This document shows positions 1 to 64,000 of a stretch of DNA of 64,000 nucleotides, in pieces (position 1 is the first letter of the stretch; each line of letters opens with the position of its first letter). Location of the stretch: NCBI RefSeq assembly GCF_000279145.1, contig NC_018178.1, positions 806,001-870,000 on the forward strand, written 5' to 3'. The notes beneath the pieces were generated by a model. That model was given only the letters and a program-made list of their open reading frames with translations, was not told where the DNA came from and made no database searches. Origin of the DNA: Melioribacter roseus P3M-2. Its GTDB lineage: Bacteria > Bacteroidota > Ignavibacteria > Ignavibacteriales > Melioribacteraceae. The position numbers and the translations under genes were made by a program.

Positions 1-560
1 AGATCATATTCCACCGGAGACACAGAATTTTTTCTGCCGGGCGTGCCGCCGATTATCAAAGAATTTTCCCAGCCGAGATTTTCGTCGACGCTTATCAATT
101 CATCGGAATACCCCGCAGAATTATCCGCGATATACATATGGCTGTCGATTATGTTACCGTTCTTATCCACAATCGACACTTCCCTGTCCGAAGAATTCGA
201 CATACCGGAGCTGCCGAACGCATTATCGTCGATTGTCATTATAATAACGGTATCGGGAATCGAGTCCATGTACATTCCTGCAGTAGTATCATAATCCGCT
301 TCGAGTATTACTACATAAGATCTGGGTAAAAGCAAAGTCCCGTTTTTAAGAGGCAGCAAATAATCCGCCGAAGATGTGTGATATTTAATGCCGAATTCCG
401 TTAAATTGTACGTTTCCGTGTAAGACTTATTGAAGAGTTCTATGAATTCTCCGTTGCTCTCGGAAGGACGGAACATTATTTCGCTTATAATCAGATTCTG
501 AGCCGTAATATTCGTAACAACGGGAAAAAGAAAGACGATTAGCTTTTTCCACTGTTTCAT
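1..560 (-). CDS. Secreted lamin-tail-domain protein (partial, 3' end outside window)
   Basis: An open reading frame starts with ATG at 558-560 and stays open for 186 codons to the window edge, so the C-terminus is missing. The N-terminus (MKQWKKLIVFLFPVVTNITA) is a signal peptide ending at about residue 21. Right after it comes 'LIISEIMFRPSESNGEFIEL', the typical opening of a lamin-tail (LTD) domain; the later segments 'SYVVILEADYDT' and 'GWENSLIIGGTPGRKN' fit the rest of that fold. LTD domains are known in many secreted bacterial proteins, where they often accompany nucleases or sorting domains; here any partner domain lies off the window. Transcription diverges from the M28 fusion gene, with 113 bases between the starts. 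Binding target or enzymatic role cannot be told. Confidence 0.75.
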   Translation of the reverse strand, partial: MKQWKKLIVFLFPVVTNITAQNLIISEIMFRPSESNGEFIELFNKSYTETYNLTEFGIKYHTSSADYLLPLKNGTLLLPRSYVVILEADYDTTAGMYMDSIPDTVIIMTIDDNAFGSSGMSNSSDREVSIVDKNGNIIDSHMYIADNSAGYSDELISVDENLGWENSLIIGGTPGRKNSVSPVEYD

Positions 561-673
561 TGCCCTGCTATTTACTTATGCCCTTCCTGAAAATAAACAT
601 TCCTCAATTAATTTTCATAACAAAACCGGAAATAATTATATTGCATCGTGTCAAATTATACGGGAATACAAAC

Positions 674-3061
674 ATGAAAAGAATACTCCGGTCAGCCGTT
701 TTATTTTATTCAATTTTTATATCCGCATTCAATTCATTTTCACAAACCGATTCGGTATTTAACAAAATCTACAAACTGGGCACAGAAGACAACCGGGTAA
801 TGGAGCATCAACATTATCTTTGCAATGTGTTCGGAGGCAGACTTACAGGCTCAAATGCATATACAAACGCAGCTTTGTGGGCTCTGGACAAATTCAAAGA
901 ATGGGGACTAGACGCTTATCTGGACGAAGTGGGAGAAATGCCTGTGGGATTCGACAGAGGTCCTTGGTTCGGAAAGATGATTGAGCCTTACGAAAAGAAC
1001 CTTACATTCGGAACTCCTTCATATACCGCCCCCACGAAAGGGGTTCAGGAAGGATGTGCAATTTACCTGCCCGACTCGGTAATCATTCACAGCTCGAGCT
1101 TGAAAGACACGGCGGCAGGCAAGTGGATTTTGATTGAAGGAGAAAATAACGGCTGGGCGCGCGACAAAGATTCGATTTCAATAATTACAAAAAATTTGAT
1201 AAATGCAGGAGCTCTGGGCACAATACAGAAATCGCCTTTCCCCTTGAGACTTCTCGAATCGCGTTGCGTCGATTCCTGGGATAATCTTCCTGTTTTACCG
1301 GATATTAAATTAATAGACGAGCAGTATGACGAGATATTTAATTTACTGCAAGAGAATAAAATTGTAAAACTCCAATTCGACGTCAGGAATCATTTTTATC
1401 GGGGCCCCGTTAAATATCATAACGTCATAGGGATTCTAAAAGGCTCGGAAAAACCCGATGAATACGTAATACTCGGAGCGCATCTAGATTCGTTCGACGG
1501 CGCAACCGGGGCTATCGACAACGGCTCCGGCGTAGCGCGAATGATGGAAGCGATACGATTATTGAGCGCGGCGGGCGCAAAACCGAAACGTTCAATCATG
1601 ATACAGTTGTACGCCGCAGAGGAAAGAGGTCTTGTCGGCTCCAAATCGTGGGTCGAGAAAAACAAATATACTCTCGATAAGATTTCCATAATGTTTAACA
1701 ATGACGGCGGCACAAATCCGCTAGTCGCTTTGGGACTGCCCGAATCGATATTAAAGCAAGTTGAAGGCGTTTTAAATCCGATAAGAGAACTCAAGTTTGA
1801 ATATCCGTTTTCACTCGATACGATACCCAAATTCAGACGCGCAGGCAGAGGAGGCACCGACAGCCATTCTTTCATAATGAACGGCGTTCCCGCTCCCCGG
1901 CTTATTCTAAGAGGTCCGCACGTATACAGACGGACGTGGCATTCGATATTTGACACGTATAACGAAGTGATCCCGTCGGCGCAAAAACATTCGTCGCTTA
2001 TAATTGCCCTCGCCGCTTATCAAACTGCCAATATGGATTCCTTAATTTCGCGCGAAGGCGCATTCCTTCCCGACGGACTCTATGCGGAACTAAACACAAA
2101 TAAAGGCAGAATTTTAATAAACCTCGACTACAAGCGAGCTCCTCTTACCGTTTCTAATTTCGTTGGACTTGCAGAAGGGACAATCAAAAATTCCGAAGTA
2201 CCTGAAGGAGTTCCTTACTTCAACGGCTCGATATGGCATCGTGTTGTCCCGGGACATGTTATACAAGCCGGCAAACCCGTTACGGGAGCCGAAGGTCCCG
2301 GATATGAATTCCCGAATGAAATCAGTCCGGAATTGCATCACGACAAAGCCGGTATGGTTGGCATGGCGAATGCCGGACCTCACACAAACGGCAGCCAGTT
2401 TTATATAACTTTGGCAGACAGGTCGTATCTTGACGGAAATTATACTTTGTTCGGCGAAGTTGAAGAAGGAATGGACGTTGTCTATAAAATTACGGAAGGA
2501 GACACTATCAAACGCGTTCAGATCATCAGAATTGGCGAAGAAGCAAACAAATTCAGACCTACGACAGCTTCATTTCTGACTCTGCTTGAGCAGGCTCGTA
2601 AACGAGTACGGGAAGAAGAAAAATTAAAGAAACAACTCGAAGAAGAAAAAATAAACAAACTGTTTCCCGGAATAGAAACTTACGACGACGGTTCAAGACA
2701 TTTAATAATTCAAGAAGGAAGCGATGACAATATCAATGCGGCTTACAAAATCAAAGCAAAATATACCGGCTTCCAGCTCCTGAACGATCAAAAATTCCAT
2801 TCCGATTCTCTCGGTTTACCCGGTCTTTCCAATAAAGCCGGAGAATTCAATTTCCTGCCCGGCAAGACCAATATCAATCCCGGATTAAACAAATACATAC
2901 CATTGATGAAAAAAGGAGAGAAGAGAATAATAATTTTACGCCCGGAATTGGCGTACGGTGTTTACGGATATTACGGCAGGAACGTAGTTAACGGCAAGAG
3001 ATTTGTTATTCCTCCCAATTCGACTCTGGTTTACGAAATTGAAGTAATCGACAGGCAATAA
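674..3061 (+). CDS. M28 peptidase - cyclophilin - FKBP triple fusion, secreted
   Basis: 795 residues from ATG 674. This start is preferred to the in-frame TTG at 560 because it gives a clean signal peptide (MKRILRSAVLFYSIFISAFN, cleavage near 24). Residues about 30-455 are a zinc-dependent M28 peptidase with a PA-like insert; probable metal ligands are H270 (GAHLDS), D282 (AIDNGSG), E316/E317 (AAEERG), D344 and H423. Residues about 470-622 are a cyclophilin prolyl isomerase (WHRVVPGHVIQAG around R523, NGSQFYI at 572-578). After a charged helix (635-665), residues 690-795 are an FKBP domain ending YEIEVID. The product should act outside the cytoplasm, cutting peptides and catalysing prolyl isomerisation. 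All three domains look complete, so this is a genuine fusion rather than neighbouring genes. It is followed by a shared terminator with gltD. An N-terminal glutaminyl-cyclase-like activity is an alternative to aminopeptidase. Confidence 0.85.
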   Translation: MKRILRSAVLFYSIFISAFNSFSQTDSVFNKIYKLGTEDNRVMEHQHYLCNVFGGRLTGSNAYTNAALWALDKFKEWGLDAYLDEVGEMPVGFDRGPWFGKMIEPYEKNLTFGTPSYTAPTKGVQEGCAIYLPDSVIIHSSSLKDTAAGKWILIEGENNGWARDKDSISIITKNLINAGALGTIQKSPFPLRLLESRCVDSWDNLPVLPDIKLIDEQYDEIFNLLQENKIVKLQFDVRNHFYRGPVKYHNVIGILKGSEKPDEYVILGAHLDSFDGATGAIDNGSGVARMMEAIRLLSAAGAKPKRSIMIQLYAAEERGLVGSKSWVEKNKYTLDKISIMFNNDGGTNPLVALGLPESILKQVEGVLNPIRELKFEYPFSLDTIPKFRRAGRGGTDSHSFIMNGVPAPRLILRGPHVYRRTWHSIFDTYNEVIPSAQKHSSLIIALAAYQTANMDSLISREGAFLPDGLYAELNTNKGRILINLDYKRAPLTVSNFVGLAEGTIKNSEVPEGVPYFNGSIWHRVVPGHVIQAGKPVTGAEGPGYEFPNEISPELHHDKAGMVGMANAGPHTNGSQFYITLADRSYLDGNYTLFGEVEEGMDVVYKITEGDTIKRVQIIRIGEEANKFRPTTASFLTLLEQARKRVREEEKLKKQLEEEKINKLFPGIETYDDGSRHLIIQEGSDDNINAAYKIKAKYTGFQLLNDQKFHSDSLGLPGLSNKAGEFNFLPGKTNINPGLNKYIPLMKKGEKRIIILRPELAYGVYGYYGRNVVNGKRFVIPPNSTLVYEIEVIDRQ

Positions 3062-3063
3062 AA

Positions 3064-3093
3064 AAGAGACTGCCTCACTCGAGGCAGTCTCTT
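3064..3093. terminator. Bidirectional rho-independent terminator
   Basis: A perfect 13-bp inverted repeat (AAGAGACTGCCTC / GAGGCAGTCTCTT) with a 4-base loop sits between the convergent stop codons of the M28 fusion gene and gltD. It is flanked by A-rich sequence on the left and by TTAATTT on the right, so it can serve both directions. Confidence 0.85.
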
Positions 3094-3096
3094 AAT

Positions 3097-4521
3097 TTAT
3101 TTCAGATAATCATTTATTACTTGAGCAACCCTTCTTCCCTGATTGAAAGCTCTGACAACAAGAGAAGCGCCAGAAACCGAATCTCCCGCTGCAAAGAATT
3201 TATCTTCGCTCGTCATTAAGTTACTGCCGACAATTAAATTACCGCGTTCGTCCGTTTTCAGATTCAAGTCTTTAACCAGTTTTCCATGCTCGACATGGAG
3301 AAAACCCATTGCGAGTAAAACAAGGTCGGACTCGAGTTCCAGGGTTTCGCCAGGAATTTCCTCGAATGAAGACCTGCCGTATTTATCCGGTTCGCTCCAT
3401 TTTAATTTGCTGAATTTAATTTTATTAACTCTGCCGTCTTTTCCGATAAATTCTTTCGCCGAAAGCGACCAGAGCCGTTGGCAGCCTTCTTCGTGAGACG
3501 TCGAAGTATAAAGAATTCTAGGCCATGAAGGCCAGGCATTATAAGGCGTTCTTTCCTTGGGAGGTTGAGGAAGAATTTCGACCTGCGTAATCGATTTTGC
3601 GCCCTGACGACGAGCGGTTCCCACACAGTCGGAACCCGTGTCGCCGCCTCCGATAACCACAACATTTTTGTCTTTGGCTGTAATCCGTTTTTCTTCCGGT
3701 ATACTATCGCCCGCATTAATTTTATTTTGCAGAGTCAAATACTCCATTGCGAAATGGATTCCGTTCAAATCTCTGCCCGGAATATTCAAATCGCGAGGCA
3801 CGGTCGATCCGGCTGCAATAACGATTGCATCGAAAGTCCTTTTAAGGTAATTAGCCGAGATATCGATTCCTACATTAACCTCGGTTTCGAACACAACGCC
3901 CTCGGCTTTCATCTGTTCAATGCGTCTGTCGATGACCCACTTTTCAAGTTTAAAGTCCGGAATACCGTATCTCAACAGACCGCCGATTCTGTCGCTCTTT
4001 TCGAAGACCACCACATTATGCCCGGCTCGAATCAATTGCTGAGCGGCTGTAAGACCCGCCGGACCCGATCCGATTACGGCGACTTTCTTACCGGTTTTAT
4101 AAGCCGGCATCTGGGGTTTAATCCATCCTTCTTTCCAGCCTTTTTCTACTATTTCAAGTTCAATATGCTTTATTGTTACCGGCTCGATATTAATTGACAA
4201 CGTACATGCCTTTTCGCAAGGAGCGGGACAAACGCGTCCGGTAAACTCGGGGAAGTTAATGGTTGAATGGAGCAGATCCAAAGCCTTTTTCCAGTGACCT
4301 TTGTATACCATATCGTTCCAATCCGGAATACGATTATTTACAGGACAGCCGTAAGAATGACAATACGGAATTCCGCAGTCCATACAACGCGCAGCCTGCT
4401 TTATTAATTTATCCTCCGGCAAAAGAATTTCGAATTCTTTGAAATTCTTGATTCTTTCCTCGGGAGGTAATTGTTGAGGATTTTCTCTGTTATATTCCAG
4501 GAATCCCGTTGCTTTAGCCAT
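3097..4521 (-). CDS. gltD: Glutamate synthase small (beta) subunit
   Basis: 474 residues, full length for GltD. It passes electrons from NAD(P)H through FAD and Fe-S centres to the large subunit, which makes two glutamates from glutamine and 2-oxoglutarate. N-terminal cysteines C46, C49, C54, C59 and C98, C102, C106 form the Fe-S cluster region. The FAD dinucleotide motif GSGPAG is at 151-156 and the NAD(P)H motif GGGDTG at about 292-297. The ATG at 4521 has a strong GAGGAGGTG Shine-Dalgarno 4 bases upstream and lies inside the 3' end of gltB (8-base overlap), indicating translational coupling. Cofactor preference (NADH or NADPH) cannot be told. Confidence 0.95.
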   Translation of the reverse strand: MAKATGFLEYNRENPQQLPPEERIKNFKEFEILLPEDKLIKQAARCMDCGIPYCHSYGCPVNNRIPDWNDMVYKGHWKKALDLLHSTINFPEFTGRVCPAPCEKACTLSINIEPVTIKHIELEIVEKGWKEGWIKPQMPAYKTGKKVAVIGSGPAGLTAAQQLIRAGHNVVVFEKSDRIGGLLRYGIPDFKLEKWVIDRRIEQMKAEGVVFETEVNVGIDISANYLKRTFDAIVIAAGSTVPRDLNIPGRDLNGIHFAMEYLTLQNKINAGDSIPEEKRITAKDKNVVVIGGGDTGSDCVGTARRQGAKSITQVEILPQPPKERTPYNAWPSWPRILYTSTSHEEGCQRLWSLSAKEFIGKDGRVNKIKFSKLKWSEPDKYGRSSFEEIPGETLELESDLVLLAMGFLHVEHGKLVKDLNLKTDERGNLIVGSNLMTSEDKFFAAGDSVSGASLVVRAFNQGRRVAQVINDYLK

Positions 4522-7500
4522 CGTACACCTCCTCGGTAGCGGCTACCGTTTCTACATCCGCATGTTCGCTCAATTTCATTCTTTCGAGCACTTTTCTATA
4601 CTCGATCGGAATTACTTTAACAAAAAGCGGAAGACTCGATTCCCATCTTTCCAGTATCATTTTAGCCCTTGGACTGTTTGTAAAATAATAATGTTTTTCA
4701 ATCATTGTTCTCAGGAAAAGTTTGTCGTTTTTGTCCCATACGCTTTCCAAATCGACCATATCGAGATTACATTTGGTATCGAAGAGTTGAGTTTCGTCAT
4801 ATATGAAAGCAATTCCGCCGCTCATTCCAGCCGCAAAGTTTTTACCCGTCGATCCGATACAAACGACCGTACCGCCCGTCATGTATTCGCAGCCGTGGTC
4901 TCCGATACCTTCCACTACCGCTGAAGCCCCGCTGTTTCTTATAGCAAATCTTTCGCCTGCTTTTCCGTTAATAAAGACTTCTCCGCCCGTAGCGCCGTAG
5001 AGCGCGACGTTTCCGCAAATCACATTATCGTGCGGAGCGAATCCTGCGTTTGCGGGGGGTACTACGACTATTCTTCCGCCAGCCATTCCTTTTCCCATAT
5101 AATCGTTCACGTCGCCTTCGAGTTTGAATGTAATTCCGGGCGACAAGAATGCCCCAAAACTTTGACCCGCCGAACCTTTGAAATTAATCTTTATTGTATC
5201 CTCGGGCAATCCTTTGGAGCCGTGTTTTTTGACAACATAACCGCTCATTCTGGCGCCGACCGTTCTGTGAATATTTCTGATCGGCAGGTCTAATTCAACG
5301 GGTTTCTTTTCTTCAATTGCAGGTTTTAGTTTATCTATAAATTCCTCGTCATAAACTTCCACTTGGTTGGGCATATTCACCATACAACATTTTCCCGCAG
5401 TATCGACCATTGAATCGAGAAGCGGTCTAAGATCGAACTTTTGCGCTTTCCATAAATCCGGCGGAGGACTGAATTCCAGCAGTTCGGTATGTCCCACCAT
5501 TTCGTCTACGGTCCTGAATCCGAGTTCAGCCATTACTTCTCTGAAATCCTGAGCCAGGAATCTAAAGAACCGTTCGATGTATTCGGGCTTTCCGGAAAAT
5601 CTCGCTCTTAGCGTCGGATCCTGGGTAGCCACACCTACGGAGCAGGTATTCTGATGACATTTTCTCAACATAACGCATCCGATTGTTATCAATACGGAAG
5701 TTGCGAATCCGTATTCTTCGGCGCCCAACAAAGTTGCTATTGCAAGGTCGCGCCCTGTTTTTATTTGACCGTCAACCTGCACTCTTATTTTGTCCCGCAG
5801 CTTATTGTGAATAAGAGTCTGATGGGTTTCTGCAAGACCGATTTCCCACGGAATTCCCGTATGTTTAATCGATGTAAGAGGCGAAGCTCCTGTTCCGCCT
5901 TCGTATCCCGAAATCAGAACAATATCCGCTTTCGCTTTTGCAACGCCGGACGCTACCGTGCCCACGCCCGACTCGGAAACGAGTTTAACCGATACTTTGG
6001 CGTCGGGATTAATGCATTTCAAATCATAAATTAATTGAGCCAGATCTTCAATCGAATAGATGTCGTGATGAGGCGGAGGCGAAATCAGAGTGACGCCCGG
6101 AGTCGTATGACGCACTCTGGCGATTTCGGGAGTAACTTTATGACCCGGCAACTGCCCTCCCTCGCCGGGTTTAGCGCCCTGCGCAATTTTAATCTGTAAT
6201 TCCTCGGCGCTCAGCAAGTATTCCGGCGTAACGCCAAAACGTCCCGAAGCCACTTGTTTAACTTTCGAGCGGGCTGTGTCGCCGTTTGCGTCGACTTTAT
6301 TCCTCGCCATATCTTCGCCGCCTTCGCCGGAATTACTTCTTGCCCCGATTCTGTTAACCGCAATTGCTATAGTTTCATGCGCTTCTTTACTGATCGAACC
6401 GAACGACATTGCCGAAACTACAAATCTTTTGACTATGCTTTCGACAGGCTCGACCTCGTCAATCGGAATCGGATTTCTCTTTTTGAACCGGAGCATTTTC
6501 CTGATCGCAACAGGGCTGTTCTCGCCTTCGTTGACAATCCTTGTAAATTCTTTAAACACTTCGTAGTCGTCGGTTCTTGTTGCAAGTTGAAGTTTCGATA
6601 TCGAGTCATGATTCCAGAAATGTTTTTCGCCGTTCAAACGAATCGAATACTCGCCTCCTGCCGAGAGCAAGTTTTCCGGATTGCCTTTTTCGGGAAATCC
6701 CGCGCTGTGTCTTATTATGGCTTCTTTTTGAATATCGTCGAGGTCGATGCCGCCGAGGCGATTTATAGTGCCGGTAAAATATTTTTCAACCAGATCTTTG
6801 CTCAAACCGATCGCCTCGAATGTCTGAGCGGCAAAATAACTGTGAAGCGTCGAAATGCCCAGACGGCTCATGGTTTTAAGCAAACCTTTCTTAACGGCAA
6901 TAATGTAAGAATCAATTGCTTCTTCGGGCTTCAGTTTTTGTTCAAGGAAATTATTCTCCGCAAGATATCTTACTGTGTTTAGTGCGAGATACGGACAAAT
7001 AGCGTCGACGCCGTAGCTAATCAAAAGCGCAAAATTCATCACTTCCCTAACTTCGCCCGATTCGACTATAATACTAGTCTTGGTTCTCAATCCGTTACGT
7101 ATCAAATAATGATGAAGACCCGACGCCGCCAGCAGCGAAGGAATTGGCGCTCTGTTTTCGTCCACGTTTTTATCTGTCAATACGATAACCGTACTGCCGT
7201 TTTTTATTTTCTCGGCAGCGGCCTCAAATATATTATTCAGCTCATTTTCTAGCGCTTTATCCCCTCCTTTTTTGTCGAAGAGGATGTCGATGTAACTTAC
7301 TTTTATATTGGGATGATTTGCATGTTCTATCTTTTTCAGATCTTCGGGAGTCAAAACGGGATGTGGAAATTTGAATCCTCTGAAATTTTCCGGACTTTCC
7401 TCCAGGAGATTGCCTTCGCCTCCGACAAAGCTCTCCAACGACATTACCAACTCTTCTCTCAGCGGATCGATAGCCGGATTCGTAACTTGCGCAAATCTCT

Positions 7501-9079
7501 GTTTGAAATAGTAAAACAAAAGATTAGGTCTGTTCGACAATATTGCAAGCGGCGTATCGTTACCCATAGAGCCGACAGGTTCCTGGCTTCGCGAAGCCAT
7601 CGGCGTTATTATTAATTTCAATTCTTCTTCCGTATAACCGAACACGTGTTGTTTTCGGAGAAGGGATTCTTCGTTCTCAACTTCGGGCGCGCTTGCAGGA
7701 GTAAATAGACCTCTCAGAGTAATTATATTATCTTTAATCCATCTTCTGTAAGGCTTCTGCCGCGATATTTTTGCTTTAATTTCTTTATCCGGCACAACTC
7801 TGTTTTGTTTAAAATCAGCCAAAAGCATTTTGCCCGGAGAGAGCCTGCTTCTTTTAATTATTTTTTCAGGCGGAAATTCGACGACTCCGCTTTCGGAGGC
7901 AAGCACCACCATACCGTCTTTTGTGATTGAATAGCGCGCAGGTCTCAATCCGTTCCTGTCAAGTATTCCGCCAAGGAATCTCGAATCGGTAAATACAATC
8001 GCGGCGGGACCGTCCCACGGTTCCATAATAGCCGAGTGGAAATCGTAAAACGCTCTTTTATCCTCGCTCATCTGGATTTTCGGACCGTAAGCTTCCGGCA
8101 CCATCATCATCATCGCATGAGGTATAGAGCGTCCGCCCATTACGAGCAGTTCCAGCACATTGTCGAAGATTGCCGAATCGCTTCCGCTTTCGACAATAAT
8201 CGGTTTTATTTTTTCAATGTCGTCGCCGAACAATTCGGACTTAAGCGTAAATTCCCTGGCTTTCATTCGATTAATGTTGCCGCTCAACGTATTGATTTCG
8301 CCGTTGTGGGCAAGAAACCGGAAAGGCTGAGCCAGATTCCACGTAGGCTGTGTATTTGTGCTGTATCTCTGATGAACTACGCCAAATTTCGATTGAAATC
8401 TTTCGTCTGACAAATCGGGATAGTAGCGGGGCAATTGATTTGCAGTCAAAAGTCCTTTATAAACCAGTCTGCTAGAAGAAAGACTCGTAACGTAAAATTG
8501 AGATGTATCTTCGGGTAAAGCGTCGACTTCTTTTTCCACCTGCCTTCTTATTACATAAAGTTTTCTTTCGAAAGCTTCCTTGTTTATTTTTCCGCGATGT
8601 ATGAAAATCTGAACAACCCGGGGTTCGGTCGACTTTGCAAGTTGACCTATTGCGCTGCTATCGACAGGAACATCCCGCCAGCCGAGCATATCGCATCCTT
8701 CCTCGAGCACATACTTTTCGAAAATCTTTTTGCATTTATCCGCCAATACGTTATCGGCGGGAAGGAACACCATACCGACGGCGTAATCTTCGTATGCCGG
8801 CAATTTAATGCCCGCCGAAGGAGCTTCATCCTGGAAAAAACGGTCGGGGATATCAATCATAATACCGGCTCCGTCTCCGGTCGATTTATCGCCGCCCAGA
8901 GCGCCGCGGTGCTCCAGATTAACCAAAATATTAATCGCATCTTCGACCACCTTATGCGTCGGTATTCCGTCAAGTTTTGCAATGAATCCGACGCCGCAAT
9001 TGTCCCTTTCGAATTTCGGATCGTATAATGCGTTCTTTTTCAAACGCCCGTCAGCGCTATATAAATAATTGTTCCCCAT
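4514..9079 (-). CDS. gltB: Glutamate synthase large (alpha) subunit
   Basis: 1521 residues from ATG 9079. That start is chosen over an in-frame TTG at 9103 because AAGGAG lies 7-8 bases before it and because it puts Cys28 (DNCGVGF) as the N-terminal nucleophile after a short propeptide, as in the family. Domains in order are a class II glutamine amidotransferase (28 to about 430), a central domain (about 480-770), an FMN-binding synthase barrel (about 850-1200) with the 3Fe-4S cysteines near residue 1140 (CVMLRKC...TC), and the C-terminal beta-helix (about 1260-1490). It forms the GOGAT holoenzyme with GltD and acts in cytoplasmic ammonia assimilation. It is transcribed from a probable promoter near 9372-9402 with a roughly 285-base leader. 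Confidence 0.95.
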   Translation of the reverse strand: MGNNYLYSADGRLKKNALYDPKFERDNCGVGFIAKLDGIPTHKVVEDAINILVNLEHRGALGGDKSTGDGAGIMIDIPDRFFQDEAPSAGIKLPAYEDYAVGMVFLPADNVLADKCKKIFEKYVLEEGCDMLGWRDVPVDSSAIGQLAKSTEPRVVQIFIHRGKINKEAFERKLYVIRRQVEKEVDALPEDTSQFYVTSLSSSRLVYKGLLTANQLPRYYPDLSDERFQSKFGVVHQRYSTNTQPTWNLAQPFRFLAHNGEINTLSGNINRMKAREFTLKSELFGDDIEKIKPIIVESGSDSAIFDNVLELLVMGGRSIPHAMMMMVPEAYGPKIQMSEDKRAFYDFHSAIMEPWDGPAAIVFTDSRFLGGILDRNGLRPARYSITKDGMVVLASESGVVEFPPEKIIKRSRLSPGKMLLADFKQNRVVPDKEIKAKISRQKPYRRWIKDNIITLRGLFTPASAPEVENEESLLRKQHVFGYTEEELKLIITPMASRSQEPVGSMGNDTPLAILSNRPNLLFYYFKQRFAQVTNPAIDPLREELVMSLESFVGGEGNLLEESPENFRGFKFPHPVLTPEDLKKIEHANHPNIKVSYIDILFDKKGGDKALENELNNIFEAAAEKIKNGSTVIVLTDKNVDENRAPIPSLLAASGLHHYLIRNGLRTKTSIIVESGEVREVMNFALLISYGVDAICPYLALNTVRYLAENNFLEQKLKPEEAIDSYIIAVKKGLLKTMSRLGISTLHSYFAAQTFEAIGLSKDLVEKYFTGTINRLGGIDLDDIQKEAIIRHSAGFPEKGNPENLLSAGGEYSIRLNGEKHFWNHDSISKLQLATRTDDYEVFKEFTRIVNEGENSPVAIRKMLRFKKRNPIPIDEVEPVESIVKRFVVSAMSFGSISKEAHETIAIAVNRIGARSNSGEGGEDMARNKVDANGDTARSKVKQVASGRFGVTPEYLLSAEELQIKIAQGAKPGEGGQLPGHKVTPEIARVRHTTPGVTLISPPPHHDIYSIEDLAQLIYDLKCINPDAKVSVKLVSESGVGTVASGVAKAKADIVLISGYEGGTGASPLTSIKHTGIPWEIGLAETHQTLIHNKLRDKIRVQVDGQIKTGRDLAIATLLGAEEYGFATSVLITIGCVMLRKCHQNTCSVGVATQDPTLRARFSGKPEYIERFFRFLAQDFREVMAELGFRTVDEMVGHTELLEFSPPPDLWKAQKFDLRPLLDSMVDTAGKCCMVNMPNQVEVYDEEFIDKLKPAIEEKKPVELDLPIRNIHRTVGARMSGYVVKKHGSKGLPEDTIKINFKGSAGQSFGAFLSPGITFKLEGDVNDYMGKGMAGGRIVVVPPANAGFAPHDNVICGNVALYGATGGEVFINGKAGERFAIRNSGASAVVEGIGDHGCEYMTGGTVVCIGSTGKNFAAGMSGGIAFIYDETQLFDTKCNLDMVDLESVWDKNDKLFLRTMIEKHYYFTNSPRAKMILERWESSLPLFVKVIPIEYRKVLERMKLSEHADVETVAATEEVYDG

Positions 9080-9588
9080 CTGTTTCTCCTTTATATCTCT
9101 CAAACTTACCGGTAATTATTTATTAGAGAGGTTAAATTTCTATTAAAAATGTAGATTACGGCATTAACGCCGTAGCGTGCGTATGCTTTTAATCGCAGCA
9201 ATGACGCATAACGGAATGATTTCTTCTGCGTACCGAATATATCTGCCGTGACGATTTAGATTATATCTTTGCTTCATTTTTAAATCTCTATAAAAAACTT
9301 TTTCAAGTACACAGAACCGGGTAGGTTCTTAAATATTACGGCAGCTTTTGGCTGGCTCTTATAATTCTTTGCAAATGTAATGAATGAAAATGGGAATTTC
9401 AATCCTTTTTTAAAAATTTCCTGATTTTACCCTAACTTATTTAGTCCCCGCAATTATTCCGCATTACCTTAAGAAAGCCTCGCCGCGTATTTAACATAAT
9501 TATAAAAAATCCGAAAGGATAAAAACAGTAAACCGGGATTTGAAAAAACATTGCTATATTTCCGAATGAAAAATAAAGAAACTCTAAG
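9080..9588. other. Divergent intergenic region and gltB leader
   Basis: 509 bases between gltB (-) and the spoIID-like gene (+). On the minus strand a promoter (9372-9402) predicts a transcript with a leader of about 285 bases. Within it are two small perfect hairpins, AGAACC-GGGTA-GGTTCT at 9313-9329 and TACGGC-ATTAAC-GCCGTA at 9157-9174, and a 37-codon minus-strand reading frame (9164-9277, starting MKQRYNLNRHGR) with only a weak ribosome site. No known riboswitch is recognised. On the plus strand, TATATTTC at 9555-9562 is a one-mismatch -7 element ahead of the next gene, but no correctly spaced TTG was found. Confidence 0.5.
9372..9402 (-). promoter_or_regulatory. Candidate Bacteroidota-type promoter for gltBD
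   Basis: Read on the minus strand: TTG (9402-9400), a 20-base spacer, then TACATTTG (9379-9372). This matches the -33 TTG / -7 TAnnTTTG consensus of Bacteroidota sigma-A promoters exactly. Transcription would begin a few bases beyond 9372, giving a leader of about 285 bases before the gltB ATG. It is predicted from sequence only. Confidence 0.5.
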
Positions 9589-10914
9589 ATGACAGAGCCG
9601 GAAATAAATATCGGGATTCTCTCCTCAAAAGAAATCCGTTTCGACCTCTACGGTGAATTCAAAAGTAATTTCGGCGCAGACAGATGCAGCGGGCATTACA
9701 AAGCAGTATTGGAAGAAGAAAAAATCGTAGTTTATAAAGACGACAAAAAAGCCGGCAAATCCGACGAAATAATTTTCACTCCGAACGATATCGATATCGA
9801 GTCATTCGTTCTTTACGATGTCGTTATAGGAAAAAATTTTCACTGGCAGAAAAAAGAAAGACAACGTTTCAGAGGAACTCTCAGACTGTTTATTGAAGAC
9901 GGCAATATAACCGCCGTCAATATAATTCCCCTGGAAGAATATCTGGCGAGCGTTATCGCATCGGAAATGAACGCCAACAGCTCTCCGGAATTGCTCAAAG
10001 CTCACGCCGTAATTTCACGCAGCTGGATTCTCTCCTAGCTCGAAAAGAAAAAAGAAACGACAAAGCATGTCAACGAATTGATTTCCGACGACGAAATCAT
10101 CAGATGGTACGATTCTACAAATCATCAGAACTACGATTTTTGTTCGGACGATCATTGCCAGCGATATCAGGGGATTACAAGAATAATAAACGAAAACGTT
10201 TACAACGCCGTTGAAAACACAAGAGGCATTGTATTGACGTACGAAGACAAAGTATGCGACACGCGTTATTCGAAATGCTGCGGCGGCATTACCGAATCGT
10301 ACGAAAATGTATGGGAACCGATCAGAGTGAGATATCTAGTATCAATTACGGATTATAAATTCGAAATCGACGGCATCGAATACGACCTGACAAAAGAAAA
10401 AAACGCCGAGAAGTGGATAAACATTTCGCCTCACGCATTCTGCCATACCGCCGACGCAAAAATACTTCAGCAGGTATTGAACGATTACGACAGACAAACT
10501 GAATTCTTCAGATGGAAAGTTGAATATTCCCAGGACGAACTTTCCTCGATAATAAAAGAAAAAAGCGGAATCGACTTCGGACATATAATCGATCTCGAAC
10601 CGGTAAAACGAGGTTACTCAGGAAGAATAATCAAATTGAAGATAAGAGGCGCCAAGAAAAGTTTGACCGTAGGGAAAGAACTCGAAATCAGGCGCTGGCT
10701 TTCTCCGACGCATCTTTACAGTTCGGCATTTACCGTTCTGAAGGAAGAAATAAAAGATAACATACCCGCCAAGTTCATCATCAAAGGAGCAGGCTGGGGA
10801 CACGGAGTGGGCTTATGTCAAATAGGCGCCGCCTCGATGTCGAATATCGGATATCTGTTCGACGAAATTCTGTCGCATTATTTCAAAGGAGCCAAAATCA
10901 AAAAGATTTATTGA
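9589..10914 (+). pseudogene. SpoIID/LytB-domain protein interrupted by one in-frame TAG
   Basis: One continuous frame of 441 codons is broken only by TAG at 10036-10038, between ...ISRSWILS and LEKKKETTKHVNE.... Both halves stay in the same frame. The upstream part (149 residues) holds the start of the SpoIID domain (VNIIPLEEYLASVIASEMN, LLKAHAVISRSW). The downstream part carries the rest (TRGIVLTYEDKVCDTRYSKC, GAGWGHGVGLCQIGA). Family members usually have Gln at the TAG position, so a single CAG to TAG change explains it. SpoIID-type proteins are peptidoglycan lytic or amidase-enhancing enzymes; no signal peptide is visible. It starts the operon, and the next gene overlaps its stop (TGATG). 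It could be a recent nonsense mutation, a sequencing error or a read-through gene; the intact downstream half argues that any loss is recent. Confidence 0.8.
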
Positions 10915-12032
10915 TGAGAATACTAAAAACTTGCTTTTCAAAAAGCTGGGGCGGACTCGAAATTTATTCATTGACTACAATTCTAAAGCTTCGCGAAAGA
11001 GGATTAAATCCGACTCTTTTTTCTCTAAAAGACGCGCCTATCACAAAAGAAGCGAAAGCGCGTCATATTAACACCGTAACAATCGACAACGCCGGATATA
11101 TAAATCCATCGGGGATAAAAAAAACAATCGCTTTGATGAAGAAAGAAAACTTCGACATTATACATTGCGCCACTTCAAAAGATTTATGGCTTGTTACGCC
11201 CGCGCTAAAACTTGCAAGATTAAACGCTCCTCTTTTAATGACCAAACACATGGGCTCGTATGTAGTAAAAAAAGATTTACTTCATCGATTTATCTATAAA
11301 CGTCTCGACTATGCTCTAGCAATCAGCAACGTCATAGCGAAAAATCTGGTCGATACAACGCCGTTAAATCCGGACAAAATTAAATTACTCCACAACGGAA
11401 TCGACACAAAATTTTTCGACCCCGCAAAATACGACGGGAACAAAGTGCGTTCGGAATTCGGCATAAAAGACGACGAGCTGTTAATCGGCATGACGGCGAG
11501 ATTCAGTCCCGGCAAAGGACACGAAGAATTTATTGAAGCCGCTCAAATATTGTGTAAAGAATATAACAATCTCAAATTCATTATTGTAGGAAAAGCCAGC
11601 CGAGGAGAAGACGACTACGAAATCGAAATTAAAGACGCGGCGCGTCAGTCGGGTATCGGAGAAAAAATTATTTTTACCGGATTCAGAAAAGATATACCGG
11701 ATATTCTCGCAGCCATGGATATTTTCGTTTTTCCGTCCCACGCTGAAGCTTTCGGTATAGCTCTCATCGAAGCGTTCAGCATGGCTAAACCGAGCGTTTG
11801 TTCGGCTTCGGACGGAGTCCTAGATATTGCAGTAAACGAAGCAACGTCGCTGCTGTTCGAGAAGCAATCGGCAAACGACCTTGCATCAAAATTGAAAAGA
11901 TTAATCGACGACGGATATTTAAGAGAAAAACTCGGCGCCAACGCCCGGCAACGAGCGGTGGAACATTTTGACATCGAAATTTTTACAGACAAATTGATTG
12001 CAATTTATAAGGAAGCGTTGAACGAAAAATGA
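10914..12032 (+). CDS. Glycosyltransferase family 4
   Basis: 372 residues from ATG 10914, which overlaps the preceding stop as TGATG, so it is probably translationally coupled. It is a GT-B fold retaining glycosyltransferase. The N-terminal half (MRILKTCFSKSWGGLEIYS) is the acceptor domain. The C-terminal half begins near residue 185 (LLHNGIDTKFFDP, GMTARFSPGKGHEEFIEA) and contains the EX7E motif EAFGIALIE with the nucleotide-sugar contacts. Such enzymes add sugars to envelope lipids or polysaccharides; donor and acceptor cannot be told. Its place after a SpoIID-like gene and before a BatA-like gene suggests an envelope role. Its last codons overlap the next gene by 4 bases. Confidence 0.85.
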   Translation: MRILKTCFSKSWGGLEIYSLTTILKLRERGLNPTLFSLKDAPITKEAKARHINTVTIDNAGYINPSGIKKTIALMKKENFDIIHCATSKDLWLVTPALKLARLNAPLLMTKHMGSYVVKKDLLHRFIYKRLDYALAISNVIAKNLVDTTPLNPDKIKLLHNGIDTKFFDPAKYDGNKVRSEFGIKDDELLIGMTARFSPGKGHEEFIEAAQILCKEYNNLKFIIVGKASRGEDDYEIEIKDAARQSGIGEKIIFTGFRKDIPDILAAMDIFVFPSHAEAFGIALIEAFSMAKPSVCSASDGVLDIAVNEATSLLFEKQSANDLASKLKRLIDDGYLREKLGANARQRAVEHFDIEIFTDKLIAIYKEALNEK

Positions 12033-14077
12033 CTTTTCTTAATCCCGCAATATTGATTGGTCTTTTGGCCGCCGGCATACCGGTAATAATTCATTTTCTC
12101 AATTTAAAAAAGTTGAAGAAAGTCGAATTCAGCACGCTGGCGTTTTTGAAGGAATTGCAGAAAAGCAAAATAAGACAGATTAAATTTCGTCAATGGCTTT
12201 TGCTGTTAATCAGGGTATCGATAATAATATTTCTCGTACTCGCATTTGCGCGTCCCACAATCAAAGGGACGGCAACCGAGACGGGGACAACGGCGGCTGT
12301 TTTCATTTTCGACGATTCGTACAGCATGTCCTTAATAACTCCGCAGGGTTCTTTATTCAACATTGCAAAAAAATTCTTTAAAGAAATAGCCTCCTCATTT
12401 ACGTCCAAAGACCGCATTGCGGCGCTGCCCGCATCTTCGGACGGTAATAAAATTAATTTTGCCGCGCTTTCAGAAGCTCTGAAACTTGTCGACGCAATGA
12501 CCGTTACCCCGAGGGCGGTCAAACTAAATGATATTCTGAATCTTGCCGCAAATAAATTGAGCAAAGAGTCCGCGGTAAATAAAGAAATTTTTATCTTTTC
12601 GGATTTTCAGAAATCGGCCCTCGATCTTCAGAGAATAAATTCGGACTCTAAAATTAAAGTTTACGCAATAACCATTCGGGAAAAAAACGCTAGCAATCTA
12701 TCGGTCGACAGCTTTTACACCGACAATCAGATCTTCGAATTAAATAAATCAATTTCCTTTGCCGCCGCAATCAAAAACCGCTCTAACAGTAAAGCAGTTA
12801 ACCGAATCGCTTCTCTGTATATAAACGGACGGAGAGCGGCGCAGCAAAGTTTTTCAATCGCCGCTCAAGAAAGAACAATCGTAAATTTCGAAACCTCATT
12901 AATCGACACCGGCATTGTAAACGCAAAAATAGCGCTTGAAGACGACGATATAGTTTACGATAACGAGAGACACCTCGCTTTTTATGTGCCCGGAAAGATA
13001 AGAGTTCTCATGCGGTCTGAAAATAAAAAAGACGTTTTTTTTCTGAATGCCGCTCTGACATCTTCTCTTACGGATAAAAATCAGACCGTCCTTTTAGATG
13101 AAATTTCTTACAGTTCTCCCACTCCAGTTGATTTGGATAAATACAATACGATAATTTCCGTAGGAGCTCCGGACGCATCCCAATACGGTTTAATCTCGGA
13201 ATATGTTTACAATGGAGGAAATCTGATACTATTCCCTTCCTCTTCCGATAATATGGAAAGCCATAAAAATTTTTGCGAGGCGCTGGGAATCCGGGACGGT
13301 CGATTTCAAAAAATTTTTAACTCCGTTCATTATACGGATAAAAAAATTCCGGATCACCCGCTTATAACAGATTTATTCGAAAACAAAGGGAGGTCTGAAT
13401 TCGACTCGCCTGAATTTTACAGGCGCTACCGATTAAACGGATTTTATGAGGGCGATATAATTATTGCTATGGACGACGGGTCGCCTTTCCTGGCGGAGAT
13501 TAAAAAAGGAGCGGGAAGAATCTTTTTGTTTAATACGGCTCCTGTTGCGGAATGGAGCGACTTTCCTTTCAAATCGCTCTTTGCTCCGTTAATCAACAGA
13601 CTTGCCAGATATACCGCTTCAATCGATACTGATAAAGAATACAGAACCGGCGAAAGAATCATAATCGATTTAACCGGCGTTTCCTCGCCGGTTGTAAAAA
13701 TTAGCAAACCTGATAACACAACGACCTATCTTAACAGGAACGAAAGTCCAGGCCGAGACATTGTATCGTATACAGAAACCGGACTGCCGGGTTTGTATCG
13801 ATTTTATGCCGGTTCGCAATTAATAAAATTTGCTGTCGTCAATACCGACCCGGCGGAATCGGAGCTTGAAAATTATACCGACGAGGAATTAAAGAGCGCA
13901 GCCGGTTTTATTCCCATCAGCGCGTTTTCATTCAGGCAGGAAGAAATTACCCGACTGAGATACGGCAGCGAGCTGTGGAAATATTTGATTATTTTAGTAA
14001 TATTACTGGCGGCGATAGAAACATTTTTGTCGAAAAGCAATAAAAGAGAAGTAATCGAACTGGGGAAAGGAAATTAG
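12029..14077 (+). CDS. BatA-like membrane protein with VWA domain
   Basis: 682 residues. The N-terminus (MTFLNPAILIGLLAAGIPVI) and the FRQWLLLLIRVSIIIFLVLA segment form the two-helix BatA N-terminal domain typical of Bacteroidota. A von Willebrand A-like domain follows, with a MIDAS-type DDSYSMS motif near residue 98. The middle is a beta-rich extracytoplasmic region, and a final transmembrane helix (WKYLIILVILLAAIETFLS) lies near 655-673. Proteins of this kind take part in aerotolerance-type or envelope complexes of largely undefined function. The ATG overlaps the preceding stop by 4 bases, and hflX follows after 9 bases. Confidence 0.85.
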   Translation: MTFLNPAILIGLLAAGIPVIIHFLNLKKLKKVEFSTLAFLKELQKSKIRQIKFRQWLLLLIRVSIIIFLVLAFARPTIKGTATETGTTAAVFIFDDSYSMSLITPQGSLFNIAKKFFKEIASSFTSKDRIAALPASSDGNKINFAALSEALKLVDAMTVTPRAVKLNDILNLAANKLSKESAVNKEIFIFSDFQKSALDLQRINSDSKIKVYAITIREKNASNLSVDSFYTDNQIFELNKSISFAAAIKNRSNSKAVNRIASLYINGRRAAQQSFSIAAQERTIVNFETSLIDTGIVNAKIALEDDDIVYDNERHLAFYVPGKIRVLMRSENKKDVFFLNAALTSSLTDKNQTVLLDEISYSSPTPVDLDKYNTIISVGAPDASQYGLISEYVYNGGNLILFPSSSDNMESHKNFCEALGIRDGRFQKIFNSVHYTDKKIPDHPLITDLFENKGRSEFDSPEFYRRYRLNGFYEGDIIIAMDDGSPFLAEIKKGAGRIFLFNTAPVAEWSDFPFKSLFAPLINRLARYTASIDTDKEYRTGERIIIDLTGVSSPVVKISKPDNTTTYLNRNESPGRDIVSYTETGLPGLYRFYAGSQLIKFAVVNTDPAESELENYTDEELKSAAGFIPISAFSFRQEEITRLRYGSELWKYLIILVILLAAIETFLSKSNKREVIELGKGN

Positions 14078-14086
14078 AAAGGATTT

Positions 14087-15352
14087 ATGATCGATCTTAA
14101 AAATACGCCGCGCGAAAGAGCGATTTTAATAGCGCTGCCGGTTGGGGGCTTTACAAAAGAACAAGTTGAAGAACACCTGGACGAGCTTGAACTGCTTGCA
14201 TCAACTGCAGGCGCCGAAACGGTATTTAAAATTCTTCAGGACAGGATAAAACCCGACCCGGCATACTTTATCGGCAAAGGGAAAGCCGAAGAGATTGCGC
14301 AATTAATCGAATTAAACGACATACAGATTGTCATTTTCGACAACGACCTGAATCCCACACAGGTACGAAATCTCGAAAAGTTGTTCAATCGTAAAATTCT
14401 CGACAGAAGCGGATTGATACTCGATATTTTTGCCCTTCATGCCAAAACGCGGGAAGCCAAAACGCAGGTTGAACTGGCTCAGCTTGAATATATGCTGCCG
14501 AGACTTACGAGAGCATGGACGCACCTGTCCAAACAATACGGCGGAATCGGCACAAAAGGACCGGGCGAAACACAAATAGAAACCGACAGGCGATTAATAC
14601 GCACTCGCATTTCCAAACTGAAAGAGAATCTGCGCAAAATCGAATCTCAACAGATTGTAAAAAGTTCAGCCCGTAAAAAATTAATCAATGCAACTCTTGT
14701 GGGATATACAAACGCAGGCAAATCCACTTTGTTGAATCTTCTGACTAACGCCAGCGTGCTTGCGGAAGATAAATTGTTCGCTACGCTCGATTCCACTACG
14801 CGCATATTCAATCTGGAAAAGAACAAACAAATTCTCCTTAGCGATACGGTCGGTTTTATCAGAAAACTTCCCGCTCATCTTGTCGCTTCATTCAAAAGTA
14901 CGCTTAACGTAGTAAGCGACGCGGATGTAATACTGCATGTAATCGACGCATCCCACGATTATTTTGAAGACCACATAAAGACCGTGGACGATACTCTTCG
15001 CCAGCTCCATTGCGATAAAAAACTTCAGATAAAAATATTCAATAAGATTGACGCACTGAAAGAAAAAGATATTATCAATTATATTTCCGCAAATTATCCG
15101 GGCAGCTACCTCGTTTCGGCTCAAAGGGGTATCGGCATACAAAAATTGAAGTCGGCGCTCATAGACATATACGAACAAAACTTCGTAGAAGGCGAACTGA
15201 GAATAAGCCACACTCAACCGAAGAAAATTTCAATGGTTTACGAAATAGCGGAGGTGCTCGACACGCGCTACGAGGACGAATTTGTTTTGCTGAAATACAG
15301 AACCAGCAAGATAAACGAAAACCATATTAAAAAACTAATCCAACACAATTGA
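14087..15352 (+). CDS. hflX: Ribosome-associated GTPase HflX
   Basis: 421 residues with an AAAGGA ribosome site before ATG 14087. The N-terminal HflX domain includes GKGKAEEIAQ and the conserved KGPGETQIETDRR stretch near 165-178, followed by a coiled coil. The G domain has G1 GYTNAGKST, G3 DTVGF and G4 NKID. HflX binds and splits ribosomes under stress in characterised bacteria. It is the fourth gene of the operon starting at 9589; the ammonia-lyase begins 9 bases after its stop. Confidence 0.93.
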   Translation: MIDLKNTPRERAILIALPVGGFTKEQVEEHLDELELLASTAGAETVFKILQDRIKPDPAYFIGKGKAEEIAQLIELNDIQIVIFDNDLNPTQVRNLEKLFNRKILDRSGLILDIFALHAKTREAKTQVELAQLEYMLPRLTRAWTHLSKQYGGIGTKGPGETQIETDRRLIRTRISKLKENLRKIESQQIVKSSARKKLINATLVGYTNAGKSTLLNLLTNASVLAEDKLFATLDSTTRIFNLEKNKQILLSDTVGFIRKLPAHLVASFKSTLNVVSDADVILHVIDASHDYFEDHIKTVDDTLRQLHCDKKLQIKIFNKIDALKEKDIINYISANYPGSYLVSAQRGIGIQKLKSALIDIYEQNFVEGELRISHTQPKKISMVYEIAEVLDTRYEDEFVLLKYRTSKINENHIKKLIQHN

Positions 15353-15361
15353 AACATTTTT

Positions 15362-16918
15362 ATGAAAATTATTATCGACGGAAAATCCCTCACGCTCGAA
15401 CAAATCGACTACTTCCTCCACAATAATTGCAAAATCGAATTATCGAAAGAAGCCGTAAAAAGAATTATTCGCGGCAGTAAACTTATTGACGAATGGGTCG
15501 ATAAAGGCGAAACCATCTACGGAGTTACGACAGGATTCGGAGGATTTTCGAGCGTTCGAATCGACAAGAAAGACATCTCCAAACTACAGGAAAATTTGAT
15601 CCTCAGCCACACGGCGGGAGTGGGCAAACTTTTGCCTTCTTTCATCGTAAAACTGATGATGCTATTAAGGATTAACGCTCTGGCTTCCGGTCATTCCGGC
15701 ATTCGACTCCGAACTTTGCAATTGTTAATCGATATGCTGAATAACAACATCCTGCCGTTAATTCCGTCGCAGGGCTCGGTAGGTTCGAGCGGCGATCTGG
15801 CTCCTCTGGCTCATATGGTTCTGGCAATGCTCGGCAAAGGCAAAGTGGAAATTAACGATTCGCATTTCGACGAAAGCAATCGCCATAAAAAAATTATGAA
15901 CGCTAATTCCGCATTGAAGAAATTCGGATTAAAACCGGTTCGGCTGACTGCCAAAGAAGGACTGGCTTTAATCAACGGCACTCAGATGATGACGGCGTAT
16001 GCCGCTTATATAGCCATTGAAGCAAACAAGCTCGTAAAAGTTGCGGATATTGCCGGGGCGCTTTCGAACGAAGCGTTGAGAGGAACCGATTCGGCTTACG
16101 ATTTGAGAATTCACAAGCTCAGACCTTACAAAGGACAAATAGATTCTGCGAGCAACTTAAAGAAATTGTTAAAAGGAAGTCAAATACGAGCGTCTCATAA
16201 ACACAACGACCCGCGCGTTCAGGACGCATATTCATTGAGATGCATACCGCAGGTGCACGGCGCTTCACGCGATGCAATTAACTATATAACCCGCCAGATA
16301 GAAACAGAATTAAATTCCGTTACGGATAATCCTTTGATTTTCCCCGACAAAAAAGATTACATAAGCGGAGGAAATTTCCACGGTCAACCGGTAGCCCTTG
16401 CAATGGATTTTATGGCAATCGCTTTATCGGAACTGGCGAGCATTTCCGAAAGACGCACCGACAGGATATTAAACGGCTCGTCCGAAAAACTGCCCAAGTT
16501 TCTTGCGCATAAAGGCGGTCTCAATTCCGGTTACATGCTTGTTCAATATACAGCCGCGGCATTGGTCTCTGAAAATAAAGTTCTCGCTCATCCGGCAAGC
16601 GTCGACTCGATTCCGACTTCTGCTTTTAAGGAAGACCATAATTCGATGGGTTCGATTGCTTCGCGGAAATGTTACGACGTGCTCCAGAATACAATAACCG
16701 TTCTGGCCTTAGAATTGCTCGCCGCCTCACAGGCTATCGAACACCATAAACCGCTTAAATGCGGCATCGGCACACAGGCGGCATACGAAATTATCAGAAA
16801 ATCCATTCCTCCCCTCAAAAACGACAGGCTTTTGAAAGAGGATATCGATAAGGCTATCGGACTTGTTAAAGACGGAATAATTCTTAAAAACGTAGAGAAG
16901 AAGGTTAAACTCAATTAA
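15362..16918 (+). CDS. hutH: Histidine/aromatic amino acid ammonia-lyase
   Basis: 518 residues, normal length for the MIO ammonia-lyase family. Catalytic Tyr53 lies in YGVTTGFG and the electrophile loop is GSVGSSGDLAPLAH at 138-151. The selectivity pair is Ser82-His83 (LILSHTAGVG), as in histidine ammonia-lyase rather than the FL or HL pairs of phenylalanine and tyrosine lyases. The reaction would be L-histidine to urocanate plus ammonia. The MIO triad reads Ser142-Ser143-Gly144 instead of Ala-Ser-Gly. No other hut gene is nearby; it sits at the end of the hflX operon, so the histidine assignment is likely but not certain. Confidence 0.8.
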   Translation: MKIIIDGKSLTLEQIDYFLHNNCKIELSKEAVKRIIRGSKLIDEWVDKGETIYGVTTGFGGFSSVRIDKKDISKLQENLILSHTAGVGKLLPSFIVKLMMLLRINALASGHSGIRLRTLQLLIDMLNNNILPLIPSQGSVGSSGDLAPLAHMVLAMLGKGKVEINDSHFDESNRHKKIMNANSALKKFGLKPVRLTAKEGLALINGTQMMTAYAAYIAIEANKLVKVADIAGALSNEALRGTDSAYDLRIHKLRPYKGQIDSASNLKKLLKGSQIRASHKHNDPRVQDAYSLRCIPQVHGASRDAINYITRQIETELNSVTDNPLIFPDKKDYISGGNFHGQPVALAMDFMAIALSELASISERRTDRILNGSSEKLPKFLAHKGGLNSGYMLVQYTAAALVSENKVLAHPASVDSIPTSAFKEDHNSMGSIASRKCYDVLQNTITVLALELLAASQAIEHHKPLKCGIGTQAAYEIIRKSIPPLKNDRLLKEDIDKAIGLVKDGIILKNVEKKVKLN

Positions 16919-17079
16919 TCCGAATTTTCTTTACGGTTTTCTTTGTATATACTTTCTCTGCCGAGTCGCTCTTTCCTGTCGATCCACTTGTCGAGTTTAA
17001 CCACAAGCAGTCCGAAAACGGCAAGCCCGGCTATTATTAAAATTGCAACAAGCACAAAAACAATTGTATACAGACTCAT
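16915..17079 (-). CDS. Small single-pass membrane protein (54 aa)
   Basis: ATG at 17077-17079, stop TAA at 16917-16915. One strongly hydrophobic helix (residues 4-26, IVFVLVAILIIAGLAVFGLL) is followed by a highly charged tail (KLDKWIDRKERLGRESIYKE). The start overlaps the stop of the upstream lipoprotein gene as TGATG, which implies coupled translation. Its stop overlaps the stop of hutH on the other strand by 3-4 bases. I do not recognise a family. The coupling and the textbook membrane topology make it a credible gene despite its size. Confidence 0.6.
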   Translation of the reverse strand: MSLYTIVFVLVAILIIAGLAVFGLLVVKLDKWIDRKERLGRESIYKENRKENSD

Positions 17080-17498
17080 CAATCCCTCGAAATCGTAAAT
17101 TCTTTTTCGACGCTTGCGGATTTTTGCGTGTTGTCGTCCTGAGCATTAATAACAATCTTATAATTTCCCTCGGAGAAAGTCGAATCGATTTGAAACTGAG
17201 ATTCAATTTGCAAATACTCGATTTCTTCACCGGAAGATTTATCAACAAGCCCTTCGTCGATATATTCCAATTTTTTATTATCCGGCGTAATCAAATCGAC
17301 GGTATATGAAAGTCGCGCAATATAAACTCCGTTCGATTTTTCCTGATCGAATCCTTTCGCTATGCATGTGGCGTTTATTTCCCATCCGCCGTCTACCAAA
17401 TATGCGAAGACTTCCGCATTGGTAAGTTCGAAATTCGCAGGCTTGTCGCAGGCAAATATAACGAGCGCAAGCAAAATCAGCAGAGATAATTTTTTCAT
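17079..17498 (-). CDS. Putative lipoprotein (139 aa)
   Basis: Start chosen at ATG 17498, where the product begins MKKLSLLILLALVIFACDKP, a lipoprotein signal with Cys at residue 18. The longer in-frame version to 17549 would bury this signal. The mature part (about 120 residues) looks all-beta, with a FEVT/Ig-like pattern (KIVINAQDDNTQKSASVEKE), suggesting one small extracytoplasmic beta-sandwich. It is co-transcribed with the 54-residue membrane protein, whose ATG overlaps its stop. Function is unknown; no catalytic motif is seen. Confidence 0.7.
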   Translation of the reverse strand: MKKLSLLILLALVIFACDKPANFELTNAEVFAYLVDGGWEINATCIAKGFDQEKSNGVYIARLSYTVDLITPDNKKLEYIDEGLVDKSSGEEIEYLQIESQFQIDSTFSEGNYKIVINAQDDNTQKSASVEKEFTISRD

Positions 17499-17613
17499 AA
17501 CTCTTCTTATAATTTTAAGCAATCTACTTAATCGCCCGACTAATTTCAACTGCGCCGAGGCTGTCTGAAAATTTATTGATATATTTTCTCTTCAAATAAT
17601 CAGGACAATATTA

Positions 17614-18501
17614 TTGGAAACCCGTCGCAGATTATTACCCGTATTCGAAGCTCTGTTCGTCACATTCCTTTGGTCTACATCGTACATTATAATCAAGTGG
17701 GGCTTGAAAGAAATACCGCCTCTTTTTTACGCGGGATTGAGATATTCCTTGGCATTTATAATTTTTCTTCCGTTTGTAATTAAAAAAAATCAAATAGACG
17801 AACTTAAACGACTGACCCGAAAGGATTTCAAAAAACTATTTCTTTTGGGATTTATTTTTTATTTCGCAACTCAGGGAACTCAGTTTATCGGACTTTCCTT
17901 GCTGCCTTCGGTTACGGTCAGCTTAATGTTGAACTTTACTCCTCTGGCGGTACTCGCTATGGGGATAATATTTTTGGACGAGAGACCCGGTAAAATCCAG
18001 ATTGTCGGGATTGTAATATTTCTTGCCGGCACATTAATTTATTTTCTTCCTGTCGATTTAAACAATGCGCAACTTGCAGGTATGGGAGTTATGACATTGG
18101 GAGTTGCGGCAAACGCGGCGGCTTCAGTTTTGGGAAGAGAGATAAACCGCGGACATAAATTCACTCCTTTGACAATTACGTTCGTCAGTATGGGAACAGG
18201 TTCGTTTCTTCTTCTATTGACGGCAATAATTTTCGAAGGATTTCCTTCCATTGGTTTCGAAGACTGGATTTATATTTTATGGCTGGCAGGAATAAATACC
18301 GCGCTGGCTTTTACTCTCTGGAACAAAACGTTACGCGAACTGACGGCGGTCGAATCGAGCGTCATAAACAATACAATGTTGATTCAAATCGCCGTTTTGT
18401 CGTTTCTATTTCTGGGCGAAAGTTTGAATGCAAAAGAAATTACAGGATTGATTATTGTGTTCGTAGGAGCCGTTTTGGTTCAAAAGCGAAAAAGAAAATA
18501 A
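17614..18501 (+). CDS. EamA/DMT-family transporter
   Basis: 295 residues with about ten transmembrane helices in two EamA repeats (first from FEALFVTFLWSTSYIIIKWG, second from AQLAGMGVMTLGVAANAAAS). The start is a TTG at 17614 with AGGA about 10 bases upstream; no ATG gives the full first helix. DMT permeases export or import small metabolites such as amino acids or nucleotides; the substrate is unknown. It is a single-gene unit ending at the bidirectional terminator shared with serC. Confidence 0.88.
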   Translation: METRRRLLPVFEALFVTFLWSTSYIIIKWGLKEIPPLFYAGLRYSLAFIIFLPFVIKKNQIDELKRLTRKDFKKLFLLGFIFYFATQGTQFIGLSLLPSVTVSLMLNFTPLAVLAMGIIFLDERPGKIQIVGIVIFLAGTLIYFLPVDLNNAQLAGMGVMTLGVAANAAASVLGREINRGHKFTPLTITFVSMGTGSFLLLLTAIIFEGFPSIGFEDWIYILWLAGINTALAFTLWNKTLRELTAVESSVINNTMLIQIAVLSFLFLGESLNAKEITGLIIVFVGAVLVQKRKRK

Positions 18502-18535
18502 AAAGGCCGCTCTCAATACCGAAGGAGCAGCCTTT
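18502..18535. terminator. Bidirectional terminator between EamA gene and serC
   Basis: Inverted repeat AAAGGCCGCTC / GAGCAGCCTTT with one mismatch and a 12-base loop, right after the EamA stop and 9 bases before the serC stop. The arms have A-rich or T-rich outer ends suited to either direction. Confidence 0.65.
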
Positions 18536-18543
18536 GTTAACAA

Positions 18544-19629
18544 TTAATTGTTTTTCTTGAAATCTTCCATAAACTGAACAAGTTCTTCAACGCCTTTTTT
18601 CGGGAAGGCGTTGTAGATTGAGGCTCTGATACCTCCTACGCTGCGATGGCCTTTTAGACCTTCGAAGCCTTTGCTTTTAGCTTCTTCGATAAATTTCTTT
18701 TCGAGTTCTTCGTTCGGAAGCCTGAACGTTACGTTCATCAAAGACCTGTCTTCTTTTACTACCGTTCCTTTATAATAACCGTCGCTCGAATCGATAGCGT
18801 CGTATAATATCTGAGCTTTTTCCTTGTTGCGTTTGTACATTTCGTCCAGACCGCCCATATTCAACAACCACTTAAATACCAATCCGGCCATATAAACGCC
18901 GAAAGTAGGCGGCGTATTGTAGAGCGAATTGTTTTCGACATGAACGCGGTAATTCAGATAAGTATGCAAATCGTCCGATGATCTTTCCAATAAATCCTTG
19001 CGTATAATAACAACTACGACGCCCGAGGGTCCGATATTTTTTTGAGCTCCAGCGTAAATTAACCCGTACTTGTTAATATCGATTTTTTTGTGAAGGATAT
19101 CGGAAGATGCGTCGCATACCAGAGGAACTCCGCCGGTATCCGGCTCGGTTTTCCACTGCGTTCCGTAGATTGTATTATTCGAAGTAAAGTGAACATAAGA
19201 AGCATCGGGGTCGAGTTTCAATTCGGACTGTTTCGGCAGTCTGTTGAAATTATCGCTTTCGGTCGAAGCAGCCACATTAACCGAACCTACGCGCTTGGCT
19301 TCTTTCATGGCTTTCTTTGCCCACGAACCGGTAATGATATAATCGGCTTTGTTTTTCGGGGGCATTAAATTCAAAGGCGCCATCGAAAATTGCAGCGTTG
19401 CGCCGCCCTGAAGAAACAAGACCGCGTAGTTATCGTTGATATCGAGTAATTTTCTCAAATCGGCTTCGGCTTCTTTGATTACCTGATCGAATATTTTTCC
19501 GCGGTGACTCATTTCCATAATACTCATACCGGCGCCTTTATAAGAATAGAGTTCTTTCTGAGCTTCGAGCAAAACTTCTTCCGGTAAAACGGCGGGTCCG
19601 GCGCTGAAATTATAAATTCTCTTTTCCAT
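18544..19629 (-). CDS. serC: Phosphoserine aminotransferase
   Basis: 361 residues, family length. It converts 3-phosphohydroxypyruvate and glutamate to phosphoserine in serine biosynthesis (and the related step for pyridoxal phosphate). The PLP lysine is K197 in YAGAQKNIGPSG. The N-terminus IYNFSAGPAVLPEEVL and the C-terminal GLKGHRSVGGIRASIYNAF are diagnostic. It is co-transcribed with the upstream DUF1015 gene (38-base gap), an association common in Bacteroidota. It needs glutamate, which gltBD in this window produces. Confidence 0.95.
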   Translation of the reverse strand: MEKRIYNFSAGPAVLPEEVLLEAQKELYSYKGAGMSIMEMSHRGKIFDQVIKEAEADLRKLLDINDNYAVLFLQGGATLQFSMAPLNLMPPKNKADYIITGSWAKKAMKEAKRVGSVNVAASTESDNFNRLPKQSELKLDPDASYVHFTSNNTIYGTQWKTEPDTGGVPLVCDASSDILHKKIDINKYGLIYAGAQKNIGPSGVVVVIIRKDLLERSSDDLHTYLNYRVHVENNSLYNTPPTFGVYMAGLVFKWLLNMGGLDEMYKRNKEKAQILYDAIDSSDGYYKGTVVKEDRSLMNVTFRLPNEELEKKFIEEAKSKGFEGLKGHRSVGGIRASIYNAFPKKGVEELVQFMEDFKKNN

Positions 19630-19667
19630 ACTTCACTCCTTTATATTAATGTCAGTTAGAAATCGCA

Positions 19668-20900
19668 TTAAATTAGGTGAACCAACAAACCGTCTCTTAA
19701 TTTCGGTTCGAACCAGGTCGATTTCGGAGGCATAATTTCACCCGCATCGGAAATATTTATCAAATCGTCAATCGATACCGGATACAAGGAAAATGCGACC
19801 TCGGCTTTGCCGGAATCGACTAAGCGAACAAGTTCTTCCGTTCCCCTGATGCCTCCGATAAAATCGATATTTGTGTCGGTGCGAGGATCTTCTATGCCCA
19901 AAACGGGATGCAATAAATAATTTTGCAGTATGCTTACATCGAGATTATCCCCGACAGTATTGCCCGGTTTTACATTTGCATTCGGTTTCAGGCTGTACCA
20001 TTTCCCCGACAAGTACATGCAATAATTTCTCTTAGCCTGAGGCGCGGGGTTATCGGTTTCTTCCACTTCAAAATTTATTTTTACTTTTTCCAGGAATTCG
20101 CTCTCCGGCATATTCAATTTATGAACCGCTCTGTTGTACGGCATTATTTTAAGCTGCTCTGCGGGAAAGAGAACCGCAAGGAAAAAGTTGTAATCTTCAT
20201 TGCCCGTGTGGGCTGGATTATTCTCCATCATGGTTTTACGGGCTCTGGCGGCGCTCGCGGCTCTGTGATGTCCGTCTGCTATATAAAGCGAATCAACCTT
20301 TTTCATCGCTTCGACAATAATATCGACCTTGTTATCGGGCGCTATCCAAACCGTATGCCGAACGCCGTCCGCCGCTTTGAAGTCGTAAACGGGTTTTTCA
20401 TTTTGTATTATTTGATTTACAGCGTCATTTATAACGTCGACGCCTTTATACGTCAGAAAAACGGGACCCGTTTGCGCTCTCGTCGTGACAATATGATTCG
20501 TGCGGTCGTCCTCTTTTACTTTTCTCGTCTTTTCATGTTTTTTAATAATATCTTGTTCATACTCATCAACCGAAAAAGTGGCAGCCAGTCCGATCTGAGA
20601 ATTTCCTTCTCTTATCAATCGGTACAAATAAATATGCGGTCGTTCGTCCTGCGCAAGCGGCGCTTCGTTTTTAAGGCGCTCCAGATTTTCTTTTGCTTTG
20701 GCGTAAACTTCGCTAGAATAAACGTCGATATCGGAAGGCATTTCGATTTCGGCGCGCGTTACTCTCAAAAAACTCAGCGGATTTCCTTTGGCGAGTTCCG
20801 CGGCTTCTTCCCTGTTTACTACGTCATAGGGAACGCTTGCAACCAGATGGGCGACTTTTTCGTGCGGTCTTAGCGCTTTGAACGGACGTATGAGAGCCAT
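19668..20900 (-). CDS. DUF1015 family protein
   Basis: 410 residues, full length for DUF1015 (IRPFKALRPHEKVAHLVASVPYDVV at the start, YIADGHHRAASAARA in the middle). The conserved ADGHHR histidines suggest a metal or phosphate site, but no activity is established that I can cite. It lies directly upstream of serC on the same transcript, a recurrent pairing that suggests a link to serine or phosphoserine metabolism. Start ATG 20900 with AAGGGGAAG just upstream. Confidence 0.88.
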   Translation of the reverse strand: MALIRPFKALRPHEKVAHLVASVPYDVVNREEAAELAKGNPLSFLRVTRAEIEMPSDIDVYSSEVYAKAKENLERLKNEAPLAQDERPHIYLYRLIREGNSQIGLAATFSVDEYEQDIIKKHEKTRKVKEDDRTNHIVTTRAQTGPVFLTYKGVDVINDAVNQIIQNEKPVYDFKAADGVRHTVWIAPDNKVDIIVEAMKKVDSLYIADGHHRAASAARARKTMMENNPAHTGNEDYNFFLAVLFPAEQLKIMPYNRAVHKLNMPESEFLEKVKINFEVEETDNPAPQAKRNYCMYLSGKWYSLKPNANVKPGNTVGDNLDVSILQNYLLHPVLGIEDPRTDTNIDFIGGIRGTEELVRLVDSGKAEVAFSLYPVSIDDLINISDAGEIMPPKSTWFEPKLRDGLLVHLI

Positions 20901-20951
20901 AACTTCCCCTTTTTTATAAATCGAAAAAATTCGTAAAAGAAAAATAGCATA

Positions 20952-20980
20952 TAAAAGTATTATTGTAAAACTTGTCGCAA
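20952..20980 (-). promoter_or_regulatory. Candidate promoter for DUF1015-serC
   Basis: On the minus strand TTG (20980-20978), an 18-base spacer, then TACTTTTA (20959-20952), one mismatch from TAnnTTTG. It lies about 50 bases upstream of the DUF1015 start. Sequence match only. Confidence 0.3.
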
Positions 20981-20990
20981 GCTAAATTTA

Positions 20991-21446
20991 TTATTCATTA
21001 CCAAGAGAGGAGCCTAATTTTTTAAGAAGCTTCCCCAGTTTTTTCTGTTCTTCCTGAGTCAAAACGGACATAAGCCGGGTTATATGAAAGGCATGCTGAA
21101 TAAATATCTCCTCGAAAGTTTTTCTCCCTTTGGGACTCAGATCTACAAGCACCGCTCTGCGGTCTTGCGGGTCATGTCGTCTTTCAATAAATCCGAGTTT
21201 CTCAGCGTTGTCCAGAACAACGGTCATATTGCCGCCGGTGGCAAGAATTTTTTTACAAATATCGCCGACCTTCAATGGGCCCAGGTGTCCGAGCGCTTCA
21301 ATAACCGCAAATTGAGCTTGAGTCAACCCGTACTTTTTGATGTCTTCATTTGTCAGACGGCTGAATATGGAGTAGGCTCTGGCAAGTTTAATCCAGGTAT
21401 TCAGCGCGAGTTCTGTTTTTTTGTCGTATTTTTTGTGATTTTTCAT
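20991..21446 (-). CDS. MarR-family transcriptional regulator
   Basis: 151 residues from ATG 21446; an upstream TTG at 21479 is less likely. It has a winged helix-turn-helix of MarR type: helix-rich start (ALNTWIKLARAYSIFSRL), recognition region (LTQAQFAVIEALGHLGPLKV) and the wing LGFIERRHDPQDRRAVLVDL. MarR dimers usually repress neighbouring or divergent genes and respond to small aromatic ligands; the divergent DUF2203 gene begins 134 bases away. The ligand is unknown. Confidence 0.9.
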   Translation of the reverse strand: MKNHKKYDKKTELALNTWIKLARAYSIFSRLTNEDIKKYGLTQAQFAVIEALGHLGPLKVGDICKKILATGGNMTVVLDNAEKLGFIERRHDPQDRRAVLVDLSPKGRKTFEEIFIQHAFHITRLMSVLTQEEQKKLGKLLKKLGSSLGNE

Positions 21447-21580
21447 TCGATTTTCGCCGTTTATTTCGATAATATACAAAACTTAAAATAATTTATACGG
21501 TTTTTATTTTCTTTTATGCCAAATTTTATTAACATTAAAGAGACATTATTTGATTAAAGACTGCGCGAAAGGAAAAACGG

Positions 21581-21958
21581 GTGGAAACACAAGTAAAATA
21601 TTTCACGGTAGCGGAAGCCAACAGGACGCTGCCGCTCGTTAAGAGAATAGTAAGAGACATAATCAACACCGCATACGAAATACGGTCGAAGTCGGATTTG
21701 CTTGGCGGTCATTATCATGGCAATCCGGATATTCTAAAAATGAGTTCGCAGATAAACGAATACATAAAGGAACTCGAAGAGATTGGCTGCTTATACAAGG
21801 ACTGGAATTTTCAGATCGGGCTGGTAGATTTTCCCGCTCTTATAAACGATAAAGAAGTTTATCTCTGCTGGCGAAGCGACGAAAAGGAGATTAAGTTTTA
21901 TCACGAATTAACAAACGGGTATTCGGACAGAAAACCGATACCGCCCGAATACCTCTGA
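21581..21958 (+). CDS. DUF2203 family protein
   Basis: 125 residues, starting with GTG 21581 behind AAAGGAAAAA. The N-terminus VKYFTVAEANRTLPLVKRIV and the C-terminal DKEVYLCWRSDEKEIKFYHE match DUF2203, a small helical family of unknown role. It is a single gene, divergent from the MarR regulator and convergent with osmC after 5 bases with no obvious terminator. Confidence 0.85.
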   Translation: METQVKYFTVAEANRTLPLVKRIVRDIINTAYEIRSKSDLLGGHYHGNPDILKMSSQINEYIKELEEIGCLYKDWNFQIGLVDFPALINDKEVYLCWRSDEKEIKFYHELTNGYSDRKPIPPEYL

Positions 21959-21963
21959 TCAGA

Positions 21964-22395
21964 CTACTTCTTTTCTTCTTCAATTCTATAAGAATGCGTA
22001 ATTTCCACCGATTTTTGTAACATCGCAGTTACGCTGCAATAGGTTTTCTGGGACAATTCGATTGCCCTTTCCACGGCTTCCTTCGGTATATCTTTTCCGT
22101 AGAATACATATTCGAGATGAATTTTAGTAAATACCTGCGGGTGAGTTTCCTGAACCTCGGCTTTAATATTCATTTCGAAAGAGTCGAACTTTACTTTTTT
22201 CTTTTTCAATATTACCGCCACATCGCTTCCCGTACATCCGCCGAGCGCAATTAAAATAAGTTCCTTGGGACGAATTGCCGCGTCGCTTCCTCCGAATTGC
22301 TCGGGTCCGTCCATCGTTACCCAATGATTCGAATCCGTCTTGCCTAAAAACGTTACTCCCTCGATATGTTTAACTATTGCTGTTTTGGTTGCCAT
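21964..22395 (-). CDS. OsmC/Ohr-type peroxiredoxin-like protein
   Basis: 143 residues. Two redox cysteines, C54 (ALGGCTGSDVAVIL) and C120 (KTYCSVTAML), are placed as in the OsmC family, whose members reduce organic peroxides with thiol donors. The RPKELILIALGGCTG stretch is typical of the YhfA-like branch, which is less well characterised than Ohr. It is followed on the same strand by a small membrane protein gene 63 bases upstream. Cytoplasmic; no signal. Confidence 0.88.
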   Translation of the reverse strand: MATKTAIVKHIEGVTFLGKTDSNHWVTMDGPEQFGGSDAAIRPKELILIALGGCTGSDVAVILKKKKVKFDSFEMNIKAEVQETHPQVFTKIHLEYVFYGKDIPKEAVERAIELSQKTYCSVTAMLQKSVEITHSYRIEEEKK

Positions 22396-22458
22396 TGATT
22401 CCTCTTATTTTGTTCAATTATTTTCTATAAGGTAAGATGAACAATAATCAATTCGGTT

Positions 22459-22680
22459 TCACTTTCGGAAAAGATATAATATCAAAGAAATAATTATGCT
22501 GATAATTATTGAAGTAGCCAGCGGGAAATAAATTGTATAATTTTTTCCTTTGACAGTAATATCGCCGGGCAATTTTCCGATATAAGGGATTTTACCGAAG
22601 AAGATTAACAAAAGTCCGACGACGAGCAAAACGATTCCGCCGACAACAAGAATTTTTCCGAGAGTCTGAAATTCATTCAT
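22459..22680 (-). CDS. DUF2905 small membrane protein
   Basis: 73 residues with two transmembrane helices (LVVGGIVLLVVGLLLIFFG and IYFPLATSIIISIIISLILY) separated by IPYIGKLPGDITVKGKN, the hallmark of DUF2905. Function unknown. It lies 42 bases downstream of the giant aminotransferase/PEPC-like gene on the same strand, so it may belong to that transcript. Confidence 0.85.
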   Translation of the reverse strand: MNEFQTLGKILVVGGIVLLVVGLLLIFFGKIPYIGKLPGDITVKGKNYTIYFPLATSIIISIIISLILYLFRK

Positions 22681-22722
22681 CTTATCTTCCCCTCGTTAAT
22701 TTTTACTTAGTCAAATTTAGCG

Positions 22723-25700
22723 TCAACCGTTTTCACCTGCAAGGCGAGCTATCTGCAACAGATAGAACTTCAGTTTATCCTGATCTTTCGGAGAGAGCGC
22801 TTGCTCTTCAATCTTAATAATTCTTTCGACTTCTTTCAATGCGCGAATAATATTAATCGGAACTTCAACCATCTCCTGAGAGATAGCGGAAAGATATTCG
22901 ACTGCAGCCGAAAGGAATTGCTGCATGTTGTCGTCAAAAGAAGATTTGGCGAATTGTGGCGCGGCTTTCAATTTTTTCGGGGAAAAGAGATACTCTTTAT
23001 AAGAAGAACTCGACGATATTGAATAGAGAGCAATTGCAAGTTCGACAAAGCTTGCCACTCGTTGATAGACCGGTTCTTCGAGTAAATCCCATATTTTCCT
23101 GCGCCACATTCGGATTTCTTCGGGGATTTTCATTAAGCACTTTATTTCCTCAAGCCATTTCTCGTCGACATCCCCTTTAATGTCTTTTAATATCTCTTCG
23201 ACGTCGGTATTAAACAAATTCTTTTGCAAAAGCACCGCGACATCAGGTCTTAGAGTGGGCAACAAGTCCGGAATAAAATTATCGCCTTCAAAGAATTCCG
23301 CCACTTCCAGTCCGTGTCTTCTCAAGAGTTCTTTCTGGAAATAGCTCAAATAATTGTGCATCGAGTCGATATCTTCGCGAAGCGCAATCAATGCTGAGTT
23401 GCCCGCCGGAAAAGCTTTTTCCATTTTACTCAAATATTTCAAATCGACGTCGTGATAGATTCTGAGCGTTTGAAGCATTTCATAAACCGGAAGTTTGGGC
23501 AAAATACGTTCCGATATCAAATAGATCGGTTCGCCTTCGGTAAATTCTCGCTGCGAAAAATTGTTGAGGGCGCGGAACAATCCCGTTGTCAACTGGTTAA
23601 TGCCCAGTATGACGCTCTGAGACTGATTGTGCGATATAGCCCGCAGAAGACTTCCGTATTTCGAAAACGGTATTGTGCCTGCAATTTTCTCAAGAATTTT
23701 TTGACCGGCGCCTTCGCCGACTCCTTGCCCCGGCCGCACGGTGGGACGATCGCGTAAAGGCGGCGTTGTTCTCCCGATAAAATATGATATCAGATGAATT
23801 CCCACCACGTCTTCGTCTCTGCCGTATAAAATCTGCCGGAAATTCTCACGGTGCAGATTCAGGAATTCGTTGAATATTTCGTCTTTCTTGCCGACTGTAA
23901 GTCGCTCAAGCTCCTGCAAACCTCTCGTTTTGAATTGGAGCCTTGTTTCCGACAAAGGTTCGCCCGCTCTTTGGATCTCTTTTTCGTTGAATTTTTGAGC
24001 TTCCATAACATGGAATAGCAGCTGCGCTCTTTGAGCGGTTGTAATATATCTCAGCTTTTCGGAGATATTGCTCTGGAAAGTCCGCAGGTCGCCGCCTGCA
24101 AAGACTCCCAACAACGGCGTGGTTGCATATTGAGTGCTCTTACGCGTCGATTCTGCCAGGTATTTATTAAAACGGTTTTGGGACAGATACGAATCGACAA
24201 ACAATTCTTTTCCTGCAACTTCCGAATAATACCCGCCCTGACGCTGCATCGGCTCGCCGCTGCCCATTTTCATTCGGACCCGCCCTATCAAATTATGAGA
24301 CGCCAGCCAAGTGGTCAATTCGTATTTCGACTCCCTGTAAAGATTCATACCCATCGCCTGTCCCACCTGCTGACTCAAATCAGAACCCGCGACAAAAATT
24401 TCCGTAATAATTTCATTGAAACGATCGGCTGTATCCTGATTCATTCTTCTGCTCTGGAAAGAATATTCCCAAATTCTGTCGAGATAATTCTTTATGTTTC
24501 TTACAGAATCGAGGTCTTCGAAGAGCGGCACCAGCCATACGCCGGGCAAGTCGAGATTGTGGTTTTCCCTTAAAATTTCTTCGCGTTTCGATCTCATTTT
24601 ACGGTCGAGCGATATCAACGCCTCCGGTTTCGTGGTCATGCTCACCTGAAGAGCCAATACCATTCCCGGGTTTCCGTACTTAGCCGCAATTTCATTAATT
24701 TCATTTATATTATGCACCGTTGTATCGATGGCAAATTGATCCTGAGCCGTAATCAGTTTTTGATGAATACGAGGAGTAACGACGAATCTTCTCAACAGGT
24801 CTCTGTACATTAGAGTTTCAAGGAGCAGTCGCTTGTCCGAAAGATTATTCATTATTTCCGGAATATTTGAGCGCAACGTCTTACGCAGTCTTTTATTTAG
24901 ATCGAAGTAATATTCGAGCGTGTTTCTTCTTTTAATTCTCAGGTCGAGCATTTTCCTTTCGAGGCGGTCGTTATGATGCCACAAAAGCGTGAGCGGGTCC
25001 TGAGCAATATGAAGTTTCATTCCGAGTTTTCTCAATTTACCCGGCTGCAAATTGAACGGCAGAGTGCCGCGGTATCTCTTTTCGAGCTGATGAGTTAGTT
25101 GAGTAATCTGGTTCAACAGCGCCGTAAACCGCTTGTTTCGTTGAGGAAGTTTTTCCAATTCCCGAATAAGATATTCGTCGAGTCTAAGCGACTGATTGTT
25201 CTTTAGCAGCATTTCCAATATTCTCGCCTGACGGACTATATTTTCGATTAAAACAAAAGCCACCAGGCTGTGTCCCTGCCCGGAAGGTCGATTGCTGCCG
25301 TCCCAGTCGCCCCAGAAAGACAGGAAGGTTTCGTACTTGCGGTCGGAATAGAGCCCGATAAAATTTTCCGCCGAAATCATTGCATTTAAATCGAGTATCA
25401 ACTCCTGAGGCTCTTCGCTCGATACAATTGCCACGTTTAATCCCAGATATTCTCTTGCAAGCTCTTCTTTCAACTTTTCCAGTTCGCTTTCCTGAATCCG
25501 GTTTCCCCTCAGTAAATTTTCGATAATCCTTTCGGCAATTAAATCCGTTTTAATAGAATACATTTGCGTCGGATGGACTGTTCTGTCGAACATTCTTGTG
25601 CGGAAAGCGCTCTTTCGTCTTTCGAGCGAATCTTTATAAAATTCTCTTTCCAGAATAGATTCGAATTTATTCTGATTTTCCGAAAGAATAAATCCCGCAA

Positions 25701-28314
25701 ACTCGTTTACGTACGATTGAAGTTCTTCGAATCTGTTTCTGTAAACGGATAATTTGTAAGGAATAAATTCGTTGAGGAATTTCTTTTTATTAAACGAAAA
25801 ATCCGCTCCGCCGTTTATTTTATTCAGATGACCCGTAAAAATATGTTCGATATTGTCGAGAATGCGTTTCTCCAGCGCTTTCCAGTCGTCCGAAAAATCT
25901 GCGAGTACGATCTTTTTCTTCAGATTAAGCTTCTTCACTTCGAATTCGCGCTTATTATAATTTGCGGATTCTTCGGCGATCATTCTGTTCAGATCGATTA
26001 AAACACGACGAGTTTTACGCGCAAGGATGTCGGCGCCGTCAGAACCGCCGAGCGTTAGCCTGAATGATTTTCTGCCAGTCTCGAAACCTTTTTCCGTTCT
26101 CGCAAATGTCGAAAGCGGAACAAGTCCGATTCCCTGTCTTGCAAGTCCCGAAGCGAGCCAGTCGAGCGATAATCCTGCCGGCAAATTTTCGATTATCATC
26201 TGAGGATACATACTTCCTGCCGGCGGTTTTATTTTTATGTTGAATCTGTTTCTATCCGCAGGAAGGTCTTCGGCGGCTTCGGCTATTGCATTGCTCCTTT
26301 CGTAAAATATCCTGTTACGGAATTTATGATACGCTTTGACGTCTTCCACTTTATTACGGTAGAGCAGATAAGAAATAAAAATTGCCGAAACGTTATCGCG
26401 AAATGTATCGATTATATTTTTGAATTTATCCCGTAGTTCGGGGAGTCGAATTTCGGCAACCGACAATCGGGCGCCAGCGAATGAATCGGTTTTCGACATC
26501 GAATGAATCGTAACGACAAACTTTTCTTTTTCGCCCGTTATATAGCCTTCTTCAACAAGTTCATTGCACAATTGTCGCAGAGTGTCTACTTTTTCCAATT
26601 CCGGAGATGGTTTCACATTTTGGTACGAAAGGTCGTCGATCACCGTAATTTCTTTTTCGAGCAGCCACTTGAGCAGTTCTTTCAAATCATTTCTGTCGAA
26701 TATTTGTCCTGTGGCGTTATGAGGATTGTTTAACACAACCGCGCCGTATTTCTTCCAACCGGAATCATTCGAAATTTTGTTTCGAACTGCGTTTATTATT
26801 GCGTCAATATCGATCTGGAAATTATTTTTTAAGGGAACCGTTACTACTTCGGGAAAACAATGTTCGTAAGTCCAGCTGAGGTCGGGAATAATAACTTCCC
26901 GAATTCCGCAATGGAATCCGAGTATGCTTAGGGCTGTTCTCGAAGAACCGCTGACTACCAGGCAGTCCCCAAGTTTATATTCCGGATGATGGTTGATAAA
27001 TGCGCTCAGGTACGACGCTTTGAGGTCTTTTTTCCAATCCGGGTTGTTAAAATTTTCCGTCATTTCGTCGAACAGTTCGATCGCGTTGTACGAAGCAAAT
27101 CTGTCGTAACTGATTTTCGAGGAAAATCTTTCCCTCGCATCCAAATGGGAGTTGAATTTTTGTATAATTCCGTTAATCTTTTTTTCTATTTCACTGCCTT
27201 TCGATTCGGCAATAGTACCTATAATTTTTTCTGCCGCAGCGGCGATGTCGGAAAGCGGTTCGAATCCGAATTTAATCGATTCCCCTTCGATATCGGCTTC
27301 GATATCGAGGTCTATCGACTCCTCTTCTTCCTTGATTCCGTTCTTCAGTAAATAATTCAACAATGTTATTTCAGTCGAAGACGGCGTTCCTTTCAGTTTG
27401 AAGTGCACGTTTTCGAGAACTTTAATAAACTCATGATTGCCGGCGATAAAAACGAGCGAAAAACCTTTTAACTTTTTCGAAAACGCCGAAGGAGTGATAA
27501 AACGAAGAACGCGGTTCATCATTTTGGCTTCGCGAGCCAGCGACAGGTGATTTGGAGCGTTATTTATTTCTACAAAAAAAAGAGGATGTTCTAAACTCAG
27601 ATTCCTTAAACGTCTCCTTGTCTCTTCGTTGGTAATACTGCCCAGTATAAGAAACTTTGGAAGACTATCGTTATTGAAGAGCCGGGTCAATTGAGGCAGA
27701 AGGGCGTCTTCCGTCTTTCCCAGATTGTGAAAACGAACGCCTTCAAAGTTTTTAAGATGCGCAGGAATTTCGTAATCGTACAAAAGAACATCGGCAGGCA
27801 GATTGACTAAAAACTCCGAAATCGAATGGAGAAGAACGCGCAGAGTTTCGGCAATTCCGTTCGATGCAATGATTATTTCTCTTTTGCCCGATTTTGCGCC
27901 CGTATCGTATGAAAGCGGGTCCTGCTGTTTATGCGAAAGCCAGTCATTAAAAAAATCGATTATAAATTCCGGCTTCGATTTAACATAGCCGCCTCGCGGC
28001 GAATACGGAGCCGCTCTTTTAATAAGCTCCGCAATCAGTTTTACTTTCCGGATGTCATTTTCCGAACAGTTTAATTCGCGGCAAAATTCTTCGGGATTTT
28101 CAATCGAAAATTTCTCGTCGAGCAGTCCGACGTTCATAGCCAGGCGCATATAAAGAGAGTGAAGCCGGTCGTCCTGCACCGGATTTCCGATATGGAAATT
28201 AACTCTCTCCTGAACCGGCACGGAAGAAGCGGCGGTCGATTCGCTTATTTCCGAGACTTTCGCCGCTTTAATCGGTTTCAGTTCAAAAAGCAACAGCGGA
28301 TCTTTTGAATTCAT
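22723..28314 (-). CDS. Giant fusion: degenerate aminotransferase + aminotransferase + PEP-carboxylase-like domain
   Basis: 1863 residues, cytoplasmic. Residues about 35-320 look like a worn fold-type I aminotransferase (GNPV 43-46, PYSPRGGY 103-110, SAFSKK 276-281) lacking the usual Asn and Asp. Residues about 400-770 are an apparently complete PLP aminotransferase: GSSRTAL 456-462, WTY 481-483, NNPHNATG 529-536, D560/D561, SMSKTDSFAGAR with K608 and R616, and R752. Residues about 890-1620 follow the order of PEP carboxylase motifs: HPTQ 914-917, WGDWDGSNRP 1001-1010, VPLFEDLDS 1262-1270, GSDLSQQVG 1310-1318, GSGEPMQRQGG 1351-1361, GDLRTFQSNISEKLRY 1408-1423 and LRAISHNQSQS 1557-1567. His and the two metal acids appear kept, while the lysine and one arginine of the substrate pocket appear replaced. 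The final 240 residues are helical and unassigned. It is co-transcribed after an SPFH gene (8-base gap). Activity is not known. Confidence 0.7.
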   Translation of the reverse strand: MNSKDPLLLFELKPIKAAKVSEISESTAASSVPVQERVNFHIGNPVQDDRLHSLYMRLAMNVGLLDEKFSIENPEEFCRELNCSENDIRKVKLIAELIKRAAPYSPRGGYVKSKPEFIIDFFNDWLSHKQQDPLSYDTGAKSGKREIIIASNGIAETLRVLLHSISEFLVNLPADVLLYDYEIPAHLKNFEGVRFHNLGKTEDALLPQLTRLFNNDSLPKFLILGSITNEETRRRLRNLSLEHPLFFVEINNAPNHLSLAREAKMMNRVLRFITPSAFSKKLKGFSLVFIAGNHEFIKVLENVHFKLKGTPSSTEITLLNYLLKNGIKEEEESIDLDIEADIEGESIKFGFEPLSDIAAAAEKIIGTIAESKGSEIEKKINGIIQKFNSHLDARERFSSKISYDRFASYNAIELFDEMTENFNNPDWKKDLKASYLSAFINHHPEYKLGDCLVVSGSSRTALSILGFHCGIREVIIPDLSWTYEHCFPEVVTVPLKNNFQIDIDAIINAVRNKISNDSGWKKYGAVVLNNPHNATGQIFDRNDLKELLKWLLEKEITVIDDLSYQNVKPSPELEKVDTLRQLCNELVEEGYITGEKEKFVVTIHSMSKTDSFAGARLSVAEIRLPELRDKFKNIIDTFRDNVSAIFISYLLYRNKVEDVKAYHKFRNRIFYERSNAIAEAAEDLPADRNRFNIKIKPPAGSMYPQMIIENLPAGLSLDWLASGLARQGIGLVPLSTFARTEKGFETGRKSFRLTLGGSDGADILARKTRRVLIDLNRMIAEESANYNKREFEVKKLNLKKKIVLADFSDDWKALEKRILDNIEHIFTGHLNKINGGADFSFNKKKFLNEFIPYKLSVYRNRFEELQSYVNEFAGFILSENQNKFESILEREFYKDSLERRKSAFRTRMFDRTVHPTQMYSIKTDLIAERIIENLLRGNRIQESELEKLKEELAREYLGLNVAIVSSEEPQELILDLNAMISAENFIGLYSDRKYETFLSFWGDWDGSNRPSGQGHSLVAFVLIENIVRQARILEMLLKNNQSLRLDEYLIRELEKLPQRNKRFTALLNQITQLTHQLEKRYRGTLPFNLQPGKLRKLGMKLHIAQDPLTLLWHHNDRLERKMLDLRIKRRNTLEYYFDLNKRLRKTLRSNIPEIMNNLSDKRLLLETLMYRDLLRRFVVTPRIHQKLITAQDQFAIDTTVHNINEINEIAAKYGNPGMVLALQVSMTTKPEALISLDRKMRSKREEILRENHNLDLPGVWLVPLFEDLDSVRNIKNYLDRIWEYSFQSRRMNQDTADRFNEIITEIFVAGSDLSQQVGQAMGMNLYRESKYELTTWLASHNLIGRVRMKMGSGEPMQRQGGYYSEVAGKELFVDSYLSQNRFNKYLAESTRKSTQYATTPLLGVFAGGDLRTFQSNISEKLRYITTAQRAQLLFHVMEAQKFNEKEIQRAGEPLSETRLQFKTRGLQELERLTVGKKDEIFNEFLNLHRENFRQILYGRDEDVVGIHLISYFIGRTTPPLRDRPTVRPGQGVGEGAGQKILEKIAGTIPFSKYGSLLRAISHNQSQSVILGINQLTTGLFRALNNFSQREFTEGEPIYLISERILPKLPVYEMLQTLRIYHDVDLKYLSKMEKAFPAGNSALIALREDIDSMHNYLSYFQKELLRRHGLEVAEFFEGDNFIPDLLPTLRPDVAVLLQKNLFNTDVEEILKDIKGDVDEKWLEEIKCLMKIPEEIRMWRRKIWDLLEEPVYQRVASFVELAIALYSISSSSSYKEYLFSPKKLKAAPQFAKSSFDDNMQQFLSAAVEYLSAISQEMVEVPINIIRALKEVERIIKIEEQALSPKDQDKLKFYLLQIARLAGENG

Positions 28315-28322
28315 TCTGATAG

Positions 28323-29300
28323 CTATTCGGTTTTTCCTTCACTGTTTTTCTTTCTGCTTCCCGTGAGATTATGAAGAAGATTCTGAAAAAGTCCCGCTAA
28401 TTCCGAGCCCTGAGGCAAATCGGCGGACGACAAAGATACAACCGTACGCGCATTTTTAAGCGTTTGACTTGCTTCCGCAAGGCGAGCGGCTTGAGGAGTA
28501 AGGAGCAACAGTTCGGGATTATTTTTGAGCAATTCCAATTCTTTCGATTCGAATTCGAGCTGCATCTGTTTTCTTTTAAGTTCTTCTTTAACGCGTTTTT
28601 CGGCTATTTCGGCTTCTTTTTCGATTTCCTTGTTTTTCAGTTCGAATTTTTTCATTTCGAGCTGATTTTCCATCAAAGCAATCTCTTCTTCGGCTTTGAA
28701 TTTTGCTTTGGCCGCTGCAATGCGAGCTTTCTGATTAAGCTCTTCGGTTTGTTCCAGAATGCGGGCCGATTCCTGTTGTTTGATGGCGTCCGCGATTTTG
28801 GAATCGAGAATTTCAATCAACTGAATCGAAATCGAAACAATTTCCAACCCGAATTTATCTTTGCTTATGTCGGTCTTTTTATTCAGATATTCGTAAATTT
28901 TTTCGCCGCTCAATTCCTCGATTTCAAACTTTTCGGTGAATTCCCTCACCAAACTTTCAATCAGAATTTCGAGTTCTTTCGTGGCTTTTTCGACGGCTTT
29001 AGTGTTCCATCCTCCGGCTTTAATCAATTTATGAATATTGTCGAGAGAGAGCGCTACGCTCAGCGTCATTTTAATTTTTATATCGAGATTTCCTTTGGCA
29101 GTCGAATCGATATTTAATTGAACCGAATGGATCGTTCTGGGAAGCACCAGGCTCAAATGACGCGGATAGAACCTTCCCTTTCTGAGTATGATTTTTCCGT
29201 CCGACTCGTATAATACCAGCTGGTCGGGTTTCCGCAATCTGAATTCATAAAGCAGAAACAGGATTATCAATACGACTATTATAGCTATTGCTGACCACAT
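28323..29300 (-). CDS. SPFH/band-7 domain membrane protein
   Basis: 325 residues. An N-terminal transmembrane helix (residues 3-19, SAIAIIVVLIILFLLYE) is followed by an SPFH-like domain (about 25-170) with the characteristic NIDSTAKGNLDIKIKMTLSV and an amphipathic tail region EILDSKIADAIKQQESA. A long charged coiled coil runs from about 175 to 265, ending in a flexible C-terminus. SPFH proteins oligomerise into membrane rings or microdomain scaffolds. It is the first gene of the transcript that continues into the giant PLP/PEPC-like enzyme 8 bases later, which suggests the two products act together at the membrane. Confidence 0.75.
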   Translation of the reverse strand: MWSAIAIIVVLIILFLLYEFRLRKPDQLVLYESDGKIILRKGRFYPRHLSLVLPRTIHSVQLNIDSTAKGNLDIKIKMTLSVALSLDNIHKLIKAGGWNTKAVEKATKELEILIESLVREFTEKFEIEELSGEKIYEYLNKKTDISKDKFGLEIVSISIQLIEILDSKIADAIKQQESARILEQTEELNQKARIAAAKAKFKAEEEIALMENQLEMKKFELKNKEIEKEAEIAEKRVKEELKRKQMQLEFESKELELLKNNPELLLLTPQAARLAEASQTLKNARTVVSLSSADLPQGSELAGLFQNLLHNLTGSRKKNSEGKTE

Positions 29301-29606
29301 GTTTTTAACTCCCGATAATTCTGAAAAACTTAAGCTGTTTTTTATTTTGTTATTATCCTTATCCGATTTTTAACCGGCGTACACATAACTCAAATAATGG
29401 ATCCGCAAGAAGGTAAACAGACATAAAATCGCTGTTTAATGTAATATTTTTTTTGTAATTATGTAAGTTCCCGGACAAAAAAATTTTTTGCATTATTGGC
29501 TTTTAAACTCAAAAAGTAAGCTTAAACGCTTTTGTTGTAGTCTATTACGAAATATTTTTTACAATTGACAAAATAATTTATACTTTGCGACACAATAAAA
29601 AAACAG
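29301..29606. other. AT-rich divergent intergenic region
   Basis: 306 bases between the SPFH gene (-) and the twin-PspC gene (+). It must hold both promoters. TTGACA at 29565-29570 followed by TACTTTG at 29581-29587 is a possible plus-strand promoter, but the spacer is too short (10 bases) for a confident call. No open reading frame, hairpin terminator or repeat is evident. Confidence 0.4.
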
Positions 29607-30287
29607 ATGCAGAAAATGGAAGAACGCGATTTCCCGAATTTATTTGAAGACGATATATCGCCTGAGAGACCGACGCCGACTAAAAGATTAGAACGTTCGT
29701 CATCGGACTATTTGATTACCGGCTTGTGCGGCGGGCTGGGTAAGTATTTCAATATCGATCCGTCAAAAATTCGCATTGCTTTCATGTTCTCGGTTCTGCT
29801 GGGCGGATGGGTTATCCTTTTATATTTCATAGCGTCCGTTATGCTCCCTCTGGAAAGAAGAACCTCTTCAATCATATCAGGCAAAAAAAACAACCTGGTT
29901 TTTCTAAGCGGCATACTGATGACTTCCGGTCTATATCTGTTTTTAAGCGACTTTAATCTGACTCACAAAACTTATTTCCTGCTCGACAATCGCTCTACTT
30001 TAATGGGCGGGGTTTTGATGATTACCGGAATATATGTTGTCCTCAAAAACAGACGCATACAACCCGCCGTCGAAGATAATCCGGTAAAATTATACAGGTC
30101 GCAAAAGAACAAGATTATAACGGGATTATGCGGCGGTTTGTCAGAATACATTTCCTTGGAAGTCGCCGTTATAAGAACCGTCTTTTTAATCGGCGTTTTG
30201 TTGACAGCGGGTTTATCCCTGATCCTTTATCTGCTCCTGTCGTTCTTCGTCGAAAAAGAAAAGGAAGCAAACGATTATGAAAGTTAA
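29607..30287 (+). CDS. Membrane protein with two PspC domains
   Basis: 226 residues. PspC domain 1 is at about 27-80 (LITGLCGGLGKYFNIDPSKI plus a hydrophobic helix). Two more helices cover 92-130, and PspC domain 2 is at about 152-215 (KIITGLCGGLSEYISLEVAV). PspC proteins in other bacteria are inner-membrane sensors for envelope stress that work with PspA; no pspA is present here. The last codons overlap the next membrane protein gene by 11 bases, so the two are made together. Confidence 0.85.
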   Translation: MQKMEERDFPNLFEDDISPERPTPTKRLERSSSDYLITGLCGGLGKYFNIDPSKIRIAFMFSVLLGGWVILLYFIASVMLPLERRTSSIISGKKNNLVFLSGILMTSGLYLFLSDFNLTHKTYFLLDNRSTLMGGVLMITGIYVVLKNRRIQPAVEDNPVKLYRSQKNKIITGLCGGLSEYISLEVAVIRTVFLIGVLLTAGLSLILYLLLSFFVEKEKEANDYES

Positions 30288-30786
30288 TTTCAGAACATTG
30301 ACCGGAATGTTGTTATTTATTGCGGGATCCCTGCAGGTTGCCGACGTCTATACGAGTATTAATTTTTACGATTCGGCAATCACAATTGTTATTGCGTTAT
30401 ACGGAATCTCAGTTAACTATCTTTCACTCAAAACGAACAACCGCAGAACGATGCTTTTTGCCGTCTTCGTATTTCTTTTTTCAATTCTGACGTTTTCTTT
30501 GAAATATTACGGCATTCGTTTGAACGCGGAAGTAATAATTTTTTCGGGAATGTTTTCGATGTCATCGATTTTGTTGGTTCTCTATATCGACAATCCGAAA
30601 GAAAGAATATTCTTCTACGGATTTATAATCGGAGCCGTTACAACTGTCGGAGCTTATTTTCTTTTACAATTCGCATATGTAAATAACCTCGCTGTAAAAG
30701 GAGTCGGTTACGCAATAAAAATTTTGCCCGCCGTATTAATCGCAGGGGGCATAGGTTTGTTTTTAAAGAGGGAGCGTTTCGATTAG
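30277..30786 (+). CDS. Hypothetical multi-pass membrane protein
   Basis: 169 residues with five or six predicted transmembrane helices (for example LTGMLLFIAGSLQVADVY, MLFAVFVFLFSILTFSL, FFYGFIIGAVTTVGAYFLL, GYAIKILPAVLIAGGIGLFL). I do not recognise a family. Its start lies inside the twin-PspC gene and its stop overlaps the stop of the convergent anti-sigma gene by 4 bases. The likely role is a partner of the PspC protein in the inner membrane; this is inference from coupling only. Confidence 0.65.
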   Translation: MKVNFRTLTGMLLFIAGSLQVADVYTSINFYDSAITIVIALYGISVNYLSLKTNNRRTMLFAVFVFLFSILTFSLKYYGIRLNAEVIIFSGMFSMSSILLVLYIDNPKERIFFYGFIIGAVTTVGAYFLLQFAYVNNLAVKGVGYAIKILPAVLIAGGIGLFLKRERFD

Positions 30787-31832
30787 CGTCTGCGGTTTTC
30801 CTGCGGAAACAGCGCCGACATATATTCATTTACCGACGGCGTTGGCGACCCGGTATTCGATTCTATAGTAATTTTAAGCGACTCGATGTTTTCTTTTGGA
30901 ATAATCGGGAATGAAGTTATATGAATAAATTCGTTTCCCGAGGGTTGATATACGCCCATCGAATACGAAATTCCCCTGCTGACGAGCCACAATTGATACC
31001 CCTGGTTTGCAAGCAGAGGCTTCACGTTTCTGAATTGAATGAGTCCTTCTTTGGCGTCGAAAGACAGCAGCACTTTCGCCGATGCGTTTTCGCCCGGCAA
31101 ATTCGATTTTAAATTGACGATTGTTACGTCGCCGTAATTGAAAAATTCGATCAACGCTATATAATTATTCACGAAATTATTTGTGCGAGCCAATTCGCTC
31201 CTGTATACGTTTATATCCTGCTCTATATCCGAAATTTTCTGATTCAATTCTTCAATCGAAGTAAACGAATAATAGCCGACGAGGGAAAAGAGTACGAGAG
31301 ACAATACTATTGCAAACCATCCGACGACGCTGCCGGATTTACCGTAAGGGCGCGGAGAAGTTTTAACCTGCGTTTGTTGACTTGTAAAATATCTGTTCGG
31401 TTCTTCCGGTATAACCGAACGGTCGATTGTGCCGGCAGTTTTACCCGCTGGAGTTTTTGCTGGTTCTTTTGTCTTTTCTTTAGTCTGAGTCTTTTTAAGA
31501 TTGGTAAGCTGAAAACTTGCTTTTGTTCCCGCTTTGGTTGTGCGAATTGAAAAATTTTCGACAGTGGCTTTCTTTTCTTCCCTGATACGAGTTTTAATTT
31601 CGTCTTTCATACCGATAAGCCGCCGCGCCACTTCGTCTTTCAGCGACGGGTCCGGTTTTTCAATATCGAGTATAATGGGGATTAAAGAGACAATATTTTG
31701 CATTTCCTGCAGTTCGCCTTCGGGCAATTCGCCGCCTGCCTCGATATAATCCTTGAACTGGACAAAATTATCCCTGTCCATACAACCGACCGCAAAGGCG
31801 GCAATCATTTCGTGAACCGCATTCTTTGCCAT
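30783..31832 (-). CDS. Anti-sigma factor, RskA-like
   Basis: 349 residues. A cytoplasmic helical sigma-binding region covers about 1-85 (VHEMIAAFAVGCMDRDNFVQFKDYI), then a basic linker. One transmembrane helix lies at about 169-188 (VVGWFAIVLSLVLFSLVGYY), then a coiled coil, and an extracytoplasmic RskA domain at about 215-345 (GYQLWLVSRGISYSMGVYQP). It would hold the sigma factor encoded immediately upstream inactive until an envelope signal triggers release. AAGGAA precedes the ATG, and only one base separates it from the sigma gene stop. Confidence 0.88.
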   Translation of the reverse strand: MAKNAVHEMIAAFAVGCMDRDNFVQFKDYIEAGGELPEGELQEMQNIVSLIPIILDIEKPDPSLKDEVARRLIGMKDEIKTRIREEKKATVENFSIRTTKAGTKASFQLTNLKKTQTKEKTKEPAKTPAGKTAGTIDRSVIPEEPNRYFTSQQTQVKTSPRPYGKSGSVVGWFAIVLSLVLFSLVGYYSFTSIEELNQKISDIEQDINVYRSELARTNNFVNNYIALIEFFNYGDVTIVNLKSNLPGENASAKVLLSFDAKEGLIQFRNVKPLLANQGYQLWLVSRGISYSMGVYQPSGNEFIHITSFPIIPKENIESLKITIESNTGSPTPSVNEYMSALFPQENRRR

Positions 31833-31833
31833 T

Positions 31834-32439
31834 TTATTCCTTAGCCAGATTATCTCTGAAATTATGGAGAGACGTCATAACCTTATTCCGCACCGTCTCG
31901 ACTGGCACATTCAATTTATTTGCAATTTCGTCTATTGTATAACCTTCGTAATATGCGAGATGCAAAACGTATTTTTGAGTGTCTGTCAATTCCGACAGAG
32001 CTTCTTCAACTTTAGGTTTCAAACTTCGCGCGGTTTCCAGGTCCAGACTGTCCATTCCCGGCAGAAATGTGGGAAGTATGAAATAATCTTCGTATTCGTC
32101 GTCGTAAATTTGAGATATCGATTCGGATTTCCTGCTGCGCCGAAGGTAATCGACGGCTTTATTGCGGGTCAACGTTACAAGCCAGGCATAAACATTACCA
32201 TTGGTAAAATCGAACTTATTGCTCTTTTTCCATATAATCGAAAATACTTCAACAAGAAGTTCTTTGGCAGATTCTTCATCCGGCGCAATTTTCTTTACAA
32301 TAGTATATAACAGAGGGGAATACCTGTCGTACAACTCCTCCAGCGCGCGGGATTCGAATTTTGCAATCTCCCGCATTAATTCTATGTCGGTATGATTCTT
32401 GAATTTATTCAACTTAACCCGCTTTGATTGCCTCTTCAA
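31834..32439 (-). CDS. ECF-type RNA polymerase sigma factor
   Basis: 201 residues from TTG 32439; the next ATG (residue 22) would cut into region 2, so the TTG is preferred. Sigma-2 spans about 25-95 (ALEELYDRYSPLLYTIVKKI, VYAWLVTLTRNKAVDYLRR). Sigma-4 spans about 140-195 (LAYYEGYTIDEIANKLNVPVETVRNK). It is of the SigK/SigL kind that pairs with RskA anti-sigma factors, and that partner gene follows after 1 base. It probably controls an envelope-stress regulon and possibly its own operon. Confidence 0.9.
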   Translation of the reverse strand: MKRQSKRVKLNKFKNHTDIELMREIAKFESRALEELYDRYSPLLYTIVKKIAPDEESAKELLVEVFSIIWKKSNKFDFTNGNVYAWLVTLTRNKAVDYLRRSRKSESISQIYDDEYEDYFILPTFLPGMDSLDLETARSLKPKVEEALSELTDTQKYVLHLAYYEGYTIDEIANKLNVPVETVRNKVMTSLHNFRDNLAKE

Positions 32440-32583
32440 AACTATGATATGCGATTCAAATTTACAACTTATTTTATATAAATAAAATGAGAACTTTGAA
32501 GTTTATCGAGATATAACGTCTATCTATTTATAAGTACACACGCAATGTTTTTATTATATTTACACCTAAAAAAACGGAATATT

Positions 32584-35199
32584 ATGACATCGAATCAGAT
32601 AAGACAACAGTTTCTCGATTTCTTCGCCGAAAGAGGACATAAAATAGTGCCGAGCGCGCCTGTTATTCCGCACGGCGACCCGACGCTTCTTTTTACCAAT
32701 GCAGGAATGAATCAGTTTAAAGATGTTTTTCTCGGAACGGGAAGCAGAGAATACAAAAGAGCCGCCGACACTCAAAAGTGCATTCGCGTTTCGGGCAAAC
32801 ACAACGACCTCGAAGAAGTGGGACACGATACGTATCACCATACGTTTTTCGAAATGCTCGGCAACTGGTCTTTCGGCGACTATTATAAAAAGGAAGCGAT
32901 TGCCTGGGCGTGGGAATTATTAACGGAAGTCTGGAAACTCCCCAAAGAGCGATTGTGGGCCACAGTATACCGTACCGACGACGAAGCTTTTCAATACTGG
33001 AAATCCGAAACGGATATTAATCCCAACCACATCTTGAAATTCGACGAAAAAGATAATTTTTGGGAAATGGGAGAAACCGGTCCGTGCGGTCCGTGCTCGG
33101 AAATCCATATTAATTTAAGCGACGATTACGACAATCCAATGCTGGTTAACGCCGGAAGCCCGCTCTGCATCGAAATCTGGAATCTTGTTTTCATTCAGTA
33201 TCACAGGGACGAAACCGGAAAATTGAATGAATTGCCCGCAAGACACGTCGACACCGGAATGGGCTTCGAACGTATTACAGCGGTGCTACAGGGTAAAAAG
33301 TCGAACTACGATACGGATATTTTCACTCCTATCATTTCCGCAATTGAAAATTTAAGCGGATATAAATACGACTACGCATTGCCGGCTGAAGACAAATCCG
33401 AACAGGGAGTCGTCAACATAGCCATGCGCGTTATTGCCGACCACATTCGCACGCTTACTTTTGCGATTGCCGACGGAGCCATACCGGGCAACGACGGACG
33501 CGGTTACGTGTTGAGAAGAATTTTGAGAAGAGCCTCCAGATACGGCAGAAAACTTAACTTGAAAGAACCGTTTCTTTTCAAGATAGTCGATACTGTCGTT
33601 AAAAATTTTTCGCACGTTTTTCCCGAAATAAAAGAGAACCAAAACAATATCGAAAGAATAATTAATGCCGAAGAAGAAAGTTTCAATGTAACGCTCGACC
33701 GCGGACTCGAACTTTTCGATTCCCTTATCGAAAAGCTTCAAAGCGAAAAAAAGACCGTTATACCCGGCAGCGAAGTCTTTAAGCTATATGATACTTACGG
33801 ATTCCCGGTCGACCTGACAAACGTTATGGCGCGCGAACAAGGTTTTACAATCGACGAGGACGGATTCAATAAGCTTATGGCGGAACAAAAGGCGCGCGCC
33901 AGAAAATCCGCGCGAGATAAATCGACTGCGACAAGCCTTAAAAACGATTCGATCGAAGATTTTACGTTTGTCGAAAAAGCTCCTACTCAATTCACCGGAT
34001 ACGACGAGCTGAAGTCGGAGGCTAAGATTATCGGATTAAAAGAAGACGGCGACAATATTCTCCTCGTTCTCGACAATTCGCCCTTCTACGTTGAAGCCGG
34101 AGGACAGGTCAGCGATACTGGTTTTATCATTATCGACGGGATCAAATTACCTGTGGTTAATGTGGCTAAACTCGACAATATGATTGTACACGTTGTAAAT
34201 AAATCGGATGAATTCAAGTTAGAACCGGGAATGAATGTAACCGTTCAGGTAGACGAAAAACGAAGATGGGACATAATGCGCAATCATTCCGCCACTCATT
34301 TCCTGCACAAAGCTTTGCGCGAAATCCTCGGAACTCATGTTCAACAATCCGGCTCGTATGTCGGTCCCGACAGGCTCCGTTTCGATTTCAGTCATTTCGA
34401 AAAACCGAGCCGTCAACAACTCGAACAAATCGAATCGCTCATTAATGAAAAGCTGAGAGAAAACTTACCGCTGATTCACCACAGGGACATCCCGTTCGAA
34501 CAGGCTAAAGAGATGGGCGCTTTAATGTTTTTCGGCGACAAGTACGGAGAAAATGTCAACGTGGTTCAGTTCGGCGATTATACGATGGAATTCTGCGGCG
34601 GAACGCATGTAAAGAACAGTTCGCAAATCGGACTATTCAAAATTATCAGCGAATCGTCGATTGCCAGCGGAGTCAGAAGAATCGAAGCCGTAACGGGAGC
34701 CGGAGTCGAAAAATTCATAAAAGAACAAGAACTCAAAATAGCTCGTCAGGAAGAACTCTACAATAATCTTCTGGAAGAGAAAAAGAAACTCGAAAAAGAA
34801 TTATCCGATTTAAAGCTGAAAGAAAAACTTTCCGCTCTGGATAACATAATGGCTAATCCCGTGGAAATTAACGGCGTTAGGCTTTTCAAAGGCAGAGTAG
34901 CCGTTGACACTATGGACCACTTGAAATCGATGGGCGACGAACTCAGATTGAAAATAAAAAGCGGCGCGGGATTACTGATATCCGAAGTCGACGGCAAGGT
35001 TGGTATTGTATGCGTCGTATCCGACGATCTGATCAAAGAGAAAAAACTATCCGCAGGAAATTTGGTCGGGAAAGTTGCCAAAGTCGTAGGCGGCGGGGGC
35101 GGCGGAAGGCCTCATCTTGCAACGGCCGGCGGAAAGGACGTCGGTCGTATCGACGAGGCTTTAAGTGCAGTCGACAACATCTTAAAGGAAATGCTTTAA
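32584..35199 (+). CDS. alaS: Alanyl-tRNA synthetase
   Basis: 871 residues from ATG 32584 (MTSNQIRQQFLDFFAERGHK); an in-frame ATG at 32545 adds 13 residues not seen in the family. Class II core: HTFFEMLGNWSFGDYYK and the GRGYVLRRILRRA motif. The editing domain has HSATHFLHKALRE and CGGTH zinc-binding residues. The C-terminal C-Ala domain with coiled coil ends in a glycine-rich GGGGGGRPHLATAGG stretch. It charges tRNA-Ala and clears mischarged Ser/Gly. Single gene, divergent from the sigma factor, with a terminator just after it. Confidence 0.97.
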   Translation: MTSNQIRQQFLDFFAERGHKIVPSAPVIPHGDPTLLFTNAGMNQFKDVFLGTGSREYKRAADTQKCIRVSGKHNDLEEVGHDTYHHTFFEMLGNWSFGDYYKKEAIAWAWELLTEVWKLPKERLWATVYRTDDEAFQYWKSETDINPNHILKFDEKDNFWEMGETGPCGPCSEIHINLSDDYDNPMLVNAGSPLCIEIWNLVFIQYHRDETGKLNELPARHVDTGMGFERITAVLQGKKSNYDTDIFTPIISAIENLSGYKYDYALPAEDKSEQGVVNIAMRVIADHIRTLTFAIADGAIPGNDGRGYVLRRILRRASRYGRKLNLKEPFLFKIVDTVVKNFSHVFPEIKENQNNIERIINAEEESFNVTLDRGLELFDSLIEKLQSEKKTVIPGSEVFKLYDTYGFPVDLTNVMAREQGFTIDEDGFNKLMAEQKARARKSARDKSTATSLKNDSIEDFTFVEKAPTQFTGYDELKSEAKIIGLKEDGDNILLVLDNSPFYVEAGGQVSDTGFIIIDGIKLPVVNVAKLDNMIVHVVNKSDEFKLEPGMNVTVQVDEKRRWDIMRNHSATHFLHKALREILGTHVQQSGSYVGPDRLRFDFSHFEKPSRQQLEQIESLINEKLRENLPLIHHRDIPFEQAKEMGALMFFGDKYGENVNVVQFGDYTMEFCGGTHVKNSSQIGLFKIISESSIASGVRRIEAVTGAGVEKFIKEQELKIARQEELYNNLLEEKKKLEKELSDLKLKEKLSALDNIMANPVEINGVRLFKGRVAVDTMDHLKSMGDELRLKIKSGAGLLISEVDGKVGIVCVVSDDLIKEKKLSAGNLVGKVAKVVGGGGGGRPHLATAGGKDVGRIDEALSAVDNILKEML

Positions 35200-35223
35200 A
35201 CGCGCGCCAAACTTTTTAAAACG

Positions 35224-35251
35224 CCGGCGTTTTATCGATATAAAGCGCCGG
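35224..35251. terminator. Terminator between alaS and aldehyde dehydrogenase genes
   Basis: Long hairpin: CCGGCG (35224-35229) pairs with CGCCGG (35246-35251), and the inner TTTTAT and ATAAAG segments extend the stem to about 12 pairs including one G-T, with a CGAT loop. Lies between two convergent stop codons and is followed by TTTATTTTA, so it can serve alaS and, in reverse, the dehydrogenase gene. Confidence 0.75.
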
Positions 35252-35252
35252 T

Positions 35253-36617
35253 TTATTTTATCCAGACGGTTTTAATATTTACAAATTCCTTCATTCCGTA
35301 ATGCGACAGTTCCCTGCCGTAACCCGACTTTTTGATTCCTCCGAAAGGAAGTCGGGGATCGCTTTTGACCATCCCGTTTATAAAGACCGAGCCGGAATCG
35401 ATTTTACGAGCCAATAACTTTGCCTTTTCAATATCTTTTGTCCAAATTGAGGCGCCAAGCCCGAACGAAGTGTCGTTTGCAATTTTAATCGCTTCCTCTA
35501 CGTTTCTTATTTTTATGACCGAAGCTACAGGTCCGAAAATTTCTTCTTCGTAAGCGGGCATTCCCTTTTTTACTCCTTCAAGAATTGTCGGCTCCATAAA
35601 GAAACCTTCTCGGTTCAATCGCTTGCCGCCGGTTAAAATTGCCGCTCCCATCTCGGTCGATTTCTTAACTTGCATTTCAAGCTCCGCAAGCAAGTCTTCT
35701 CTCGCTATCGGACCCAAATCGCAATCCTTTTCCATCGGATTACCGACTTTTAAGCCCTTCATGTTCTTGATAAAGAGCTCCATAAATTCGTCGTAAATTT
35801 CTTCGGCGACAATAAATCTTTTTGCGGCGATGCAACTTTGACCGTTATTAATTATTCTGGCTTTTACTCCCACCGACGCGGCTTCGACTAATTCGGCGTC
35901 ATTTAATACGATGAACGGATCGCTGCCGCCGAGTTCAAGAACCGTTTTCTTTAATTTACCACCGCATTCCGAAGCCACCATACTGCCGGCGAATTCGCTT
36001 CCGGTTAAAGTTGCCGCTTTAATCAAATCGTTGTCGATTATATTCTTTACCGAAGAAGAAGCGACTAGCAAGGTTCGGAAAAGATTTTCGGGAAAGCCCG
36101 CTTTGGCGAAAACTTCTTCGATTGCCAAAGCGCACATCGACACATTCGAAGCGTGTTTTAAAACAGCGCCGTTGCCCGCCGTCAATGCGGGAGCTGCAAA
36201 CCGGAAAACCTGCCAGAACGGGAAATTCCACGGCATTACGGCAAGGATTACTCCGAGCGGTTCGAAAGACACATAGCTCTCGGTTGCATCCGTTTCGATT
36301 ATTTCGTCCGCCAGAAAATTTGCGGCGTTTTCCGCGTAGTAATCGCAGACCCACGCGCACTTCTCTACTTCGGCTACCGATTGAGCTATCGGCTTGCCCA
36401 TTTCATTTGTAATTGTCTCCGCGTACCTTTCTTTTTCTTTCAACAATTGGTTGCCGGCTTTTTTCATTAATTCACACCGATGTTCCGGATCGTATTCTTT
36501 CCATCGACGGAATGCCGCATCGGCGGAAGATATTATTTCTTCGACTTCATTCTTGCTCATTTCCGAAAATTCTTTAATTAATTTTCCCGTAGCGGGATTG
36601 ACCGATTTGAGCGGCAT
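35253..36617 (-). CDS. NAD(P)-dependent aldehyde dehydrogenase, succinate-semialdehyde type
   Basis: 454 residues, typical of the compact bacterial succinate-semialdehyde dehydrogenase group. Catalytic Cys262 is in NNGQSCIAAKRF, general base Glu228 in ELGGSDPF, Asn131 in PWNFPFWQ and Lys154 in the cofactor site. It would oxidise succinate semialdehyde (or another short aldehyde) to the acid. The neighbours do not indicate a GABA pathway. The start ATG 36617 has CCGGAGG upstream. Exact substrate is uncertain. Confidence 0.88.
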   Translation of the reverse strand: MPLKSVNPATGKLIKEFSEMSKNEVEEIISSADAAFRRWKEYDPEHRCELMKKAGNQLLKEKERYAETITNEMGKPIAQSVAEVEKCAWVCDYYAENAANFLADEIIETDATESYVSFEPLGVILAVMPWNFPFWQVFRFAAPALTAGNGAVLKHASNVSMCALAIEEVFAKAGFPENLFRTLLVASSSVKNIIDNDLIKAATLTGSEFAGSMVASECGGKLKKTVLELGGSDPFIVLNDAELVEAASVGVKARIINNGQSCIAAKRFIVAEEIYDEFMELFIKNMKGLKVGNPMEKDCDLGPIAREDLLAELEMQVKKSTEMGAAILTGGKRLNREGFFMEPTILEGVKKGMPAYEEEIFGPVASVIKIRNVEEAIKIANDTSFGLGASIWTKDIEKAKLLARKIDSGSVFINGMVKSDPRLPFGGIKKSGYGRELSHYGMKEFVNIKTVWIK

Positions 36618-36722
36618 GACTAACCTCCGGTAAAATATTTTTTCGTTTTTGCGTCAAAAATTTCGTATGTTCGAAAAGAAATTACATATAATATCGAAAA
36701 CAAAAAATAATTTTGTTCTTTT

Positions 36723-38063
36723 ATGAAAAAGAAAAATCCCAAGACTTTTGTACTCGACACAAACGTTATCCTGCACGATCCTACCTGCATCAATCACTTT
36801 GAAGAAAACGACATAATAATACCGCTGGTTGTAATCGAAGAGCTCGACCATTTTAAGCGCGGCAATCAGGTGATTAATTTAAATGCCAGAGAATTTGCGC
36901 GCACGCTCGATTCGATTACTGGCAACGATATTTTCAACGGCGGCATTTCGCTCGGAAAAGGCAAGGGCAAGATACGAATCGTAATCACAAAAGGTCTTGC
37001 AAAAGAAATACAGGAAGTATTCAGGGAAGACAACGTAGACCATCGCGTATTGAGCGCGGCTTACGAAGCCAAACAAAATTTCGACGGTAAACGCAAAGTA
37101 ATTCTCGTAACCAAAGATGTAAATCTGAGAATGAAAGCCAAGGCGCTCGGTATTCCCGCCGAAGATTACACAACCGACCGGATTCCGAACGTCGAAGAAC
37201 TCTACAGCGGCAAAGAAACAATCGAAAATTTCGACGATGATATACTGCAGCAACTATACCAACCTCCTTATGAAGTATCCGCTCGAAAAATCATAAAAAA
37301 GTATAAAATAGAAGCTGCGCCTAATAAATACTTCATATTGAGAAATACGACCCGCTCGATTTTGGCATACCTCGATTTCGATATGGAAGCTTTTCATCGA
37401 ATCGACAAAGAAACCGTCTACGGGATAAAGCCGCGGAACGCCGAACAAACTTTTGCGGTCAATGCGCTTATCAATAAAGATATTCCGCTCGTTACATTGA
37501 CGGGTAAAGCGGGCACCGGAAAAACTTTACTGGCTCTGGCAAGCGCCCTGCAGGCAAGAAGGGATTACAGACAAATTTACGTGGCCCGTCCGGTCGTTCC
37601 TTTGAGCAATAAAGATATCGGTTTTTTGCCGGGCGACGTCGAAAGCAAACTGGCTCCTTATATGCAGCCGCTCTGGGACAATCTTAAAGTTGTTCAGGAT
37701 CAATTCAGCGAGACGGACAAAAATTATCAGGCGATCAACAATATGCTCAAAGAAGAGAAGCTGGTCATAGAGCCTTTGAGTTATATACGCGGACGAAGTT
37801 TACAACGCATCTATTTCATCGTAGACGAAGCGCAAAACCTTACTCCTCATGAAATCAAAACCATTATTACCCGAGCGGGCGAAGGGGCAAAGATTGTTCT
37901 GACCGGCGATATCTATCAGATCGACCACCCTTACCTCGACGCGCAGTCGAACGGACTTTCTTATTTGATAGAACATTTTAAAGGTCAGAAATTATACGCG
38001 CACATAAATCTTGAAAAAGGAGAACGCTCTTTACTCGCCGAATTGGCAAGCAATCTGCTCTAA
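36723..38063 (+). CDS. PIN-domain / PhoH-family ATPase
   Basis: 446 residues. The N-terminal PIN ribonuclease domain is at about 8-145 with acidic residues D12 (FVLDTNVILHDP), E39/E40 (VVIEELDHF), D106 and D132. The C-terminal PhoH ATPase is at about 235-446 with Walker A GKAGTGKT at 261-268 and Walker B YFIVDEAQN. This PIN-PhoH combination (YlaK-like) is an RNA-binding ATPase with probable RNase activity. The tricorn-like gene begins 20 bases after its stop, so the two may share a transcript. Confidence 0.9.
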   Translation: MKKKNPKTFVLDTNVILHDPTCINHFEENDIIIPLVVIEELDHFKRGNQVINLNAREFARTLDSITGNDIFNGGISLGKGKGKIRIVITKGLAKEIQEVFREDNVDHRVLSAAYEAKQNFDGKRKVILVTKDVNLRMKAKALGIPAEDYTTDRIPNVEELYSGKETIENFDDDILQQLYQPPYEVSARKIIKKYKIEAAPNKYFILRNTTRSILAYLDFDMEAFHRIDKETVYGIKPRNAEQTFAVNALINKDIPLVTLTGKAGTGKTLLALASALQARRDYRQIYVARPVVPLSNKDIGFLPGDVESKLAPYMQPLWDNLKVVQDQFSETDKNYQAINNMLKEEKLVIEPLSYIRGRSLQRIYFIVDEAQNLTPHEIKTIITRAGEGAKIVLTGDIYQIDHPYLDAQSNGLSYLIEHFKGQKLYAHINLEKGERSLLAELASNLL

Positions 38064-38083
38064 GAAAAATTTACGGAGGACAA

Positions 38084-41000
38084 ATGAAAAGAATAATCTT
38101 TCTGCTTATTCTGGCGTCGGCTATTTTAAACGCTCAGGATAAGCTTTTACGTTTCCCGTCATTAAACGACGACGGTTCATTAATCGCATTTTCTTATCAG
38201 GGCGATATCTGGACGGCGCCGTCTGCAGGCGGTCAGGCAATACGTTTAACGGTTCACGAGGGTTACGAAAGCCATCCTGTTTTCGGCCCGGACGGCAAAT
38301 TTATATCTTTTTCCGGCGAACGATACGGCAATAACGATATTTTTATAATGCCTGCAAAAGGAGGAGAGCCCGAAAGACTGACATATCACTCAGCGAATGA
38401 TAATATTTCATCTTTTACCAATGACGGGAAAATTTTATTCAACACATACCGAGTATTCCGAAAAATCGAACGTCCTCCGGAAATTTATGTCATATCGAAA
38501 GACGGCGGCACGGAGAAAAGATTTTTAGGCGCTCAAGGTTACGAACCTTCATTATCCCCGAGCGGAAAATTCCTCGCTTTTGTAAGAGCCGACATCAATC
38601 CCGTCGAACGACTTGAATACAGAGGCCCGTCAAACCGCGAAATCTGGATTTATAACTTCGATAACGACAAGTATACCAAACTGAAACTCTTCGAAACCAA
38701 CGATATACAACCCAGATGGAAGGACGACGGCGCTCTTTATTTTCTCAGTTCGGAATCAGGACAATACAATATTTACAAAATCACGCTAGACGAAAACGGC
38801 AATCAATCGTCGCCGCCGGTACGGATAACAAACTTCAAAGACCATTCGGTAAGACATTTTAATATTTCCGAAGACGGTAATTTCATAGTGTTCGAACAAA
38901 ATAAATCGATATACCTGCTCGATACAAAAACAAACGACTTCCGGGAAGTCGATATTGAAATTGCCGCCGATTACAGATACGACCCCGTTGTGTTCAAAAC
39001 TTTTTCGAAAGACGCAACCGAATACGCCGTATCGCCTAACGGCAAATTAATGGCTTATGTTGTAAGAGGAGAAATCTTTTTGAAAGAGAACAATAAAGAA
39101 GACAGCAAATCGGTCAACCTTTCGAATTCTCCTTTTAACGACAAAGGACTTGCGTGGCTCAGCGACACTACATTGATATTTACATCCGACCGTATGGATA
39201 ATAATTTCGAATTGTATTTAATCAGATCTTCCGACAAAAACGAAACCGACTTATTCAAAACGCTCAAACGCGATATCGTTCGTTTGACAAACACAAAAGA
39301 AGACGAAGCCGAGCCTGTCGTTTCCAACAAGAGAAACAAAATCGCCTATCTATTGGAGGGCGAAAAGAAAAAACTAATTACTACGTCAATAGACGAAAAC
39401 GGAAAGCTGACAAGCCCGGTTATTTTGCATGAAGGATGGGCCGAGCCTCACGGCGTCTGTTGGAGTCCCGACGATAATTGGCTGGCTTATTCGATGGACG
39501 ACTTGTATTTCAATGAAGAAGTTTTTATTCAAGCCGCGGATAATTCCTCTCCCGCAGTGAATATTAGTATGCATCCGCGTTCCGATTTCAACCCGCATTG
39601 GAGTAAAGACGGCTCGAAGCTGGCTTTTATTTCCGAACGCCACAACAGGGACGACGACGTTTGGTTTGTATGGCTGAAAAAATCGGATTGGGAAAAAACA
39701 CAAGAGGATTGGGAAGAAGAGGAAGACTCGAGCAAAAACAAAAAGAGCAATTCAGACATTAAAATAGATTTTGAAAACATACACGAACGGCTAGTGCGCG
39801 TAACCGACTTTTCAGGCAATGAAGACGACGTTGTTATTTCAGCCGACGGAAAAACATTTTATTACACAGCCGAAAACTCTTCATCAAAAGGTCGCGATAT
39901 CTATTCAATCAAGTGGAACGGAAAAGATATAAAGGAATTAACTCATTCGGGCGTCAATCCCTCCGACCTTTACATTTCCAAAGACGATAAACTATATTAC
40001 AAGAAGAGAGGCGGTAGCATCGCCCGAATCGACATAAAGAAAGATAAAAGCGAAGACCTCAATTTCCGCGCTGAAATGTTTATCGATTACCCGGCTGAAA
40101 AAGAACAAATTTTTGAAGAAGCATGGCGAGCTTTGAGAGATAATTTCTACGATCCCGACTTTCACGGGAAAGATTGGCGCGCTCTAAAAGATAAATACAA
40201 AGACCTTTGCCTTGCCGCTTCTACCAATTACGATTTCAGGGATATGTTTAATTTGATGCTGGGAGAATTAAATTCAAGTCACATGGGATTTCGCAATCGA
40301 GATATCGCCGAGACTCAGGAAGACGAAACCGGTTTGCTCGGGGCCGAATTATTCCCGGTCGAAGACGGCATGCTTGTCAAACACGTTATAGCAGGCTCGC
40401 CCGCCGATAAGAACGAAAGCAAACTTTACAAAGGCGATATTATTACCGCCGTCAACGGAATTAAAGTCGACGCAAAAACTAACTTTTACAAATACTTCAA
40501 TAAAACCGCAGACGAAAAGGTACTGCTGACCGTAAAAGATAATGCGGACAAAACCAGAGAAATAATTATCCGTCCCGTCAAATCTTTAAGGGATTTGCTT
40601 TATAAAGAATGGGTCGACAGCAGAAAGAAATTGACCGAACGGTATTCGAACGGGCGGTTGGGTTACATACACATTCAGGGGATGAACATTCCGAGTCTGG
40701 AAGTTTTCGAAAGAGAGCTTACTGCGGCGGGATACGGAAAGGAAGGCTTGGTAATCGACGTACGTTACAACGGAGGCGGATTTACAACCGACTTGTTAAT
40801 GACAATTCTCAATTATAAACAGCACGCTTATACAATCCCGCGCGGCGCGGCAAAACATCTGGAAAAAGAAAAGAAAAAATTCCGAGATTACTACCCGATT
40901 GGCGAACGCCTTGTATTTGCAGCCTGGCTGAAGCCTTCTGTCGCTTTGTGCAACGAAGGCAGTTATTCGAATGCGGAAATATTTTCACATGCGTATAAAA

Positions 41001-41266
41001 ATCTTGGAATCGGAACTCTCGTCGGCTATCCCACTAACGGCTCGGTAATATCGACCGGCGCAAGAACATTAATAGACGGGTCTTATGTAAGGCTCCCATT
41101 CCGCGGTTGGTTTGTAAAGGCAACCGATAAGAATCAGGAACTGGGTCCCGCAATCCCTGATATTATAGTCGAGAATCCCCCCGACTGGCTTGAAAAAGAC
41201 GACGATCCTCAACTCAAAAAAGCGGTCGAGGTTTTACTCGATCAAATCGACGACAAAAAGAAGTGA
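38084..41266 (+). CDS. Tricorn-like secreted serine protease (S41)
   Basis: 1060 residues with signal peptide MKRIIFLLILASAILNAQ and a GGAGG ribosome site. WD40/PD40-type beta-propeller repeats cover about 20-660 (repeated DGxxIxFxSxR motifs such as DGKFISFSGERYGNNDIF). A core with tricorn C1 domain, PDZ (about 750-830) and C2 domain follows. The predicted active site is Ser732-His733 (ELNSSHMGF), nucleophile Ser962 (CNEGSYSNAEIF) and Glu1019. Tricorn degrades peptides of about 6-12 residues left by larger proteases; here a periplasmic role is implied by the signal peptide. Family length matches. An acidic low-complexity insert is present at about 534-560 (EDWEEEEDSS). Confidence 0.92.
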   Translation: MKRIIFLLILASAILNAQDKLLRFPSLNDDGSLIAFSYQGDIWTAPSAGGQAIRLTVHEGYESHPVFGPDGKFISFSGERYGNNDIFIMPAKGGEPERLTYHSANDNISSFTNDGKILFNTYRVFRKIERPPEIYVISKDGGTEKRFLGAQGYEPSLSPSGKFLAFVRADINPVERLEYRGPSNREIWIYNFDNDKYTKLKLFETNDIQPRWKDDGALYFLSSESGQYNIYKITLDENGNQSSPPVRITNFKDHSVRHFNISEDGNFIVFEQNKSIYLLDTKTNDFREVDIEIAADYRYDPVVFKTFSKDATEYAVSPNGKLMAYVVRGEIFLKENNKEDSKSVNLSNSPFNDKGLAWLSDTTLIFTSDRMDNNFELYLIRSSDKNETDLFKTLKRDIVRLTNTKEDEAEPVVSNKRNKIAYLLEGEKKKLITTSIDENGKLTSPVILHEGWAEPHGVCWSPDDNWLAYSMDDLYFNEEVFIQAADNSSPAVNISMHPRSDFNPHWSKDGSKLAFISERHNRDDDVWFVWLKKSDWEKTQEDWEEEEDSSKNKKSNSDIKIDFENIHERLVRVTDFSGNEDDVVISADGKTFYYTAENSSSKGRDIYSIKWNGKDIKELTHSGVNPSDLYISKDDKLYYKKRGGSIARIDIKKDKSEDLNFRAEMFIDYPAEKEQIFEEAWRALRDNFYDPDFHGKDWRALKDKYKDLCLAASTNYDFRDMFNLMLGELNSSHMGFRNRDIAETQEDETGLLGAELFPVEDGMLVKHVIAGSPADKNESKLYKGDIITAVNGIKVDAKTNFYKYFNKTADEKVLLTVKDNADKTREIIIRPVKSLRDLLYKEWVDSRKKLTERYSNGRLGYIHIQGMNIPSLEVFERELTAAGYGKEGLVIDVRYNGGGFTTDLLMTILNYKQHAYTIPRGAAKHLEKEKKKFRDYYPIGERLVFAAWLKPSVALCNEGSYSNAEIFSHAYKNLGIGTLVGYPTNGSVISTGARTLIDGSYVRLPFRGWFVKATDKNQELGPAIPDIIVENPPDWLEKDDDPQLKKAVEVLLDQIDDKKK

Positions 41267-41276
41267 TAAGTATTCA

Positions 41277-41317
41277 GAGTAAGCCCTTCTTTAAATAAAG
41301 GGCTTACTCGCTTTTTT
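41277..41317. terminator. Strong rho-independent terminator
   Basis: A perfect 12-bp stem GAGTAAGCCCTT / AAGGGCTTACTC (41277-41288 and 41298-41309) with a 9-base loop, then GCTTTTTT. It terminates the tricorn-like gene on the plus strand and probably also the convergent GT2 operon. Confidence 0.88.
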
Positions 41318-42677
41318 AAGATTCCATAATCTTTACATACAATTTCCTAATATAGTCGAGATATTTCATCTGTTCTTCGATACCGGGAATATTTCCTTTC
41401 CTTGCAATACCGGGCTTTATATCGTACAATTCGAACATTCTATCAACCGCATCGAACAAATTGACATTAGGGAAATAATTATCTCTCAGATAATGTATCA
41501 GCTTCATGGTCCTGAAAGCGTCAAACCACAAAAATTTCTGTTTCATTATCTGATCAGGACTTGCCGCATTTTCATTAATTCTTTCCCAGGCGATTGGAAA
41601 TCCCTGTTCCACAAGAAATTTCTCAATGCCTTCATGCACAGAGACGGCGCTATTCAATATCTCCCGGCCGTTCTCGTAGTAATCATGACGATAATAGACA
41701 GCGTGCCACTTTTTGAGTAATAAGAATATCGACGGATTATAAACGGACAACTCCGATTCGGCGTTGCCTTTTTCTTTAACGCTGTTGCAAAATTCGTTTA
41801 TGCTTCTGCCCGTGCCGAACGGCACCCGCCATGAAATTCTTCCCGCCGGTCTTACTTTCGCGCCCGAAATCAACTTAATATCCGTCTGTTTTCTTAATTT
41901 TTCGAGAAAGTAAAAATCTTCTCCCGCCTTCTTTTTGTTCATACCGCCCGCTTTGCAGTAAAACTCGGCTGTACAAACCATTGTCGAGCCGATGGTCTGA
42001 TAGGCGTAGGGCGAGTTCGTATATTTAAGCATCAGCGTATAATACCTTAGAAATATTTCGTAAGTTATAGCGGCGCTCTTTTCGATTTCATCCGAAGGCA
42101 GAGTATGTTCGTAGTCGACATAAGCCGCGTTAAGATTTCTTTTATTAAAACTTTCCACTATCTCGGTCAAATAATTATTATCCACCGTGCAGTCGGCGTC
42201 CAGGCAAATTATTATTTTCTTTTTGTCGTTCGAATAATCGAATTTTGTAAGCGCCAGGTCCATTCCCGTTTTTCGCGCATATCCGACTCCGGCGTGTTTA
42301 TCCGGCAGTTCGTTTCCGGGAGTAGACGCGTCTACGGTTCCTAAATTCAATCCGGATTCGATAATTCCCGGATTTAAACGCGTATCCGTAATTTTATTGC
42401 AGATAAGATTATTAATCATTTCAAGACTGCGGCGGTTATTTTCTTTGACGCCTTCGCCGGCTTTGTCGGAATTGTTTATTACGAAGAGAAACAATGTATC
42501 GTCAAGATACTTTTTTTCGAGTTCGGCGAGCGAATTCAAGAGGACAATCAAATTATCGTATTCGTCAATTGCAGGCACAACCGCAATGCTGTCGTACTTT
42601 TTTTCGTCGCGCGTAAATATCGACCTGCTCAGGTCGAGTTGTTTATACTTTTTAATGAATTCAGGCAAGTTATTCAT
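41316..42677 (-). CDS. Glycosyltransferase family 2-like protein
   Basis: 453 residues. GT-A fold: N-terminal IAVVPAIDEYDNLIVLLNSL and a DxD-like IICLDADCTVDNNYLTEI motif near 170-185 for nucleotide-sugar and metal. The region QTIGSTMVCTAEFYCKAGGM and KKAGEDFYFLEKLR supplies acceptor-side residues. No transmembrane segments. Start ATG 42677 lies inside the 3' end of miaA (8-base overlap). Substrate unknown; the C-terminal 110 residues are not assigned. Confidence 0.8.
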   Translation of the reverse strand: MNNLPEFIKKYKQLDLSRSIFTRDEKKYDSIAVVPAIDEYDNLIVLLNSLAELEKKYLDDTLFLFVINNSDKAGEGVKENNRRSLEMINNLICNKITDTRLNPGIIESGLNLGTVDASTPGNELPDKHAGVGYARKTGMDLALTKFDYSNDKKKIIICLDADCTVDNNYLTEIVESFNKRNLNAAYVDYEHTLPSDEIEKSAAITYEIFLRYYTLMLKYTNSPYAYQTIGSTMVCTAEFYCKAGGMNKKKAGEDFYFLEKLRKQTDIKLISGAKVRPAGRISWRVPFGTGRSINEFCNSVKEKGNAESELSVYNPSIFLLLKKWHAVYYRHDYYENGREILNSAVSVHEGIEKFLVEQGFPIAWERINENAASPDQIMKQKFLWFDAFRTMKLIHYLRDNYFPNVNLFDAVDRMFELYDIKPGIARKGNIPGIEEQMKYLDYIRKLYVKIMES

Positions 42678-43566
42678 TGAAGTAATATTCTTTTATTATC
42701 TCCGTTGCTTTTTCAACGTCGGCGCCGTCGAGCCAAAAGATTTCGATTCCCTCCCTTTCCATTTTCCGGTACCAGGTCATCTGGCGTTTGGCAAAATTGT
42801 GAATGGCGCTGTTTAACTTTTGGAACATGTCGTTATAATTCAACTCGCCTTTAAGATAGAGCGATAGATACTTGTATTCAAGACCGAAGAATTCGAGTTT
42901 TTCGTACGTCAATCCCGACTTAATCAATTCTTTCGCCTCTTCAATCATTCCTTCTTTTAATCTTTTCTTGAGGCGTTCGGTTATTCGTTTTTTAATTTCG
43001 TTTCTTTCATATTTAATACCGATAACGAGCGAGTCGATTTTTATTACGGCAGGTTCTTCCGCCGCGTTTTTTACAATAATGGCTTTTATCATCCTGTCGC
43101 GATTTGACAAATCGGTTGTGTTATGAAGTTTCGGACTTACTTTCAGCAGGAGACTTTTCAGATCTTCGTCTGTAAGTTTATTCAGTTCTTCGTATCTGGA
43201 GAAATCGGCTTTACCGAGTTTGTATCCTTTCAAAATCGAATGGATATAGAGCGGCGTTCCTCCGGCGAGGAAAGGAATTTTATTGTTTCGAACAATCTCT
43301 TCGTAAGCCCGATAAAACATTCGATTGAAAGAATAGAGATTAAATTCTTCGGTCGGTTCGACTACGTCGATCAAATGATATTTGATTTGCTTTCCGTTTA
43401 CAATATAGTCGTCGAGGTCTTTGCCCGTGCCGATGTTCAAGCTGCGGTATACCTGGCGCGAATCCGCCGAAATTATTTCGCCGTTGAACCGATGCGCCAA
43501 TTGCGCTGCGAGGCGTGTTTTGCCCGCCGCAGTGGGTCCCAAAACGGTAATCAAATTATATTTCAT
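42670..43566 (-). CDS. miaA: tRNA dimethylallyltransferase
   Basis: 298 residues from ATG 43566; an alternative GTG at 43575 adds 3 residues and overlaps the upstream stop. The P-loop GPTAAGKT is near residue 9, DSRQVYRSLNIGTGKD and the substrate motif FLAGGTPLYIHSILKG follow, and FAKRQMTWYRK lies near the C-terminus. It prenylates A37 of tRNAs reading UNN codons. Closely packed between the histidine-kinase-like gene (upstream) and the GT2 gene (downstream). Confidence 0.95.
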   Translation of the reverse strand: MKYNLITVLGPTAAGKTRLAAQLAHRFNGEIISADSRQVYRSLNIGTGKDLDDYIVNGKQIKYHLIDVVEPTEEFNLYSFNRMFYRAYEEIVRNNKIPFLAGGTPLYIHSILKGYKLGKADFSRYEELNKLTDEDLKSLLLKVSPKLHNTTDLSNRDRMIKAIIVKNAAEEPAVIKIDSLVIGIKYERNEIKKRITERLKKRLKEGMIEEAKELIKSGLTYEKLEFFGLEYKYLSLYLKGELNYNDMFQKLNSAIHNFAKRQMTWYRKMEREGIEIFWLDGADVEKATEIIKEYYFNE

Positions 43567-43571
43567 ACCGT

Positions 43572-45722
43572 TCACATACCGGAAACATACGGTATGGTAA
43601 TAATCACCGTAGTGCCTTCGCCGAGCGAGCTTTCGACTTCAATTTTTCCGTTGTGCGCTTCGACTATCTGTTTGGTTATCGAGAGTCCCAGCCCGGCGCC
43701 TTCTTTTTTGCCCTGCGTAAAGAACGGTTCGAATATTTTTTCTTTCAGGCTGTCAGCTATACCCAGACCGTAATCGCGTATTAAAATTTTCACTACGCCG
43801 TTTTTATCGTCTCTTTTCGTCATCACTTCGATTGTGCCGCCGTCGGGCATTGCGTCGCAGGCGTTTTTTATTATATGAGTATAACACTGATAAAATTCCT
43901 TAACGTCGATTTTTACCGTTACATCTTTGTCGAACTCGTTTTTTATGCTGCAATTTCTCGATTCCACATAAGTGCCGATTCTCGAGGCATAATCATTCAA
44001 TGTTTTATTCAGGCTTATATTCATCGTTCGCAGAATTGCCTTGCCTTCGGAGTAACTCGACGTGGTTTGAACCAGGTCCGCCACGTGGTTTAATTGCTCG
44101 AGCAGCATATCGATTATTTGAATATTGTCCGGAGTCAGGTCTTTATTCCTCAAATGCTCGGCATAACGCTTGCTAACCAATATCGGTTTTTTAATATCCT
44201 GGATCAGGAAATTAGCCATTTTGCCGAGCGATTGAACCCTTTCGACTTTCAGAAGTCTTTCTACCATTTCGGCATTTTGCAAAGCTATTGCAGCGTGAAT
44301 CGACATAGCGTTGAGAATTTCTTCGTCGTCTTTCGAAAATTCGCCGTGCTTGCTGTTGAGCAGTTGAAGCACGCCGATAATTTCGCCTTCTCTGTTTTTG
44401 ATGGGAAAAGTCAGAGCGTTTTTGGTTTCATATCCGCTGGCTTTGTCGAAATCCGACCTGTAGCGGATATCTTTGGAGACGTCTTTGATGTTAAGTATTT
44501 CTCCGGTTTTAGCCACATACCCCGCCATCCCTTCGCCGATCTTAAGCCTTATTTCTTTAATCTCTTTTCCCATTGCGATCAACGACCAGAGTTCGTTTTT
44601 TTCTTTGTCGATCAAATAGAGAGTTCCTCTGTCGGCTTCGGCTATATCCGTGGCGGCTTCAACGATATTTTTAAGCACTTCGTCTATTTTAACGGTGGAA
44701 TTAACCAGTTCGGCTGCTTTGATAATTTTTTTCAGTTGAGCAATGTCCATTTTATTTTCCTCTTCTATTGAACTCTCTTCATGAGTATTATTATTGCCCT
44801 CATTCGTATTTTCCGGTTCCGGTACTTCAAAGTCGGGTTGCCCGTCTCGTATAAATTCCTCTCCGCTGTTTTCAAATTCATCTGCATTACGCTCAACTTT
44901 ATTTTCTTCTTTTTCATCGGCAGCGCCGTCGGAAGTTGCAATTACATCGGGAATAAATTCTTCGTCTTTTGCGCCTTCGGCTTCCGCTTCGTTCTCCAAA
45001 GTTTCATCGTGTCCGGTCAGTAAATCGAAAATTGTCTCGTCGAGATTTTCTTTTGCGAACTCTTCGTTATCCGGCAGTTCGGATTCGGGTTTTGGAATTC
45101 CGTCTTCGTCGAGCAGAAGATCGAAATCAAAATCGTCTTCCTTCTTTTCCTCTTCTTTTGTTTCGATTTTTTCATCGGGGAAATCGATCGATGTAAGATC
45201 GTTTGTTCTTTCTTTATTGCCGGGAAATTGTTTATCGTCAATCGGCATGAAAAATTCCTCTGTTTTCGAGGAATTTTCTCCGTCCGAACTTTCCTCTTCG
45301 AAAGTCGCTTTGCTTGCCGTTTCTTCCTCCTCAGGCTGTTCGGTCAAATTATTCTTAACGTTTTCGTCGATTTGAAGAAGATACTCGATTTCATCTTTAG
45401 AAAGAGCTATCAGATACGAATCGGACAGCGCAACGGCAATTGTGGTTCTGGAAGTTCCTTCCAGGATTTCATCCTGCCCGAAGAAATCGTTTTCTTCAAA
45501 AAGATAGGCTTTCGATTTGCCGAGAAGTTTTTTCTTAATCAGGTTGACTTTTCCGGAAATAATCAGGTAAACCGAATCCGCCGGTTCGCCTTCCTTATAA
45601 ACATACTCGCCTTCGTTGACGGTAAAAAGCTTTCCTTTTATTTTCTCCGGATCGATTTTAGATATATCGGCATTTTTCAGTAACTTATTCTTACTTAATC
45701 TGCTTATTAATTGATTTTCCAT
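43572..45722 (-). CDS. cNMP-binding / GAF / histidine-kinase-like signalling protein lacking phospho-acceptor His
   Basis: 716 residues from ATG 45722 (MENQLISRLSKNKLL). Residues about 15-125 are a CRP-type cyclic-nucleotide-binding domain (VYKEGEPADSVYLIISGKVN). Residues about 127-325 are a strongly acidic low-complexity linker. Residues about 335-485 are a GAF domain (KIGEGMAGYVAKTGEIL). Residues about 495-560 are the dimerisation helices, and about 605-712 the ATPase with N-box N620, G1 DYGLGIA and G2 GAGLGLSI. The H-box reads Q508-DIKKPI, so the phospho-accepting His is replaced by Gln. It may sense ligands and bind ATP without classical autophosphorylation. It is the first gene of the miaA-GT2 transcript; the AlkA gene diverges 18 bases away. 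Confidence 0.85.
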   Translation of the reverse strand: MENQLISRLSKNKLLKNADISKIDPEKIKGKLFTVNEGEYVYKEGEPADSVYLIISGKVNLIKKKLLGKSKAYLFEENDFFGQDEILEGTSRTTIAVALSDSYLIALSKDEIEYLLQIDENVKNNLTEQPEEEETASKATFEEESSDGENSSKTEEFFMPIDDKQFPGNKERTNDLTSIDFPDEKIETKEEEKKEDDFDFDLLLDEDGIPKPESELPDNEEFAKENLDETIFDLLTGHDETLENEAEAEGAKDEEFIPDVIATSDGAADEKEENKVERNADEFENSGEEFIRDGQPDFEVPEPENTNEGNNNTHEESSIEEENKMDIAQLKKIIKAAELVNSTVKIDEVLKNIVEAATDIAEADRGTLYLIDKEKNELWSLIAMGKEIKEIRLKIGEGMAGYVAKTGEILNIKDVSKDIRYRSDFDKASGYETKNALTFPIKNREGEIIGVLQLLNSKHGEFSKDDEEILNAMSIHAAIALQNAEMVERLLKVERVQSLGKMANFLIQDIKKPILVSKRYAEHLRNKDLTPDNIQIIDMLLEQLNHVADLVQTTSSYSEGKAILRTMNISLNKTLNDYASRIGTYVESRNCSIKNEFDKDVTVKIDVKEFYQCYTHIIKNACDAMPDGGTIEVMTKRDDKNGVVKILIRDYGLGIADSLKEKIFEPFFTQGKKEGAGLGLSITKQIVEAHNGKIEVESSLGEGTTVIITIPYVSGM

Positions 45723-45740
45723 AAAATTGTCTGAATCGTT

Positions 45741-46373
45741 ATGAAAATAATTGAAATTGAAAGAGCGCTTGCACATCTTAGCAGGAACGATAAGGTGCTT
45801 TCAACATTAATAAAAAACAACGGGATTTGCAATCTACCGACACACAAAAAATACTTTATTGCTCTTTTAAGAGCAATAATCGGGCAGCAATTATCACTTA
45901 AAGCGGCCGATTCGATTAACAGGAAATTTTTGGCTTATTTCGATAATTCTCCGGATCCGGATTCCATCCTTTCGGCAAAAGACGAAACGCTCCGCTCGTT
46001 AGGACTTTCCAAAGCAAAAGTTAAATACGTTAAAGACCTCGCCTTAAAAGTAAAAGAAGGCGAAGTCAAACTCAAAAATTTTTCGAAAAAGAGAGACGAA
46101 GAAATTATTGAAGAACTGACAAAAGTCAAAGGAGTCGGCGTATGGACGGCGCAGATGTTCTTAATCTTCACTCTCGGCAGACCCGATGTGTTGCCCGTTG
46201 ACGATCTTGGCATTAGAAAGGCGATAATGTTAAATTACGGACTTAAAAATTTGCCTTCGGGCGAAGAAATCAAAAGACTGGCAAAAAAGAACGGATGGTC
46301 GCCCTTTTCCACAATCGCTTCGCTCTACCTGTGGAAAAGCCTCGACACTAATTTTGAAACTATTTTAAAGTAA
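45741..46373 (+). CDS. AlkA-like DNA-3-methyladenine glycosylase
   Basis: 210 residues, helix-hairpin-helix GPD superfamily. The HhH motif VKGVGVWTAQMFLIF lies at about 129-143 and the catalytic Asp is in PVDDLGI (D154/D155). No C-terminal Fe-S cysteines, which separates it from endonuclease III and MutY. It removes alkylated bases, starting base excision repair. It leads a transcript with an ECF sigma factor (14-base gap) and its likely anti-sigma factor. Confidence 0.9.
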   Translation: MKIIEIERALAHLSRNDKVLSTLIKNNGICNLPTHKKYFIALLRAIIGQQLSLKAADSINRKFLAYFDNSPDPDSILSAKDETLRSLGLSKAKVKYVKDLALKVKEGEVKLKNFSKKRDEEIIEELTKVKGVGVWTAQMFLIFTLGRPDVLPVDDLGIRKAIMLNYGLKNLPSGEEIKRLAKKNGWSPFSTIASLYLWKSLDTNFETILK

Positions 46374-46387
46374 CGGCATCATACCAA

Positions 46388-46957
46388 ATGAACGAACAGA
46401 AATTAATCGAAGCGGCTCAAAACGGCGACAGAAAAGCGCTGGCGGAACTCGTTAAAATGTATGAACAGACTGTTTATAATTTTTCATTCAAACTGTGCCG
46501 AAACCGCGAAAGGGCCGAGCATACTATGCAGGAAACATTTTTAAGCATGGTAAAAAATTTGCGACAGTTTTCGGGACAGTCGAAACTTTCCACCTGGCTC
46601 TACCGCGTTGTAGCGAATCATTGTCTTATGCTCGCTCGTTCCGAAAATAGATACGGCTTTTCTTCTTTCGACGACGACGAAACTTATATCGACGAAAAAG
46701 AGATAGCCGAATGGAAAGTGACGCCCGATAAAGTAACCGAAAATAACGAGCTGAAAATGATACTCGACGAATCGATTCAAAAGCTCGCGCCGGAATACAG
46801 AGTGGTTTTTATGCTCAGGGATGTGGAAGGTTTATCGACCGAAGAAACTGCAAAGATACTCGATTTGAGCGTGCCGGCAGTCAAATCGAGACTGCACCGA
46901 GCGCGCGCATTTTTAAGAAACGAATTAAACGAGAGATTCGCACATGAACTCAAATAA
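46388..46957 (+). CDS. ECF-type RNA polymerase sigma factor
   Basis: 189 residues. Sigma-2 is at about 8-80 (ELVKMYEQTVYNFSFKLCRN, SKLSTWLYRVVANHCLM) and sigma-4 at about 130-182 (VFMLRDVEGLSTEETAKILDL, VPAVKSRLHRARAFLR). RpoE-like. The stop lies inside the next gene (14-base overlap), which encodes a small zinc-binding protein, the usual arrangement for a sigma factor and its anti-sigma. Confidence 0.92.
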   Translation: MNEQKLIEAAQNGDRKALAELVKMYEQTVYNFSFKLCRNRERAEHTMQETFLSMVKNLRQFSGQSKLSTWLYRVVANHCLMLARSENRYGFSSFDDDETYIDEKEIAEWKVTPDKVTENNELKMILDESIQKLAPEYRVVFMLRDVEGLSTEETAKILDLSVPAVKSRLHRARAFLRNELNERFAHELK

Positions 46958-47198
46958 AATTTCATGCAAAGACGTAATGTATCACATTTGCGATAATCTC
47001 GGGGAAGACCTGGATTCTCCCCGATGCATCGAAATCAAAACTCATCTGGAAAATTGCGAAAACTGCCAGAGCTATTTCCAGAACATTGAGTCTACAATTC
47101 AATTTTACAGAAAATACAACGTGGATTTACCCGAAGAGGCTCACAACAGATTAATCGACTTCCTCGGGTTAAGCGATTGCATTGAGGAAACAGAATAA
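46944..47198 (+). CDS. Small putative zinc-binding anti-sigma factor
   Basis: 84 residues. The motif HLENCENCQSYF gives the H-x3-C-x2-C signature of the zf-HC2/ZAS anti-sigma domain, with an earlier Cys at about residue 8 as a possible fourth ligand. No transmembrane helix follows, so unlike most of its kind it should be soluble and might respond to redox or zinc in the cytoplasm. The start overlaps the sigma gene by 14 bases. Confidence 0.75.
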   Translation: MNSNKISCKDVMYHICDNLGEDLDSPRCIEIKTHLENCENCQSYFQNIESTIQFYRKYNVDLPEEAHNRLIDFLGLSDCIEETE

Positions 47199-47205
47199 AG
47201 AGGAT

Positions 47206-47787
47206 TTATCTCATCATTCCGCTCAACGCTTCTTTGATTAAGTCCTCGAGCGCAATCGAGGGATTTTTATCCAGAGCAGCTCTTACCGCTTTTTCAGCCG
47301 TCTTCTGATTGTAACCCAGATTAACCAGCGCGGCAATTGCGTCGCCTGAAATGTCGCTTAAACCCGCAGCTTGTTCCGGTTCGCCTACAGTTTTAATTTT
47401 GTCTTTTAATTCGAGAATCAATCTTTCTGCGGTTTTCCTGCCTATTCCCGGCGCCGACACAATCTTCGAAACGTCGCCCGTAATTATCGCTCGTTTAATC
47501 TCTCCCGCTCTTATTCCGGATAAAATACCGAGAGCCGTCTTTGGTCCGACTCCGCTTACGCCGATGAGCAACTCGAACATCTCTTTTTCTTCCTCGTTAT
47601 AAAATCCGTACAAATCGAGCGCGTCGTCTTTAACGACAAGATATGTATGCAACTCCGCTTCTTTACTGTCGCTTATTTTTTCGTAAGTGGCTATTGAGAT
47701 GTTCAAGGCGTAACCGACTCCGTTTACGTCGAGTATCAAACGGGTCGGTTTGACAGAAACGATTTTTCCTCTTAAATATCCGATCAT
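47206..47787 (-). CDS. ruvA: Holliday junction DNA helicase subunit RuvA
   Basis: 193 residues, family length. The N-terminal OB fold (MIGYLRGKIVSVKPTRLILDV), tandem helix-hairpin-helix motifs (LLIGVSGVGPKTALGILSG and SAPGIGRKTAERLILELKDK) and a C-terminal RuvB-binding domain (AIAALVNLGYNQKTAEKAV) are all present. It binds four-way junctions and loads RuvB; ruvB is not in this window. The ATG overlaps the ruvC stop by 4 bases. Confidence 0.96.
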   Translation of the reverse strand: MIGYLRGKIVSVKPTRLILDVNGVGYALNISIATYEKISDSKEAELHTYLVVKDDALDLYGFYNEEEKEMFELLIGVSGVGPKTALGILSGIRAGEIKRAIITGDVSKIVSAPGIGRKTAERLILELKDKIKTVGEPEQAAGLSDISGDAIAALVNLGYNQKTAEKAVRAALDKNPSIALEDLIKEALSGMMR

Positions 47788-48326
47788 GACACTACCCTGT
47801 CGGGATTTTTTTCGATAAATTCTTTCCAGTTGCTGCTTTTCGAATTTGAAGACGGGGATTTGAATTTAAATGCATGACAAACGGCAACCGCCAATGCGTC
47901 TGTTTCGTCGTATTTCAAATCCGATGTTTTTATGGCGCAGATTTTCGAAATCATGAATTGGATTTGCTGTTTCGATGAAGAGCCTTTTCCGCAGACGGCT
48001 TTTTTGACTTCCCTCGGCGAGTATTCCCGGACAGTCAGATTGTTCTGCGCCGCAGTCAATAACGAAACGCCTCTTGCATAACCGATTTTAAGCGCCGATT
48101 GAACGTTCTTTCCGTAAAATGCCGTTTCGAGAGCGAACTCGTCCGGTTTATATTTTTTAATTACAGCGGTTAAATCGTCGTGAATTTTTTTGAGTCTTAC
48201 AGAAAAGTCGTTTACTGCGGGAATGCGTATAACACCCGATGCGATGTAGGAAATTTCGTTGTCTTTAAAATCGATGATCCCGAAACCCGTTACGAGAGTG
48301 CCGGGATCAACACCTAAGATTCTCAT
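47784..48326 (-). CDS. ruvC: Holliday junction resolvase RuvC
   Basis: 180 residues. Catalytic acids include Asp6 (MRILGVDPGTLVTGFG), a Glu in DEFALETAFYGKNVQSALKI, and the C-terminal Asp pair in DLKYDETDALAVAVCH. It cuts Holliday junctions symmetrically together with RuvAB. It is tightly coupled with yebC upstream (1-base gap) and ruvA downstream. Confidence 0.96.
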   Translation of the reverse strand: MRILGVDPGTLVTGFGIIDFKDNEISYIASGVIRIPAVNDFSVRLKKIHDDLTAVIKKYKPDEFALETAFYGKNVQSALKIGYARGVSLLTAAQNNLTVREYSPREVKKAVCGKGSSSKQQIQFMISKICAIKTSDLKYDETDALAVAVCHAFKFKSPSSNSKSSNWKEFIEKNPDRVVS

Positions 48327-48327
48327 T

Positions 48328-49059
48328 TTATTGTTCTTCTACAAAATCTGCATTCGTAAAGACGTTTTGAACGTCGTCGTTGTCCTCGAGCGACTCGATT
48401 AATTTCATCACTTTTTCAGCCTCTTCGCCTTTAACGGCAACCTGATTTTTGGCAATCCATTGCAAAGATGCGTTTTCTACCTGCAAGCCTTTATCTACCA
48501 AAGCGCGTCTTACCGGTTCGAACGATTCGAGCGTTGTCACTACTTCAAAGAAATCCTCTTCGGTCTGCAAGTCGTCTGCGCCCGCGTCGATAATAATTTC
48601 CATCATTTCGTCTTCCGACATGCCGTCGCGTTTAACTGTAATAATGCCTTTTCTTTCGAACATCCATGCGACCGAATTCGATTCGCCGAGACTGCCGCCG
48701 TTTTTAGAAAAGATATGACGGACTTCGGCAACGGTTCTGTTTTTATTATCCGTAGCTGCTTCTACGAGAATTGCAATGCCTCCGGGACCGTAACCTTCGT
48801 AAACCACTTCGTAATAAGTGGCGCCTTCGAGTTCGCCCGTGGCTTTTTTAATTGCGCGTTCTATATTGTCGGCTGGCATGTTAGCGGCTTTTGCGTTGTC
48901 GATCGCCAGTCTGAGTCGCGGATTGCCTTCCGGATCGCCTCCGCCCTGACGGGCTGCAATTGTTATCTCTTTAATCAGTTTAGTAAATAATTTACCTCTC
49001 TTGGCATCTAATGCGGCTTTTTTTCTTTTGATAGTAGCCCATTTTGAATGTCCGGACAT
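48328..49059 (-). CDS. YebC/PmpR-family regulatory protein
   Basis: 243 residues. N-terminal MSGHSKWATIKRKKAALDAK is diagnostic, followed by TKLIKEITIAARQGGGDPEG and NMPADNIERAIKKATGE. Members act as transcriptional regulators or, in recent work, as translation factors relieving stalled ribosomes. The yebC-ruvC-ruvA order is widespread; here recJ precedes it by 3 bases. Confidence 0.95.
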   Translation of the reverse strand: MSGHSKWATIKRKKAALDAKRGKLFTKLIKEITIAARQGGGDPEGNPRLRLAIDNAKAANMPADNIERAIKKATGELEGATYYEVVYEGYGPGGIAILVEAATDNKNRTVAEVRHIFSKNGGSLGESNSVAWMFERKGIITVKRDGMSEDEMMEIIIDAGADDLQTEEDFFEVVTTLESFEPVRRALVDKGLQVENASLQWIAKNQVAVKGEEAEKVMKLIESLEDNDDVQNVFTNADFVEEQ

Positions 49060-49062
49060 AAA

Positions 49063-50787
49063 TTACTCCTTTATATTATTTTTGATTTTCAAATCCTTTA
49101 TGCGTATTTGCGGAAATTCCTTACCGTCTTTATTAATTGTTTCAATCGTATACACAATATCCACTAAATCCCGGTCTTTATCAATATAATCGGCATAATA
49201 ACCGAGATTGAATCCGATTGCGTCGAAGACTTTGTCGTTGCCGTTTTGTTTGAAAGAAGTTACGATGTGATTCATGCCGACAACTTTCGGAGGATAGACC
49301 AGACTGACGTTTTCGCTCAAAAAGACCGGACGCATATTGCCCGGACCGAACGGGGCAAACTGACGCAGGATTCGCAAAAACTTCGGCGATATCTCGGAAA
49401 ATGAAAGTTTGAAATCGATCGTAATTTCCGGCCGTATATCCTCTTCGTTCATCGATTTGCCGAGGATGTCGTTAAAGCGTTTTTTGAATTCGTCGAGTTT
49501 ATCGATTTCGATTGCAAGTCCAGCCGCCGCTTCGTGCCCGCCGAATTGAAGCAAAAGGTCTTCGCAGCTTTGAAGCGCTTCGTAAATATTGAATCCCGGA
49601 ATGCTCCGCGCCGAGCCTTTGGCAATACCGTCGACTGTGGTCAGCATTATGGCTGGACGGTAAAATTTTTCAACCAGGCGCGACGCCACTATGCCAATAA
49701 CGCCCGGATGCCATTCGGGATTGTGCAATACGATTCCAATGTCGGCGTTCAGGTCAATCTGTTTTTCAACAATACTGACGGCATGACTGAAAGTCGCTTC
49801 GTCGATTTCTCTTCTTTTCGAATTTTCTTCTTCGAGTATTTTTGCCAGTTGACTTGCTTTGCCGGGATCGTTAGTTGTAAATAATTCGACCGCGCGATGA
49901 GCGTCGCCTAGTCGACCGACTGCATTGATTCTCGGGGCAATCGTAAAAACAATTTGTCCTGCGGATAAATTACCCGGTTCCATTCTTGCCGAGCGAATCA
50001 GAGCTTCGATGCCCGGTCTGGGATTTTTATTAATAATCTCGAGACCTTCCCGGACAAGGATTCTGTTTTCGTCGACCAGAGGAACAATATCGGCCGCGCT
50101 GGCAAGCGCAACCAGATCGAGATACTTGTACGCCATTTCTTTTTTGCCGATTCTGTCGCCGATTGCCGTAGCCAATTTAAATGCAACGCCCGCCCCGGAA
50201 AGACTCTTGAAAGGATACGTATCTCCCGGTTTTAAGGGATCCAGAACAGCATAAGCATCGGGCAATTGTTCCTTCGGCTGATGATGGTCGCATACGATGG
50301 TTTCAATATTATGGGATTTGGCGTGTTCGATTTCGTCGACGGCGGTAATTCCGCAATCGACGGAAATAATTAGATTTACTCCCTGATTGTTCAGGTAATC
50401 GATGCTTTGATTCGATATGCCGTAACCTTCAGTAAGACGGTTGGGAATATAAGTCATTACATCGGCGCCCAATTCTTTAAGGAACAGATACATCAGAGCC
50501 GCCGAGCAGGTGCCGTCTACGTCGTAATCGCCATAGATGCAGATCTTCTGATTTCCCGTAATTGCCTCGATAACCCGCTGCGTGGCTTGCTGCATACCGT
50601 CCATCATAAACGGATCGTGGAGCGAGGCAAGCGAGGGACGGAAATACGTCTTGGCTTCAAAAAAGTTTGTAATTCCTCTTTGAATCAGGAGGACGGCTAA
50701 AGCATTCGAAATATTCAGGCTGTCTGCCAGCGCCAGAATCGATTTTTCATCGGGTAAATCTTTTAATTTCCAGCGTCTAGATTTCAT
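49063..50787 (-). CDS. recJ: Single-stranded-DNA exonuclease RecJ
   Basis: 574 residues. DHH family: YGDYDVDGTCSAALMYLFL near 95-113 and VCDHHQPKEQ near 165, plus the DHHA1 domain (LLQFGGHEAAAGLAIE) and a C-terminal OB-like domain. A 5'-3' ssDNA exonuclease for recombination and repair. It starts at ATG 50787, only 20 bases after the mature 3' end of rnpB on the same strand, with no clear Shine-Dalgarno, and heads the recJ-yebC-ruvC-ruvA operon. Confidence 0.95.
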   Translation of the reverse strand: MKSRRWKLKDLPDEKSILALADSLNISNALAVLLIQRGITNFFEAKTYFRPSLASLHDPFMMDGMQQATQRVIEAITGNQKICIYGDYDVDGTCSAALMYLFLKELGADVMTYIPNRLTEGYGISNQSIDYLNNQGVNLIISVDCGITAVDEIEHAKSHNIETIVCDHHQPKEQLPDAYAVLDPLKPGDTYPFKSLSGAGVAFKLATAIGDRIGKKEMAYKYLDLVALASAADIVPLVDENRILVREGLEIINKNPRPGIEALIRSARMEPGNLSAGQIVFTIAPRINAVGRLGDAHRAVELFTTNDPGKASQLAKILEEENSKRREIDEATFSHAVSIVEKQIDLNADIGIVLHNPEWHPGVIGIVASRLVEKFYRPAIMLTTVDGIAKGSARSIPGFNIYEALQSCEDLLLQFGGHEAAAGLAIEIDKLDEFKKRFNDILGKSMNEEDIRPEITIDFKLSFSEISPKFLRILRQFAPFGPGNMRPVFLSENVSLVYPPKVVGMNHIVTSFKQNGNDKVFDAIGFNLGYYADYIDKDRDLVDIVYTIETINKDGKEFPQIRIKDLKIKNNIKE

Positions 50788-50807
50788 GTTCTATTCAGAA
50801 GAGGGAA

Positions 50808-51226
50808 CAGATGAATCGTGTCTGTAAGCCGAATTCTGTAATCCGCCTGAGGCGGACGGCAGTTATTTATCTAGACCCGGCATTACTACCGGGTTCCAGC
50901 GGTCTACCCGAAGGCGCTAAAGGCGAACAACCTTTTCCCGTCAAAACGGGAAGACCTTCTGCTTGACCTTGCTCCAGGTGGGGTTTACCTTGTCCCGCCG
51001 GAGGCGGGATCCCGTAACGGGACCTCCTGCATTACTGCCGAAGCGGTGAGCTCTTACCTCACCTTTTCACCCTTACCCCAACTAAAGTCAGGGCGGTCTG
51101 TTTTCTGTGGCACTATCCGTGTTCCGGTTTAACCGGAACCCCGGGCGTTACCCGGCACCTTGTTCTGCGGAGTTCGGACTTTCCTCCCCTTACATATCGG
51201 GGCAACTGCCCAACACGATTCATCTG
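50808..51226 (-). ncRNA. rnpB: RNase P RNA (bacterial type A)
   Basis: On the minus strand the conserved core is clear: GAGGAAAGTCCGAACTCC and AAGGTGCCGGGTAACGCC near the 5' end, ACAGAAAACAGACCGCC, GGTAAGGGTGAAAAGGTGAG, and the 3' part GATAAATAACTGCCGTC with ACAGAATTCGGCTTACAGAC. The ends pair as helix P1 (CAGATGAATCGTGT at 51226-51213 with ACACGATTCATCTG at 50821-50808), and an outer AGAAGAG/CTCTTCT pair could extend it. About 419 bases. Several GC-rich perfect hairpins in the span (for example CCGCCTGAGGCGG and TCCCGCCGGAGGCGGGA) are variable stems of this RNA, not separate repeats. It is the catalytic RNA that trims tRNA 5' ends. Confidence 0.95.
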
Positions 51227-51362
51227 CTCTTCTTCTGCTCTTTTTATTTATACATTACTTTTCAATTGAGACAAATATAATAAATTTCAAGCCGCTCCGC
51301 ACTACCAAAATCAGGGCTTTTCAATTACAGCCGGATGCGAAAAAAAGTTCCTCAGAAGGGAT
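51227..51362 (-). promoter_or_regulatory. rnpB upstream region with -7-like element
   Basis: TATATTTG on the minus strand (51279-51272) matches TAnnTTTG exactly and would start transcription about 40 bases before the mature RNase P RNA. No TTG is found at the right spacing, so the assignment is tentative. Confidence 0.3.
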
Positions 51363-52502
51363 TTAATTGCTCATCAAATTGGCTATAAAACGCATGTTTT
51401 TGGAGCTCGAATTCGATATGATGATTTTGATTACCGCCGTCAACGGCACCGAAAGGAACATTCCCACTATTCCCCAGATATATCCCCAGAGCATAAGGGA
51501 AATTAAAATTACGAGCGGATTTAATCCCAAACGGTCGCCGAAAGCCATCGGTTCGACTATATTGCCGAGTATGTTTTGAACCAGAATCAATGTGGCTGTA
51601 ACCAGCACCATATAACCGAAAGATTCGAATTGTATAAGCGTCATTAACGCCGGAAGTATTACGGCAATTATCGAGCCGATATTGGGAATAAAATTCAGCA
51701 GAAATGCAAGCGTCGCCCATACCACATAAAACTCCACTCCGTAAAGCCATAATACAAGCCCCACAAGAACGCCGAGCGTCAGGCTAATAAGAAATTTCGT
51801 TATGATATATTTTTGCACCTGGCTCGTAATGTCTTTGAAAGTCTTTTTCAATTTCATTTCTCTTTGAATGGTCATAGTGGCAAGCTGGTCGTCCAGCGAT
51901 TTCGCCTTCAATCCTTCTTTGAGACTTTTTTCCTTCAATTCCTTTTTAAGTTTCTTGACCGTCGACTTGACGTTTTTTTCCACGTAACGAATTCTTATGG
52001 CTTCGAATATTTTTTCGTGACCGCTGCTGATGAAAATGAAAAAGAAGAGGATGAGAAAAATACTCACAAATATGTCGAGAGTCGACGAGAACAAGCCTCC
52101 GACAATAGAGCCGTAATTTATGTTTTGAATCGTCTTCATAAATTCGCGCATCATCGTATCGTTCATTCCGATCGAATGCATCCCTTCCTGAAACAGACGC
52201 GCTATCTTTTCCTGATAAACGGGCAAAGCTTCTCCGAAACTGATAAACCGTCCGACAATTATCTGAACCACTCCGCCGAAGAGCGCTAGCGTAATTATAA
52301 TATTCAACAATATCGTAACGGGTAGAGGAATCTTCTTTTGCTTGAGGAATCCGTTCATCGGCTCGAATACGAAATAAAGGAAATATGAAATGACAAACGG
52401 AATGAAGATATGGCGCAATTCTTTGAGCACCATAAATATTACGACAAGACCCACAACGGAGATAAAAAAAGTAACTACCGGATCGACGTTTTTTTTCTTC
52501 AT
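51363..52502 (-). CDS. AI-2E family permease
   Basis: 379 residues from ATG 52502 (MKKKNVDPVVTFFISVVGLV); an in-frame TTG at 52517 is less likely. Seven or eight transmembrane helices in the AI-2E pattern, with a large soluble loop at about 170-235 (VKKLKKELKEKSLKEG...), LLNFIPNIGSIIAVILPAL and the C-terminal LGLNPLVILISLMLWGYIWG. Members export diverse substrates or run Na+/H+ exchange; the original quorum-signal label is not proof of function here. The charged loop is longer than usual. Confidence 0.88.
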   Translation of the reverse strand: MKKKNVDPVVTFFISVVGLVVIFMVLKELRHIFIPFVISYFLYFVFEPMNGFLKQKKIPLPVTILLNIIITLALFGGVVQIIVGRFISFGEALPVYQEKIARLFQEGMHSIGMNDTMMREFMKTIQNINYGSIVGGLFSSTLDIFVSIFLILFFFIFISSGHEKIFEAIRIRYVEKNVKSTVKKLKKELKEKSLKEGLKAKSLDDQLATMTIQREMKLKKTFKDITSQVQKYIITKFLISLTLGVLVGLVLWLYGVEFYVVWATLAFLLNFIPNIGSIIAVILPALMTLIQFESFGYMVLVTATLILVQNILGNIVEPMAFGDRLGLNPLVILISLMLWGYIWGIVGMFLSVPLTAVIKIIISNSSSKNMRFIANLMSN

Positions 52503-52744
52503 ACCTGCCCTTATCAACTGCCAAAATATAATGAATTCTTCTTTAACTAAAAGAACGGCGTGACCCGCTTAACAAAAATTTTATGACGAATTTTTGCACT
52601 GACAAATAAAAAATAATTTATTATCGTTATAAGCGAAGTTGAATTTATAGTGAGAAAAATTGTTACCCTTATGAAAATAAGCTAATCCCAAAGTCATATC
52701 TTACGATAATAAATCAGAAATTAATTTTATCCGGTGGAGGTTTT

Positions 52745-53464
52745 ATGGAACACCTGGACTTAAACATATTCATTACATCCGCAGACGACGCCGAACTGGC
52801 GGAATATAAATTGCTGGCGGCTCTGAAAAACTACAAAGAAGAATTTCACAAATACCGACTCTATCCGTTCTTCGGCGAAATTGTGGAAGTGAGCAACCAG
52901 CTGCATCAGTTAATCAACAGCAAAGAAGAATTCAACAAACTCCGTTCGAAAAAGATTACAGGCATCGATCTGGAAAATCAGCAGTTGATATACGAATACA
53001 CGGAAGAAAATCTTAGCGAGGAAAAGATATCGCGAGTATTTTCATTTATCGAATGGGCTCTTCCTAAAATAAAAGAAACTCTCGAGGAAGGAGCCGCCGT
53101 TTACGACTTTGTTGAAAATAATATCGAAATCAAAGAAATCGGGCTTCTCCCGATTTACAAAGACGAGGGTTATTTTTTCGTAAGGGACAACCGGGAACGG
53201 ATGCTTTATATCTATAAATTCTCGATGGCAAAAGTCGTCAATTCAAACGTTCCGTTCCAGTCGCTTAAAACAAATTTTGTTGAAGCGTTCAAAGAAGAAG
53301 CTACGGTAGCGCCGCCGGAAGCAATCAAACTCGAACTGATCAAGAAATATCCCGAGCTGCCTAATCCGGCGACTTACAATCTGGACACGGACGTGGACTT
53401 TCCGTTCAACGAAACCGTGCTGCCCGTGGCAAAACGGAAATTTATTCGTTTCCTTGCCGCTTAG
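52745..53464 (+). CDS. Conserved-looking hypothetical protein (239 aa)
   Basis: Starts at ATG 52745 behind an excellent GGTGGAGG ribosome site, so it is well expressed. Soluble, acidic in the first half, with two helices (AELAEYKLLAALKNYKEEFH and EVSNQLHQLINSKEEFNKL) and a mixed alpha/beta second half (GYFFVRDNRERMLYIYKFSM). No catalytic motif, signal peptide or membrane segment. I do not recognise the family. The last 23 bases overlap the 3' end of the convergent radical SAM gene. Transcribed alone. Confidence 0.7.
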   Translation: MEHLDLNIFITSADDAELAEYKLLAALKNYKEEFHKYRLYPFFGEIVEVSNQLHQLINSKEEFNKLRSKKITGIDLENQQLIYEYTEENLSEEKISRVFSFIEWALPKIKETLEEGAAVYDFVENNIEIKEIGLLPIYKDEGYFFVRDNRERMLYIYKFSMAKVVNSNVPFQSLKTNFVEAFKEEATVAPPEAIKLELIKKYPELPNPATYNLDTDVDFPFNETVLPVAKRKFIRFLAA

Positions 53465-54665
53465 GCACAGAACGGAGAAACATTCCGAATTGCTTTTGTT
53501 CCTCGAGGCGGCACGACCAGACGAGGTCTCCGTTCCAAACCGTAATATCGGGGCAGCCGTCGCACATGCTCTGACGTCCGTCCTGCATAAAATCGACCGG
53601 TTGAATGAAGAGGATTGTCTGCATGTGCACTTTGCGGAAAATATTCAACGGATTCTTGAGATAATTGGCAAAAGCTTTACGCACTCCCCTGTCGAAAAGA
53701 AAACTTATCAGCATGGTCGAGCGTCCCATCGACGCCAGACCCGGCGAAGCATAAGAAAGATACGTTCCTTTCAGAAGATGATGGAAAGTCATCACCATTT
53801 CCATAAACTTAGCGCCGGCATAGCCGTAAATTTTCCCTTTCGAGCCGAAGCGTTCGGTCAACAGCCATTTGAAAGAATCGACTTTTTCGGTTCCGTTGAG
53901 ATATGCGGAAGGACTGAATTCGGGATAGATTTTCCGCGCTTCGGCGACCATATCGGTCGAAAGGATATCGACCTTGCGTTCGTTGTCCGAATGGTATGCA
54001 ATCGCTTGCCAGTCGATTTTTTGTCCGCCGGCATACCAATCGAACGGCAAATTCGGTACCACGTGCCTGAAGGCTATGAAAACCATTGTATGTACGATGT
54101 CGATATTTTCTTCCGCCCACTTAATCATTTCGGGCAGATATTGAAGCGTGTCCTCGTAAACAGTCGAATTGAACGAGCAGGCAATGCCGCCCTCGTCGGC
54201 TAACATGCGCGCGTATTCGTATCTCAATTCGTTCAGTTCAATTTCATTTTTTCCTTTCCATTTTCCGCCTCTGCCCTGCTTACTGTCCACGTGAAAAGTA
54301 AATCCGAAAACGCCTGCTTTTTTCAAATCCTTTAATAAAGATTTATCGAGCGCCGCGCCGTTTGTATTGAGTATCGGTTTCAAGCCTCTCTTTTTTATTT
54401 CGGCTACGATTTCCACAATCCGGGGATGAAGCAGCGGGTCGCCTCCGGCGATCGAAATGCAATCCGAATTTCTTTTCGACTGGAATACGTCGAGCTCGCG
54501 TTTGATTTCGTCGAGCGTTTTGTGAGAATCTTTTTCGTTATCGCGATAACAACCGTCGCACGCTAGATTGCACAATGCCGTCGGTTCAAGCCACGATATT
54601 GCGTTGTCCGCCAGATTCCACGGCAGCCGGTATAATTCCCTGTGATTTACTTCCTTACCGTTCAT
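53442..54665 (-). CDS. Radical SAM enzyme
   Basis: 407 residues. The 4Fe-4S site is C32-x3-C36-x2-C39 (ALCNLACDGCYRDNE), and SAM-binding SIAGGDPLLHPRI follows near 95-107. The barrel continues with LKPILNTNGAAL and VFGFTFHVDSK. The C-terminus has three more cysteines (SMCDGCPDITVWNG and SCRLEE), resembling a reduced SPASM/auxiliary-cluster region. Its middle (about 280-350) is hydrophobic and may bind lipid or membrane. Substrate unknown; no peptide precursor or obvious partner gene is adjacent. Confidence 0.85.
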   Translation of the reverse strand: MNGKEVNHRELYRLPWNLADNAISWLEPTALCNLACDGCYRDNEKDSHKTLDEIKRELDVFQSKRNSDCISIAGGDPLLHPRIVEIVAEIKKRGLKPILNTNGAALDKSLLKDLKKAGVFGFTFHVDSKQGRGGKWKGKNEIELNELRYEYARMLADEGGIACSFNSTVYEDTLQYLPEMIKWAEENIDIVHTMVFIAFRHVVPNLPFDWYAGGQKIDWQAIAYHSDNERKVDILSTDMVAEARKIYPEFSPSAYLNGTEKVDSFKWLLTERFGSKGKIYGYAGAKFMEMVMTFHHLLKGTYLSYASPGLASMGRSTMLISFLFDRGVRKAFANYLKNPLNIFRKVHMQTILFIQPVDFMQDGRQSMCDGCPDITVWNGDLVWSCRLEEQKQFGMFLRSVPKRQGNE

Positions 54666-54769
54666 TTTTTACCCCCGTATTTATATTTGACAATATCTAT
54701 TTCGTTATACCCGAAGAACAGCGCTAACGCCGATTAAGAATAAATCAAAAGCAAACTATTTTCCCTACT

Positions 54770-55483
54770 TCATAATTGCGAACCGAGCGCAGCCAGCTCA
54801 AAAGATTTCGAATGAATCCGGGAAACGGATTCATAATCCAGAAACTCGACTCTCTCTTTAATTTCTTTGAAAGCCGAGTATCCGATTTTCGCTTCGAATT
54901 CTTTTTTCCTTTCATTTGCAGCGACGATGTAAAATCCGGCATTGAAATCCTGAAGGTCCGCGAATTTTAGCAAAGAGTTTTGAATATCGGTCGAATGTTC
55001 CACTTCGAAAAAAGAATGCGGAAGTTTTCTGGAATTAAACCAAATAACGTCGACGGTTCCGGCTCTTCTGACAATTTCGGGATAAGAGAAATTTAATATT
55101 CTGTCGTACGCCGCAATGTCGCCCAGTTTTGTATTTAAGAACTTTTTATTTTTATCCTGCGGAGGGACGTATGTTTTGAAGCCTTTCAAATTTCCTATTT
55201 CGAGCAGCAGCCCCTGGTAGTATGAATGATTAAAGTCGGCGTTTCCCGATGAAGATTCTTCCAGTTTGAATTTGTTTAATACGTCTGACTGACATTCTTT
55301 TAAAGCCCATAAACCGGGTCTTATTTTAAAAAAGAATCTGCCGTCCTGAACAATTCTGCGTATCGACGCATATGGAGTTTTAGTAGCCCAATTCGAAACG
55401 TCGACATTTTGATATAGGAAGCCCAACGTTGCATAGCCGCCGTTTTTTCTCATTACTTCAATTACCTGATCATGCTGCTTCAT
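54770..55483 (-). CDS. Putative PD-(D/E)XK-type nuclease with N-terminal winged helix
   Basis: 237 residues. Residues 1-62 look like a winged-helix/HARE-type DNA-binding domain (GGYATLGFLYQNVDVSNWAT, RPGLWALKE). The second half has TVDVIWFNSRKLPHSFFEVE, with Asp145, Glu160 and Glu162 spaced like the active site of PD-(D/E)XK nucleases, followed by a helix (STDIQNSLLKFADLQ). It lies 430 bases downstream of a type IIG restriction-modification gene on the same strand. A defence or DNA-processing role is inferred; the nuclease call rests on motif reading alone. Confidence 0.55.
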   Translation of the reverse strand: MKQHDQVIEVMRKNGGYATLGFLYQNVDVSNWATKTPYASIRRIVQDGRFFFKIRPGLWALKECQSDVLNKFKLEESSSGNADFNHSYYQGLLLEIGNLKGFKTYVPPQDKNKKFLNTKLGDIAAYDRILNFSYPEIVRRAGTVDVIWFNSRKLPHSFFEVEHSTDIQNSLLKFADLQDFNAGFYIVAANERKKEFEAKIGYSAFKEIKERVEFLDYESVSRIHSKSFELAALGSQL

Positions 55484-55913
55484 AACTTTCCGTTTAATGG
55501 ACTAAGGAAAAAATTCGTCATGTCGAGATTCGGAGTGGTTAGTTTATTTTCTAATTGCAAGAATGCCAGGCGCCCAGTAATAAATTTATTGATTTCGAGT
55601 TACTTAGTTTTGCCCGTCCAGAATTTGCTTCCTATCGCCGCTCCGGTAAAAACACCGGCGACGAAACCGCAAAGCATGTCAAGCCATTCCGTATTCGAAA
55701 AATGATTTGCAATCAAAAGCAGCGCGGAAACCGCTCCGAGCGTTATCCCGAATTTTCTCTTATGAATTATTTTTAAACATCCCGTTTTGCCGTAACCGGA
55801 TTTATTATTTGTATCGAATAAAACGCCCTTTAATTTTGCCTTCTCTTATTGAAGTCAAACATAAAATATATTTTAATGTCAATCAAGCCGAGGCGAAAGA
55901 TTAGTAATACGCG
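55484..55913. other. Intergenic region with a possible gene remnant
   Basis: 430 bases between the putative nuclease gene and the restriction-modification gene, both on the minus strand. No terminator hairpin is clear. Apart from the possible small reading frame described at 55600-55780 nothing is recognised. Confidence 0.4.
55600..55780 (-). pseudogene. Possible decayed small membrane protein gene
   Basis: On the minus strand a frame ending at TAA 55602-55600 reads HKRKFGITLGAVSALLLIAN, then FSNTEWLDMLCGFVAGVFTG and AAIGSKFWTGKTK: two short hydrophobic helices joined by a polar turn. No ATG, GTG or TTG precedes it in frame. An ATG at 55780 lies one base out of frame and hits a stop after six codons, so a one-base slip would join them. 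It could also be chance; the peptide-like composition is the only support. Confidence 0.3.
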
Positions 55914-58900
55914 TTAAATTATTTTCTCCTTCTTTTCTATATCGGTATAAATTTCGTCTATTTCTTTTTGTAATTTGATAGTACGGCTCAATGCAGTGAC
56001 AATACGGCAGTAACGCGGGGCGTCGTCCATTATTCTGCCTTTTCTGTCTTTCAGATATTTACTCAAAACCTGGTAGCCTCCTATCTGGTAATTCCAGACT
56101 TCCGGATCGACGCCTTCGAAATATTTTTCGTCGTTTATATAAATACGTTGTTCTTCCTCTTTGTAAATAACCTTTTCGATTTTATCGTTTGATCCGCTTC
56201 CCTGATATTTAGCTATCGGTTTATCCAGCGTTTTGCTTTTTAAGAGATGTAAATCGGCGAGCTCGTTGCCTAATTTTGACATCGATTTAAATAACTTATA
56301 TTCCGTAGTAAAGGGTACGCGCGGGAAATCCACTTTAAGAAATTCGGAGTATGTCTCTCTGTAAATATTGCTGTAGAAAACGGCGTAGACGTAATAAATG
56401 ATTTCTTCCGGCGACGGTTTACGTTTGTATGCTGACTTTAGAAGGTTAAATATATCATCAGAAATATTGGGTTTCCTCTCGACATGATGATGACTAAACA
56501 AGTCATTTTTTTCTTTATCAGGATAAAGATACAAGGGATAAACATACGTTCTTTCTTTAGTTCTATTTGAGATCAGTGAGTCATCAATTATGTTTTTGGA
56601 TATTAAAGCATGGAACCATTTATTCGATGATAATTGGCGACATGTCAACAATCCAATATTCTCTTCAAGCATGTGGCGCATGACTTCAGGGCGAGTCCGA
56701 AAAACTATGTTGTCTTGATAATAAATATATCGAATATCAAATGGTCGATAAAGAATTTTGGTGAAGTATTTTTCCCAATCATTGTTTTTTTGAAATAGTT
56801 TTCTTTGTTCACTCAATTTCCATTGGTAATTATCTTTTAATTTTAAAGCCTCTTTTACTATTTCATCCGGCAAATCCTTGTTACGAAACATCATTATTTT
56901 ATTTTTTAAGGAATGCTTTTCAAAATCAATCGCTAAATTATCTCGTGCTGTTACGATCCCCGTAACATTTACAGGGAAAATTTCATCGATTCTTTTCCAT
57001 TCCAAATATTCCTGAATATGCGAGGTGTAGCGGGGAATAAAAAAGTACCACGGCGAAACCGGTTTAATCTCATTATAATTTTCTTTTTTAAAATCGTTGT
57101 TATCCAGCCAGTCATATTTCTTTTCCCGTAGTCCATACAAGTCGGCATGAAAAACCTTTGTCTTACCCGGCTTCTTGTTTTTTATGAAAAGGGCAATCGC
57201 CACGCCCTGGCGAATATCGAATACGTTTTCGTCTTTTCCGCCGTCTGGCGCTGTTTCCTTTTTCAGGCTGTTTCCGTGCAGGTCGAGTATGTAAATCTCA
57301 TCAAAAGTTTTCATCAAACTCTGGCGCATGCCGCGGAAAGTCGGGTTGTCCAGATAACTGTGGTTTGTAATCATCCCTACGATTCCATGACCCGACGTCT
57401 GGATTTTCCACTGCGCAAAGCGCAGAAATTTCACATAATCATCCTGTAGCCACAATTTTTTCTCGCCCAGAGGCTGACCGTCGACTTTATAGTAGCTTTG
57501 CGCTCCGTTAATATCTTCTTTGAGAAGGCGTTCAGTCCATTCGTTTATATTGGATGAAATACCGCTGTAAGGGGGATTGCCCAGAATAACGAGAACAGGC
57601 TGTTCTTTTTTTATTTTTCCCGCCAGATGACTTTCTTCGCTTAATGACGATATCCCCGGGATTTCGGTTTGACTGATTTCTTCCATTTCAAGAGTGTTCG
57701 TCAAGTACAGCTTGAAGCGCTCGTCGTCTTTCATTTTGTAACCCAGTTCTTCGAATATCAAACCGATTTTCAAATGACCGATTGCATAGGGAGCCATCAT
57801 TAATTCAAAAGCGTGATAATTGCTTAAAATGTGTTTTTGAATCCATGCATGCAAGCCGCCTTTTCCGTATTTGCTCTTAAATTCTTCCGCTGCGAGTTTG
57901 ATGGCTTCGGCGGGAAAAGTTAAAGTGCCGCCCGCTGGATCGAGCAGTTTTACTTCTTCGCTGGCAAGTCCGTCGTTTAGTTGAAACCTGCTTTTTAGAA
58001 TCGAGTGGATTGCGCGTACAATATAGTTTACAACCGGTTCGGGCGTATAATACACTCCCCGGCGTTCTCTTACTTCGGGATCGTAAGTAGCCAGGAAAGT
58101 TTCATAAAAATGTATTAGCGGATCTTTGCCTTTGCCGTGATATTCTCTCAAAATTTTGTATACGTCGGCAACGTTAAGAATTTCCGAAATATCGTCAACT
58201 ATTATTTCGAGCGATTTTGGCGGGTCTTCAAGCGAGATAAAACGGAAGACGTCCCGGAGTATTCCTATTGTATGCGGAATATAATCAAATGCAAGTTTGC
58301 GGTTAAATTCATCCGAGGCTCTCGTTCTTGCCGCAAAAAGACCGTATGTAATAGTTTGCGCGTATAAATCAGCAAATTGTTTTTCCGTTAAAGACGCTAT
58401 CAGATATTTTTTAAAAGCTTCATAAAAACCCGCAATTTTATTCTGCTCTTTTTTTCCCTTCTCTGCGCCGGATTCCTCCATTTCCAAGGAAATAATTTCA
58501 TCTCTCAGAAAACGGGTGCGCTTTGCTAATTCCACAGCAAGAGTTTGCGCTGATTGAACTTTAGGCAAAGAATAAGAAAAGAATAATTCCAATAGTTCTT
58601 CAAAATCTTTTACCTGTTCAACCGGCGGAGCCGTTTTAAGTTTTTTTGCAATTACAGGACGGCCTATCATCGCTTGCTTAATGCGTTCGCCGTCCCTGTA
58701 TAATCTAAACTCGTAAAAATTTGTCAATATTACGTTGGGAAACGTAGAAAGATATCGCCTCAGTTGTTCAGTATCCTCAATGTAATCAAGATTTGTAACC
58801 GAAGGCTCTTTGGCTTCAATGTAACCGGTAATATGATTTTTACCGTCCCAAATCCTAAAATCGGGATTACCCGCCTCTGTTTTTTTGGGGAGAATTGTAA

Positions 58901-59042
58901 CATCGACATTCTTAATTTCTTTAAGCGTAGCGAACTCTATTATTAGATTTTCGAGATGCTTATAATAGCTTTCTTCCCTGGCGTCTCCCTTATCTAAGGA
59001 TTTTGTTAGATTTTTAAGATATTCTTCGATAAGACTTTTCAC
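55914..59042 (-). CDS. Type IIG (single-chain) restriction-modification enzyme
   Basis: 1042 residues. The N-terminal nuclease has Pro60-Asp61 ... Glu76-Ala-Lys78 (NPDFRIWDGK, YIEAKEP), a PD-(D/E)XK site. A helical connector (about 100-320) follows. The N6-adenine methylase has motif X GVYYTPEPVV (329-338), motif I DPAGGTLTF (368-376) and motif IV NPPY (489-492). The C-terminal half, about 640-1042, is the target recognition region. One chain would both cut and methylate, so no separate methylase is needed. The target-recognition part (about residues 700-840) is distinctly AT-richer than the rest. It is the likely core of the accessory segment 52.7-59 kb. Confidence 0.9.
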   Translation of the reverse strand: MKSLIEEYLKNLTKSLDKGDAREESYYKHLENLIIEFATLKEIKNVDVTILPKKTEAGNPDFRIWDGKNHITGYIEAKEPSVTNLDYIEDTEQLRRYLSTFPNVILTNFYEFRLYRDGERIKQAMIGRPVIAKKLKTAPPVEQVKDFEELLELFFSYSLPKVQSAQTLAVELAKRTRFLRDEIISLEMEESGAEKGKKEQNKIAGFYEAFKKYLIASLTEKQFADLYAQTITYGLFAARTRASDEFNRKLAFDYIPHTIGILRDVFRFISLEDPPKSLEIIVDDISEILNVADVYKILREYHGKGKDPLIHFYETFLATYDPEVRERRGVYYTPEPVVNYIVRAIHSILKSRFQLNDGLASEEVKLLDPAGGTLTFPAEAIKLAAEEFKSKYGKGGLHAWIQKHILSNYHAFELMMAPYAIGHLKIGLIFEELGYKMKDDERFKLYLTNTLEMEEISQTEIPGISSLSEESHLAGKIKKEQPVLVILGNPPYSGISSNINEWTERLLKEDINGAQSYYKVDGQPLGEKKLWLQDDYVKFLRFAQWKIQTSGHGIVGMITNHSYLDNPTFRGMRQSLMKTFDEIYILDLHGNSLKKETAPDGGKDENVFDIRQGVAIALFIKNKKPGKTKVFHADLYGLREKKYDWLDNNDFKKENYNEIKPVSPWYFFIPRYTSHIQEYLEWKRIDEIFPVNVTGIVTARDNLAIDFEKHSLKNKIMMFRNKDLPDEIVKEALKLKDNYQWKLSEQRKLFQKNNDWEKYFTKILYRPFDIRYIYYQDNIVFRTRPEVMRHMLEENIGLLTCRQLSSNKWFHALISKNIIDDSLISNRTKERTYVYPLYLYPDKEKNDLFSHHHVERKPNISDDIFNLLKSAYKRKPSPEEIIYYVYAVFYSNIYRETYSEFLKVDFPRVPFTTEYKLFKSMSKLGNELADLHLLKSKTLDKPIAKYQGSGSNDKIEKVIYKEEEQRIYINDEKYFEGVDPEVWNYQIGGYQVLSKYLKDRKGRIMDDAPRYCRIVTALSRTIKLQKEIDEIYTDIEKKEKII

Positions 59043-59220
59043 TAACCGGATCCTGAATTAATACTGAATCTGTGATTTTAATACTTACGTTTATCTCAAA
59101 AATGATTTGCCAATTACATTTAACGCAACAAATAAAATCATTCGTTTTAGGATGCCTCTTTGCCCTATAATTTATTTACTGAGGTTTGAACTTAATAATT
59201 TCAATTAAATCGCGCAATAT

Positions 59221-62163
59221 TTATTTCACCAGCAGCATCGATTTTGTAAATTCCGCATTGCCGGCAGCGAGCCGGTAGAAATAAACGCCCGCGGAGAGTT
59301 CCGAAGCGTCGAACAAAATTTTATAGCCGCCCGGTTTGTGATATCCTTCGGCGAGAGTTTTTACTTCCCTGCCGAGAACGTCGTAAACCTTCAGCGATAC
59401 GAAACCTTCTTTTCCCACGCTGTATTCGATTTGCGTCGAGGGATTAAACGGATTCGGATAATTCTGCATTAAATTGTAATCGTAATTTATTGCGCTTTCT
59501 TCTTTTATTGAAGTAGGAACGCCTTCGCCGTAAGCTTCGATTCCGAACCAGAGGGTATTAAGAACCGATTGATTCAAATCGACAACGAACTTGCCGCCTG
59601 CGTTAGGAAGAACCGTAAAAGCTTTCGTATAATTCTCTTTTCCTTTCGTATCGAGCGGAATAATTTTAATCGAATCGGCAAGGATGTTCAATTCGAGCGT
59701 CAAGTCGAGCGGAAGAATTTCGGTGGGACTTCCGCCCCAGCTGTTTTTGAGAGTCGTGTTATTATTGTACCAGATCATTCCTCTGTTTTGAATCCGGGAC
59801 GCAATCGTAATCAAAGATTTTCTCGATTCGGAAAGCGAGTCGCCGTCGAGCGAAAGCCAGGTAATAACCCCGAAGTCGCTGTTGCCGCGCGTATCGACAA
59901 TCTTCAATCCGCCGGCGTTTTTATTCAACAAGCCGTTAAAGAAACCTCCGTATCCCACAAAGCGGTCTGTAATTATGCTTATCGTTCCTTTATCGGCATC
60001 CCATTCGATTTCGCCCGTATCGGTTTTGTACGGATTTACAGGAGTGGCTTCCAGAGCTCTAAAATCGGTCGTATGATTCCCGAAATACGATTCGGTTTTA
60101 ACAGAATGTTTCAAAGCGAGTTTTCTGTCGAAATAAGTCGGACCCGTCCAGCCGGAAGCGTCTTCGCGCGGCAGCGCGTATATTGTGTCGGCTGTGTAAG
60201 AAAGATACACCGGCTCGGAAGAAGGTCTTACGATGCCGTTACGAAATACGTATGCAATCGTCGGAAAGAACGACATCAAGACGGAGTTCCTGTTGATTGC
60301 AAAATAATTATTGATTTTATCGACGCCCCAGTCGTAAGCTTCGTCGTAGGCAAAATACATAAAACCGTCGGCGTCGTTGAACGAAGCGTATCCGGCTGAA
60401 AATAGAACCGACTCAACCTGATAACGATTAGGGAATGAGTGATTATACTCGCTGACCGTAAACGGTTTTCCTTTAATCGGAACGCCAGCATAAAGCCCGG
60501 GAACAGTTCCGCCGTTAATATCCTTTACCATCGGCGTGTTATTGATCAGCCAGTCGGTCGAAGACCACGGCTCGTTCGGAAATTGAGGATGATCCCAGTA
60601 AGCATGATTGTCCACATAATCGCCGTCGGACATAGCGGCTAAATCAGCCGTTCCCGCATTCCAATTGGTAGTTACAATCGGAACTTTTACGCCGATCGTA
60701 TCTTTAAGATACGTGGTCATTTCTTTGAAATATTGTCGTTCCAGATTGATATAGAATTCCGACATATCCTTAACCCGTTGCGCGGAAAATTGAACCGCTT
60801 TGCTGTAATCGATACGTCCCACATTACCCGACGCAAGCGATTCGCCTTCGCGCAGCCCTTCTATTCCCGCCGTAGCGAAACTAAAATCATCGAACCAATA
60901 TGTATTGTTTTCCAATCCAAGGTTGAACGAAAGTCGTGCGCGCCCGTTATTGTCTTCCGGCGCTCTGAAGCTGAACGAAAATTCCTGCCAGTCCGGAGTT
61001 AGATTAATTGTTATTCCGGAGTAATAATTATAAGGAGAGCCGTCATTCATTACGCTTACGCTTATTTGAACGGGAACGCTCGATTTGGCGGCAAATTTGA
61101 CCGTGTAAGTAGAATCCTTTTTAACTGTCGCATACGGATATTTGAACTGAATATGCCAGTTTTGATCGGAAGATTTTGTCACTTCCACTTTTGCGCTCTT
61201 GCCGCCTTTGTACGACTCGTTCGAATCGATCGTAAAAAGAGCCGTTGCGCCGGAATGTTGTTCGAGTTGCCATTTCCCTTTCGATCCCGATTCGAAACCG
61301 CCGTCTTCGATTTGCTCGCCCGCGCCCGCTTCTTTTGTATAATTGTTCCAGGCGTTTTTTAACGCTTCGTCGTTTTGATATTTTTCTCTAAGGAATTCGA
61401 TCCACAAACTGTCGAGTTTTTTCGAATAGACATAAGGGAGTTCGCCTCCTTCGGAAATCGGTTTGAGATTATCATCCCGCCAAAAACGATAGAGCGAATT
61501 CTCGTTTGTAATTTCAACCATTGCCATAACCGGGTCGTCTTTCAAAGGCAAACCCGTATAAGGATTTACATGCGTAAGAAGCTGTCGGGCATATTCTTTA
61601 TGAAGACTTTTTATATAAGGATCGAAAAAGTTTACCCCCTTTCCGAATTCCGGCAGAGAATCGTACGCCGGCACGTTGTCGTTTATTCTGAAAGTGCGCG
61701 ACACATGAAGATTCATATTGATGTAGATGCCGTTGCGTTTCAATTTATCGATCAGAAATTCGAGAATGTCGAGGTAATAGGAATTGAGTTCGCGCGTCGA
61801 AGTTTTTCCCACAAGGCTCCTGTTAGACCAGGGATTGTCGAGATGATGCAGACGGACGAGATTAATTCCGAATTTGCGCATCCTTCCTGCGATCAGTTCG
61901 CATTTGTCCAGCGGCGGGAATGCGGCGTCCGCTCCCAGATTCGTTCCCCAGAAACGCATCCGTTTCCCGTTAATACTAAAATGCCCGTCGTCGTCTATCG
62001 TAATAAAATCATTTATTTCACTTACGGGATATTTCGGGAAAAAATTTTGCGACGAGGTATCTTCCGAAGGAAGATAAAAATTAAATCCGCCTGTAAAGTT
62101 TTGTCCGTTTATTGTAATTAAAGGAAGAATCACAAACCAAAGGAGCCGTTTTGTCAACTTCAT
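59221..62163 (-). CDS. GH5-like glycoside hydrolase with inserted CBM and C-terminal sorting domain
   Basis: 980 residues, signal peptide MKLTKRLLWFVILPLITING. A TIM-barrel start (FWGTNLGADAAFPP, INLVRLHHLDNPW) leads to the probable acid/base Glu221 (MVEITNENSLYR). Residues about 283-430 are a CBM4/9-like beta-sandwich (GGFESGSKGKWQLEQ, NTYWFDDFSF). The barrel then resumes, with the probable nucleophile Glu572 (KPFTVSEYNHSF). A beta-rich region follows, and the last 85 residues are a Por-type C-terminal domain (NLMQNYPNPFNPSTQIEY ... SAGVYFYRLAAG) for type IX secretion or surface attachment. It probably attacks beta-glucan or mannan outside the cell. The ATG overlaps the preceding GH5 stop by 4 bases. 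Confidence 0.82.
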   Translation of the reverse strand: MKLTKRLLWFVILPLITINGQNFTGGFNFYLPSEDTSSQNFFPKYPVSEINDFITIDDDGHFSINGKRMRFWGTNLGADAAFPPLDKCELIAGRMRKFGINLVRLHHLDNPWSNRSLVGKTSTRELNSYYLDILEFLIDKLKRNGIYINMNLHVSRTFRINDNVPAYDSLPEFGKGVNFFDPYIKSLHKEYARQLLTHVNPYTGLPLKDDPVMAMVEITNENSLYRFWRDDNLKPISEGGELPYVYSKKLDSLWIEFLREKYQNDEALKNAWNNYTKEAGAGEQIEDGGFESGSKGKWQLEQHSGATALFTIDSNESYKGGKSAKVEVTKSSDQNWHIQFKYPYATVKKDSTYTVKFAAKSSVPVQISVSVMNDGSPYNYYSGITINLTPDWQEFSFSFRAPEDNNGRARLSFNLGLENNTYWFDDFSFATAGIEGLREGESLASGNVGRIDYSKAVQFSAQRVKDMSEFYINLERQYFKEMTTYLKDTIGVKVPIVTTNWNAGTADLAAMSDGDYVDNHAYWDHPQFPNEPWSSTDWLINNTPMVKDINGGTVPGLYAGVPIKGKPFTVSEYNHSFPNRYQVESVLFSAGYASFNDADGFMYFAYDEAYDWGVDKINNYFAINRNSVLMSFFPTIAYVFRNGIVRPSSEPVYLSYTADTIYALPREDASGWTGPTYFDRKLALKHSVKTESYFGNHTTDFRALEATPVNPYKTDTGEIEWDADKGTISIITDRFVGYGGFFNGLLNKNAGGLKIVDTRGNSDFGVITWLSLDGDSLSESRKSLITIASRIQNRGMIWYNNNTTLKNSWGGSPTEILPLDLTLELNILADSIKIIPLDTKGKENYTKAFTVLPNAGGKFVVDLNQSVLNTLWFGIEAYGEGVPTSIKEESAINYDYNLMQNYPNPFNPSTQIEYSVGKEGFVSLKVYDVLGREVKTLAEGYHKPGGYKILFDASELSAGVYFYRLAAGNAEFTKSMLLVK

Positions 62164-63203
62164 CGCTTGCTCTGTTTAGTTAAAAGTTCGAATAATGGAG
62201 CATTATGCGAGCGGATGTAATTTCGTATCGTATTGCCCGAAAGCGTCAGGTCGGATTCGTTCCATCCGCCGGTAGCAGAAGCACCGGGCTTCAGAGCCGC
62301 TGAGCTTTCGTTTTTATCCATAACCGACCAGTTGCAACTGCTCAATTTATTTTGTTCCATAAAGTCGAACCATAGATTTGCTTCGTTCAAATCGATATTG
62401 CCGTTGCCGCTGGCTTCGCTCAAACCGTATTCGGTTACAAATAGAGCCGCGCCGTTTGCGAGAGCGTTTGAGGCTTTTGTTCTGTTGTATTGCCTGTGAG
62501 TGCTGGAATAAAAATGGAGCGAATAAGCGACGTTTACGTCGTCAATCGGGTCTTTTGCCGCGACGTCTACGTCCTGAGACCATGTGGGATTGCCCACGAC
62601 GATTAAATTGTCGGGGTCGTATTCTCTGATGGTTTTAATCACTTCCACTGCGTACGGCTTTACGACTTTGCTCCACGACACCTGCATCGGCTCGTTGTAA
62701 ATTTCGTAAATCAGATTCGGTTTGTCGCCGTATTTTTGAGCTATTGCCTTGAAAAATTCCTTGGCTTCTTCCAGGTGATTTTCGGCGTGATGGTCGTGCC
62801 AGTCGACAATTACATAAATGCCCAGATTAATCGCGGCGTTTATAACCGTTTCGGCTTTTTGCATTTCCGCTTCGGGATTGGAAAGATAACCGCCGCTTTC
62901 GACTCCGATAGAAGCTCTTACAATCGTACACTTCCAATCGTCTCTTAACCATTTGACGCACTCTTCATTATAGTATTTACCGCCCCATTGACTCCAGAAC
63001 AAACTCATTCCTCTCAGCACTACGGCGGTGTCTGCTTTCCCGACAATTCTGTTTCCGGCTGTTTTCAGAGGTCCGATCAACTCAACAATTGTTTTTGGAC
63101 TTGCATCTTCAGCAGGATTCGTAACCGCCTGGCTTTCATCCTTGCAATTGAAAAAGGAAAAGGAAATTAGCGTTAAAAGAAGAAGGATATTTTTAATAGA
63201 CAT
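62160..63203 (-). CDS. GH5 endoglucanase, lipoprotein
   Basis: 347 residues. Lipoprotein signal with Cys20 (LLLLTLISFSFFNC). GH5 barrel: VVLRGMSLFWSQWGGKYYN, VIVDWHDHHAENH, acid/base Glu171 (IYEIYNEPMQ) and nucleophile Glu258 (LFVTEYGLSEASG), closest in feel to bacterial endo-beta-1,4-glucanases of GH5_2. It should sit on the outer face of a membrane and cut cellulose or related glucans. It is the second gene of the operon, 14 bases after the GH3 stop; the GH5-like gene follows with a 4-base overlap. Confidence 0.9.
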   Translation of the reverse strand: MSIKNILLLLTLISFSFFNCKDESQAVTNPAEDASPKTIVELIGPLKTAGNRIVGKADTAVVLRGMSLFWSQWGGKYYNEECVKWLRDDWKCTIVRASIGVESGGYLSNPEAEMQKAETVINAAINLGIYVIVDWHDHHAENHLEEAKEFFKAIAQKYGDKPNLIYEIYNEPMQVSWSKVVKPYAVEVIKTIREYDPDNLIVVGNPTWSQDVDVAAKDPIDDVNVAYSLHFYSSTHRQYNRTKASNALANGAALFVTEYGLSEASGNGNIDLNEANLWFDFMEQNKLSSCNWSVMDKNESSAALKPGASATGGWNESDLTLSGNTIRNYIRSHNAPLFELLTKQSKR

Positions 63204-63217
63204 TATCGCTCCGGATT

Positions 63218-64000
63218 TTATTGAATTAATTCGAATTCCGTTTCCATCAAATCTTTGGAATTAGGTCCTACCATAAGTTTGAACTTGCCCGGTTCAAGAA
63301 CGTAATTCATATTTATATCGAAAAATTTCAGACGTTCGACCGGCAGTTCGAATTCGACCGTTTTTGTTTCTCCGGGTTTCAAATTTATTTTCCTGAAATC
63401 TTTCAACTCTTTAACCGGACGCGTTACGCTTCCGACGAGGTCTCTGACGTATACCTGAACAATTTCTTGCGCTTCGTATTTTCCCGTGTTGGCAACATCC
63501 ACGCTGAAACGCACGGTTTCGCCGGCTCGAACTTTGTCCGTTTTCAATTTCAAATTAGAATACTCGAATGTAGTATAGCTGAGACCGTAGCCGAACGGAT
63601 AGAGAGGTTCCAGACTGAAATCGATGTAATACGAAGTGTATCTCGGGTTCTCCGGATTGTAAGGACGACCCGAATTTTTATGATTATAATAGAGCGGAAT
63701 TTGACCGACTCCTTTAGGGAACGTAACCGTAAGTTTGCCGGACGGCACGAAATCGCCGAACAGAATATCGGCAACGGCGCTTCCGTGCTCGCAGCCGAGA
63801 TACCACGATTCGATTATTGCAGGAATATTTTCAGACACCCAGTTTATAGTCAGAGGTCTGCCGTTCATCAAAATCGCTATTACGGGCTTTCCGGTTTTAT
63901 TTATTTCTTTAATCAATTCTTCCTGAACGCCGGGCAGATCGAGAGTGGCTCTCGAATGCGCTTCGCCGCTCATATCGCGGGTTTCTCCGATAACCACAAT
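63218..64000 (-). CDS. GH3 beta-glucosidase (partial, 5' end outside window)
   Basis: The C-terminal roughly 260 residues are present. They include the GH3 C-terminal domain with the conserved EAHSRATLDLPGVQEELI, VIAILMNGRPLTINW and SWYLGCEHGSAVADILFGDF, then GKLTVTFPKGVGQIPLYYNH and YPFGYGLSYTTFEYSNLKL. A fibronectin-III-like domain follows (VRFSVDVANTGKYEAQEIVQ). The catalytic nucleophile domain lies beyond base 64000. The enzyme should cleave cellobiose and short beta-glucosides and feeds from the two downstream glycosidases of the same operon. Confidence 0.92.
   Translation of the reverse strand: MVVIGETRDMSGEAHSRATLDLPGVQEELIKEINKTGKPVIAILMNGRPLTINWVSENIPAIIESWYLGCEHGSAVADILFGDFVPSGKLTVTFPKGVGQIPLYYNHKNSGRPYNPENPRYTSYYIDFSLEPLYPFGYGLSYTTFEYSNLKLKTDKVRAGETVRFSVDVANTGKYEAQEIVQVYVRDLVGSVTRPVKELKDFRKINLKPGETKTVEFELPVERLKFFDINMNYVLEPGKFKLMVGPNSKDLMETEFELIQ

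Follow-up and report, generated by a model that had tools for sequence, protein, structure and literature searches.

The DNA analyzed here, called the window, is a stretch of 64,000 nucleotides from the Melioribacter roseus P3M-2 genome, which is 3.30 Mb in a single contig (window at G000:C1:806001-870000). At 22723..28314, on the minus strand, lies an open reading frame encoding a protein of 1863 residues, called the giant below. ORF and homologues together give it three parts: an eroded aminotransferase, an active-type aminotransferase and a domain resembling phosphoenolpyruvate carboxylase (PEPC). A gene for a 325-residue SPFH/Band-7-like protein (28323..29300, minus strand) is located directly upstream, with 8 bases between its end and the start codon of the giant.

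Recurrence of the giant frame

The giant is present in 22 of the 197 genomes sampled from the class, the window genome counted, and the best matches in the 21 other genomes are 47–62% identical. A peptide-pattern scan of genome contigs showed that five named Melioribacter/Bacteroidetes loci also encode it, and an 87%-identical homologue is encoded on a Melioribacter roseus contig. Because the chain recurs in 21 class genomes and five named loci, the frame is not a chance ORF, and the preliminary description of this DNA was right to treat all 1863 residues as real. Conservation extends along the whole chain across the giants, and active-site residues are invariant. When 395 genomes of the phylum were searched with the PEPC-like part alone, 15 matched, all of them members of the class or nearer. 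The matches were full-length frames of 1866–1922 residues or pieces of split copies; no standalone PEPC-like version was found among the 395 genomes. Beyond the phylum, the search consisted of one peptide-pattern scan of genome contigs and plasmid records, and the plasmid records gave no match to the giant.

Three giants are split into two frames on one contig (G066:C54:21590-27084, G131:C108:25139-30656 and G469:C152:6-2650), the second piece of the G469 copy carrying an in-frame TGA. These copies are either assembly errors or decaying genes. In a tree of the giants, four sequences of family f10 fall among those of family f1 and the named loci, and f1 does not form one group. This topology suggests that the giant and the SPFH-like gene spread horizontally as a module.

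The SPFH-like partner gene

The SPFH-like neighbour is an addition to the preliminary description, which lacked any mention of it. By sequence the protein has a hydrophobic N-terminus, followed by an SPFH-like domain and a charged helical tail. The identification draws on Pfam matches: the window protein matches PF01145 with 22.0 bits and E 1.9e-4, below the Pfam cut-off of 23.6 bits, and nine of 14 family members match PF01145 at E≤0.01, the best at 8.6e-7. The family profile found nothing among PDB sequences at E≤0.01. A profile search at E≤1e-5 found the family in exactly the 22 giant-bearing genomes and in none of the 175 others. In every one of the 22 carriers, the SPFH-like match is on the same contig and strand as the giant, with a match-to-match gap of 14–275 bases. 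ORF clustering alone had placed an SPFH neighbour at 20 of 24 loci, and the profile and coordinates recovered the four missed loci; the next commonest neighbour cluster occurs at 4 of 24. The C-terminal segment of the SPFH-like protein (PELLLLTPQAARLAEASQ-LKNA) contains the densest run of invariant columns in the family and is possibly a docking site for the giant.

Two aminotransferase copies in one chain

Residues 400–790 (25945..27117, minus strand) comprise an aminotransferase large domain with the full catalytic set, plus the second part of a small domain, as judged from Pfam, alignment to E. coli YbdL and fold match. Residues 436–758 match Pfam Aminotran_1_2 (PF00155) with 60.3 bits and E 2.5e-16, above the cut-off of 19.7 bits, and in a profile alignment residues 448–757 align to YbdL 91–371 with E 1.1e-18. 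Lys608 (26491..26493, minus strand), the PLP Schiff-base lysine, aligns to the lysine of YbdL SFGKT; it and N533, D560, D561, Y564, R616 and R752 are identical in all 23 giants, which bears out the earlier reading of this domain as complete. Since its match begins at YbdL position 91, this copy has neither a GxP segment nor a Tyr70-type loop of its own. There is thus one complete set of PLP-site residues per chain, in residues 400–790.

A model of residues 1–795 had an overall pLDDT of 64.6; by 10-residue block, the second copy lay at 60–95 and mostly above 75, with the first copy lower. The model has the type I fold, and its matches with LysN and ACC synthase reach a Z of about 27. Among the matches listed, single aminotransferase chains gave Z 25.3–27.3 over 310–386 aligned residues, and the matched region spanned model residues 14–38 to 772–785. 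These values fit the idea that residues 15–47 and 400–780 would together form one aminotransferase subunit.

Residues 15–47 (28174..28272, minus strand) are an N-terminal small-domain segment whose VNFHIGNP motif aligns to YbdL INLSQGFP; the assignment draws on this alignment, on conservation in 23 of 23 giants and on the fold match. Alignment and conservation make residues 48–340 (27295..28173, minus strand) an eroded large-domain copy that has lost the PLP lysine and kept the Y104 and GTPS loops. A linker, residues 341–399 (27118..27294, minus strand), contains a long helix predicted by the model at 355–398. The order of helices and strands over the eroded copy is consistent in the model, where confidence is low. 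A Pfam search with the first copy at E≤1 gave no family of aminotransferases; a PDB search at E≤10 gave no aminotransferase either, its only matches being two chains from viral capsids (E 1.7 and 2.4). With hhalign the first copy matched aminotransferases weakly (P 0.23 and 0.09) in the expected register, residues 34–45 to YbdL 29–40 and 147–314 to 93–272; the alignment of the two PLP copies with each other, and of each copy with PEPC, was not significant. In a global profile alignment to YbdL 18–300, residues 25–340 scored 17.1. None of 300 column shuffles (best 11.1) and none of 300 block shuffles did as well, though the best block shuffle came close at 16.4. The aligned pairs were VNFHIGNP/INLSQGFP, PYSPRGG/YAPMTG and SAFSK-KLKG/SSFGKTYHMTG. 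Lysine has gone from the PLP position, with K280 in two and K281 in five of the 23 giants, while G43, N44, P45, Y104, P106, G108, G109 and P311 are found in all 23 and T310 and S312 in 22. Residues 25–340 are therefore a decayed aminotransferase copy, as had been noticed before, and one without its PLP lysine.

In characterized aminotransferases, the counterparts of Y104 and of the 310–312 loop extend into the site of the neighbouring subunit; in aspartate aminotransferase they are Tyr70 and the loop that follows Arg292. We read the chain as the first part of a small domain, then a dead and a live large domain, and last the second part of the small domain. The two copies fit a one-site pseudo-dimer within a single chain, because the first copy keeps the GxP segment and the partner-lent loops that are missing from the second. 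The earlier suggestion that the worn domain could complete a dimer within the chain is thus supported by model, fold match, alignment and conservation.

A remote PEPC relative at the C-terminus

A poorly conserved linker, residues 791–889 (25648..25944, minus strand), precedes the PEPC-like domain, residues 890–1863 (22726..25647, minus strand), which was recognized by sub-threshold Pfam matches, an HMM and profile alignment. Profile searches gave a divided answer to the proposal that this part belongs with PEPC. The window giant had no Pfam PEPcase match at E≤1 or at E≤10. Of its homologues, three of the 23 giants matched PEPcase (PF00311) below threshold, namely L029 (6.2e-4), L030 (0.013) and L032 (0.05), with a best score of 18.3 bits (L029) against a curated cut-off of 22.4 bits. 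Two giants, L029 (0.0086) and L018 (0.065), also gave sub-threshold matches to the archaeal-type PEPcase_2. The other sub-threshold families were RNA_binding in seven giants (best 0.039), ANG-1 in five (best 0.03) and UPF0175 in one (0.0087), so that PEPcase had the lowest E-value, PEPcase_2 the second and UPF0175 the third. When a local HMM of 54 PEPCs (from the class, the phylum and E. coli) was run with 23 reversed and 115 shuffled sequences as controls, 17 real giants outranked all controls and the other six mixed with or fell below the best controls. The L029 alignment puts SMT, PLFE, SD and GxG..RxGG in register.

Residues 790–1863 were also aligned globally, by profile, to E. coli Ppc. 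The score of 59.7 exceeded those of all 200 column shuffles and all 200 block shuffles, by a thin margin since the best shuffles reached 58.0 and 56.8, respectively. For the core alone, none of 300 column and none of 300 block shuffles was as good; for the C-terminal third alone, 1/300 and 5/300 were. The N-terminal third is weak, because 18 and 91 of 300 shuffles equalled it. The best-supported stretch is residues 1198–1365 (24220..24723, minus strand), covered by the Pfam PEPcase matches of L029, L030 and L032, by the local HMM and by the 0/300 shuffle result; it includes SMT, PLFE (Glu1266), SD (Asp1312, Gln1315) and GSGEPMQRQGG (Ser1352, Arg1358). By hhalign, residues 821–1863 had no significant match to 31 PEPCs of the class, the PLFE stretch alone being aligned with probability 1.7, which a sub-window lifted to 27. 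Of the four best alternative hhalign alignments, three covered motifs in the sequence known from PEPC (HPT, GDWDG region, PLFE), and none was significant singly. A profile of the PEPC-like part found nothing at E≤10 among PDB sequences (hmmsearch). An AlphaFold model of this part from six sequences had pLDDT 42.3 and pTM 0.33; with it Foldseek found nothing below E 1.5, an outcome that carries no meaning at so low a model confidence. In sum, residues ~890–1863 are a remote relative of PEPC, with a resemblance beyond that of shuffled controls, and the earlier proposal of PEPC homology with an altered pocket is upheld by the sub-threshold Pfam matches, the local HMM and the profile alignment with its shuffles.

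Active-site positions of the PEPC-like part

Numbering of E. coli PEPC was fixed through a PDB alignment and the gene itself. A profile alignment to Ppc made without anchors paired H138 with H914, E506 with E1266, D543 with D1312, K546 with Q1315, R581 with S1352, R587 with R1358, R699 with R1523, R713 with R1558 and G883 with G1863. The preliminary description had reached its pairs by eye, that of R713 with R1558 included, and the alignment returns the same ones, with R699/R1523 and G883/G1863 in addition. HPT at 914–916 (25567..25575, minus strand) corresponds to the His138 loop of PEPC, DRPTVRP at 1522–1528 (23731..23751, minus strand) to GSRPAxR with Arg699, and LRAI at 1557–1560 (23635..23646, minus strand) to LRAIPW with Arg713; HPT, R1523 and LRAI are conserved in 23 of 23 giants. 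The chain ends in Asn-Gly (22726..22731, minus strand), Gly1863 being present in all 23, and PEPC likewise ends in glycine. Two motif assignments fared less well. For GDWDG at 1002, W248 does align to W1004, but the register is uncertain. GDLRTFQ at 1408 could not be confirmed: in the profile alignment K620 of E. coli QGEMIRFK aligns to N1383, upstream of it.

PEPC forms carboxyphosphate from bicarbonate and PEP, binds its metal through a Glu and an Asp and has a conserved His on a flexible loop, according to PMC10176493. The equivalents of these three residues (His138, Glu506 and Asp543), H914, E1266 and D1312, are found in 23 of 23 giants, as are R1358, R1523 and R1558, the equivalents of Arg587, Arg699 and Arg713. 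The five residues earlier listed as kept (His914, Glu1266, Asp1312, Arg1358 and Arg1558) are thus invariant. The two replacements predicted with them are family-wide: the Lys546 position is Gln1315 in 23 of 23 giants, and the Arg581 position is Ser1352 in 22 and Asn in one. Lys546 and Arg581 of PEPC are bicarbonate- and phosphate-site residues; of 56 aligned PEPCs, 55 have Lys546 and all have Arg581, whereas each is found in 0 of 23 giants. Arg396 aligns on M1155 in the profile alignment, the invariant R1182 being a candidate by eye. The LRAIPW and GRGG motifs are altered, LRAI being followed in the giants by S, A or G and then H. Among the giants there is little or no variation at Q1315, over most of GSGEPMQRQGG and at the HN that follows LRAI.

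PEPC, PEPCK and other neighbours

The window genome has a separate, ordinary PEPC, an open frame of 948 residues. In the class sample, six of the 22 carriers have a PEPC over the cut-off, as do 38 of the 175 genomes without the giant (Fisher p 0.59); with no association, the idea that the giant replaces normal PEPC was set aside. In family f1 (20 genomes), seven genomes carry the giant and seven have PEPC, the overlap being the window genome only, numbers too few to weigh. ATP-PEPCK is present in 22/22 carriers and 116/175 others (p 3e-4, kinship ignored). In two genomes of one genus (G058 and G066), the giant is followed by an aminotransferase gene, ATP-PEPCK and another member of that aminotransferase cluster (L094:13028-18001, and the first about 5 kb of L097); by Pfam, the first aminotransferase in G058 is of class I. 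These neighbours, in one genus only, hint at oxaloacetate/aspartate metabolism. The linkage may be incidental because the window genome has a similar pair, adjacent PEPCK and Aminotran_1_2 matches, far from the giant (G000:C1:1598761-1601384, minus strand).

Just downstream of the giant is a 73-residue ORF (22459-22680, minus strand) that resembles a membrane protein and looks DUF2905-like by eye. It was rejected as a third partner, being present in two of 23 context loci (L096 and L029). A role in anti-phage defence was set aside as well, no PADLOC match being found at E≤0.01, and a look for an RNA fold downstream of the giant found nothing.

Discussion

The giant and its neighbour are made of parts of known kinds. 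The PEPC-like part resembles bacterial/plant-type PEPC (E. coli Ppc) in its colinear HPT, SMT, PLFE, SD, GxG..RxGG, RPxxR, LRAI and C-terminal Gly. It differs from PEPC in falling below the Pfam cut-off, in having Gln for Lys546 and Ser for Arg581, and in its rewritten LRAIPW and GRGG loops; compared with E. coli PEPC (883 residues) it is longer, and it was found only fused in the searches run. Residues 400–790 share fold and catalytic residues with the fold-type I aminotransferases YbdL, LysN, kynurenine aminotransferase Bna3 and ACC synthase. Aminotransferases of the YbdL/LysN/Bna3/ACC synthase type are homodimers with two sites, whereas the giant, unlike class I/II aminotransferases, has two large domains, one of them lysine-less, and one shared small domain. 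Serine palmitoyltransferase is a heterodimer of the LCB1/LCB2 type with one live and one lysine-less PLP-fold subunit. The giant likewise pairs a live with a lysine-less PLP fold; unlike LCB1/LCB2, it carries the two folds on a single chain, and its dead copy has no second small-domain part of its own. SPFH/Band-7 proteins are encoded with constant NfeD operon partners, as set out in the main text of PMC2636767, in which the words 'aminotransferase' and 'phosphoenolpyruvate' have 0 occurrences. The SPFH-like protein here also has a constant partner gene; the difference is that the partner is a giant PLP/PEPC-like protein. The literature searched, mostly outside subscription journals, gave no description of an aminotransferase-PEPC-like protein with an SPFH protein, and nothing on Melioribacter roseus with PEPC or on SPFH with aminotransferase and PEPC.

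The evidence suggests that the giant and its SPFH-like neighbour form a membrane-associated two-step enzyme, undescribed so far. Tentatively, and with somewhat less confidence than doubt, we propose as the likeliest of the readings a membrane-tethered enzyme of two parts, a pseudo-dimer PLP site and an altered PEPC-derived site, assembled by the SPFH protein. The decayed copy would pack on the active copy as the other half of an aminotransferase dimer and contribute its Tyr104 and GTPS loop to the one active site, and residues 15–47 would provide the small-domain strand missing from the second copy. The PLP site would convert an amino acid into the corresponding 2-oxo acid and back, or carry out a related PLP reaction. 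The PEPC-derived site may bind a 2-oxo acid as a metal-stabilized enolate and make or break a C-C bond, for example by carboxylation or decarboxylation, without the phosphate and bicarbonate chemistry that true PEPC has. Gene linkage is the basis for supposing that the SPFH protein might assemble the giant as a ring or array bound to the membrane.

Two other explanations bear on whether the C-terminal part is PEPC-like at all and, if so, whether it works as PEPC. The resemblance might come from chance or convergent motifs in an unrelated helical domain of residues ~890–1863, as the lack of a Pfam match in the window giant, the empty PDB profile search at E≤10, the non-significant whole-part hhalign and the weak N-terminal third would allow. 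We regard this as very improbable, given that the two lowest sub-threshold Pfam E-values are PEPcase (6.2e-4) and PEPcase_2 (0.0086), with an unrelated family third (0.0087), that two further methods recover motif order and register with 0/200 shuffles as good, and that the C-terminal ends match. The preliminary description had offered a channel from PEP through oxaloacetate to aspartate in one chain, in which the pocket would have to tolerate Gln and Ser for Lys546 and Arg581. PEPC homology and an aminotransferase do share the chain, and the equivalents of His138, Glu506, Asp543, Arg587, Arg699 and Arg713 are kept; of the seven sampled f1 carriers the window genome alone also has PEPC, and aminotransferase and PEPCK genes adjoin the giant in one genus. 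The case is weakened because the catalytic positive charges, all but universal in the aligned PEPCs, are replaced in 23/23 giants, an ordinary PEPC is encoded in the window genome, and carriers show neither enrichment nor depletion of PEPC (p 0.59). ATP-PEPCK in 22/22 carriers also counts against the channel, which we consider improbable. The earlier alternative, in which a PEPC scaffold serves a new activity, is the better fit.

Because Glu, Asp and His are kept while Lys546 and Arg581 are lost, the reading that we favour is a changed enolate chemistry, whose substrate would be a 2-oxo acid produced at the PLP site or handed on to it. The main rival to this reading is a pseudoenzyme: the PEPC-derived domain would serve the PLP enzyme as a scaffold or as a ligand sensor, regulating it or setting its position at the membrane. 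The absence of Lys546 and Arg581 throughout the giants would be expected of such a domain, as would the altered LRAIPW (S/A/G then H) and GRGG motifs and the constant linkage to a scaffold-type SPFH-like gene. Yet six catalytic or substrate-site residues are present in 23/23 giants, and the near or full invariance of Q1315, most of GSGEPMQRQGG and HN is unusual for a dead site; we think a pseudoenzyme rather unlikely.

It is possible, if doubtful, that the giant stands for a new class of enzyme. In it a PEPC-derived domain would have given up PEP/bicarbonate chemistry in favour of a PLP-generated 2-oxo acid and would share its chain with an aminotransferase that fusion to a dead partner half has brought down to one site, the whole being placed in an SPFH membrane assembly of its own and spreading as a two-gene module in Melioribacter-related bacteria. 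In its aminotransferase half, the giant has the look of a homodimer with two sites that became a single chain with one. To our knowledge, a single reaction has been described for bacterial/plant-type PEPC. A PEPC lineage that keeps the metal and enolate residues and replaces two charged residues of the pocket would show this scaffold changing its chemistry.
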